The notes under the pieces are model-generated. The model searched no databases and was not told where the DNA came from. It saw only the letters and a list, made by a program, of their open reading frames with translations. From a virus: a stretch of 33,893 bases of DNA. The stretch lies in IMG/VR virus record IMGVR_UViG_3300031963_000540, positions 1-33,893 of that record; one strand, written 5' to 3'. Positions 1 through 33,893 of the stretch are shown piece by piece. The first letter of the stretch is position 1. Every line of letters starts with the position of its first letter. The translations under genes were made by a program, and so were the position numbers.

Positions 1-1253
<1,253 letters not shown>

Positions 1254-1257
<4 letters not shown>

Positions 1258-1541
1258 GAGGATATCTTCCTTAATGCTGCAGCAGCAGCTAATCCACTGC
1301 TAGATGCTAATTGATTACATACTCCAGTAAAATCTTTCCAAGCAGACTTATTAGTGTTACCAGCAATCTGATTTAAAACACCAACAGTATCTGAGACAGT
1401 TAAGGTAACTGATCGCTGAGCAGCCCATTGGCGAGCAGCCAATGCTTCTCCTACCATTGCTGCAGGATCTCTATAAGTGCCACCATTGGCAAGGCGATTT
1501 AACTCATCGCTGAGGGTTGTACCTGCTACACCTAGTGCCAC
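1254..1541 (-). CDS. Hypothetical Ala-rich virion-region protein
   Basis: A 95-aa protein that begins at GTG 1541. An AAGGAG Shine-Dalgarno sits about seven bases upstream and overlaps the stop of the preceding mini-gene. It is rich in Ala, Leu, Ser and Asn, predicted mainly helical, and ends in an Ala-rich stretch (GLAAAAALRKISS). No catalytic motif or membrane segment is visible. It sits between the Lys-rich mini-genes and the fibre genes and overlaps the next gene by ATGA. I do not recognise the family; a minor structural or assembly protein is the likeliest role from context. Confidence 0.7.
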
Positions 1542-1551
1542 TTATTTCTCC

Positions 1552-1716
1552 TTACTTCTTTTTCTTCTTGGATACTGCTGCGTTATCTACCAGATTTGGA
1601 TATGGTCTACCAGCAGCCTTTGCTCTTGCCTTAGCAGCACTCTTCTGTGCTGGCGTTAACTTCTTAGAAGTTTTCTTAGGGTTCTTCTTATCCCAAAACG
1701 CTACTTTCTTTTTCAT
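1552..1716 (-). CDS. Lys-rich mini-protein (54 aa)
   Basis: The protein starts MKKKVAFWDKKNPKKT and ends in a run of lysines (SKKKKK), with about one third Lys and almost no acidic residues. The centre carries an Ala/Lys helix-like segment (PAQKSAAKARAKAAGR). The ATG at 1716 overlaps the upstream TGA (ATGA). The stop lies directly in front of the SD of the next gene. It is one of five adjacent strongly basic short proteins in this late operon. A nucleic-acid-binding or virion-packaged role is an inference from charge. Confidence 0.7.
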   Translation of the reverse strand: MKKKVAFWDKKNPKKTSKKLTPAQKSAAKARAKAAGRPYPNLVDNAAVSKKKKK

Positions 1717-1991
1717 TTGCACTTACAATCCCAAGCCCGTAGAGACTTGTTTATTCTAGAGTTTGGATCTTTCGCTGTCTTAGCAGAGGTCAGTTTAGAT
1801 TTCATTCCGCACATACGACCACAGAAAGACTTACGCCTGCCTGCAGCTTTAGGTGATCTCTTAGCCTCAGCCTTTTTAACTGGAGGTTTAAGATTCATAC
1901 CTTGTGCTTTAGCAGATGCTCTGCCCTTAGCGTTTAATCCACCTTTAGGATTCTTACCTGCTTTTCTTTGCCAGGCTGGACTCTTTGCCAT
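1713..1991 (-). CDS. DUF6321-type conserved phage protein
   Basis: The protein starts MAKSPAWQRKAGKNPKGGLN and contains the hallmark C-terminal block FCGRMCGMKSKLTSAKTAKD followed by PNSRINKSLRAWDCKC. This arrangement (KSPAWQRKEGKN..GGLN near the start, FCxRMxGM..KLTSAKT..DPNSRINKSLR near the end) is the widespread phage family I recall as DUF6321, function unknown. It has five Cys in the second half, perhaps metal-binding, and is very basic. I chose ATG 1991 (92 aa). A TTG nine bases further upstream would add MEH. It overlaps the mini-gene upstream by 38 bases and the next one by ATGA. Confidence 0.85.
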   Translation of the reverse strand: MAKSPAWQRKAGKNPKGGLNAKGRASAKAQGMNLKPPVKKAEAKRSPKAAGRRKSFCGRMCGMKSKLTSAKTAKDPNSRINKSLRAWDCKCK

Positions 1992-2112
1992 ATGCTCCAA
2001 ACTTTCCTAGTACTGATCTGATAGTTCCATTCTTATTAAGACGAACTACCATTCCATCCTTTATTTGGATAGGGTTAAAACCATCGTGGCGTTTGTATTT
2101 GCCAGATGACAT
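1954..2112 (-). CDS. Basic mini-protein (52 aa)
   Basis: The protein starts MSSGKYKRHDGFNPIQIKDG, followed by MVVRLNKNGTIRSVLGKFG, and ends SLAKKSR. It overlaps the following DUF6321-type gene by 38 bases in another frame and shares one base with the gene upstream (TAATG at 2112). The middle part has the alternating pattern of a small beta-hairpin, and the last residues are basic. No family recognised. Retained as real because of the coupled start and the fit in the tightly packed series. Confidence 0.65.
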   Translation of the reverse strand: MSSGKYKRHDGFNPIQIKDGMVVRLNKNGTIRSVLGKFGAYGKESSLAKKSR

Positions 2113-2279
2113 TACTTCTTCTTGGACTTCTTCTTAGACATTCCTGCCTCTGAAAGAGCAATAGCAATTGCTTGCTTACGGGACTTAACCTTCTTGGCAG
2201 ACTTGCCAATATTAAGTTCGCCCTTCTTGTACTCTCTCATTACTTTGGCAACCTTCTTAGCGCCTTTGGCTTTCTTCAT
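2112..2279 (-). CDS. DUF6496-type Lys-rich phage protein
   Basis: A 55-aa protein with the pattern KVAKVMREYKKGELNIG, then KVKSRKQAIAIALSEAG, then a Lys tail. The conserved KVMREFK.GEL and SRKQAIAIALSEAG blocks are the hallmark of a short phage and bacterial family I recall as DUF6496, function unknown. The ATG at 2279 overlaps the upstream stop (ATGA), and its own TAA shares a base with the next ATG. Strong positive charge and virion-module location suggest nucleic-acid contact, which is not demonstrated. Confidence 0.85.
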   Translation of the reverse strand: MKKAKGAKKVAKVMREYKKGELNIGKSAKKVKSRKQAIAIALSEAGMSKKKSKKK

Positions 2280-2440
2280 TGGCGAGGTGCTGCCTTTGCA
2301 GGAGATCCAGTCTGGATTGAATCGTAGGTCATATACTTACGATTAGATTCCTCTTGGCGCTCTGCATTTGGATATACTTCTAACTTAACATTTAGGTCTG
2401 GGCGAGTCTCGTAAGTTACGCCATCATCTGTATCTTTCAT
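2276..2440 (-). CDS. Hypothetical mini-protein (54 aa)
   Basis: The protein reads MKDTDDGVTYETRPDLNVKL, then EVYPNAERQEESNRKYMTYD, ending SPAKAAPRQ. Unlike its basic neighbours it is acidic to neutral. It is joined by TAATG overlap to the Lys-rich gene upstream (2440) and by ATGA overlap to the DUF6496-type gene downstream. No domain recognised. Its likely interest is as an acidic partner in a string of basic mini-proteins. Confidence 0.65.
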   Translation of the reverse strand: MKDTDDGVTYETRPDLNVKLEVYPNAERQEESNRKYMTYDSIQTGSPAKAAPRQ

Positions 2441-2559
2441 TATTTTTTCTTTCCCATCTTTTTCATTGCCATTTTGGCACCTGATTTTTTAGCGGCTTTT
2501 TTAGCCATTGCTTTTCCCTTTTTTGTGTATGGGAATTTTTTTCCATCTACCATTGGCAT
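2440..2559 (-). CDS. Lys/Met-rich mini-protein (39 aa)
   Basis: The protein starts MPMVDGKKFPYTKKGKAMAK and then has alternating Lys and Ala/Met to the end (AMKKMGKKK). The opening M(P)MV(D/G)GKKFPYTxKGK is a pattern I recall from many environmental phages, function unknown. An AAGGGG-type SD lies about eight bases upstream and overlaps the TAA of the preceding gene. The TAA shares one base with the next ATG. Extreme basic character suggests DNA or RNA binding in the virion. Confidence 0.75.
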   Translation of the reverse strand: MPMVDGKKFPYTKKGKAMAKKAAKKSGAKMAMKKMGKKK

Positions 2560-2562
2560 TGT

Positions 2563-2844
2563 TTACCCCTTATAGGTTAGGTTGATTCCGTCAAATGCTT
2601 TGCCAGCTTTGTCGGAAAGTGAGACTGCGGCATCAATATCTTTCTGCCTTGTGGATCTAGGTTCCATACCCTGCTTAACTGCAGAGTAATAACTGCTTAA
2701 TTCTTTTTCATCCTTCTTAACTTTATCTTGATCCCATCCAGTTTTAGTAGGTGACACACCTACGAACATTGGAGTATTCTGCTTTAAACATTCAGCATAA
2801 CTTTGGTGATCTTTTGTCTTACAACTTGATGTGCAATTATTCAT
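2563..2844 (-). CDS. Conserved phage protein with CxxxC-HxxYxxC motif
   Basis: A 93-aa protein starting MNNCTSSCKTKDHQSYAECL. Cys4, Cys8, His13 and Cys19 form a compact CxxxC...H...C pattern that could bind a metal. The rest is charged and probably helical (DQDKVKKDEKELSSYYSAVK). I recall this N-terminal motif from uncultured phage genomes as a conserved hypothetical. It follows the 107-aa gene by TAATG overlap, within the post-capsid block. A small virion or head-completion role is inferred from position. Confidence 0.75.
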   Translation of the reverse strand: MNNCTSSCKTKDHQSYAECLKQNTPMFVGVSPTKTGWDQDKVKKDEKELSSYYSAVKQGMEPRSTRQKDIDAAVSLSDKAGKAFDGINLTYKG

Positions 2845-3167
2845 TAAATGTTTTCCAAGTACTGACTATAACCAGCGTTAATTAAAATCTGTGCTGCGGA
2901 GTCATCTATCTCGTAGGTATGTCCGCCCATATAAACTGCATCTGCATTTGCTATATCATCTTGATAAGGAAATCTTGTTGCTGTAACTGTGGTTCCATTT
3001 ACTAGAAGAGTTACACCTCTAGGTATATCTGTTAAGAAAGGATTTGTAACACCAGTATATGTTCCACCAGTGATAGGTCTTCCAGCAATTCTTGAGTATG
3101 GTGTGTCTTGGTTATCTGCAGTGATCCAAGTTTCCCACTCCCAAGGAGTTGTAAGTCTATAAGTCAC
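2844..3167 (-). CDS. Hypothetical post-capsid virion protein (possible head-tail adaptor or decoration)
   Basis: A 107-aa beta-rich protein, first gene after the major capsid gene. The segment GVTLLVNGTTVTATRFPYQD, then YMGGHTYEIDDSAAQILINA, looks like a small beta-sandwich followed by a short helix. No known motif allows a firm family call. The position right after the capsid gene and before the small basic genes suits a decoration, head-completion or adaptor protein. It is separated from the capsid gene by a perfect 9-bp hairpin (3187-3208). Its ATG follows an AAAGG-type SD. Confidence 0.7.
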   Translation of the reverse strand: MTYRLTTPWEWETWITADNQDTPYSRIAGRPITGGTYTGVTNPFLTDIPRGVTLLVNGTTVTATRFPYQDDIANADAVYMGGHTYEIDDSAAQILINAGYSQYLENI

Positions 3168-3186
3168 ATTTACCTTTCTTGTAGAA

Positions 3187-3208
3187 CAGGGGCGGTCTCC
3201 CGCCCCTG
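3187..3208 (-). terminator. GC-rich hairpin directly after the capsid gene
   Basis: On the minus strand CAGGGGCGG, loop GAGA, CCGCCCCTG gives a perfect nine-base-pair stem with a GNRA-type tetraloop. It lies 17 bases past the capsid stop and ahead of the next gene. There is no U-run (TTCTACAAG follows), so it is more likely a partial terminator or 3' mRNA stabiliser than a full stop. Either would raise capsid expression over downstream genes. Confidence 0.6.
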
Positions 3209-3224
3209 CCTATTAAACAGTTGT

Positions 3225-4166
3225 TTAGGCTGTTGCTGTTGACTCAATACGGTATAGAGCTGCTTCGCGGAGTCTTGCGAATCCACCGAAGTAGTACCAA
3301 CCGATTGTACGGAAGCGACGAAGCAAGTCAACCTCTGGACCAATGATGGTAGAGATGTCTTGTGCCTTTGCCTCTGCCAGAGCCTCGCGGCCTGCAATTA
3401 CTGCTCTGTAAACATTTACAGATGGTGAAGCACCGTTGCTTACGATAGGAATACGAGGTGTTTCAATAACCATCGCACCCTCAATTACGCCAACTGCACC
3501 AGGGATAATTGTCTTTGACACATTGTCTGTGTACTTAACGATATCCTGGAATCCGCCTGTTCCTGACTCAGCGCGAAGATCGGCTGCTTGACGAGGATGT
3601 AGGTATGCTACATATAGTTCGCCCATACGAGGCACAGCCTTGTTGGTGCGAAGTTCTGTAACAGCCTTACGGATATTAGCAACTGTGATTGTATCGCCAG
3701 TTGTTAAATCAGAAGTTGTTGTGTTTCCAGTTCCTGCGTAGATAACGTTTGTGCCACCTGTTAGAACTGAAGCCACTACAGAGTCAATAGAATCTGCAGC
3801 GTTATAAGCGATGATATCTGCAAGAGCAGCATCTACATCGTTGAAAGAAGTTAGGTTTAACTTCTTAGTTGTTGTTACGGCTGAACCGTACTCTTGAAGT
3901 GTTACTGTAACCTGTGATGGGTTACCTAAAGCTACGGATGAAGCATCTTGTTCCTCAGTCAATGTTGCTGTGACTTGTGCTAAGTCAGAATAGATTGAGA
4001 ATACAACTGATGATCCAGGCATAGCTTGCTGTACTGGCTTAACATCTGCAATTGATCGCATTACTGGAATGGATCGTAGTGCCATACGAACGTATTGATC
4101 ATACGCGGTCTGGACTAATGCGGTAATGTCACCTGTACCAGTAATTGTACCTGCTGGTAGTGTCAT
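3225..4166 (-). CDS. Major capsid protein, N4-gp56 type (HK97 fold)
   Basis: A 313-aa protein that forms the icosahedral shell. The N-terminus (GDITALVQTAYDQYVRMALR), the mid-region YVAYLHPRQAADLRAE and the C-terminal GWYYFGGFARLREAALYRIE block match the N4-gp56 family of HK97-fold capsid proteins. Length is at the short end of the family, with no long N-terminal delta domain, in line with a separate scaffold gene just upstream (4195-4662). The start at 4166 has an AAAGG element about ten bases upstream. A strong hairpin follows the stop. The call rests on family patterns recalled from sequence, not a search. Confidence 0.92.
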   Translation of the reverse strand: MTLPAGTITGTGDITALVQTAYDQYVRMALRSIPVMRSIADVKPVQQAMPGSSVVFSIYSDLAQVTATLTEEQDASSVALGNPSQVTVTLQEYGSAVTTTKKLNLTSFNDVDAALADIIAYNAADSIDSVVASVLTGGTNVIYAGTGNTTTSDLTTGDTITVANIRKAVTELRTNKAVPRMGELYVAYLHPRQAADLRAESGTGGFQDIVKYTDNVSKTIIPGAVGVIEGAMVIETPRIPIVSNGASPSVNVYRAVIAGREALAEAKAQDISTIIGPEVDLLRRFRTIGWYYFGGFARLREAALYRIESTATA

Positions 4167-4194
4167 TTAAGCACTTGCCTTTCGTTGGATTGGT

Positions 4195-4662
4195 TTATAA
4201 ACCAGACTGCCTAATTACTGCATCCAACTCTTCTCGGCTATTAGCGTTTAACAACTTCTGCATAATATCTGCCTGAGCATTAGGTGAATTACCTTGCTCT
4301 GCAGCATTAGTCATACGTTGGTATTGCTTAGCCTGTGCTGGATCCACATTGGCTGTTTGGTTCTCAGTAGTTTGAATCCCGAAAACATCGGCATTTGATT
4401 CAAGCCACTTTGATACAGACTCCTCAGTTGGGTCTATATCCTGTGGGATAAACGAAGCGATCTTCGTATTTACCCCGCGAGCTGCGAGGGCATCCTTGAT
4501 TGCTCTTTCGCGCTGCGATTTATTAAGACCTTCAAACTGAGCCTTTAATTCGGCTAGTTCTTTTTCCTTTTGTTTATTCGCTTTGCGTAGTTGCTTGATA
4601 AGGTCTGTAGATGTATCAACATTATTGTTGTCATCTTCATCCTCGTAGTCGTAGTTGGACAT
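4195..4662 (-). CDS. Capsid scaffolding protein
   Basis: A 155-aa acidic protein, mostly helical and without Cys. It has an acidic N-terminus (MSNYDYEDEDDNNN), a coiled-coil segment around residues 22-55 (KANKQKEKELAELKAQFEGL), a central globular part and a C-terminal helix (REELDAVIRQSGL). Composition and the place immediately upstream of the capsid gene are classic for a scaffold that templates procapsid assembly. The start at 4662 has a GGGAG SD seven bases upstream. The gene follows a 123-base gap with two inverted repeats. Confidence 0.85.
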   Translation of the reverse strand: MSNYDYEDEDDNNNVDTSTDLIKQLRKANKQKEKELAELKAQFEGLNKSQRERAIKDALAARGVNTKIASFIPQDIDPTEESVSKWLESNADVFGIQTTENQTANVDPAQAKQYQRMTNAAEQGNSPNAQADIMQKLLNANSREELDAVIRQSGL

Positions 4663-4699
4663 AGTCCATCTCCCATTCTGTTTGTAGTTGCGCGGACCT

Positions 4700-4776
4700 C
4701 ATATAGATTTGGGGATTTCTATATGGCTTCCACTACTGGTCTTGTTATCGCTCTAATGGGCCAGTCGTTCCATTAG
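4700..4776 (-). repeat. Two inverted repeats in the scaffold/capsid leader
   Basis: The 123-base gap before the scaffold gene holds two perfect inverted repeats. Arms CATATAGA/TCTATATG lie at 4700-4707 and 4718-4725. Arms CTAATGG/CCATTAG lie at 4753-4759 and 4770-4776. Both have 10-base loops. Neither is followed by a U-run. They could be paired operator half-sites or RNA hairpins that set capsid-operon expression. No convincing -35/-10 pair is visible. Confidence 0.5.
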
Positions 4777-4785
4777 CAGGCCTAG

Positions 4786-5955
4786 TTAAAAGGAGCCAGC
4801 CCTATCTCGGCTTAGCGCTCCTCCAGTCAATCCAGATTGTCCAGCAAACTGCGCTTCTTCTAGAGCGGTTAATCTCTTGCGCTTTGCTGTTGCTTCTGGA
4901 GCATAAGTTAATCCAAATAATTCTTCTTCTGCAGTTCTTTGTGTGTAAGGTGATTCATCATAGAATCCAGCAAGTTGTGATCCTCGTTCAATTAGAGGAA
5001 CTGCTGCTTGGTATCCTTGTCTTGCTCTCTCTGCAGTAACACCAAATTTAGCAAGTTCTTCTGCTCTAGCAACATCAGTTGCAAGACCAGCACCAAGTGC
5101 TGCGCCACCAATCTCTGCTGCAGTTACCTTACGCTTGATATCTGCTAATCCTTTTTCTGGATCTAAGGTATAGGCAAGGATATCTGAGTTACTAATATCA
5201 GGATAGAATTGTTTTAACGCATCCTTGACCTGTGATGGGGCGTTGATAACTCTGTTCTGTGCTGTAGCAATACGATCTTCTAACTCAGCAGCAGACACAT
5301 CTCCAGAGATAAGTTTCTCAAATCCTTCTTGACGGCCAAGATCACCCTTTGCATAATAAGATGCAGGTAATCCATAGTTACGCATAATAGATTGATACCC
5401 ATCTTCCAATGATAGATATTCAGCCTCTGATAATGCTCTTAATCCTTTTCCAATACGAGCAGCATTAGCAGCAAAGCGTTTCTTATAAGGTTCTGTTTGA
5501 CGTAACCTAACAGCAAACTCTGATGGAGAAACATTCTCTTGAATTAAAGTTTTTAAAGGATCTACTAAAGCTTCAAGACCATACTGAGCAAACTGTGATC
5601 TTAATAGATCAAATGCGGATTGACGATTCTGTAATGCTTGATCTGCGGCTAACTTAGCATCTTGTTGTGCTTTATATTGTTCAGCAGTAAGAGTATTTCC
5701 GCCTCCAGTACTGCCACCCCCGCCACCGCCAGTATCAATTTTTACTGGTGTACCAGAAGAAATATCATAACCAAGAGTCTTTGCATAATCTTGGATAGCA
5801 GTTACTGATTTATCAATACCAGAAGTTACAGCAGCTAATTGTTTATTTATCTCTGCTTGAGTATAAGTTTTTTCTTGAGCAGGTTTTTTAATAACAGATT
5901 TTTTAGGTTCTTGAAATAGTGGATTACCTGAGCCGTAAACAAAGTTAGTAGCCAT
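4786..5955 (-). CDS. Probable internal/ejection-type virion protein (389 aa)
   Basis: The N-terminal region is polar and helical, with an early Lys/Pro-rich segment. A Gly/Ser linker around residues 76-86 (GGGGGGSTGGG) precedes a largely alpha-helical body (QYKAQQDAKLAADQALQNRQ; SEFAVRLRQTEPYKKRFAAN; DGYQSIMRNYGLPASYYAKG). The C-terminus again is polar (TGGALSRDRAGSF). No enzyme motif. The EFAVRLRQTEPYKKRF segment resembles FLTEIILSTPEYKQRKE in the next protein (5958-7409), hinting at a shared module. Position between portal and scaffold suggests a minor virion protein packed in the head. Confidence 0.65.
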   Translation of the reverse strand: MATNFVYGSGNPLFQEPKKSVIKKPAQEKTYTQAEINKQLAAVTSGIDKSVTAIQDYAKTLGYDISSGTPVKIDTGGGGGGSTGGGNTLTAEQYKAQQDAKLAADQALQNRQSAFDLLRSQFAQYGLEALVDPLKTLIQENVSPSEFAVRLRQTEPYKKRFAANAARIGKGLRALSEAEYLSLEDGYQSIMRNYGLPASYYAKGDLGRQEGFEKLISGDVSAAELEDRIATAQNRVINAPSQVKDALKQFYPDISNSDILAYTLDPEKGLADIKRKVTAAEIGGAALGAGLATDVARAEELAKFGVTAERARQGYQAAVPLIERGSQLAGFYDESPYTQRTAEEELFGLTYAPEATAKRKRLTALEEAQFAGQSGLTGGALSRDRAGSF

Positions 5956-5957
5956 TA

Positions 5958-7409
5958 TTACCCCTGAAATCCAAAGTCTTGAAAGACTTTACCGACTGAT
6001 TGAAATACATCTTCTATAGCATTGTTGGTATATTGCCAACGAGCATCTTTACGAAGTGCCTTTTGGAACTCATATAAAGACATTTCTTTATCTGGACCAA
6101 TAGCAGCCCGTAATGTTGGATCTGATAAAGATATAGTTGCTGGATTTATCTCTAAAGTTGTAGCCATAGCATTTTTATATGGAGAAAATACTGTTTCTAA
6201 ATCTATACCTTGATCTAATAATGCACCCACTTTATCTGGTAAACCTAGTTTAGCAGTACTGCGAATTAACTGTTTAAAAGAATCAGCCTTCTCGCCAGAC
6301 TCAATACGTTTAACCCAGTCTTCAACACTAGCACCAAAGTTCTTATCTAAATCTAAACCATTAGCCTTTGCAGTATTAGCAAGGTCCTGACGAATAGTAC
6401 TTTGCTTACTCTCTTTACGTTGCTTATATTCAGGTGTTGATAGAATGATCTCAGTTAGGAACTGTCCTCTATCTATACCACCAGTAGATACGCCATTAAT
6501 AGTCTTAGATGGGTTATCTTTTTCTGCTTTATTAAGTCTAGGTGTTAACTTCTTAATTTCTTCAGGTGTGGCATATCTACCCAATAAAGACTGGAATACT
6601 TGATTTATATATCCAGCAGCCTCTGTTGGAGATGAGATACTTACTGTGGTAGTTGCCCCACCACCAAGACCCTTAATAGCATTTGTTTCAATCTTCTTAA
6701 GATCTAAGAATTTATTGAAAGGGATCTCTTCTTTCCACTCTTGACTACGAGCTTGATTAGCAAGAATGGCTTGTTGGTAGGCATCGCGTAATTGATCATT
6801 ATAGATACCAGTAGTAGGAGCCTTAAAACCAGCAGCATTTAATTTAGTTGCTAAATCTAAACGCTCTGGATCTGATAACGCCTTTAGTGCTCCTGGAACA
6901 TTGGTTGCTTCAGTTACATAATCTCTATAGGTTACCTTAGTTTCGCCCTTGCCTTGAGCTTGGTCAGTTACAACCTCAGCCTTAGGAGCATACTTACCAG
7001 TACCAGCAATCTTTTGATTAAGATCATCAATCCTAGAATCAATTAAACTGGTATCTTGCCCCGCTCCAGCAAGTGCATCTCTATCCTTTAGAGCATCTTT
7101 AAGTCTACCTTCATCAGTTGATCTAGTAGCCTGTAATGCTTTCTGATCAATAGATGCTCTATTTGTATTGTAGAAATTAGTAGCAGCGTTTTCTGCAGTA
7201 AGTCTTGCTTGTTCAGCTTCGTTAAAAGCAGCCTGTGCCAAAGCCAAAGCATCCTTAGTTTGTTGCACAACAGTAGCACCAGCACTTGCTGGAACTCCAG
7301 CAGCAGCCCTTTGTGCGTTAGTAAGAGCAGCCTTAGCTTTAGTAGATCTGCTACGGGCTTGCTTTACTGTGCTTTCATTCTTTAGATACTGTTCAAGACT
7401 AACGGCCAT
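5958..7409 (-). CDS. Probable internal virion protein with coiled coil (483 aa)
   Basis: The first 140 or so residues are a long Ala/Lys/Gln-rich coiled coil (SRSTKAKAALTNAQRAA; LALAQAAFNEAEQARLTAEN). The rest is mixed helical, with a block AAGYINQVFQSLLGRYATPE and FLTEIILSTPEYKQRKES, a pattern seen in short helical repeat modules such as DUF4214-like segments; this assignment is weak. No catalytic motif. Adjacent to the 1623- and 389-aa genes, with which it probably forms a virion-internal or tail-conduit complex. The preceding gap carries an AGGGAG-type SD. Confidence 0.65.
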   Translation of the reverse strand: MAVSLEQYLKNESTVKQARSRSTKAKAALTNAQRAAAGVPASAGATVVQQTKDALALAQAAFNEAEQARLTAENAATNFYNTNRASIDQKALQATRSTDEGRLKDALKDRDALAGAGQDTSLIDSRIDDLNQKIAGTGKYAPKAEVVTDQAQGKGETKVTYRDYVTEATNVPGALKALSDPERLDLATKLNAAGFKAPTTGIYNDQLRDAYQQAILANQARSQEWKEEIPFNKFLDLKKIETNAIKGLGGGATTTVSISSPTEAAGYINQVFQSLLGRYATPEEIKKLTPRLNKAEKDNPSKTINGVSTGGIDRGQFLTEIILSTPEYKQRKESKQSTIRQDLANTAKANGLDLDKNFGASVEDWVKRIESGEKADSFKQLIRSTAKLGLPDKVGALLDQGIDLETVFSPYKNAMATTLEINPATISLSDPTLRAAIGPDKEMSLYEFQKALRKDARWQYTNNAIEDVFQSVGKVFQDFGFQG

Positions 7410-7427
7410 TAGGCATTATCTCCCTGT

Positions 7428-10400
7428 TTATTCTCCAAGCAATCTACCGAATAGAACATCGTAGGCTGCTTGTGTGTTTTCATTAAATGTAGCCAGATCT
7501 TTCATACGAAGGATTGTGCTATCTTTAATTGACTGGATTAAATTAGATGATCCACCTAGTAAGTCATAAGATTGACGTTGATTCTTATATGATTGATATA
7601 AGTTAACCATCTCTCTTAATGCTTTAACTGTCTGAGGACTTACCTTTTCTACCTCTGGATCGGTAACCATAACCTCTAGGTCATTAAGGGCATTTTGACG
7701 ATCTATAGCCTTTTGACTACCTTGAGATAATTCTTCTGCCACTAATGGATTACCAGCAAAGAATGTTGTCTTCCAAGTGTTAAATTGTTGACGGGCTAAT
7801 CTGCGTATATAATCACTACCTGAGGATTGAAGAGTTCTTTCGTACTCATCTTTCTTCTCAAAGTATTGCTGTAAAGAAGATGCTGTCTGTACTTCTCTTA
7901 AGTAATCCTCTATTCTCTTGTTCTCAATAAGACCCATATCTCTCATAGTCTTATAAGCATCAAATGAGAATCCGCCCTTGTGAGGTATTAAAAAGGCTGC
8001 ACCCTCTTTATACTTCTCAAACAAAGATTTGTTTTGATCTACGAACTGACCAGACTCTTCTGCATATCTAAAATATGCAACTGTTTTACGCTCTGATTCA
8101 GTAACTGTAAATGGAATTTGGTCTGGATATAGTTCAACCCACTTAGCCATTGCTGCATCATAATCACCAGGATATTGATTTAATAGATTAGTCCAAACCT
8201 GCTTGAAGCTGGCTCTTCCATTATCGCGTATCCATTCAGCCATATCAGACTTTAGTTGTACCTGTGGCGATGCTGGAGCAAAGAAACCAAATACGAATCT
8301 AGTTCCTAGAATACCAATAGTAGTATTCTTAACTCTGATTCTATATTCTTCTAGTTCTTGAGCAGTTGGTGGAATCTTGTTGCCAAGATCATCAAAACGC
8401 TCTGGGATACCATTACCTGAAGCCTCTAGATATGTAACTGCTTTACGCCAAGCGCTTGCATACTGAGAATTACGCTCATCTCTGTTTAAAGCAGCGTATG
8501 CTCTATTGATATGAGCAGGTAAAAATGCTGAAACTACTGGTTGATCTACTGCATACTTACCTAAAGTATATCTAGTAATAGTATCAGCAGCGCCTGGGTT
8601 CCAAATTCCTACTAAATTTGTAAGAGTGCTTACAGATACACCAGCAACTGGACCAGCAAATGTTGGAATTAATGAATCTGGGTTTAAAGATGGAGTAATC
8701 ATCTTCACTTGCGCTCCAAATTGAATTGGAAGTGGAGATTTAAACTCATCTGGTAGGCCAAGAGTTGTTAAAACCTTATTTACTGCGTTATAAACTGGGG
8801 TAATTCCTGGGTAAATAAAGTAATCATTACCCTGATCATCCTGTTGTATGAATCCTGAGTGGCTAATTCCTTCATAAGTTAGTGCTGCCTTTTGAATTGC
8901 CTCTGGATTGTAACGAATAGCGCGAGAAATACGTCTGTAAAAGTCCTCAGTAGCCCGATAGAACCGAGCAAAGTTACGAATTGAGAAAGCAGTCTGAGTT
9001 CTAATTAAAGGATTATCAACATAGGCTAGTACTTCGCCCAATGCTCGTTCTTCTGTAACTCTTGCTAGATCTTGTTTAGCTTTCTTTGTGGCTTCTGCTA
9101 ACTTGCCAGCACTATTTGGATCTATATCTTTTGTATAAGACTTAATCCAAGCATCTTCAAATCCAGACTTACGCATTTGCTTACGAATCTGAATTATCTG
9201 ATTAGTTACAATTGGTTGACGAGACATACGAGCGTTAGCCATACCTAACCATCGCCATCCACTTTGAGTGAATGTAGCCGCATAGTTTCCAGTATCTGAA
9301 ACTGGCACCAAAGATGGGCCAACTACATACTTAGGAATATCACCTTCGCTAGTAGGTAGATCATCAAGGGATACTTTTCCTTGTACTACATACTCACCAG
9401 TTTTTTCATCTAGAACGCGAACCTTACTCAAAAGATCTGAGTTGATTTTACCGTTCTTGCTCATTACAAAAACTTCTTTTGTACGATCATAAACTAATTT
9501 AGCGTGTTGATCTATATCAATATTCTTAGCAGCAAGAATTGAAGAATCTACCAAGTCTGGTCTGGCTTGTATAGCGTTCTTAATTTCTAAGATAGCCTGT
9601 GCTTCAGTCTTATGTAGGTTAGCAACAGCCACTCTACCTAATTCATCATTAGATATATAAGAGATACGCAATAACCAGGATACTAATGTAGCCTCATCTT
9701 GACCATCTAAGCGAACATTCTTAAATCCTAGTTGACCTGCTTGTCTAGTATATTTAGTCTTAGGGCCAGCGATACGAACGGCTGCGCCGCGAGTACCTAC
9801 TTGACGAACCATATCTACTGCACTAGTTAAAAAGTCTCCACCAGTAGCAAAGTTAAATCCACCCTCAGAAATTATTGATAAAACATTTTCATAATCGCCA
9901 TAAACGATTTGCTCGCCAAGAAGTTCAATTGCCTCATCATCTAGTTTGCCTAGACCAGCAGCTTCTAGATAGCGATTAACGCGACCTTCAGATAAAGCGG
10001 TGGCAAGAATCTTTCTGGTTTGCTCTACCACTCCACCTTCTGTTTTGGCTTGTAGTTTCGCAATCTCTGCCTTGGCAGTTGCAATCTCTGCTGGATCTTT
10101 ACTAGATTTAGTTACTGCGTAAAGTTCAGAAATTTTCTTTTTACCAGCAATAATTTCTTCATCTAGTTTAGCGATTTGTTCTGAATATTTAACAGACTCA
10201 TCTCTATTTACAATACGCATAATAGAACCCAATGGGCTTTCTGCCATTGTATCCACATTAAATGTGTCTAATGCTTTTGCTTTATCAACAGGAGATAATG
10301 CGGTTAAAACTCTAGTATTTAACCTACGACCAGTAGCAACACCCCAAGGAGTACTACCGATTGATAGGTTAACCATTAAGTCTTCAATAGAGTTACGAAG

Positions 10401-12299
10401 AGCATAACGAGGACCAGCCAAAGTTAGGAAAGACCAATATCCTGTCATTCTTTCAAGGAAGGCACTATTAGCGACAGGGCCTATTAACCTTTGTCCTAAA
10501 GTACTACGAGCAGATAATCTGTCTATATCTACCAAGCTAGGAACTGTTACCTTGCTATTAAAATCTGTAGCAAAAGCACCGACATCATCTAGAGCATCAT
10601 CTACTCCAAATTTTTGTTTACCCTTGCCAACCATTTGTCGGCCAACATTTCTTGTTGGCTCAGTAGTATTAATACCGCGAATATCTGTAATTGTATTCAT
10701 TAAGCCATAAAACATTTCTTTGCGCTTACCAATTTCTGGTGTATTAGCAAAGGCCTCTGATATAAGTTTAGATTCTCTTTGTGGCAGAACTAAACGAGAT
10801 AAACGATAGATTTGATCTGGAGCATCTTTTGCAACCACATCTAATTCATTATCTTTAAACATAGGCGCTAAAGCGAATCTACGCTTAAAGTTATCTATAC
10901 GGACATTTATATCCGCAGTTGAAAATCTTGCAGGACCAAACTTTCTAGTTTTATTAAGAGCCTGTACGGATTCTACAATTTGCTCTCTGCCATCAACAAT
11001 AGCTTTATAGATACCAGCATCTGTTGCATCTTCTCCGAAGAAGGCAGAGTTAACTAACGCAGGTCCTACTTTATCAATATTAAATAATTTGTTTGTTGTA
11101 GTAAGTGTCGCAACTCTTAATTGGCGGCCTGGTGTCATACGAGGAGCAATTACTCTTCTACGACCAGCAGAGCCAATCATCATTTCGCCAGTTTGTTTAC
11201 CGTTTAAGAAAAAAGCCTTGGCTGTTAAAACATCCTCAATAGGTTCATCTGCTTTATTAAAAGACTGAATTACTGCAGGACCAAACTCAGGCGCTAGTGT
11301 AGACAATTCCTTTTTGATCTGTGTTGCAGCAAGAGTATCTTTACTTTCTTGTGCCTTGCGTAGATCTTTTAATTTAGCACCGTATGAGTTCCAGAAATTC
11401 TGAGTAGATGGTAGATCAAAATACTGATTAAACTTAACGCCATCTGCAGCAGCACTGCCAGTAATAACTTCTACTGAATACTTACGAATATCATTTAACT
11501 TTTTAACTTTACCAGCAAGAAGTAATGGATCTGCGAAAACTCTATATGCAGCATCTACTGAACCTGAGATTGCTTTATAAGCAAATCCAGATCCTTCTAA
11601 AAAGCCAGGTAATAGTAAGTTAGCAACTTGACGACCAGGAGAATACTTAGCTGCATTAACTGCATCTAATGTATCTTGAAATAATCCTCTAGCCTGATCT
11701 TCTGCTAATTTATCTTGAAAGCCAGGAATGTTTGTTCTTCTAGGATCAGCAAGTGCTAGATACTTAGATTGTTCTGGAGTAGCAGTCTTGATGATTTCAT
11801 CAATCTTTTCTCCAGCAGCAATACGCATTGCTACTGCTACTGCATCATTACCAAACTTAGAACGAGCATCTTCTATACGATTAGGGTTAAACTTCTTATC
11901 ACCTTTATCGTTTGCTTCATTCCAGGCAGTCTCTAGATCAACACCTTCTGTTAATGAAATAGCACCAGTACGATATAAGCGAGTAGAAAAATCTGATACG
12001 TTTTGTAAACCAGCAAGAACCTTGCCACCAAGGTTTCCAATTTGTCCACCTGTATAGTGCCAAGCGGTGCCAAGCGCACCGCGAGATGGTTTAGTTATTG
12101 GGTCTTCATTACCCATTACTTTAACTAAAGAATCTTGTTGTGCTGGAGTATATTTAGCAGCCTGACGTTGTGCAAGATCAGATGGAAGATTAGATAGTTC
12201 CTTATGAACAGTTAATAATTTACTAAGGCTATCTACTTTCTTTTTGTCTGATTCTGATAAACCTGCCGCAAATGCTGCTGCTTTTAAGTTTTCAGACAC
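7428..12299 (-). CDS. Very large virion-associated protein (1623 aa), putative ejection protein
   Basis: The largest gene in the window, about one seventh of its length. It starts at GTG 12299, sharing bases with the upstream TAG (TAGTG), with AGAGG upstream. It is mostly alpha-helical with a Gly-rich patch near residue 80 (TGGQIGNLGGKVLAGLQN), a charged coiled coil in the middle (EQIAKLDEEIIAGKKKISEL; PAEIATAKAEIAKLQAKTEG), and scattered hydrophobic stretches (WSFLTLAGPRYALRN; GTRFVFGFFAPASPQ). I looked for single-subunit RNA polymerase motifs as in N4 virion polymerase and did not find them. No lysozyme or peptidase motif is evident. Large size, position before the capsid genes and absence of a tape-measure gene suggest an internal protein ejected with the DNA. 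Confidence 0.7.
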   Translation of the reverse strand: MSENLKAAAFAAGLSESDKKKVDSLSKLLTVHKELSNLPSDLAQRQAAKYTPAQQDSLVKVMGNEDPITKPSRGALGTAWHYTGGQIGNLGGKVLAGLQNVSDFSTRLYRTGAISLTEGVDLETAWNEANDKGDKKFNPNRIEDARSKFGNDAVAVAMRIAAGEKIDEIIKTATPEQSKYLALADPRRTNIPGFQDKLAEDQARGLFQDTLDAVNAAKYSPGRQVANLLLPGFLEGSGFAYKAISGSVDAAYRVFADPLLLAGKVKKLNDIRKYSVEVITGSAAADGVKFNQYFDLPSTQNFWNSYGAKLKDLRKAQESKDTLAATQIKKELSTLAPEFGPAVIQSFNKADEPIEDVLTAKAFFLNGKQTGEMMIGSAGRRRVIAPRMTPGRQLRVATLTTTNKLFNIDKVGPALVNSAFFGEDATDAGIYKAIVDGREQIVESVQALNKTRKFGPARFSTADINVRIDNFKRRFALAPMFKDNELDVVAKDAPDQIYRLSRLVLPQRESKLISEAFANTPEIGKRKEMFYGLMNTITDIRGINTTEPTRNVGRQMVGKGKQKFGVDDALDDVGAFATDFNSKVTVPSLVDIDRLSARSTLGQRLIGPVANSAFLERMTGYWSFLTLAGPRYALRNSIEDLMVNLSIGSTPWGVATGRRLNTRVLTALSPVDKAKALDTFNVDTMAESPLGSIMRIVNRDESVKYSEQIAKLDEEIIAGKKKISELYAVTKSSKDPAEIATAKAEIAKLQAKTEGGVVEQTRKILATALSEGRVNRYLEAAGLGKLDDEAIELLGEQIVYGDYENVLSIISEGGFNFATGGDFLTSAVDMVRQVGTRGAAVRIAGPKTKYTRQAGQLGFKNVRLDGQDEATLVSWLLRISYISNDELGRVAVANLHKTEAQAILEIKNAIQARPDLVDSSILAAKNIDIDQHAKLVYDRTKEVFVMSKNGKINSDLLSKVRVLDEKTGEYVVQGKVSLDDLPTSEGDIPKYVVGPSLVPVSDTGNYAATFTQSGWRWLGMANARMSRQPIVTNQIIQIRKQMRKSGFEDAWIKSYTKDIDPNSAGKLAEATKKAKQDLARVTEERALGEVLAYVDNPLIRTQTAFSIRNFARFYRATEDFYRRISRAIRYNPEAIQKAALTYEGISHSGFIQQDDQGNDYFIYPGITPVYNAVNKVLTTLGLPDEFKSPLPIQFGAQVKMITPSLNPDSLIPTFAGPVAGVSVSTLTNLVGIWNPGAADTITRYTLGKYAVDQPVVSAFLPAHINRAYAALNRDERNSQYASAWRKAVTYLEASGNGIPERFDDLGNKIPPTAQELEEYRIRVKNTTIGILGTRFVFGFFAPASPQVQLKSDMAEWIRDNGRASFKQVWTNLLNQYPGDYDAAMAKWVELYPDQIPFTVTESERKTVAYFRYAEESGQFVDQNKSLFEKYKEGAAFLIPHKGGFSFDAYKTMRDMGLIENKRIEDYLREVQTASSLQQYFEKKDEYERTLQSSGSDYIRRLARQQFNTWKTTFFAGNPLVAEELSQGSQKAIDRQNALNDLEVMVTDPEVEKVSPQTVKALREMVNLYQSYKNQRQSYDLLGGSSNLIQSIKDSTILRMKDLATFNENTQAAYDVLFGRLLGE

Positions 12300-12697
12300 T
12301 ATTGACCTCTTGCTATAACCTGCTGATAAAGAATCGCTACATCACCAGTGTCATCATAAGGAATCATATCAGCTAAAATATCTGACAGTTTTCTTTGTGC
12401 AAATTTAGATTGCATCATTAATGCTTCTGGTCCAGGACCCTCACCAATTGCAACACCTGCAGTAACTGGCTCATCTCTACGCTCTGATGGAGCAAATAAA
12501 GGAGTTACTGGAGTTAATGGATTTGCTGGTCTTCCACCTACATTATCTGCAATACCACGAGTTGTTGCCTTCGGTGCTGCTGTATTTAACATAGCAGTCT
12601 CTTGTCCTTCACCGTATGCTGTAGATCCTAAATCTAAATCTGTTCTCTTTGAGAACTTACCAGGACCTGATGCTCCTGCTAATGGGCCTCTAGCCAT
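12299..12697 (-). CDS. Conserved phage hypothetical (132 aa)
   Basis: The protein starts MARGPLAGASGPGKFSKRTD and carries LGSTAYGEGQETAML and a Pro-rich centre (PANPLTPVTPLFAPSERRDE) before a short helical C-terminus (RKLSDILADMIPYDD). The opening motif and the LFAPSxRxxEPVTAG block are recurrent in phages with N4-gp56-like capsids, though I know no function. The N-terminal half looks disordered. It overlaps the 1623-aa gene by TAGTG and the 70-aa gene by eight bases. Confidence 0.75.
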   Translation of the reverse strand: MARGPLAGASGPGKFSKRTDLDLGSTAYGEGQETAMLNTAAPKATTRGIADNVGGRPANPLTPVTPLFAPSERRDEPVTAGVAIGEGPGPEALMMQSKFAQRKLSDILADMIPYDDTGDVAILYQQVIARGQ

Positions 12698-12902
12698 CGT
12701 TGTTCTCCTTAATAGTTTCTAAATCTTGTGTAAACTCTTGCCAGACTCTTGCTTCTTGGCTTTTCTGGTTTGTATAATAAATACTCATATGATGCAGATC
12801 TTCTGCCAGCGCTTCAAATGCGCTAATTAAATTTAAAAAGAATCCTGATATTATTACGAAAAAATCTGATGAGCGAACTGGGCGCTGCAGATCTTCATCC
12901 AT
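12690..12902 (-). CDS. Small protein with one hydrophobic helix (70 aa)
   Basis: Residues 13-32 (DFFVIISGFFLNLISAFEAL) form one amphipathic to hydrophobic helix, followed by a charged helical tail (NQKSQEARVWQEFTQDLETI). It could be membrane-associated or a virion peptide packed near the portal. The start at ATG 12902 has only a distant GGGG element. It overlaps the next gene by eight bases. No family recognised. Confidence 0.6.
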   Translation of the reverse strand: MDEDLQRPVRSSDFFVIISGFFLNLISAFEALAEDLHHMSIYYTNQKSQEARVWQEFTQDLETIKENNDG

Positions 12903-12927
12903 AACGCCCAGCCCCTTTCTTAAATAA

Positions 12928-13065
12928 TTACTTCTTTACTGACTTGCCCTTACGAGCTGGTGCTGCATATCCGAAAAACACTTTTCCGCCTTCTTTTCCT
13001 GCTGGCTTGTTCTTGCCCTCAGTTGGCTTTGCGGTTGGTGCTGCTGCTCTTGATCCCTTATTCAT
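12928..13065 (-). CDS. Lys/Ala/Gly-rich mini-protein (45 aa)
   Basis: The protein reads MNKGSRAAAPTAKPTEGKNK, then PAGKEGGKVFFGYAAPARKG and KSVKK. It is probably unstructured and basic. It has the best ribosome binding site in the region: AAGGAGGT five bases before the ATG, which overlaps the portal stop codon. High translation next to the portal gene suggests a structural or assembly accessory. Function unknown. Confidence 0.7.
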   Translation of the reverse strand: MNKGSRAAAPTAKPTEGKNKPAGKEGGKVFFGYAAPARKGKSVKK

Positions 13066-13076
13066 TTTCCACCTCC

Positions 13077-14828
13077 TTACGCTCCGCCAATGGCGGCGAG
13101 TAGTTGACCTATATCGGGTTGAGATTGTCCAGTAGCAGGGGCCGCACCGACTTGTTGTTCTTGAGTTGGCTGCGAGGCAGGGGCGGGGGCCGCACCTGCT
13201 ACTGGAAGTTGTGCTGCACCACCCATTGCTTGCTCCATTGGAGCAACTGGTTCTGGTGCAAATGCTTTTTCAATTACTGATTCTAAAGATTGTCCCTTTT
13301 GACGACCTTGGATTACTTCAGCGATCCTAGCCACAATTTGAGTTGGGTCTTGACCCTGCGAGGCAAGAGCGGGTATAGCTTGAGCATACTGAGCAACAGC
13401 AACGCGAAGAGAATCCCGCATCTCCTCAATGTCAACCCTTTGTTCTTCTTGCGTAACATTTAGATCTAGTGGTATCTCTCTGCGAACATAGTCGCGGCTA
13501 ACTAACTTATCTGAACGCATTTGTAGTAATGCGATAATGGCTCGGTTAGGATCCATACCAGACATAATTCCATAACGAACATCTACGCCATACTCGCCCT
13601 TGATGTCGCGAGATGGAATATATTTCATTGTGTAAGGAGTACCGTCATCGGTTCCCTTAATAGACTTAGTCATAGATCCAAAGATCTTCTCATCTACCTC
13701 AAAGCATAGACCGATTACATCTTGGAACAACTTAGCAAACTGTGCTTGTGCTGCTTTGATCTGTGTGTCAAAGCCTGCCTGTAATGCTTGCACACCACGA
13801 CCAGTGATAATAGAAGCATCTAATTGACCTGAACGAGACTCAGGATATCTAGCACCTAAGCGAAGTTCTCGCTCTAGTACGCCAGATTCTGTAAAGACTC
13901 CTGGTGGTAATTCTAGTGGAACTCTACGAATACCTTGTGGGTTAGCAGATCTCATAATTGAATCTGGACCAAGTGCTAACTCTTGTACATCCTGTGGGAT
14001 TGCAATAGGTGCTTGAATAGATTTCTCTGCTGCTTGAATTTGTAGAATAGCAAATCTTGAACGAGCAAGTTGTACTGCTAGTACATCATCAAACTGTCCG
14101 CGAGCCTCGCCATCTAAAGATGAGCGAACTGCGACTCTTGCTAAACACTTACCAATTGGGTTTGGTGTGTTAGATAAAATTAAGTTGTTACGTTCTGGGA
14201 TAAAGAGCATATCTTGGTCTTTATCGTGGTAACGCATTACTGATAGATAAGGTGATGCTGATTGATATACGCTACGAACATTTAGAATTTCATTAGCGTA
14301 CTCAGGAAACTGTGCTGCTAGTGATTCAGCATCTGATACAACTACCTGTGTTAAGGATGTGGTACGACCAAAACGGTCAATCTCTGGATACACACCGAAT
14401 GGGTTAAGTAGTCGGATGCGGGGATTGTTACCTTCATAATCCATCTCAACGAGAGCAGGTAACATACCATAGGTGTTAAACCAGTCAGCTCCTGAGTACA
14501 TCTGTAATGGTAGATCTGATGCTGCAACATAGTAGTTAGCAATACGGGTTCTAATATCAGCAGCTTTGCGCTGAGCATCTGAAACCATATTGGTAGCGGA
14601 GCAGTTAAATGATGGCATAGGTGCCATTGCTTCTGCTAAGTCTCTTGCTGCTACATCAATAAAGTTTGCTACTAGTGGCTTTGGATAATCCTCTGAGAAC
14701 ATAGAAGGATATACCTTAGAGATATCACCTTGACGAACTGAGAGTACATCTCGCATACGTTGATCACGAGAGGCGTACTTGGTCTGTAGTCTCTGCGCCT
14801 TTGCGTAGATCTCTTTAACTGTTAACAA
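13077..14828 (-). CDS. Portal protein
   Basis: A 583-aa protein forming the dodecameric ring at the head vertex through which DNA is packaged and ejected. The N-terminal half (KEIYAKAQRLQTKYASRDQR; YPKPLVANFIDVAARDLAEA; GADWFNTYGMLPALVEMD) and the stem and crown region (SIITGRGVQALQAGFDTQIK) follow portal layout. The C-terminal 70 or so residues are Ala/Pro/Gln-rich and probably disordered (PAPASQPTQEQQ). It lies directly after TerL, with ten bases between, the usual packaging-module order. The start at 14828 has a GGAG-type SD. Confidence 0.88.
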   Translation of the reverse strand: MLTVKEIYAKAQRLQTKYASRDQRMRDVLSVRQGDISKVYPSMFSEDYPKPLVANFIDVAARDLAEAMAPMPSFNCSATNMVSDAQRKAADIRTRIANYYVAASDLPLQMYSGADWFNTYGMLPALVEMDYEGNNPRIRLLNPFGVYPEIDRFGRTTSLTQVVVSDAESLAAQFPEYANEILNVRSVYQSASPYLSVMRYHDKDQDMLFIPERNNLILSNTPNPIGKCLARVAVRSSLDGEARGQFDDVLAVQLARSRFAILQIQAAEKSIQAPIAIPQDVQELALGPDSIMRSANPQGIRRVPLELPPGVFTESGVLERELRLGARYPESRSGQLDASIITGRGVQALQAGFDTQIKAAQAQFAKLFQDVIGLCFEVDEKIFGSMTKSIKGTDDGTPYTMKYIPSRDIKGEYGVDVRYGIMSGMDPNRAIIALLQMRSDKLVSRDYVRREIPLDLNVTQEEQRVDIEEMRDSLRVAVAQYAQAIPALASQGQDPTQIVARIAEVIQGRQKGQSLESVIEKAFAPEPVAPMEQAMGGAAQLPVAGAAPAPASQPTQEQQVGAAPATGQSQPDIGQLLAAIGGA

Positions 14829-14837
14829 TTGTTCTCC

Positions 14838-16697
14838 TTAAATAAAGGTACGTTGCTTTTCGTTAAGCATCTCATCTATGTTTATAACCGTTCTCTTACG
14901 CTTCTCTGAAGTTGATAGGAAAGGGTTACTCATATGATGCTTAGCGTGTATACCTTGGTTGAGCATCTCTCTTGCTCGGATCTCACAGAACCATAAAGCC
15001 ATAACCATATCGGTCTTGCCTTTAGTAGTAGGCGACCAAGTAATTAACTGTTCTATTAATGATTTAACATTTTCAGTTTGATCACTTGGAAGGTGCATTA
15101 GATTATCTCTATGGTGCTTACCATCTTGTTGCTTAGTTCCAAATAAGGTAGACATAGAGGCTACACCAAATCCTGCATCCCACTTATTGTTACCAGTATG
15201 ATGCTCTCGTAATATAACACCACGAGTTGCAAGGTGTGCTCTAATACCTTCGTCTTGAGTTAAGAATGATTGGAAAGCATTTCGCTCTACAATCCATTCA
15301 GTAGGACCGTAGATAGAGGTCCAGTTAAATATCAAATCTCTGATTTGTGCAGGTGTTGGTCTAGTGATCTTTATAGCATCTACTATATAACGCTTATGGT
15401 TAATGCGATCTATCGCATAGCAGATAGCTGCAGTATCACCAATCATTGCTGGGTCTAGACCACAGATTATAGAAAAACCATTTAAATCTTTTGGGTGACC
15501 AGGATGACCTGGGGTAAGCCGACCACTCTTACGCATACCATCAATAGAGCCGCGAACGCACACAGGATCAAAAACTGCATCATCAGAGATGTCTTGTTGC
15601 TGGTAAATGAGCGCCCAAGTTGAAGCATCCATACTCTGTCGCTCATTGAAAAGATTGCGCCCGTTCCATCTGGGGTATAAGCCATCTTCGTTCTTATCCG
15701 TTTCAGCTTGTCCATCAAAGGGTTGATCTGAGGCAGGCCATAAAGTTTCCCACTTCTCAGGGGATTCATCTGCGGTTAGAAGTGCTGGCATAGCCAAGTA
15801 GGTCCAAGGAACTATACCACCAGGGTATCTGTCTGGGTTGCGTAGTTCTTTGTATAGGTCAACTGAGGCTACGCGAGTGCCAATGATAATTAACTTACCT
15901 GTTGGGTTAAGACGAGATCTAACATCTTGGGTTAGCCATTTAATCTGGCGTTCAAAGTCATTTGCATTTGATAGGGTTACAGCATCATCTACTATAATCA
16001 TATCTGCTCGTTTACCGTAGATCTGACCACCGATACCAACTGCTTCTATGTTGGGATCTTTTTCGCTAGATTCACGCAACTCATCACCGAAGGTAACGCG
16101 AGTTGCTTGCCACGATGCTGACTTAGATTTGAACCCAACCCCAGCAGCGTAGGCAGTCTGTAGTTCTTCATACATTGGATGTGTTAAACGTTGCTTAATA
16201 GCGTAAAGAAAGTCTGCTGCTAAGCGCTGGGTTTGGGAGACTATTAGGATTCTAAAGTTAGGGTTCTTACAAACTTGCCAGGTTACATAATCAACTGTGA
16301 TGGTGATTGACTTGGCGTGGTTTGGGGGAATGTTTATAAGGATACGGTTATTAGCAATACCCTTTTCGTACTTCATAGATGGGTGGAACCAGGAAGGTTC
16401 TTGTCCCTCTATAACATCCACCAAGTTCTGTTGGTGGGCAAAGGTAGAGTTATGAAGAAAGCGTTGCCTGAACTCTGCAAAGGATAGATCGTGAGCATCT
16501 CCTGATGCGAACTGCTTGTCCTTAAGACCTAGCCTAGTTCTGTCTACTTTGTCAGCGAAGACCTTGTCAGTTCTACGATAGTACTCGTAGGTCTTCATAG
16601 ATTTTCCTGCGGAGGCACAGGCCTGCTCTATTGTCATAGCTTCTGCTACACAACTTAGAATAATCCGTTTTGCTATATCTGCTGAGTTCTCAGCCAT
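14838..16697 (-). CDS. terL: Terminase large subunit with N-terminal HTH-like extension
   Basis: A 619-aa packaging motor. The ATPase domain has a Walker A variant PPNHAKS (residues 124-130), a Walker B MIIVDD (233-238) and a coupling-like IIGTR (271-275). The RNase H-like nuclease domain starts near 410 (ICGLDPAMIGDTAA, Asp415), with WIVERNAF near 475 and a later acidic KTDMVMALWF block. Residues 1-60 look like the DNA-binding helix-turn-helix of a small terminase (MTIEQACASAGKSMKTYEYY). No separate TerS was found, so this segment may stand in for it. The start at 16697 has AGGGAG upstream. Two DnaA-box sequences sit just ahead of the SD. It is the first gene of the leftward late unit. Confidence 0.93.
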   Translation of the reverse strand: MAENSADIAKRIILSCVAEAMTIEQACASAGKSMKTYEYYRRTDKVFADKVDRTRLGLKDKQFASGDAHDLSFAEFRQRFLHNSTFAHQQNLVDVIEGQEPSWFHPSMKYEKGIANNRILINIPPNHAKSITITVDYVTWQVCKNPNFRILIVSQTQRLAADFLYAIKQRLTHPMYEELQTAYAAGVGFKSKSASWQATRVTFGDELRESSEKDPNIEAVGIGGQIYGKRADMIIVDDAVTLSNANDFERQIKWLTQDVRSRLNPTGKLIIIGTRVASVDLYKELRNPDRYPGGIVPWTYLAMPALLTADESPEKWETLWPASDQPFDGQAETDKNEDGLYPRWNGRNLFNERQSMDASTWALIYQQQDISDDAVFDPVCVRGSIDGMRKSGRLTPGHPGHPKDLNGFSIICGLDPAMIGDTAAICYAIDRINHKRYIVDAIKITRPTPAQIRDLIFNWTSIYGPTEWIVERNAFQSFLTQDEGIRAHLATRGVILREHHTGNNKWDAGFGVASMSTLFGTKQQDGKHHRDNLMHLPSDQTENVKSLIEQLITWSPTTKGKTDMVMALWFCEIRAREMLNQGIHAKHHMSNPFLSTSEKRKRTVINIDEMLNEKQRTFI

Positions 16698-16707
16698 TAA
16701 TCTCCCT

Positions 16708-16728
16708 TGTGGATAAACCTGTGGATAA
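16708..16728 (-). promoter_or_regulatory. Tandem DnaA boxes upstream of terL
   Basis: On the minus strand TTATCCACA occurs twice, three bases apart (16720-16728 and 16708-16716), both perfect to the DnaA-box consensus of non-GC-rich bacteria. They end only a few bases before the terL SD. They could load host DnaA for replication, repress terL early, or both. Confidence 0.6.
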
Positions 16729-17051
16729 CTCCACGAGATATCTTAACTTAGTGGGGAGGAAAATTATTAGTGGAGCGAATAATCTATTACACCTGCCGCG
16801 AAGTGTGTGTGCTGTTCGGTTCGCTTCACTAGAACGTTACGCTCCCGAACGAGCCACAGCGAAGTGAGGGGTAAAGCCTCGCTCGCCCTTAGGGGCATCG
16901 CGGAGGCTTCGCCGTAGCGATGACGGGTCGTAAAACTCATCACACCCCGTTTTACTCCCCTACTATATATAAGCCGAGAAAAATAGCTCATTTCCCGTTT
17001 TCTCACAAAAAATCTTTATTAATGTGATACACTTCACTTATAAAGTATACC

Positions 17052-17073
17052 AAATCGGACATTACGGACAGCT
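17052..17073 (+). repeat. 22-base intergenic repeat, copy 1
   Basis: AAATCGGACAT, then TAC, then GGACAGCT. It matches the copy at 18639-18660 at 20 of 22 positions. Each copy contains two GGACA units nine bases apart, as in a direct-repeat protein-binding site. It lies at the edge of the AT-rich stretch of the putative origin. Confidence 0.6.
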
Positions 17074-17149
17074 AGGTTACACTTTAGGAAATATATTTAT
17101 TTGGGGAGTACAGTAACAATTAGCCGCAAAACTTAAAGGGTGGGGTTGG

Positions 17150-17158
17150 TTATCCACA
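17150..17158 (+). promoter_or_regulatory. DnaA box in the divergent region
   Basis: A perfect TTATCCACA on the plus strand, opposite in orientation to the two boxes at 16708-16728. The three boxes flank the AT-rich stretch. Confidence 0.55.
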
Positions 17159-17237
17159 GGCTACGGCAGACCCCCACCCCCTGCCCTGCCCTGTCCCGTA
17201 TTGGTAAAGGTGTGAGGGCTTGCTACCGATCAGGCAC

Positions 17238-17314
17238 AATCCAGTACTCTCCCCTAGTTAATAAACTGCTTGCGATCCAGATCTAAATCCAGATTTTAAT
17301 CCAACCCGATCCAG
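17238..17314 (+). repeat. Iteron-like RATCCAG repeats
   Basis: Four copies of RATCCAG lie within 77 bases (17238-17244, 17274-17280, 17286-17292, 17308-17314), and an inverted copy CTGGATT is at 17422-17428. Two of the copies are followed by AGATCTAA-type sequence. This local density in a non-coding region looks like iterons or an operator array; spacing is irregular. Confidence 0.4.
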
Positions 17315-17439
17315 TTGCAGATCTAATCCCTGATCCCAATCTTCAAACCCTCAACCATCACTTGACCCCTTACCCCGAGGTCGGGCGTGTCGCAGCTTAT
17401 GAACGGGGCGACACTTTGAAACTGGATTAAATTCAGTAG

Positions 17440-17469
17440 TTGACCTAATAGGGGATCACCCCTTACCAT
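17440..17469 (+). promoter_or_regulatory. Candidate early promoter with operator-like palindrome
   Basis: TTGACC (17440-17445) and TACCAT (17464-17469) are separated by 18 bases and lie about 55 bases ahead of the first early gene. The spacer contains the inverted repeat GGGGATCACCCC (17451-17462), well placed for a repressor or activator. The -35 is good, the -10 moderate. Confidence 0.45.
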
Positions 17470-17522
17470 TTACCTATTGAAGCACACCGCTTCAATTAAG
17501 AGCCTAAGAGGAGAATAAAGAT

Positions 17523-17687
17523 ATGACCCGTAAAGACTACAAGTTAATTGCTAATGTAATTGCGACAAGTTGGTGGGGTAGTGCTGACTTAAAATTAAGT
17601 TTTGCATCAAATCTCGCTGATGAATTGGCACTAGATAATCCTCGCTTCAATCGTTCAGTATTCTTAACTGCTTGTGGGGTGAAGTAA
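17523..17687 (+). CDS. First early gene, conserved small phage protein (54 aa)
   Basis: The protein reads MTRKDYKLIANVIATSWWGS, then ADLKLSFASNLADELALDNP and RFNRSVFLTACGVK. An MTRKDYxLIA start followed by a helical part with FxxNLADxLxxDNPRFxRxxFLxAC is a recurrent small protein in actinobacterial and marine phages, function unknown. AGGAGA about ten bases upstream of the ATG acts as the SD. The stop TAA shares a base with the next ATG. Confidence 0.85.
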   Translation: MTRKDYKLIANVIATSWWGSADLKLSFASNLADELALDNPRFNRSVFLTACGVK

Positions 17688-17971
17688 TGCGCCACTACGA
17701 ATTCAAATTATCATTTCAAACTTACAGAGATTTAACTCAGCAAGAGTTAATGAATTTGGAAAATGCTTTAACTCTTCAAATTCAAGAGCCAACCAATGCA
17801 GAGCAAGAAGATGAAGATTACGAGACTAAATTCATCAACTGCACAATTCAGAATTTTGATGTTGACGATAAGTGCTGTCAGCACGATTTAGATCCAGATT
17901 GTGATTGCTGTAATGCAGTTTGCCCTGATTGCCAAGATGATGATTATTATCTAGCAAGAAAAGATAAATAA
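17687..17971 (+). CDS. Early protein with Cys-rich C-terminus (94 aa)
   Basis: The start is taken at ATG 17687, which overlaps the previous stop (TAATG). A GTG 15 bases upstream is open but redundant. The N-terminal half (HYEFKLSFQTYRDLTQQELM) looks like a small alpha/beta domain. The C-terminal segment is acidic and Cys-rich (CCQHDLDPDCDCCNAVCPDC), suggesting a metal knuckle. No family recognised. It may bind zinc and act on host transcription or translation, a guess from the company of other zinc ribbons in this operon. Confidence 0.75.
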   Translation: MRHYEFKLSFQTYRDLTQQELMNLENALTLQIQEPTNAEQEDEDYETKFINCTIQNFDVDDKCCQHDLDPDCDCCNAVCPDCQDDDYYLARKDK

Positions 17972-17984
17972 GGCTTGATGGCGG

Positions 17985-18041
17985 GCTATCGCCTATCTTC
18001 TACGAGGTAGGCGGTGGCACTCTCTCAAACTGAGCAGAGTG
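17985..18041 (+). ncRNA. Two-hairpin structured leader
   Basis: In the 84-base gap before the next gene, arms 17985-17997 and 18006-18018 form a 13-bp stem with three G-U pairs and an 8-base loop. Immediately after, CACTCTCTC...GAG-C-AGAGTG (18018-18041) forms a second stem of nine pairs with one bulge. Wobble pairs and the lack of a U-run suggest a functional RNA element (leader, processing site or small RNA) rather than a terminator. Confidence 0.45.
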
Positions 18042-18055
18042 GGAAAGATAGGACT

Positions 18056-18169
18056 ATGAACTCTAAGTGCCAACAATGCGGGCAAGAATTAGATCTACTA
18101 ACCGCATTTACTAAGTACCAAATCTGCGGTAAGTGTGTCCGCACTAACCATAGAAAGGCGGTTAAGTAA
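18056..18169 (+). CDS. Mini zinc-ribbon protein (37 aa)
   Basis: MNSKCQQCGQELDLL...YQICGKCVRTNH: two CxxC knuckles about 16 residues apart form a complete zinc ribbon, with almost nothing else in the protein. The ATG follows the structured leader, with a GGGAAAG-type SD about nine bases upstream. The stop overlaps the next ATG (TAATG). A nucleic-acid-binding or anti-host role is inferred. Confidence 0.75.
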   Translation: MNSKCQQCGQELDLLTAFTKYQICGKCVRTNHRKAVK

Positions 18170-18492
18170 TGAACGATCAGGAATATAACGGCTGGTCTAA
18201 TTATGAAACTTGGTCAGCCAATTTATGGATAACCAACGATCAGGGGCTTTATGAGATTGCAACAGATTACGCCAAACAGGAGATTGAAGGCCACGATCAG
18301 GAGGAGGTAATCAATCCTTACCACCTTGGAGAAACCTTGCGGAATTGGATAGAGAATGATCTGCTCACCTTGGAAAATATCTCAGGCAATCGGGATCTAT
18401 TCAATATGCTAACCGATATTGGATCACTTGGAAGAGTGAACTGGAGAGAGATCGCAGAGAATTTTATCAATGAATTAAGGGTGGATTGCTAA
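18169..18492 (+). CDS. YNGWxNYETW-family phage protein (DUF7249-like)
   Basis: A 107-aa protein with the distinctive N-terminal block YNGWSNYETWSANLWITNDQ, then helical segments (ATDYAKQEIEGHDQEE) and a C-terminal region GRVNWREIAENFINEL. The YNGWxNYxTW signature defines a family common in phages of many hosts; I recall it as DUF7249, function unknown. It is linked to both neighbours by TAATG overlaps. Acidic, soluble, no Cys cluster. Confidence 0.85.
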   Translation: MNDQEYNGWSNYETWSANLWITNDQGLYEIATDYAKQEIEGHDQEEVINPYHLGETLRNWIENDLLTLENISGNRDLFNMLTDIGSLGRVNWREIAENFINELRVDC

Positions 18493-18638
18493 TGAGATCT
18501 AAAACCTATTACCGAGTGAGAAAGATGGCAAGGATCGCCTTCTGGCTCTCCTTGTTGGTCGCCTTGTACCTAATCTCAACCCGCTTCTGGTGGAACGGGG
18601 GAGGTTGGTGCGTGGGAACTTTGGAGGTGTGCGGATAA
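18492..18638 (+). CDS. Single-pass membrane mini-protein (48 aa)
   Basis: The protein starts MRSKTYYRVRKMARIAFWLS, then LLVALYLISTRFWW. A basic N-terminus (Arg/Lys at 2, 4, 8, 10, 11, 14) is followed by one hydrophobic helix at about residues 15-34 and a short Gly/Trp/Cys tail (GGGWCVGTLEVCG). This predicts N-in insertion in the cytoplasmic membrane. Early expression could mean superinfection exclusion or membrane remodelling. No family known. The TAATG overlap with the preceding gene supports the start. Confidence 0.7.
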   Translation: MRSKTYYRVRKMARIAFWLSLLVALYLISTRFWWNGGGWCVGTLEVCG

Positions 18639-18660
18639 AAATCGGACATAAGGGACAGCT
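18639..18660 (+). repeat. 22-base intergenic repeat, copy 2
   Basis: AAATCGGACAT, then AAG, then GGACAGCT, with only two differences from 17052-17073. It begins immediately after the previous stop codon. The following 110 bases hold hairpins and the leader of the next gene group, so the repeat may mark a second early promoter or a binding site shared with the origin region. Confidence 0.6.
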
Positions 18661-18677
18661 TTTGGTGGCGTTCTATG

Positions 18678-18716
18678 CCATCCCCAGCAGGTGGGGGATG
18701 GTGTGGTATCCTACCA
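18678..18716 (+). other. Hairpin pair in the 18.6-18.77 kb gap
   Basis: CCATCCCC (18678-18685) pairs perfectly with GGGGATGG (18694-18701) around an 8-base loop. TGGTA (18704-18708) pairs with TACCA (18712-18716) around three bases. No U-run follows, so this is not a standard terminator. It may be an attenuator or RNase-resistant leader for the next gene group (start 18773). Confidence 0.45.
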
Positions 18717-18772
18717 ACAGTAGGAGAGAGGGAGAGCGAACGCTCTGCCTTAATTACTGATAGGAGAAGGTA

Positions 18773-18997
18773 ATGAGCAATAAATTCTGGTCAAAGTATT
18801 ATGGCTCTTTAGTTGGGGCTGAAATACTTTCATTTGATGGAATGACCGAGTCAGATTTCGGTGATGGATTTCCATCTTTTACAGTTAAATTCGCTGATGG
18901 CACATTAAGCCAGATTGAGATCTCACAAGATCCTGAAGGCAATGGGGGCGGATTTATATTTGGATTAAAAACTCCTGAAGTTGTGGCGGTGAAGTAA
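18773..18997 (+). CDS. Conserved phage protein (74 aa)
   Basis: The protein starts MSNKFWSKYYGSLVGAEILS. The C-terminal pattern FPSFTVKFADG...IEISQDPEGNGGGFIFGL is a block I recall from small actinophage and cyanophage proteins, function unknown. Predicted small beta domain. It starts a second early group after the hairpin-rich gap, with an AGGAGAAGG SD before the ATG, and ends in TAATG overlap with the next gene. Confidence 0.8.
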   Translation: MSNKFWSKYYGSLVGAEILSFDGMTESDFGDGFPSFTVKFADGTLSQIEISQDPEGNGGGFIFGLKTPEVVAVK

Positions 18998-19251
18998 TGG
19001 AAACTGCAACTAAGCAAGAGATCCTAGATAAAACTAACGCAATTCTACAGGAGTATAAAAACCTAGTTATGCGCTTATGGGATCTTTATGAAGAAATGGA
19101 TCAAGAAGATACAGATCTAGTTAATGAAGTGGGGGCGGATAAGTGGTTTAAGTACGCCTTTACCCTATCTCTTGATGAGTTATGGCACGAGGCAGGTAGT
19201 TGGGAATTAACTAGAGAAGATCTAAAGATGGAAGGAAATAGTAATGAGTAA
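18997..19251 (+). CDS. Acidic helical early protein (84 aa)
   Basis: An all-helical acidic protein rich in Glu, Leu and Trp: KQEILDKTNAILQEYKNLVM, LWDLYEEMDQEDTDLVNEVG, then WHEAGSWELTREDLKMEG. No motif recognised. It overlaps the previous stop (TAATG) and the next start by eight bases. Acidic helical mini-proteins in early operons often bind host enzymes, but nothing in the sequence identifies a partner. Confidence 0.75.
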   Translation: METATKQEILDKTNAILQEYKNLVMRLWDLYEEMDQEDTDLVNEVGADKWFKYAFTLSLDELWHEAGSWELTREDLKMEGNSNE

Positions 19252-19513
19252 GATCAAAAGACATCTAGAGGATCAGATCGTAGTTGATGGCGCTCACCAC
19301 GAGGAGACTGGGTGGAGGAGATACATCTACTTTGAATACAAAGGCAACAAATACGAGATCACCCTATTCTGGGATGAGTTCAACGGGTATGAGAGTTATT
19401 GGCGAGTACCAGACAGAGTTCCAGATTGGGTGCTTGAGTGGGATGAAGAGGCTCATAATGGTATGAGTTTTGAACACTACATAGATGACCTAACTTGGGA
19501 GATGGATAAATGA
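19244..19513 (+). CDS. Aromatic-rich early protein (89 aa)
   Basis: An acidic protein unusually rich in Trp and Tyr (GWRRYIYFEYKGNKYEITLF, then WDEFNGYESYWRVPDRVPDW). It suggests a compact beta fold with a C-terminal helix (FEHYIDDLTWEMDK). It overlaps both neighbours, by eight bases upstream and ATGA downstream. No family recognised. Confidence 0.75.
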   Translation: MSKIKRHLEDQIVVDGAHHEETGWRRYIYFEYKGNKYEITLFWDEFNGYESYWRVPDRVPDWVLEWDEEAHNGMSFEHYIDDLTWEMDK

Positions 19514-19665
19514 ACAAGTGTGATAACTGTGGCAAGGAGGCTCTAATTGATTACTGTAATGAGCATATCAACTCAGACTTTACTTGCTATGAACTAACTT
19601 GTATGGCTTGTAGCTGGCATATCAAAGAGTGCGATACTACTAAGCATTGTGAGGTGGCTGTATGA
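19510..19665 (+). CDS. Mini zinc-ribbon protein (51 aa)
   Basis: MNKCDNCGKEALIDYCNEH starts the protein. CxxC at residues 4-7, Cys16, Cys26, CxxC at 31-34, Cys41 and Cys47 plus two or three His give room for two zinc sites in 51 residues. ATGA overlaps bind it to both neighbours (19510-19513 and 19662-19665). Function unknown; probably nucleic-acid or protein binding. Confidence 0.75.
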   Translation: MNKCDNCGKEALIDYCNEHINSDFTCYELTCMACSWHIKECDTTKHCEVAV

Positions 19666-19802
19666 AGGCTACACCAGCAATATGTGGCGACCACTTAGTC
19701 CCAATAGATCAATGCGATTGCCTAAGTTATATGAGAGAGATAGCACAATCAGCAGAGAGGCTGATACAACTAGCAAAAGAGAGAGAGGAAATGAGCAAAT
19801 GA
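19662..19802 (+). CDS. Small early protein with Cys-rich start (46 aa)
   Basis: The protein reads MKATPAICGDHLVPIDQCDC, then a charged helix (REIAQSAERLIQLAKEREEM). Cys8, His11, Cys18 and Cys20 could hold a metal at the head of a helical stalk. It is flanked by ATGA overlaps on both sides. Another reading frame across 19649-19799 is open but collides with these coupled genes and is rejected. Confidence 0.65.
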   Translation: MKATPAICGDHLVPIDQCDCLSYMREIAQSAERLIQLAKEREEMSK

Positions 19803-19921
19803 ACTGCAACTTATGCGGGTGTGAGGGCGCATACATAGCACACAAGATAGGGAGAAAACTTATATCTATCTGTAATAATTGCTGGTATTACGAAACTAAA
19901 CTAGAGAGGAAAGGAATATGA
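19799..19921 (+). CDS. Mini zinc-ribbon protein (40 aa)
   Basis: The protein reads MNCNLCGCEGAYIAHKIGRK, then LISICNNCWYYETKLERKG. CxxC at residues 3-6 and again at 25-28 form a complete zinc ribbon. I use the ATG at 19799, which forms an ATGA overlap with the preceding gene. The same frame is open to 19649, but that would overlap two other genes without any domain gain. Confidence 0.75.
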   Translation: MNCNLCGCEGAYIAHKIGRKLISICNNCWYYETKLERKGI

Positions 19922-20106
19922 GCGACTATAAAGACTATGAGGTACGAGTTAATTACGAGGGCGGTATCTATATCTCCGCCCGTAATGAGGAGGAGGCGAT
20001 AGCAATCGCCAAAGATATTATGCTGGAAGAAACCAATCCAGATATGGCTAAGTATATGATCTACAATGCGGAAGAAACTATCTTGAGAGAGAGGGCAAGC
20101 GTATGA
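19918..20106 (+). CDS. Small alpha/beta early protein (62 aa)
   Basis: The protein starts MSDYKDYEVRVNYEGGIYIS, then ARNEEEAIAIAKDIMLEETN. The pattern beta-beta-helix with (A)xNEEEAIxIAKxIM is typical of small phage proteins with a single alpha/beta unit (similar in layout to the next gene). No catalytic residues evident. ATGA overlaps on both sides. Confidence 0.75.
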   Translation: MSDYKDYEVRVNYEGGIYISARNEEEAIAIAKDIMLEETNPDMAKYMIYNAEETILRERASV

Positions 20107-20270
20107 AAACTTATGAGGTAAGTATAACTATCACCTCTAATGGACAAGCGAGGGTGAAGGCTACCTCACTAGAGGAGGCGTGGAAGCAAGCGAATAATCT
20201 GACTATCGCTGACTATCAAATGTTAGATGGTAGTGAGGACAAGATAGAGATAGTGGAGGTGGGAGTATGA
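20103..20270 (+). CDS. Small alpha/beta early protein (55 aa)
   Basis: The protein starts MKTYEVSITITSNGQARVKA, then TSLEEAWKQANNL. It shares the strand-strand-helix layout of the preceding gene (YEVxI.....VxATSLEEAWxxA against YEVRV.....ISARNEEEAIAIA). The two may be an old tandem duplication. ATGA overlaps join it to both neighbours. Function unknown. Confidence 0.75.
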   Translation: MKTYEVSITITSNGQARVKATSLEEAWKQANNLTIADYQMLDGSEDKIEIVEVGV

Positions 20271-20404
20271 AAACTATCTGCCAATTCTGCGGGTGGGAGA
20301 TAACAAAACCTGAGTGGTATAACAGTTATGACGGGAGCTATGCCTGTGATGATTGTCTAATGGACAAAGAGGTAGAACGACAGAAGGAGATGTCTAATGG
20401 CTGA
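20267..20404 (+). CDS. Mini zinc-ribbon protein (45 aa)
   Basis: The protein reads MKTICQFCGWEITKPEWYNS, then YDGSYACDDCLMDKEVERQK. CxxC at residues 5-8 and 27-30 make a complete ribbon, with aromatic residues between them and a short charged tail. The start overlaps the previous stop (ATGA); it overlaps the next gene by eight bases. Confidence 0.75.
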   Translation: MKTICQFCGWEITKPEWYNSYDGSYACDDCLMDKEVERQKEMSNG

Positions 20405-20573
20405 GCCACGCTACTTAATGGGAGATGAGTATGCTCTCACTGGAACTGAGTTAGATATAGTCAAGTGTAAGGAGTGTGCCAGCGAATATGATTACGCTGA
20501 GTATCACTCCTACACCTGCTCCGATTGTGAGGATAAGATGATAGCGAGAGAGAGGGAGCGAGTTAATGGGTGA
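20397..20573 (+). CDS. Zinc-ribbon protein (58 aa)
   Basis: The protein has MAEPRYLMGDEYALTGTELD before the ribbon VKCKECASEY...YTCSDCEDKM (CxxC pairs at about residues 24-27 and 41-44) and a charged C-terminal helix. Acidic overall. It overlaps neighbours by eight bases on each side. Together with 18056, 19510, 19799 and 20267 it makes at least five separate zinc-ribbon genes in one operon. Confidence 0.75.
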   Translation: MAEPRYLMGDEYALTGTELDIVKCKECASEYDYAEYHSYTCSDCEDKMIARERERVNG

Positions 20574-20835
20574 GGTAGTAGAACTGCCCAATAGGGATAA
20601 GATAGCGGTCATATTCTATGAGGTATCAGATAGTCAAGGGATAGCTATTTGGGGCGGTGAGAACCCCACACAAGCCCTTAAATGGTATCGTAATAGCCCA
20701 CCTGAGAGTAAGATTTGGGTATCGCAATGGGAAACAGATGAGGAAGATGCCAAGCAGGTAATAGAACCTGTGGAAATTACACCGATAGTCCTTGCTACTA
20801 TCGCTGATTGTATGGGAAGATGGGGAAATGGATAA
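20566..20835 (+). CDS. Small early protein (89 aa)
   Basis: The protein starts MGEVVELPNRDKIAVIFYEV, then IAIWGGENPTQALKWYRNSP. It looks alpha/beta with conserved aromatic residues (KIWVSQWETDEEDAKQ). The C-terminal helix (VLATIADCMGRWGNG) overlaps the next start by eight bases. No recognised motif. Start at 20566 overlaps the preceding gene. Confidence 0.75.
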   Translation: MGEVVELPNRDKIAVIFYEVSDSQGIAIWGGENPTQALKWYRNSPPESKIWVSQWETDEEDAKQVIEPVEITPIVLATIADCMGRWGNG

Positions 20836-21049
20836 GGTTCAGAGAAGAATAGAGGTGGCCAAATCTCAGGCCGTTCGTAAGAGAAACTACCGAAGAGCAA
20901 GGGATAGGGCGTTGGCTCGTTTGAGTAAAGATTACCCAAATGTATATCGCACCTACCTTGAGGAAGAGATAGAGGCTGATGAAAAAATGGGTAAGAAGTG
21001 GCTTGATATTAATGGCAACACTAGGTCTGCTCACACAAGGTCATCATAA
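20828..21049 (+). CDS. Basic helical conserved phage protein (73 aa)
   Basis: The protein starts MDKVQRRIEVAKSQAVRKRN, then YRRARDRALARLSKDYPNVY. A strongly basic helical N-terminal half precedes an acidic helix (LEEEIEADEKMGKKW). The RRARDRALxRLxxxxPxxYxxYLxxE pattern is common in actinophage small proteins and suggests nucleic-acid binding. I take ATG 20828; the frame is open further back. The last 71 bases also encode the start of the following lytic-enzyme gene in another frame. Confidence 0.8.
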   Translation: MDKVQRRIEVAKSQAVRKRNYRRARDRALARLSKDYPNVYRTYLEEEIEADEKMGKKWLDINGNTRSAHTRSS

Positions 21050-21401
21050 ATTATTTCCACCACCAGTAGGTAGAATACCTGATGGTGTAATTGAAAACAG
21101 GAAGGCTACTCAGGATGAGAAGAACCATAACAAGAAGCTCGCAAAGGACTACGCTTCGGCTGGTTTCGGGTGGAAAGGAAGAGAGTGGGAGTGCTTACTC
21201 TCCCTTTGGACCCGTGAGAGCAGGTTTGACAACTTTGCCAAGAACCAACGAGGATCAAGTGCTTATGGAATTGCTCAACTCCTTGGAGAGAGAGATAGCA
21301 GACCTGAGTATCAAATCTTGCGAGGTCTTAAATACATTGATAAGCGATACCAAACACCTTGTAAAGCATACAAGTTCTTTCTCAAGCACAACTATTACTG
21401 A
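20979..21401 (+). CDS. Lytic transglycosylase-like protein with signal anchor
   Basis: A 140-aa peptidoglycan-cleaving candidate. The N-terminus MKKWVRSGLILMATLGLLTQ is a signal peptide or anchor. The catalytic domain has YASAGFGWKGREWECLLSLW and TRESRFDNFAKN (catalytic Glu80), then GSSAYGIAQLLG, and the C-terminal YIDKRYQTPCKAYKFFLKHN. This is the lysozyme-fold pattern of SLT / aggregation-promoting-factor C-terminal domains. It sits in the early operon, not with holin and endolysin at 29.6-30.3 kb, and its start lies inside the previous gene. It could be an early cell-wall modifier or accessory lysin. Confidence 0.85.
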   Translation: MKKWVRSGLILMATLGLLTQGHHKLFPPPVGRIPDGVIENRKATQDEKNHNKKLAKDYASAGFGWKGREWECLLSLWTRESRFDNFAKNQRGSSAYGIAQLLGERDSRPEYQILRGLKYIDKRYQTPCKAYKFFLKHNYY

Positions 21402-22036
21402 TGAAACTACTTGATCTATACTGCAAGGCTGGTGGTGCAAGCAAGGGCTACCAGTTAGCAGGCTTTGAGGTAGTAGGTGTAGATATAAAGAAGCAGAAGC
21501 GTTATCCATTTGAGTTTATTCAGGCTGATTGTCTAGAACTTATGAAGGATATGGATTTCCTAAGATCCTTTGATGTGATAGCAGCTAGTCCACCTTGTCA
21601 AACTCATAGCATAACTCAACACTTACGCAACGCTCAGGGTAGATCAACGGATAAGGTTGACTTGATACCACAGACAAGAGAGGCATTGATAGCAAGTGGT
21701 AAGCCTTATGTTATTGAAAATGTGCCTGGCTCACCATTGATTAACCCAATACAGATGTGTGGTTCATACTTTGGATTAAAGGTTAGAAGGCATAGAAGAT
21801 TTGAAAGTAATCTACCTATCGTTGGATCACCTTGTGATCATAAATCACAGGGCAAACCAGTAGGTGTGTATGGATCTATGCGAGATGAGATACCAAAGGG
21901 TGGTCATACTGCTAAGAGTATTGAAGAAGCAAGAGAGGCAATGGGAATTGATTGGATGATATGGGGCGAGTTGGTAGAAGCAATACCACCCATATATACT
22001 AAGGAGATTGGTAAGCAACTACTGTTGTTAATGTAA
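21401..22036 (+). CDS. DNA cytosine-C5 methyltransferase
   Basis: A 211-aa protein, short for the family. It has the SAM-binding motif I (LLDLYCKAGGASKGYQLAGF), catalytic motif IV ASPPCQ (Cys66), motif VI ENV (106-108), an RRxRR-like motif VIII (about 129-133) and C-terminal AIPPIYTKEIGKQLL resembling motif IX/X. The target recognition region is reduced. Phage orphan enzymes of this type methylate phage DNA to evade restriction. No cognate restriction gene is visible. Last gene of the rightward early unit, directly followed by a terminator. Its start shares a base with the preceding stop (TGATG). Confidence 0.9.
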   Translation: MKLLDLYCKAGGASKGYQLAGFEVVGVDIKKQKRYPFEFIQADCLELMKDMDFLRSFDVIAASPPCQTHSITQHLRNAQGRSTDKVDLIPQTREALIASGKPYVIENVPGSPLINPIQMCGSYFGLKVRRHRRFESNLPIVGSPCDHKSQGKPVGVYGSMRDEIPKGGHTAKSIEEAREAMGIDWMIWGELVEAIPPIYTKEIGKQLLLLM

Positions 22037-22061
22037 TATAGTTCCTTCCTAGGACAACAGA

Positions 22062-22100
22062 AAGCTCCGCAGTTTTGTTCATTTACTGCGGGGCTTTTTT
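22062..22100 (+). terminator. Rho-independent terminator of the early unit
   Basis: A 12-bp stem (AAGCTCCGCAGT at 22062-22073 with ACTGCGGGGCTT at 22085-22096, one G-U pair) and an 11-base loop, followed by a run of T. It lies 26 bases after the methyltransferase stop. Confidence 0.9.
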
Positions 22101-22108
22101 AATTGGAA

Positions 22109-22138
22109 AGCCCCTTCGGGATAGGAACCGAAGAGGCT
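22109..22138 (-). terminator. Terminator-like hairpin of the leftward replication unit
   Basis: Arms 22109-22119 and 22128-22138 form an 11-bp stem with one G-U pair and an 8-base loop. On the minus strand it is followed by only a short T tract (TTTCC). It comes right after the last leftward gene and back-to-back with the rightward terminator, marking a convergent boundary. Confidence 0.65.
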
Positions 22139-22156
22139 AAGAGAATTGTAGCACAA

Positions 22157-22324
22157 TTACTTATCAGTAGTATAAAAGCCACTACCTCTAAAACTTACAG
22201 GAGGAGAAGCATAAACCCGAACAGCGAGATCACCACAACAGAGAGGGATATCTTCGTTATCATACATAGACCTTTCTACTGACTTGATTAGGTTGCAGGT
22301 ATTACATCTATATTCGTAGATCAA
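22157..22324 (-). CDS. FmdB-like zinc-ribbon protein (TTG start)
   Basis: A 55-aa protein starting (M)IYEYRCNTCNLIKSVERSM, then a CC pair near residue 29 and an ending VYASPPVSFRGSGFYTTDK. The aromatic YEYRCxxC start, second Cys pair and terminal FRGSGFYxTD are the hallmark of FmdB-family regulatory zinc ribbons. The TTG start overlaps the upstream stop as TTGA, an analogue of ATGA. An internal ATG at residue 20 would lose the first CxxC. It is the last gene of the leftward replication unit. Family members are small putative regulators; the target here is unknown. Confidence 0.85.
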   Translation of the reverse strand: MIYEYRCNTCNLIKSVERSMYDNEDIPLCCGDLAVRVYASPPVSFRGSGFYTTDK

Positions 22325-22719
22325 AACTCTTCCCCATCTTTAACATTAAAATAACCAACAGGCTTAGACCTACTCTTCTTATTAGCAAACTCAGTAGTAA
22401 TTGGTAGCCACTTATCTTCCCACTTGGGCATTGGGAGTTTAGAGAGGTTAAACCCCCAGATGCCTAGCGGTGTGGAGTTGATATACCAGGGAGTAAGGGA
22501 CCTGATACCAGCCGCCATTATGAGAGAGGAGTATTTATGTTCCTCTATTAAAAGATCGTCATAGTGTGTCTTCCTAGACTTTAATTCTATAAACATCTTA
22601 TGTTCCATACTGACACAATCAAAGCTATCAAACTCATCTTCACTCTTACTCAGATCAGAGAAGTGAAACTCTTTTAGGTAATCAAATAACTCAGACTCTC
22701 TTAGTACATCTATTGCCAA
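22321..22719 (-). CDS. Putative PD-(D/E)XK nuclease-like protein
   Basis: A 132-aa protein with an acidic-residue-spaced core FDSFDCVSMEHKMFIELKSR (Asp34, Glu45, Lys47), then KTHYDDLLIEEHKYSSLIMA, the spacing of D...ExK nucleases. It has a likely alpha/beta restriction-endonuclease fold and no DNA-recognition domain. Start is TTG 22719 within the end of the sigma-like gene (10-base overlap), with a GGTGGTGA-type SD. The next in-frame Met is near residue 38, which would remove the Asp. Role may be DNA repair, resolution or host-DNA cleavage. Medium confidence in fold, low in role. Confidence 0.7.
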   Translation of the reverse strand: MAIDVLRESELFDYLKEFHFSDLSKSEDEFDSFDCVSMEHKMFIELKSRKTHYDDLLIEEHKYSSLIMAAGIRSLTPWYINSTPLGIWGFNLSKLPMPKWEDKWLPITTEFANKKSRSKPVGYFNVKDGEEF

Positions 22720-23345
22720 GGTGAATCACCACCTAAGTTATCTTGTAATCTACGCAGAGCTGAGGTGCATCTACGATCAGCAGTAGATACTGCTACCTCT
22801 AGATACTGTGCTATCTCTTGCAAAGTATTGTTATCGTAGTAACGCATACGAAGTATGATCTTGTCTTCATCTTCTAACTTTAAGTATGATCTCTTTACAT
22901 CTATTAAGATAGCAAGGAGGTTGCCACCCTCAGCAGGTGCTGGTTGCTTACGAGGTGTGCCATCATTGATTAACTCTTGTGCTTGCTCTAATACTGTACC
23001 TTCAATAACTGATGCAAGGATAGATGGCATTAACTGAGCGATAGTTGCAGTATCGTAGAAGGCTTCATCTGTTGGATGATAGCCAGCCTTGCGAGCCTTC
23101 TCTTTACGAGCATACTTCTCTGCAATTCTACGCATCTGAAATGCAATTCTGCGCTCACTATGCTCACGCTTCTCTTTGTTCTCTTCATTAAGTTGATCTA
23201 AGTATTGACCTTGTCTACCGATAGCCCAAAGATAAAGCTCTTGCTTTAGGTCATCTCGTTCTACCCAACCTTTAAACTTACGAGCAATAGAGTTAGCCAC
23301 TGCTGGTACTAGGTCTTGCATAATCGGGTGTAATTCTTTAGTCAT
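22710..23345 (-). CDS. Sigma-70-like RNA polymerase sigma factor
   Basis: A 211-aa protein. Residues 10-45 resemble sigma region 2 (MQDLVPAVANSIARKFKGWV; DDLKQELYLWAI). Residues 152-201 are a convincing region 4 helix-turn-helix (LEDEDKIILRMRYYDNNTLQ, then EIAQYLEVAVSTADRRCTSA, LRRLQDNL). The stretch between is longer and more basic than in typical ECF sigmas. It probably redirects host RNA polymerase to phage promoters, perhaps the late unit, or acts as a region-4-type regulator only. It lies in the leftward replication unit upstream of the nuclease-like gene, which overlaps its end. Confidence 0.82.
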   Translation of the reverse strand: MTKELHPIMQDLVPAVANSIARKFKGWVERDDLKQELYLWAIGRQGQYLDQLNEENKEKREHSERRIAFQMRRIAEKYARKEKARKAGYHPTDEAFYDTATIAQLMPSILASVIEGTVLEQAQELINDGTPRKQPAPAEGGNLLAILIDVKRSYLKLEDEDKIILRMRYYDNNTLQEIAQYLEVAVSTADRRCTSALRRLQDNLGGDSPWQ

Positions 23346-23383
23346 CTACTTTTCTACGCTTCTTATCTACTAGGTGTGCTGAA

Positions 23384-23785
23384 TTACTTAGGCCAAGTAC
23401 CTTCCAAAACCATAATTGCAATAGCAGAATAGTTAAGTAGATCTACAAAACTATCCTTTAAAGATTCATTAGTAGGCTCAGCACCAGTATCTATGAGGTG
23501 ATTGATGCGAGCAGTCTTGTCGTGCATACGCACTCTTAATCCATTAAGCGCACCACCAGGTGCGTTAGAGATATTAGTTGGACCGTAATCTTTATGCTTA
23601 TCTAGAAGTAGATTACCTGCATCATCTAATACCTTCCACATATTAGCAATAAACTCTTTGCTTATCCCTTGATTGGAGGTGGCGATACTGTGATCGTTTC
23701 GCTTTCGTAATCTATCTTGACTATCAAGACTCCAAATGTCGTTAACCATACGGCTAATTCCGTCAGGTCCGAGTTCCTCATACAT
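23384..23785 (-). CDS. Nmad1/DUF1599-like helical protein (MazG-like layout)
   Basis: A 133-aa all-helical protein with LLLDKHKDYGPTNISNAPGG, then LNGLRVRMHDKTARINHLID and ESLKDSFVDLLNYSAIAIMV. The KHxDYGxxN ... RxxDKxARIxxL ... ESxxDxxxDLxxYxxI pattern matches the DUF1599 or nucleotide-modification-associated family, related in layout to MazG-type NTP pyrophosphohydrolases with paired acidic residues for Mg. In phages these are linked to nucleotide pool or modified-base metabolism. Its start overlaps the TOPRIM gene by eight bases. Specific substrate unknown. Confidence 0.82.
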   Translation of the reverse strand: MYEELGPDGISRMVNDIWSLDSQDRLRKRNDHSIATSNQGISKEFIANMWKVLDDAGNLLLDKHKDYGPTNISNAPGGALNGLRVRMHDKTARINHLIDTGAEPTNESLKDSFVDLLNYSAIAIMVLEGTWPK

Positions 23786-24425
23786 TAACTGCCCCCAATA
23801 TCCGTTTTGTCTCTTCTGTACCTTTTGCTAAATATACCTCATTTACATCCATACCAGGTGGCAACACACAGATCGTTGCGTTGATAACCTCTGATGCTAC
23901 TCTCCTAGAAAACTCAGCTCCTGGATTAGAACCATCTTCTTTAACATCATTATCACCTATAACTAATACCTTTCCATACCCATTCATCATCTTTGCAAAG
24001 TGTGGTTTCCAAGCAGCAACACCAGGAACTCCAACTGCAGGTATGCCTAAAGCACCAGTACAAATGATTGCATCTAACTCACCCTCACATACAGCGATAG
24101 TGTCTTTAGATTCTAGTAAAGCACTCACATTAAATAGGTGAGTCTTCTGACCAATAGCCATACCATACTTAGGTTTGCCCTCATCTAATCTTCTAAACTT
24201 AAAGCCAACACACATACCAAGAGCAGTAAAGTAAGGGATGGATAGCCAACCCTCATAGCCCTGATGCTCAGGTAGTGGATCAACCACTGTACCTAAACTA
24301 AAGGACTCAGCTATCTCTTTAGATATACCACGTTCTTTTAGAAACGTTGCGGTTTCTACGTTTAGACCCTGCTGGTAGCGAGTGGCCGCTTGCAGATATG
24401 ATTTCAATTGCTCTTGCGAGAGCAT
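23778..24425 (-). CDS. DNA primase TOPRIM subunit
   Basis: A 215-aa protein with an N-terminal helical part (ETATFLKERGISKEIAESFS) as in the DnaG core, then the TOPRIM domain: VCEGELDAI (Glu114), GVPGVAAWKPHF and VLVIGDND (Asp158, Asp160). These metal-binding residues catalyse RNA primer synthesis. The zinc-finger domain is on a separate gene (24319-24696) whose end overlaps this gene by 107 bases in another frame. No helicase domain is attached; the RecA-like ATPase at 25921-26769 probably fills that role. Start ATG 24425 has only a weak SD, suggesting translational coupling. Confidence 0.88.
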   Translation of the reverse strand: MLSQEQLKSYLQAATRYQQGLNVETATFLKERGISKEIAESFSLGTVVDPLPEHQGYEGWLSIPYFTALGMCVGFKFRRLDEGKPKYGMAIGQKTHLFNVSALLESKDTIAVCEGELDAIICTGALGIPAVGVPGVAAWKPHFAKMMNGYGKVLVIGDNDVKEDGSNPGAEFSRRVASEVINATICVLPPGMDVNEVYLAKGTEETKRILGAVNV

Positions 24426-24696
24426 CTTTAAACCCCAAACTTTCTTTCTCCATTACAACATTGACGGTGTTTCCACCCTTACCGCAGGTATGACAAAAGT
24501 ATAGGTTCTCTACTGTGTTAATCACTGCTGACTTACGAGAGTCATCGTGCATAACACACCTAACTGAACAAGCCCTGCCCTCTCTTACTTCCCCACCATA
24601 GAACTGAACTACTACTCCAATGGGAATTGCGTTCGCATCGGTTCTGCCATTAGTTTTGCCAGACTTCCTACTTCTGGACCAGTCTTGTGCTGGCAT
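24319..24696 (-). CDS. DNA primase zinc-finger (CHC2-like) subunit
   Basis: Start taken at ATG 24696, seven bases after AAGGAGA (125 aa); an ATG 18 bases upstream lacks this SD. The zinc finger has Cys43, Cys47, His50, Cys68 and Cys71 in RACSVRCVMHDDSRKSA and YFCHTCGKGGNTVN, followed by helix VVMEKESLGFKDALARAIEI, the CHC2 pattern that recognises priming sites. The basic tail (SKRRNRNVSKRTW) lies in the overlap with the TOPRIM gene. It overlaps the upstream 60-aa gene by 85 bases, so about half of this gene is dual-coding. Confidence 0.88.
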   Translation of the reverse strand: MPAQDWSRSRKSGKTNGRTDANAIPIGVVVQFYGGEVREGRACSVRCVMHDDSRKSAVINTVENLYFCHTCGKGGNTVNVVMEKESLGFKDALARAIEIISASGHSLPAGSKRRNRNVSKRTWYI

Positions 24697-24794
24697 CCGC
24701 AGTCTCCTTTGCATTTACAGTGGTGCTTATAGGCTAACTTAAAGTGGCGTTTAACATTCTCTTCGCCACCCTTCTTGCAGTGTTCGCAGATCAT
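24612..24794 (-). CDS. Small Cys/His-rich zinc protein (60 aa)
   Basis: The protein starts MICEHCKKGGEENVKRHFKL, then YKHHCKCKGDCGCQHKTGPE. CxxC at residues 3-6 and a dense C-x-C-x3-C-x-C-x-H cluster before KTGP resemble the small actinophage proteins that carry CxCQHKTGPG after a helix. It probably binds two metal ions. The 3' 85 bases are shared with the primase zinc-finger gene. ATGA overlap with the gene upstream. Function unknown. Confidence 0.75.
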   Translation of the reverse strand: MICEHCKKGGEENVKRHFKLAYKHHCKCKGDCGCQHKTGPEVGSLAKLMAEPMRTQFPLE

Positions 24795-24895
24795 TCTTTA
24801 ACTATTTCCTTTTCCTTATCTGGTACTGGCTCAGGTGATTTCTCCAAGCCTTGCATAATCTTAGTAGTAGTTATCTTTCCACTAGGTACTGGCAT
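24791..24895 (-). CDS. Mini-protein (34 aa)
   Basis: The protein reads MPVPSGKITTTKIMQGLEKS, then PEPVPDKEKEIVKE. The start ATG 24895 has a GGGG-type SD overlapping the previous stop, and its TGA overlaps the following ATG (ATGA). Charged and probably disordered. Retained as coding because of this coupling on both sides. Confidence 0.55.
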   Translation of the reverse strand: MPVPSGKITTTKIMQGLEKSPEPVPDKEKEIVKE

Positions 24896-24898
24896 CGC

Positions 24899-25417
24899 TT
24901 ACCCCTTTCGTAGTATTTGATCTAACTCTTTCATTTGTATTAAAGATTCTGATGGAACGTACCAAGTTTTCTCATTGTACTTCCATTCATCCCTCTTGCA
25001 ATCAGCTCCTACCATCCAACCAATTGCTCTGTATGGAGTACCTTTATAATTAGGAGCATTACGTCTAGTCTTATGTCTTAATCCATCTGCTAGTAATATG
25101 TAAATGAGGGAGTCATCATCCCTTATTGTATATCTTAGTTGTGGCTTCTCTCTAAAAGAATATCTTACTTCTCCCAAACCAGGGATATCTAATTCAGATT
25201 TCCATTTATTATAATGTGGCACAAAATCATCTTTGCCAACCATACGGGCAAAGGCTAACTCACTCCCAACAGCAACTGAGTGTTGCCACATCTCCCATAA
25301 ATCACCTTCAGAATAATTAACATTACGGGTTGGATCTCCAAAGTAAGGCTTCTGTCTTTGATATCCAATCTCAACAGAGATGGCTTCCTCTTGTGGAGTT
25401 AATGAATACTCCCACAT
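24899..25417 (-). CDS. Hypothetical protein with PD-(D/E)XK-like layout (EVR variant)
   Basis: Start is placed at ATG 25417 (172 aa), which shares a base with the upstream stop and has GGAGGAG upstream. An earlier open start would overlap the nuclease gene by 45 bases. The core SELDIPGLGEVRYSF, then LRYTIRDDDSLIYILLADGL and RAIGWMVGADCKRDEW, follows the order strand-Asp, Glu-x-Arg, strand, alpha/beta of small phage nuclease-like proteins. Here EVR replaces ExK, so activity is doubtful. Placed between the Hjc-like nuclease and primase genes. A fold assignment would need structure prediction. Confidence 0.65.
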   Translation of the reverse strand: MWEYSLTPQEEAISVEIGYQRQKPYFGDPTRNVNYSEGDLWEMWQHSVAVGSELAFARMVGKDDFVPHYNKWKSELDIPGLGEVRYSFREKPQLRYTIRDDDSLIYILLADGLRHKTRRNAPNYKGTPYRAIGWMVGADCKRDEWKYNEKTWYVPSESLIQMKELDQILRKG

Positions 25418-25767
25418 TATTGTTTCTCCTCCAACCATTGCTCTAGATCTTGAATTACCCAAGCCTGTTCTATTCCTGCATTACGTCTCTTTGCTATTAC
25501 ATAAGATAAAGGTGCTGGTCTAATACCTCTAGCACCAGCATAGTTCTGAGCTTCAGTAACAGCCTCTCTCCAGAACTGCGGTAGATCTAATGACTTAGTA
25601 TTCTTTAACTCTAAGATGTAGGTTTCTCCAGCAATAATAACTACTAGATCACCCTCATCCTTTTGTCCTGATAAGCGCAAGCGTTCAGCATTAACACCCT
25701 TAGATCTAAACCACTTCATTACATCTAGTTCAAAGGATGCACCCTTGCGTTTATTCTTTGCGCTCAT
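25417..25767 (-). CDS. Hjc-like Holliday-junction resolvase / PD-(D/E)XK nuclease
   Basis: A 116-aa protein with residues in the right order for an archaeal-type resolvase: KGASFELDVMKWFRSKGV (Glu13), EGDLVVII (Asp40), YILELKN (Glu53, Lys55), then a helix TEAQNYAGARG. The size matches single-domain Hjc-like phage nucleases that resolve replication or recombination intermediates before packaging. It overlaps the upstream mini-gene by 17 bases and the next gene by TAATG. A VRR-NUC-type nuclease is the alternative. Confidence 0.8.
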   Translation of the reverse strand: MSAKNKRKGASFELDVMKWFRSKGVNAERLRLSGQKDEGDLVVIIAGETYILELKNTKSLDLPQFWREAVTEAQNYAGARGIRPAPLSYVIAKRRNAGIEQAWVIQDLEQWLEEKQ

Positions 25768-25921
25768 CTACCTTTACCTTGTTTACTTTGTATGTTTGTT
25801 GGCCATCTTCTTCAGATACTTCAACAATTCCTGCCTGTATAAGTATAGAAGTAAAAGCAACAAAATCACTTTCCAATTTATTAATTTTATTTTTGACATA
25901 TTGAATCTCCGTATTAGCCAT
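25751..25921 (-). CDS. Small helical protein (56 aa)
   Basis: The protein reads MANTEIQYVKNKINKLESDF, then VAFTSILIQAGIVEVSEEDG and YKVNKVKVDERKE. A coiled-coil-like N-terminal helix (INKLESDFVAFTSIL) precedes a short beta part. The ATG shares a base with the stop of the helicase gene (TAATG). The 3' end overlaps the nuclease gene by 17 bases. Family unknown; perhaps a helicase or nuclease accessory. Confidence 0.65.
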   Translation of the reverse strand: MANTEIQYVKNKINKLESDFVAFTSILIQAGIVEVSEEDGQQTYKVNKVKVDERKE

Positions 25922-26769
25922 TAACCAACCTTGTCTCTCATACTTTCAAACCTTGCATCTCTGTTTAACATACGACCATAGTCATCAGCATCGCTGATCT
26001 GACAAGAGCCATAGTTCGTAAACAAAGTTATGTAATCCTTACCATCTGCAGTGTGCCTACCAAATCTATTCTTAACTGCAGCAACTCTAAGTTGTTGTCC
26101 GATAGGTTCATAACCTAGGGTCAAGATCATTGCTGGTAGTTGAGATACCTTACCGTGAATAGCCCTACGGTGAGGTGGTTCAGTGGTGGAGCCATACTCA
26201 GATTGCTCGCTGACGTGATGAAGTACCATCACACAGGCTTCAGTCTTGCGAGCCATATCGTGCAACTCCACCATTATCTGACGAAGCCCAGCCCATTCAT
26301 TATCTGATTCTGCTGCCACATTCATTAAGTTATCTATCACTATCAACTCTGGTGCGATACCGTAAAGTTCAATATAAGCCTTGATCTCCATCTCTATATC
26401 ATCTAAAGATGGTGATGAATCAAAGACCCATTGAATGTTTTGTACCTGATCAAACTTATCATCATAGTATTTACTATTCTTATTTAAGTTCTCTTCCACC
26501 AGAGTTTGATTATGACCTGAGATATGTGCTGCAGTTCGCAGCATCACAGTAGCTATATCAGTGTCGGCTGAAAAGAAAAGTGTTGGAACATCTGCCTTAA
26601 TTGCGTAGACCAAAGCAAACATAGACTTACCAGCGTTTGGTGCAGCAGCAACCATACAAACCTGCCCTCTTCTAAACCTGATTTGCTTGGACTTTAAATC
26701 ATTCCAAACATCAGGTAGAGGAGTAGCCTTTGTAGTTGTGCTATTCCAAGCCCTGCGTAAATTAAGCAA
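25921..26769 (-). CDS. DnaB/RecA-like replicative ATPase
   Basis: A 282-aa single RecA-fold domain. Walker A APNAGKS (residues 43-49), Walker B LIVIDN (142-147), an MVLHHVSE H-loop (181-188) and a later KNRFGRHTADGKDY segment are typical of DnaB-family helicase C-terminal domains. It lacks the N-terminal DnaB domain and may act as a hexameric helicase with the split primase. Start is TTG 26769, inside the end of whiB (eight-base overlap), with GAGAGG upstream. A RadA-type recombinase-related ATPase is less likely. Confidence 0.88.
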   Translation of the reverse strand: MLNLRRAWNSTTTKATPLPDVWNDLKSKQIRFRRGQVCMVAAAPNAGKSMFALVYAIKADVPTLFFSADTDIATVMLRTAAHISGHNQTLVEENLNKNSKYYDDKFDQVQNIQWVFDSSPSLDDIEMEIKAYIELYGIAPELIVIDNLMNVAAESDNEWAGLRQIMVELHDMARKTEACVMVLHHVSEQSEYGSTTEPPHRRAIHGKVSQLPAMILTLGYEPIGQQLRVAAVKNRFGRHTADGKDYITLFTNYGSCQISDADDYGRMLNRDARFESMRDKVG

Positions 26770-27019
26770 CGTCTGCCTCTCTCAAGGTTATACCTCGTTG
26801 TCTACGAATCCTCTTGCGTTCTACCGCACTAAGACCGCCCCATATTCCAAACCGTTCATTCCTGATGCCCCACTCTGCACACTCTTGCAAGTGGGGACAT
26901 CTCTTACACATTGATTTTAACTGTGATATCAGTACTCTGTCTTCCCCAAGTTCGGGAAAGAATAATTCAGTGGAGATTTCTTGACAGAGTGGGTCCTCAT
27001 AAGAAGCAGGCCCCCGCAT
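26762..27019 (-). CDS. whiB: WhiB-family iron-sulfur regulator
   Basis: An 85-aa protein with four conserved Cys (12, 38, 41, 47) that bind a 4Fe-4S cluster, the GIWGG turn (58-62) and a basic C-terminal segment (ERKRIRRQRG) for DNA contact. WhiB-like proteins bind sigma region 4 and DNA in Actinobacteria; phage versions (as in mycobacteriophage TM4) can reprogramme host expression and exclude superinfection. Here it sits in the replication unit with a sigma-like gene (22710-23345), a natural partner. No strong SD is visible, so it may be translated by coupling. Confidence 0.95.
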   Translation of the reverse strand: MRGPASYEDPLCQEISTELFFPELGEDRVLISQLKSMCKRCPHLQECAEWGIRNERFGIWGGLSAVERKRIRRQRGITLREADVA

Positions 27020-27022
27020 TAG

Positions 27023-27391
27023 TTATCTAATCCAGACTGTATCGCACTTATCTGTTGCACCCTTAGGTGCAGCGCACATCCATCCCTTCCAAGGACCCTT
27101 AGTTCCTTGTCCAGATCTAAAGCTCATAGCACCGTGCTTACAATCAGGTGCATCTCCTGATGGTACCACTGTGGTACCACCCAATACCTTCTTAGCATAG
27201 GCAACTGCGCCACCTGTTGGTTGTGCAGTAGCACCAAGTGTGGTGCCAGTAGAAGTAATTAGTGTTGATAGGTCAGCGATTGATGTTAGAGATGCCTCTA
27301 ACTCTGCCTGACTTGTTGCATATAGATTAACTAATGTTCCATCAGCCAACTTATAGTTGATCTGAAACTTAGTTGATTCAGGTGCAGCCAT
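27023..27391 (-). CDS. Conserved actinophage protein with Cys-containing C-terminus (122 aa)
   Basis: The N-terminal half (KFQINYKLADGTLVNLYATS) is alpha/beta with a Thr-rich linker. The C-terminal half has DAPDCKHGAMSFRSGQGTKG, then PWKGWMCAAPKGATDKCDTV. The CxHGxM...WKGxxCxxPKGxxxxC pattern is a phage zinc-knuckle motif that often appears next to RecB/Cas4-type nucleases. It starts directly after the nuclease stop (TAA, ATG). A nuclease or helicase accessory role is inferred from this neighbourhood. Confidence 0.75.
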   Translation of the reverse strand: MAAPESTKFQINYKLADGTLVNLYATSQAELEASLTSIADLSTLITSTGTTLGATAQPTGGAVAYAKKVLGGTTVVPSGDAPDCKHGAMSFRSGQGTKGPWKGWMCAAPKGATDKCDTVWIR

Positions 27392-28345
27392 TTATTTTCC
27401 TCCAGTTTTTATATTTAATCTAGCGAAAGGTTGTCCCTCCACCTTTGGTACAAAGCCTAGTAGTTTTTCTACTTCGGCTGTGTCAACTGTAGCCCTGCCA
27501 CTAACAGTTGTCCAAGTTATCTGAACACCACTAGCAGTCTCTCCAGTTATACCGTCAAACGCAGTTCGTAATGAATCTCGCTTTTCGGTCAGCTCTTTGA
27601 TTTGTTGATCTAGTTGTAAGTACATCAAGGCTGAGTGATCAACATTGTTATCTTCAATAACAGGTAGGTCATCCTTGATACGTTCTTTTTTTAAGCCAGA
27701 GCAACCAATCTCACCTGTAGCATCAAAGTACTTACAGTATGACTTGCAGTAATTCTGATCTCTCTCAGGATCTGGTACTACCTCTGAGTCTTTAACTCCC
27801 GCTAACCAGTTAAGAGCCTCTTCAGCAATAGCAGGATCATATGGTTCTGAGTGAACTAATACATCTCGCTCATCACCATCTCTGGCTATGGCTACAAGAT
27901 TAACAGTTCGGACTTTCCCCTTGCCCGACTTGTCAAGCAGGTAGCCATAGACCTGAACTTGCCAGCGTTGTTGTGTTGAAGGAAAGTAAGAAAGGTTTTG
28001 TTTCTTAACTGTCTTCCAATCTACAACATCACCTGACTCTGGAATGAATAGATCTATATGAGCTTTCATACCAGAATACTCAACTGCAGTTTCAACCCAA
28101 TACTTCTCGCCCTTTGGATCTACACTGCGTATTGCTTCCTCAATAGTAGCGTGGATAGCAGTACCCATAATCGCTGCTAACTTTAATTCGTTCTCATTAG
28201 TTTCAGGTTGATCGTTAAGACGATACCAAACTTTTCTACGGCAACCACCTAACTCAGATGGACCTACCTGTGTCTGTTTAGATCTAGCCCTACCAGCATC
28301 CTTAGCCCGTAGTACTTGTAGTAGTAATTCTTTTGGGTCGCTCAT
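27392..28345 (-). CDS. Cas4/RecB-type PD-(D/E)XK exonuclease
   Basis: I use ATG 28345 because it makes an ATGA overlap with the upstream stop (317 aa); an ATG four codons earlier is possible. The core has GTAIHATIEE (His65), HIDLF (Asp98), DVVDWKT (Asp109, Lys111) and a QVQVYGYLL QxxxY motif. Cys35 in GGCRRKVWY and Cys200, Cys204 and Cys215 in the C-terminal YCKSYC...IGC could ligate a 4Fe-4S cluster, as in Cas4 and AddB. The last 100 residues form a coiled coil (DQQIKELTEKRDSLRTAF). Likely role is 5' end resection in recombination-linked replication. Confidence 0.9.
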   Translation of the reverse strand: MSDPKELLLQVLRAKDAGRARSKQTQVGPSELGGCRRKVWYRLNDQPETNENELKLAAIMGTAIHATIEEAIRSVDPKGEKYWVETAVEYSGMKAHIDLFIPESGDVVDWKTVKKQNLSYFPSTQQRWQVQVYGYLLDKSGKGKVRTVNLVAIARDGDERDVLVHSEPYDPAIAEEALNWLAGVKDSEVVPDPERDQNYCKSYCKYFDATGEIGCSGLKKERIKDDLPVIEDNNVDHSALMYLQLDQQIKELTEKRDSLRTAFDGITGETASGVQITWTTVSGRATVDTAEVEKLLGFVPKVEGQPFARLNIKTGGK

Positions 28346-28512
28346 ATGGACATCCATCCTTCATACTGTGCATCAGGATTGTCCTGTAGCCACTGTGCTC
28401 TCATCTTGTTTTGCTCCTCCCAATTCATATCAGAGTCCCTACTTGATTTCAACCCATCCTCATAACCTTTTTCGTAGGCCTCTTGGATAGCAAACTTCCT
28501 AGTCTTGTTCAT
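28342..28512 (-). CDS. Small charged protein (56 aa)
   Basis: The protein reads MNKTRKFAIQEAYEKGYEDG, then LKSSRDSDMNWEEQNKMRAQ. It has a helical pattern with an AYEKGYEDGL block, and a C-terminal part rich in Gln, Asp and Trp (WLQDNPDAQYEGWMSI). ATG 28512 shares one base with the preceding stop. ATGA overlap with the nuclease gene downstream. Function unknown; probably helical. Confidence 0.7.
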   Translation of the reverse strand: MNKTRKFAIQEAYEKGYEDGLKSSRDSDMNWEEQNKMRAQWLQDNPDAQYEGWMSI

Positions 28513-29087
28513 TATTTTTTCCTTCTCTTCTGCACCGCAATCTGAATTGGTGGGCAGGTATTAATATCTAATAAGCTGGCTATCTCAACCGCTTTTTGTG
28601 CCAACTGTGCTGCTTCATCTTGTACTAGAAACTTATCGCTTTGCCTGTTATACATATACCCAAGTGCAAACTGACCACCTGAACCAATACCGTAGTAGTT
28701 TGCTTCTGATTGTATAAAGGACATATCAGATGCAATATGGAATATAACTCCATTAAAGGCTATTAGATAATCAAAGCCAGCATCTTTATCTTTATCATTA
28801 TCATTCCAAGCATAACCATTCTCATTGAAGGTTTTAATGATTGAAGGAATAATTCTCTTACCCATAAACTGCACTGGGTCATAGGTAACTTTATATGATG
28901 GTGGGTTCCAGTTATATGTAAGGATATCTCCTGGTCTAGTATCACCAGTAATGGCTAGTAGATACTGACCTTTCTCAATTATCTTTGGAGTTTTTAAGGA
29001 TATAGTTCTAAGGTTATCTTCTGTGATCTGCGAATCCGCAGCTAATATACAGAAGTCTTTACCTTGTATACCTACAACTGTAGTCAC
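28512..29087 (-). CDS. Proteasome beta/HslV-like Ntn hydrolase
   Basis: A 191-aa protein starting (M)TTVVGIQGKDFCILAADSQI. After Met removal the first Thr is the catalytic N-terminal nucleophile. Asp17 (ILAADSQ, mature numbering) and Lys31 or Lys34 (SLKTPKI) are placed as in HslV and 20S beta subunits. A later GIGSGGQFALGYMY matches the conserved G-rich SGG segment. There is no propeptide, as in HslV. No ATPase partner (HslU, ARC/Mpa) was seen. Start GTG 29087 has AGGAG seven bases upstream. First gene of the leftward replication unit. Could cleave host proteins, alter the host proteasome, or serve assembly. Confidence 0.85.
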   Translation of the reverse strand: MTTVVGIQGKDFCILAADSQITEDNLRTISLKTPKIIEKGQYLLAITGDTRPGDILTYNWNPPSYKVTYDPVQFMGKRIIPSIIKTFNENGYAWNDNDKDKDAGFDYLIAFNGVIFHIASDMSFIQSEANYYGIGSGGQFALGYMYNRQSDKFLVQDEAAQLAQKAVEIASLLDINTCPPIQIAVQKRRKK

Positions 29088-29103
29088 TATCTCTCCTATC
29101 TCT

Positions 29104-29112
29104 TGTGGATAA
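29104..29112 (-). promoter_or_regulatory. TTATCCACA element before the proteasome-like gene
   Basis: TTATCCACAAGAGA on the minus strand sits just before the SD of the replication unit, nearly identical to TTATCCACAAGGGA before terL (16708 region). It is a perfect DnaA-box core. A shared regulator or DnaA binding at two leftward unit leaders is possible. Confidence 0.5.
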
Positions 29113-29219
29113 TGGTAGTGGAAAGAAACTCAACACACCAGTAGCGACACGCCGCGTATGATTCCCCTTAGTGGGTTCGGAATTGATTACAATATGAGCC
29201 GTGAGGCGAATTAAAACAG

Positions 29220-29239
29220 GCGGCGCTCTAAAGCGCCGC
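29220..29239 (+). other. GC-rich hairpin before or at the start of the rightward zinc-ribbon gene
   Basis: GCGGCGCT (29220-29227), loop CTAA, AGCGCCGC (29232-29239): a perfect eight-base-pair stem with a tetraloop, no U-run. With the ATG at 29255 it is in the leader; with GTG 29201 it would be inside the coding sequence. Possible attenuator or stability element. Confidence 0.5.
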
Positions 29240-29254
29240 AGTGGTACGGTCTTT

Positions 29255-29482
29255 ATGCTCCGTCTACCAAGGCTGCGAAAAAACAAAGAAAGCCTACCAC
29301 CAAAGTTCGGCTCTGATCTAAGAGACCTTGGACCTTTACACGCCTGTCCCTGCGGTTCTATGACCTTTACAATTATGGCATCCTTCTATGATTATGAATT
29401 ATCTTGGTACCACCTAGACGGTGAGTGTGCCAACTGCGGTAACTTGGTTATAGTTCCAACACCATTAGATAGGCCAGAGTAA
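29255..29482 (+). CDS. Zinc-ribbon protein (75 aa), lone rightward gene
   Basis: The protein starts MLRLPRLRKNKESLPPKFGS, then DLRDLGPLHACPCGSMTFTI and GECANCGNLVIVP. CPCGS and CANCGN are the two knuckles of one ribbon, with a beta-rich segment between (ASFYDYELSWYHLD). I take ATG 29255, although no SD precedes it. The frame is open back to GTG 29201, which would lie seven bases after a TACAAT -10-like sequence (29188-29193), allowing a leaderless transcript and 18 extra basic residues. It is followed by its own terminator. Family: small actinophage zinc protein, function unknown. Confidence 0.75.
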   Translation: MLRLPRLRKNKESLPPKFGSDLRDLGPLHACPCGSMTFTIMASFYDYELSWYHLDGECANCGNLVIVPTPLDRPE

Positions 29483-29496
29483 CTTCTACTAACTTA

Positions 29497-29524
29497 GGCT
29501 TAACGAGTTGGGCCATTTTGTTTT
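29497..29524 (+). terminator. Terminator of the lone rightward gene
   Basis: GGCTTAAC (29497-29504) pairs with GTTGGGCC (29507-29514) with two G-U pairs and a tight loop, then ATTTTGTTTT. It lies 14 bases after the stop codon. Confidence 0.7.
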
Positions 29525-29598
29525 AACTACCCATACATTATCCCTACCCACTCCTGAAACAGCCTCAACTCGCCACTATTTGACCCTTAAAAGGGCAT

Positions 29599-29627
29599 AA
29601 AAAAAGAGGGGCGCAGTTAAGCGCCCC
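29599..29627 (-). terminator. Strong terminator of the late/lysis unit
   Basis: On the minus strand GGGGCGC, loop TTAACT, GCGCCCC, then TCTTTTTTT: a seven-base-pair GC stem (29608-29614 with 29621-29627) and a long U-run. It is the first strong terminator reached by leftward late transcription coming from the right edge, 26 bases after the holin gene. Confidence 0.92.
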
Positions 29628-29652
29628 CCTGTGTTGCCTCGCGGTATTAAAT

Positions 29653-29865
29653 CTACTTTGAACCTAGGCCGTATTCTGCCTCAGTCTTATCAGCCCACTT
29701 CGCTAGTGGTGCAGCAATTGAACCGATTAGAATTGCATACTCTGGTGCTAGGTCAGCCGCAAGTGCTAATCCCATTGTTACTGCTGAAGCAAGTACAGCC
29801 CTTAGATAAGACTTAACTGCAGCCTTAGTCTTCTTGCTCTTTAACTTCTTTAGTAGCTCGTTCAT
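29653..29865 (-). CDS. Holin (two membrane segments)
   Basis: A 70-aa protein with a Lys-rich N-terminus (MNELLKKLKSKKTKAAVKSY) and two hydrophobic helices, about residues 21-38 (LRAVLASAVTMGLALAAD) and 43-57 (YAILIGSIAAPLAKW), joined by a short turn with Pro, and a polar C-terminus (DKTEAEYGLGSK). Size, topology and position immediately after the endolysin (ATG follows its stop at once, with AGGAG) make a holin the likeliest call. It would permeabilise the cytoplasmic membrane to trigger lysis. Last gene before the late terminator. Confidence 0.82.
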   Translation of the reverse strand: MNELLKKLKSKKTKAAVKSYLRAVLASAVTMGLALAADLAPEYAILIGSIAAPLAKWADKTEAEYGLGSK

Positions 29866-30309
29866 TCATTTCTCCTGTTTCTTTTTAGGTAATGGCTTAG
29901 GAAGTGTTATCTTCTTAGGCACAGGACCCATCCAACTGAACCAGTTGGAATCATCTTTAGCGTACTGGTCTTTGATAGATATATGTAAGTGTTTATTATG
30001 TGGATTCTTTCCACTATAAACCCTTTCACCATCTACCTGATTCCAGATTCTACCTTTAAATATTAGATACTTAACCCTTGCATCTGACTGCAATCTCTTA
30101 TAGATATCCTTGCAATCCACTCCATTATCTGGGTCGTGGGTTAGATCAACTGCTAATCCTGTATTGTGATCTGAGTTAGGATTTTGTTTAATGTGTGCCG
30201 ATGAAGGCAATAAGCCGTCTGAGGCCTTCTTGCGCTTCGGCCAAAACGCTGTCGCTTGACGTAGTACTGCTATTGCAGCAGGAGTTGCCTTCTTTGCAAC
30301 AAGTTTCAT
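29866..30309 (-). CDS. Endolysin, M15-type peptidase
   Basis: A 147-aa zinc peptidase. It has the SDHNTGLAVDLTHD motif (His48 and Asp55 as zinc ligands) and PHNKHLHISIK (His107 and His109, the H-x-H ligand site), as in D-Ala-D-Ala carboxypeptidases and L-alanyl-D-glutamate endopeptidases of phages. It cuts peptide cross-links in peptidoglycan. There is no signal peptide and no wall-binding domain except a basic Pro/Lys tail (KKITLPKPLPKKKQEK). Holin follows directly and a small membrane protein precedes it, making a complete lysis cassette. Confidence 0.92.
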   Translation of the reverse strand: MKLVAKKATPAAIAVLRQATAFWPKRKKASDGLLPSSAHIKQNPNSDHNTGLAVDLTHDPDNGVDCKDIYKRLQSDARVKYLIFKGRIWNQVDGERVYSGKNPHNKHLHISIKDQYAKDDSNWFSWMGPVPKKITLPKPLPKKKQEK

Positions 30310-30315
30310 TGTTAC

Positions 30316-30510
30316 TCATTTCTGTATTAGTATCTGGTATAGAGTGTCCACTTTTTCCTCTAGCCGATTGACCTGGTCTTTGAGGCTTGACCCACCATTG
30401 GGTTTAAGTTCAGACAAGAAATGTTTGACTAGGTGTCTTACACCCATTGCTAAAGCTGATACTAATGTTACAACAGATACTGCTAAGGCAGCCCAGTCAT
30501 TTGCGGACAT
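30316..30510 (-). CDS. Small membrane protein with coiled-coil tail (holin-like or holin regulator)
   Basis: A 64-aa protein: MSANDWAALAVSVVTLVSAL, AMGVRHLVKHFLSELK, then coiled-coil SSLKDQVNRLEEKVDTLYQI. One N-terminal hydrophobic helix (about 5-24) then an amphipathic coiled coil places the C-terminus in the cytoplasm or periplasm. This single-pass layout next to endolysin and holin is typical of an antiholin or a second holin. No direct evidence for which. Confidence 0.72.
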   Translation of the reverse strand: MSANDWAALAVSVVTLVSALAMGVRHLVKHFLSELKPNGGSSLKDQVNRLEEKVDTLYQILIQK

Positions 30511-30517
30511 ATCTCTC

Positions 30518-32734
30518 CTATGAAATAGATCTAATAGTTACGACCAATGTTCCTCCGTAGCCAGAGAAACGAGGTCCTGATGGTGTCTTATTTATAAAAT
30601 CAAGTTCTTCAATAAGGCCAAGGTATGACTCACCTGTTCTGAAGTCTTGAACTCTAACTGTATCTCCCACATTTTCTACCTGCTCTAGTGCAGACATACG
30701 ATCATAGGCAGATCCTTCGTATCCTTCTTCAACGCCAAACTTATCTGTCTCGTGGTCATAGCAGAATAGTGGATACTGAATCAAACGCTGACGAGGTACT
30801 GCAGGTAATGACTTTAAGTTATAGCCATTAAAGATTGGTCCCAATGAGACATCTTCAGTAGATCTAGTAAGGGTAAACTTAAATCCTAGATACTCTTGCG
30901 CTCCTGTTGGGTATGAAACTGTTACCTCTGGTACAGAACTTTGCTGAGCAAAGGTACCGATACGGTACTCATCACCATCAAAGGTGACTGTATCTATATT
31001 TAATCCACCATCGGTGTTATTAACTCTAGCCTGTAATAACTTATAGACCTTTAACTCTAATGTGTTATAGCGGATAAAGCCTGTCTGTAAGTATCCCTCT
31101 TCTATCTTCTCATCTAAGTTCTCAATATAGATAGCGCCATCAGTGGTTCCATTATCAGCAGTAGTAAATGCTAGTTGATTGGTATCACCCATAAAGGCAC
31201 AGGCAGTAGTAATAAAGCCAGTAACTCCTGGCTTATATAGATCATTTGTATAGGCAAATAGTAGATCATTACCAAAGCGCAGACCTAGGTTAACTCTGAT
31301 TACACCAGGTTCACCATCTACACCAGATGCACACCAGATGTATGAATCTCTTGCAGCAAAATCATATACGCACTGAGTGGTCTCTACTATCAAAGGACCA
31401 TAGTTAATAGAGCCATCATCTGATACAACTGCTACGCGGATACCTGTGTTAGTACCAATAGCCATATAACCTAGGTAGTAAAAGATTCTGTAGCATCTCT
31501 CACCTACTGGTAGTTCAGCAGCAGTAATAGCGCTAGTTAAAGTAGGCATAGCACCAGCAGTGGTAAGAGTAAACTTCTGGATAGTAGATTGAATACCACT
31601 AAAGCCAGTTACATAAATAGCTGCACCGCTTGAGGTAATACTGGTATAGATAAAGTCATCTGTTGGGTGGGTATATACAGCAGTAGGTAAAGATGTAGCA
31701 GTAGTTGATATCTCATAAACCTTGTTATTGATACAAGCAACGATACGCTCTTTAGTAAACTCTAGAACTGCATTGGTTATGCTAACACTATTATCGCTAA
31801 TCATTAGAGTAGGCGATACAGAACTATCATCTGATAGTAACTTCTTGTACATTCTAAATCTTGGTGTTCCAGCATTGAGTACGTTAGTTACCCAGTAGGC
31901 ATACACACCATCATCACAGATACCAAATACTGGATAATCTGTACCAGCGTTGTAATCTATAAAGTGGATTACCTCAGCAGTGCCAGTTCCTAGTGGCGAT
32001 ACTGGAGTAGATACAACATCAGTTGCTGTCTTAGCATAGGTAAAAGTAGTAGTTGTAGGTACACCAGTGATGCGATACTCACCATTAAAGGTAGCATCAA
32101 CACCAGAGATGGTGATCTGCATACCAACAGATAGCCCGTGTGGTGATGGAGTAGTTAATGTGGCTACGTTAGAAGTTAAAGCCTTGTTGTTAATAGATAC
32201 GGTGATACGAGGAAATACTTTATCAATATCATATTCATCTGCTAATAAGATGCCATCATATAGATTGCTATTCTTTGTCCACTGAATAGATCTAGTATAT
32301 TGATTAGGTCGTAAATCAGTTCTTAGTGGACCAGTAATTGTATGCACATTAGATACAGAGTTAAGTAGGGTTACTTGTCCTCTAGTCCAGATATCACAAC
32401 CTTTAGATTCTGTATATTGAAATCTTAATGACTCATCTTGGATGGGTTCAAAGAAGTTAATACCTTGTCCTTGATGAAAGGATGACTGGCTTCTTAGCCA
32501 CCAACCAGTAAGTGTTTGCTCACCAGCTTCTCTGGTCTGGTCAATCTGTTGCTTACGGTATTGCGCTGTAACTCTGCGATAAGGAGTATCATCGGAGGCA
32601 TTAACAAAGAATGGTAACCCTGCAATAGCCATATCGTAGGCAACGCCAGTTAAGGCATAAGATGTAGCACCTGCTGGATTAGATAATGGTACGGGGATCC
32701 GTTCGGTAATATCATCGCCATATGGTGGAACCAT
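30518..32734 (-). CDS. Large beta-rich tail protein (738 aa), nozzle- or hub-like
   Basis: The N-terminal 130 residues (RIPVPLSNPAGATSYALTGV; QIDQTREAGEQTLTGWWLRS) precede a segment with an Ig-like insert (TLTTPSPHGLSVGMQITISG, VDATFNGEYRITGVPTTTTF), a fold often used in phage fibres. The middle has repeating beta units of about 40-50 residues (VAYDMAI..., AVYTHPTDDFIYTSITSSGA, YIWCASGVDG), suggestive of a beta-propeller. The C-terminus is beta-rich (YGGTLVVTIRSIS). In podoviruses a propeller-type nozzle protein of similar size closes the tail. That comparison is by layout only. AAAGGAGA SD at the ATG. Confidence 0.72.
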   Translation of the reverse strand: MVPPYGDDITERIPVPLSNPAGATSYALTGVAYDMAIAGLPFFVNASDDTPYRRVTAQYRKQQIDQTREAGEQTLTGWWLRSQSSFHQGQGINFFEPIQDESLRFQYTESKGCDIWTRGQVTLLNSVSNVHTITGPLRTDLRPNQYTRSIQWTKNSNLYDGILLADEYDIDKVFPRITVSINNKALTSNVATLTTPSPHGLSVGMQITISGVDATFNGEYRITGVPTTTTFTYAKTATDVVSTPVSPLGTGTAEVIHFIDYNAGTDYPVFGICDDGVYAYWVTNVLNAGTPRFRMYKKLLSDDSSVSPTLMISDNSVSITNAVLEFTKERIVACINNKVYEISTTATSLPTAVYTHPTDDFIYTSITSSGAAIYVTGFSGIQSTIQKFTLTTAGAMPTLTSAITAAELPVGERCYRIFYYLGYMAIGTNTGIRVAVVSDDGSINYGPLIVETTQCVYDFAARDSYIWCASGVDGEPGVIRVNLGLRFGNDLLFAYTNDLYKPGVTGFITTACAFMGDTNQLAFTTADNGTTDGAIYIENLDEKIEEGYLQTGFIRYNTLELKVYKLLQARVNNTDGGLNIDTVTFDGDEYRIGTFAQQSSVPEVTVSYPTGAQEYLGFKFTLTRSTEDVSLGPIFNGYNLKSLPAVPRQRLIQYPLFCYDHETDKFGVEEGYEGSAYDRMSALEQVENVGDTVRVQDFRTGESYLGLIEELDFINKTPSGPRFSGYGGTLVVTIRSIS

Positions 32735-32798
32735 TATTCTCCTTTGATTTTAGACATAAAGATAGGAGCCTTTTAACCTCGTTGCTCAGGAGGAAAAC

Positions 32799-32981
32799 TT
32801 AGAGAGTTTCTTCTACTACTTCTTCTACTACAGGTGCTTCTAATGCTGCTGCCTCTTTAGCGGCTTGCTCTGCAGCATAGGCTGCAGCTTGTGCTTCTCG
32901 CTCTGCAATCTCTGCTCCTGATAGTGGAACATAAGAGGTAGTCTTTTTCTCGCAATCATAGATAACTTTCATATTACTCAT
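32799..32981 (-). CDS. Small Ala/Glu-rich protein near tail genes (60 aa)
   Basis: The protein starts MSNMKVIYDCEKKTTSYVPL, then an Ala/Glu coiled coil (EREAQAAAYAAEQAAKEAAA) and an acidic tail (PVVEEVVEETL). The beta-like N-terminus plus short coiled coil resembles small proteins encoded beside phage fibres, possibly assembly helpers. The ATG at 32981 lies nine bases after GGGAGG and overlaps the previous stop; ATG 32972 is an alternative. Confidence 0.7.
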   Translation of the reverse strand: MSNMKVIYDCEKKTTSYVPLSGAEIAEREAQAAAYAAEQAAKEAAALEAPVVEEVVEETL

Positions 32982-33318
32982 TTACGATAGCCTCCCAATC
33001 TTTCTTATCTTCATTCCATTTGTACATAACGCCATCAGTAGGGTAAGCAACAGGTGCTTCCCATCGGCAGGTATCCTCATCTAGCAACCAAGAATCAAAA
33101 GGCTTAGGTGCTATGAAGGCATCTCTAACTGCATCATAAGTAAATCCAACTCCTGCATAATTCTTTCTTATGCGATTGTTGTATGAGGTCTGAACCCAAG
33201 TACCACCAAGACCTAAGTCATTGGCTAGGTAATCTTGTCCTCTATCCTCTGCGTTATCAGGTACAACTAATACCTGAGTAACTATATTGTTCTCATCTAT
33301 CTGTGCGAAGTGTGCCAT
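32974..33318 (-). CDS. MAHFAxIDENN-family tail-associated protein (114 aa)
   Basis: The protein starts MAHFAQIDENNIVTQVLVVP, then GGTWVQTSYNNRIRKNYAGV, GFTYDAVRDAFIAPKPFDSW and a C-terminal WEAPVAYPTDGVMYKWNEDK. The MAHFAxIDExNxVTQVIVV ... WVQTSYNxxIRKNYAGxGxxYDxxRDAF pattern is a very common environmental phage protein found next to fibres. Function is not established; it may cap or assemble fibres. I start at the second Met (33318), four bases after AGGAG. It follows the Gly-rich fibre gene by nine bases. Confidence 0.85.
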   Translation of the reverse strand: MAHFAQIDENNIVTQVLVVPDNAEDRGQDYLANDLGLGGTWVQTSYNNRIRKNYAGVGFTYDAVRDAFIAPKPFDSWLLDEDTCRWEAPVAYPTDGVMYKWNEDKKDWEAIVNE

Positions 33319-33327
33319 CATTCTCCT

Positions 33328-33893
33328 TTATATCGCATAACGAATTATAACTAACCCTGAACCACCATTACCACCATTAGAATTACCATCTCCACCACCG
33401 CCACCGCCACCGCCAGTATTAGCAGTTCCTGATACGCCAGCACCTGATCCGCCTGAACCTCCGCCACCGCCATTACCACCGCCACCTGCTCCGCCTGCTC
33501 CACCTAGTGGAGAAGCGCTAGGAAAATAACCGCCAGCACCGCCACCACCTGCATAAAAACCACCAACACCAGTTTGAGTTACAGTAGCCCAAGATGAATA
33601 AGTACTTACTCCTGCACCACCAGCAGCATTTGTATTGCTACTGTCGGCATTGGCACCTACTGCTCCAGCACCTCCACCGCCACCACCTTTATATGGATTA
33701 GAGCCATATCCAGTACCACCAGCATTGCCAAAACCAGTAGCACCACCTGAATTTCCTTGGTTTGCTGAACCAGCAGTTCCATCTCTGGTAGCGCCGCCAC
33801 CTGAACCACCTGCTCCACCATTTCTATAATTTGTTGTGTTATCAGTAGCACCAAGTCCACCACCATTTGAGGTAATAGTATCAAATACTGAGT
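33328..33893 (-). CDS. Glycine-rich tail-fibre C-terminal domain (5' end off right edge)
   Basis: The minus-strand frame is open from the right edge to TAA at 33328-33330 (188 codons in window). It is dominated by Gly with Ala, Ser, Asn and Thr, in GG and GGGG runs (YKGGGGGGAGAVGANA; GGGNGGGGGSGG), and ends GGSGLVIIRYAI. Gly-rich domains closing with GGSGxVIIRY are common receptor-binding tips of phage fibres, probably polyglycine-type helical sandwiches. Two bases left at the edge join with one at position 1 to give one codon and an in-frame fusion to the collagen-like part (1-910). Its stop lies nine bases before the next ATG. Confidence 0.85.
   Translation of the reverse strand, partial: SVFDTITSNGGGLGATDNTTNYRNGGAGGSGGGATRDGTAGSANQGNSGGATGFGNAGGTGYGSNPYKGGGGGGAGAVGANADSSNTNAAGGAGVSTYSSWATVTQTGVGGFYAGGGGAGGYFPSASPLGGAGGAGGGGNGGGGGSGGSGAGVSGTANTGGGGGGGGDGNSNGGNGGSGLVIIRYAI

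Follow-up and report, generated by a model that had tools for sequence, protein, structure and literature searches.

An actinophage proteasome-like Ntn hydrolase with an intact catalytic site, encoded at the head of a replication operon

What could a phage gain from a proteasome-like peptidase gene that stands at the head of its replication operon? This question was raised by a viral sequence of 33,893 nucleotides (IMG/VR record IMGVR_UViG_3300031963_000540), the whole of which was analysed and is referred to below as the window. Phage proteasome homologues are known mainly as sequences, and the literature consulted yielded no member to which a substrate or role had been assigned.

The gene in question (28512-29087, minus strand) encodes a group I proteasome-like Ntn hydrolase of 191 amino acids, in which the catalytic Thr1 directly follows the initiator Met. 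An AGGAG motif is located 5 nt upstream of its GTG start codon, and this Shine-Dalgarno region (29088-29103, minus strand) was kept across the upstream alignment of close relatives. One IMG/VR scan yielded 254 relatives of the protein and wider scans yielded additional ones. In these relatives, the codon preceding Thr-Thr was GTG, TTG or ATG, with the Thr following constantly, and no further upstream in-frame start for the open reading frame was present within the window. Variation of the start codon before a constant Thr placed the translation start and excluded a propeptide, thus confirming the Met-Thr start without propeptide that had been proposed in an earlier note on this DNA; a start elsewhere was not found in the relatives. 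The protein matched the Pfam Proteasome profile (PF00227; E 1.8e-9, 37.9 bits versus a curated cut-off of 22.4) and the PHROG 1040 profile 'peptidase HslV family' (E 2.3e-26). Residues are numbered below with Thr as residue 1 and Met as residue 0, so that residue 2 of the structural model is Thr1.

An AlphaFold (AF2) model of the protein (mean pLDDT 90.9, pTM 0.87), for which loci were drawn from viral and genome contigs only, showed the four-layer Ntn arrangement, with helices at residues 50-59, 71-89, 138-147 and 156-173. The last strand (182-187) was followed by a short tail, and absence of the C-terminal S12/H5 elements indicated a compact group I subunit. Structural comparisons returned tables with mostly 20S, BPH and HslV entries, in which Z differences below 1 were regarded as ties. 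The best solved match was BPH (betaproteobacterial proteasome homologue; Z 20.2, 174 aligned residues, rmsd 2.9), including its epoxomicin complex 5ovt, with a Foldseek E-value of 5e-13. After BPH, 20S beta and HslV chains were nearly tied, and a sequence-profile search returned matches in the order BPH, HslV, 20S beta. Model residue 2 superposed on residue 1 of BPH, and Thr1 also superposed on Thr1 of HslV and 20S beta. Model and fold search thus agreed with the earlier reading of an Ntn fold with an N-terminal Thr nucleophile placed in the active site.

Thr1, Thr2, Asp17, Lys34 and Gly47 were unchanged in all 116 distinct viral sequences compared. Lys34 corresponds to Lys33 of HslV and 20S beta by virtue of a one-residue loop insertion. 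Of the catalytic triad suggested earlier (Thr1, Asp17 and Lys31 or Lys34), Thr1, Asp17 and Lys34 therefore stood, whereas Lys31 varied freely. The 'SGG' region was kept, as had been noticed, with Ser or Thr at its serine position (Ser129) in 116 of 116 viral sequences. At the positions of Ser169 and Asp166, occupied in the window protein by Thr176 and Asp173, the viral sequences had Thr or Ser and, in 85 of 116 cases, Asp, respectively. Comparison of the gene with close relatives gave dN/dS values of about 0.03-0.08, and the relatives' alignment showed that very strong constraint reached the 'DSQITEDNLR' segment adjoining Asp17. In three contigs, the Ntn protein was 87-90% identical to that of the window, and the major capsid protein (MCP) and portal protein 74-76%. 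Identification of the gene product as a proteasome-like Ntn hydrolase with an intact catalytic site is, in both fold and site, well supported.

Upstream, a strong intrinsic terminator after a holin-like gene (29605-29630, minus strand) marks the Ntn unit off from the late genes. A second, nearer terminator-like hairpin (29220-29239, minus strand) lies about 140-157 nt 5' of the start in relatives, in which the hairpin and its T-run were kept across three unrelated stem sequences. Downstream, a 56-aa open reading frame (28342-28512, minus strand) starts in overlap with the Ntn stop codon (TAATG); it occurs in some relatives and is replaced by other small open reading frames in others. It is followed by genes for a Cas4/RecB-like exonuclease (27392-28357; an ATGA overlap makes 28345 its probable start), a Mycobacteriophage L5 gp49-like protein (27023-27391), a WhiB transcription factor (26762-27019) and a DnaB-like helicase that is not an unfoldase (25921-26769), all on the minus strand. 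The order holin-Ntn-exonuclease-gp49-WhiB-helicase was kept in the 8 near-full contigs examined, in one of which the holin-like gene was undetected, and was similar in other window-type loci. The upstream terminators, TAATG coupling and kept order indicated that the gene was correctly described as leading the replication operon, and WhiB, a marker of actinobacterial hosts, agreed with the host that had been assumed. Gene order suggests early or middle expression. In a simple promoter scan, sites were no more numerous than in shuffled sequences, and no Rfam or tRNA features were found in the window.

Several other features of the window were recorded. A conserved small open reading frame with two CxxC-like pairs (29256-29482, plus strand; zinc-ribbon-like) is divergent from the Ntn gene. 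A primase is split into zinc-finger and Toprim open reading frames that overlap in different frames (23778-24714, minus strand), and the same overlap of two primase frames occurs in Streptomyces phage Immanuel3. A 1623-aa protein without a PHROG match (7428-12299, minus strand), which has a 1764-aa homologue in phage E7, is probably a large virion protein. Highly repetitive coding sequence of the Gly/Pro type at positions 1-850 probably belongs to a collagen-like tail protein truncated where the contig ends.

In a phylogenetic tree, the proteins of the window and of phages E7, DSL-LC01, Hum25 and Pumpernickel formed one clade (92/94), separate from other phage homologues, with long deep branches. 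This clade takes in cultured phages of 'Ca. Planktophila', Arthrobacter and Microbacterium. The Planktophila phages LanE43-AprE7 and AprF5 (OX376640, OX376641; PMC10202952) encode a homologue with 28-30% identity to the window protein; a literature search retrieved no useful paper linking Planktophila with the proteasome. In Arthrobacter phages Hum25 and Pitbull and Microbacterium phage Pumpernickel, for which laboratory hosts are available, the homologue is annotated as 'protease'. Hum25 and Pumpernickel, assigned to the window's clade by the tree, have long branches and carry the gene in other genomic places. A single scan of the genome_contigs collection retrieved 11 chromosomal loci, all proteobacterial or planctomycete. 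Since none was actinobacterial, the close relatives appear, within this collection, to be virus-restricted.

E7-type and window-type phages share TerL (45% identity), portal (50%), scaffold (39%) and MCP (48%), and their genomes are otherwise largely colinear. The Ntn gene appears as one gene that changed place: before the exonuclease gene in window-type phages and after the portal gene in E7-type phages (locus L082, 7500-8036; loci L143-L222). In all 79 E7-type loci with both genes, the order was TerL-portal-Ntn and the Ntn gene started 18-97 nt after the portal gene; in E7, a scaffold-like gene and the MCP gene lie downstream in the same direction. In the window, the portal gene (13077-14828, minus strand) does not lie directly upstream of the Ntn gene. 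The E7-type protein was predicted to have the same fold (pLDDT 91.2), with a last helix (H4) of 11 instead of 18 residues.

The earlier remark that an ATPase partner was not visible held for unfoldases of the ClpX/HslU type: AAA_2 (PF07724) was found in 0 of 21 related contigs, some of which may be incomplete. A PF00004 search gave eight hits. The two that were read, a DnaB/KaiC-like replicative helicase in an E7-type phage and a CobS-like AAA+ protein in a DSL-type phage, were ruled out as proteasomal unfoldases. In DSL-type phages (loci L081 and L226), the CobS-like gene is located several kb from the Ntn gene, and in DSL-LC01 an AAA ATPase gene adjoins a gene annotated 'cobalamin biosynthesis protein'.

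The explanation that we regard as best, and to which we give about an even chance, is that the gene encodes a self-compartmentalising threonine peptidase of the BPH type, which acts independently of an ATPase and serves in host takeover. In this mechanism, host methionine aminopeptidase would remove Met0 and thereby expose Thr1. The subunits would then build a homo-oligomeric double ring like that of BPH, in which the Thr1 sites face inwards and residues about 90-105 form a charged pore loop. Without a phage ATPase, such a particle could act on proteins that are unstructured or that it recognises selectively, or could be fed by a host factor. As the putative first product of an early or middle exonuclease-WhiB-replication unit, the peptidase would most likely serve during takeover to remove certain proteins of the host or the phage. 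Contacts between rings have been attributed to helix H4 (PMC8665760). The E7-type protein has a short H4 and its gene lies beside the portal gene, so that a single early role shared by the entire clade is uncertain.

Another candidate role is suggested by the invariable position directly after the portal gene in E7-type loci. Prohead proteases process head proteins, and the place following TerL and portal is a usual slot for them. A maturation protease linked to head or portal, which would process or remove scaffold or other head proteins, is consistent with this position and with the scaffold-like and MCP genes downstream. However, window-type phages, which have TerL, portal, scaffold and MCP in common with E7, always carry the gene beside the replication module. 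In Immanuel3, whose TerL, portal and MCP are homologous, profile search revealed no Ntn homologue, nor did it match gp32, which lies just upstream of the exonuclease. These two observations demoted a prohead protease as main explanation. Moreover, inspection of the MCP start revealed no obvious cleavable N-terminal domain, and Hum25, Pumpernickel and DSL-LC01 carry the gene in non-head regions. As an account of the family, head maturation is therefore improbable; a portal-linked maturation role in E7-type phages is possible. That actinophages use a stand-alone ring protease for two ends, clearing of host proteins at takeover in the window type or portal-linked head maturation in the E7 type, seems unlikely.

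The remaining alternatives concern partners and activity. Actinobacteria often have a Pup-proteasome, so that the Ntn protein might join, poison or retarget the host 20S particle (PrcA/PrcB). Its fold is compatible, with Z up to 18.6 for the E7-type model versus Mycobacterium tuberculosis 20S chains, and infection by a Rhodococcus phage raises host proteasome transcripts (PMC10986025). Yet the sequence is nearest to BPH and HslV rather than PrcB, the propeptide used in bacterial 20S assembly is lacking, and related proteins are also encoded by phages whose hosts are not Actinobacteria. For poisoning of the host proteasome, as the earlier note had considered, nothing positive was found; the double rings of BPH, the closest relative with a solved structure, need no alpha subunits. 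We consider interference with the host 20S particle very improbable. A peptidase core dependent on an AAA+ unfoldase of the host (for example ClpX, ClpC or Mpa) would fit the lack of a ClpX/HslU-type gene in the 21 contigs. It would also fit the behaviour of purified BPH, which showed no activity towards standard peptides or casein and for which its authors considered a missing cofactor (PMC5777263). This reading is nevertheless rather unlikely: no docking element was identified, and no co-occurring AAA+ interactor was reported for new homologues by Fuchs et al. (2021; PMC8665760). The inertness of BPH further implies that an intact active site is no guarantee of general proteolysis. The phage protein could instead be a highly specific Ntn enzyme, for instance one that ligates proteins or processes a single target, or an enzymatically silent binder. 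In connectase the same fold has become a monomeric ligase (PMC8665760), and the constraint extending to the segment beside Asp17 would agree with such specialisation. Classical catalytic residues throughout the viral sequences argue against it, as does the predicted lack, between strands 3 and 4, of an insertion like that of connectase, and we judge it unlikely.

The preferred takeover peptidase and its alternatives concern a clade that occurs commonly in viral contigs from freshwater, evolves under very strong purifying selection and was unseen in the actinobacterial genomes of the collection searched. Since the clade includes cultured phage-host pairs, its function is directly testable. If a head maturation role in E7-type phages were true, it would represent the first prohead protease with a Thr nucleophile; to our knowledge, none has been described so far.

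Membership of known systems was examined for each candidate group. The earlier assignment as HslV-like or PrcB-like did not hold as membership. With the NCBIfam equivalog models for HslV, scores were 26.6 versus 137 and 24.5 versus 157.75 bits, and no HslU was found in the contigs searched. HslV (ClpQ) shares the Ntn fold, Thr1 and a compact subunit with the window protein, which is 20% identical to the Escherichia coli protein. For bacterial 20S beta (PrcB), no match to TIGR03690 was reported, and the start codon lies directly before Thr1. PPH and AAH, described in phages by Fuchs, Alva and Lupas (2021; PMC8665760), resemble PHROG 1040 members and the window protein: all are group I proteasome homologues that phages encode, and they have neither a propeptide nor a known AAA+ partner. 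PPH comprises about 140 aa and lacks helix H2; the window protein has 191 aa, and its predicted helices 50-59 and 71-89 were taken as H1 and H2, which argued against membership. The related, phage-borne AAH group (OC.661151) has its highest abundance in Actinobacteria, and the clade touches on a gap stated in the 2021 survey, in which no Actinobacteria-specific phage with AAH was found (PMC8665760). Many phages carry GenBank annotations as 'peptidase HslV family' or 'protease'. In Aeromonas phage 2L372X (NC_048770; locus L090, 3001-3552 and the next gene), two adjacent genes are annotated 'peptidase HslV family', the second of which matches the profile weakly; they may represent a diverged alpha/beta-like pair. 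The earlier statement that no characterised phage example was known thus stood with respect to function, for which the literature yielded no characterisation, but not with respect to the family, which is known from PHROG 1040, PPH, AAH and these annotations.

BPH (PDB 5ovs, 5ovt, 5ovu) is the known system that the window protein resembles most, by profile as well as by structure; the structural alignments give 22-26% identity. BPH lacks both a propeptide and an unfoldase, loses its Met and assembles as a tetradecamer, and epoxomicin binds to its Thr1 (PMC5777263). Absence of a propeptide, Thr1 after Met, Asp17/Lys33/Gly47, a charged pore loop and lack of a dedicated unfoldase are common to both. 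Differences are that BPH is chromosomal and that its pore loop was described as highly acidic (PMC5777263); the pore loop of the window protein is likewise rich in acidic residues (6 of 18). In the tree, BPH-like cellular and actinophage sequences fell into separate supported groups, which spoke against BPH membership, with deep placement made unsure by long branches. The window protein represents a new, well-conserved and apparently virus-restricted actinophage clade of a known, uncharacterised family, which the comparisons with PPH, HslV and PrcB set apart from these three groups, and which has its nearest structural counterpart in BPH.
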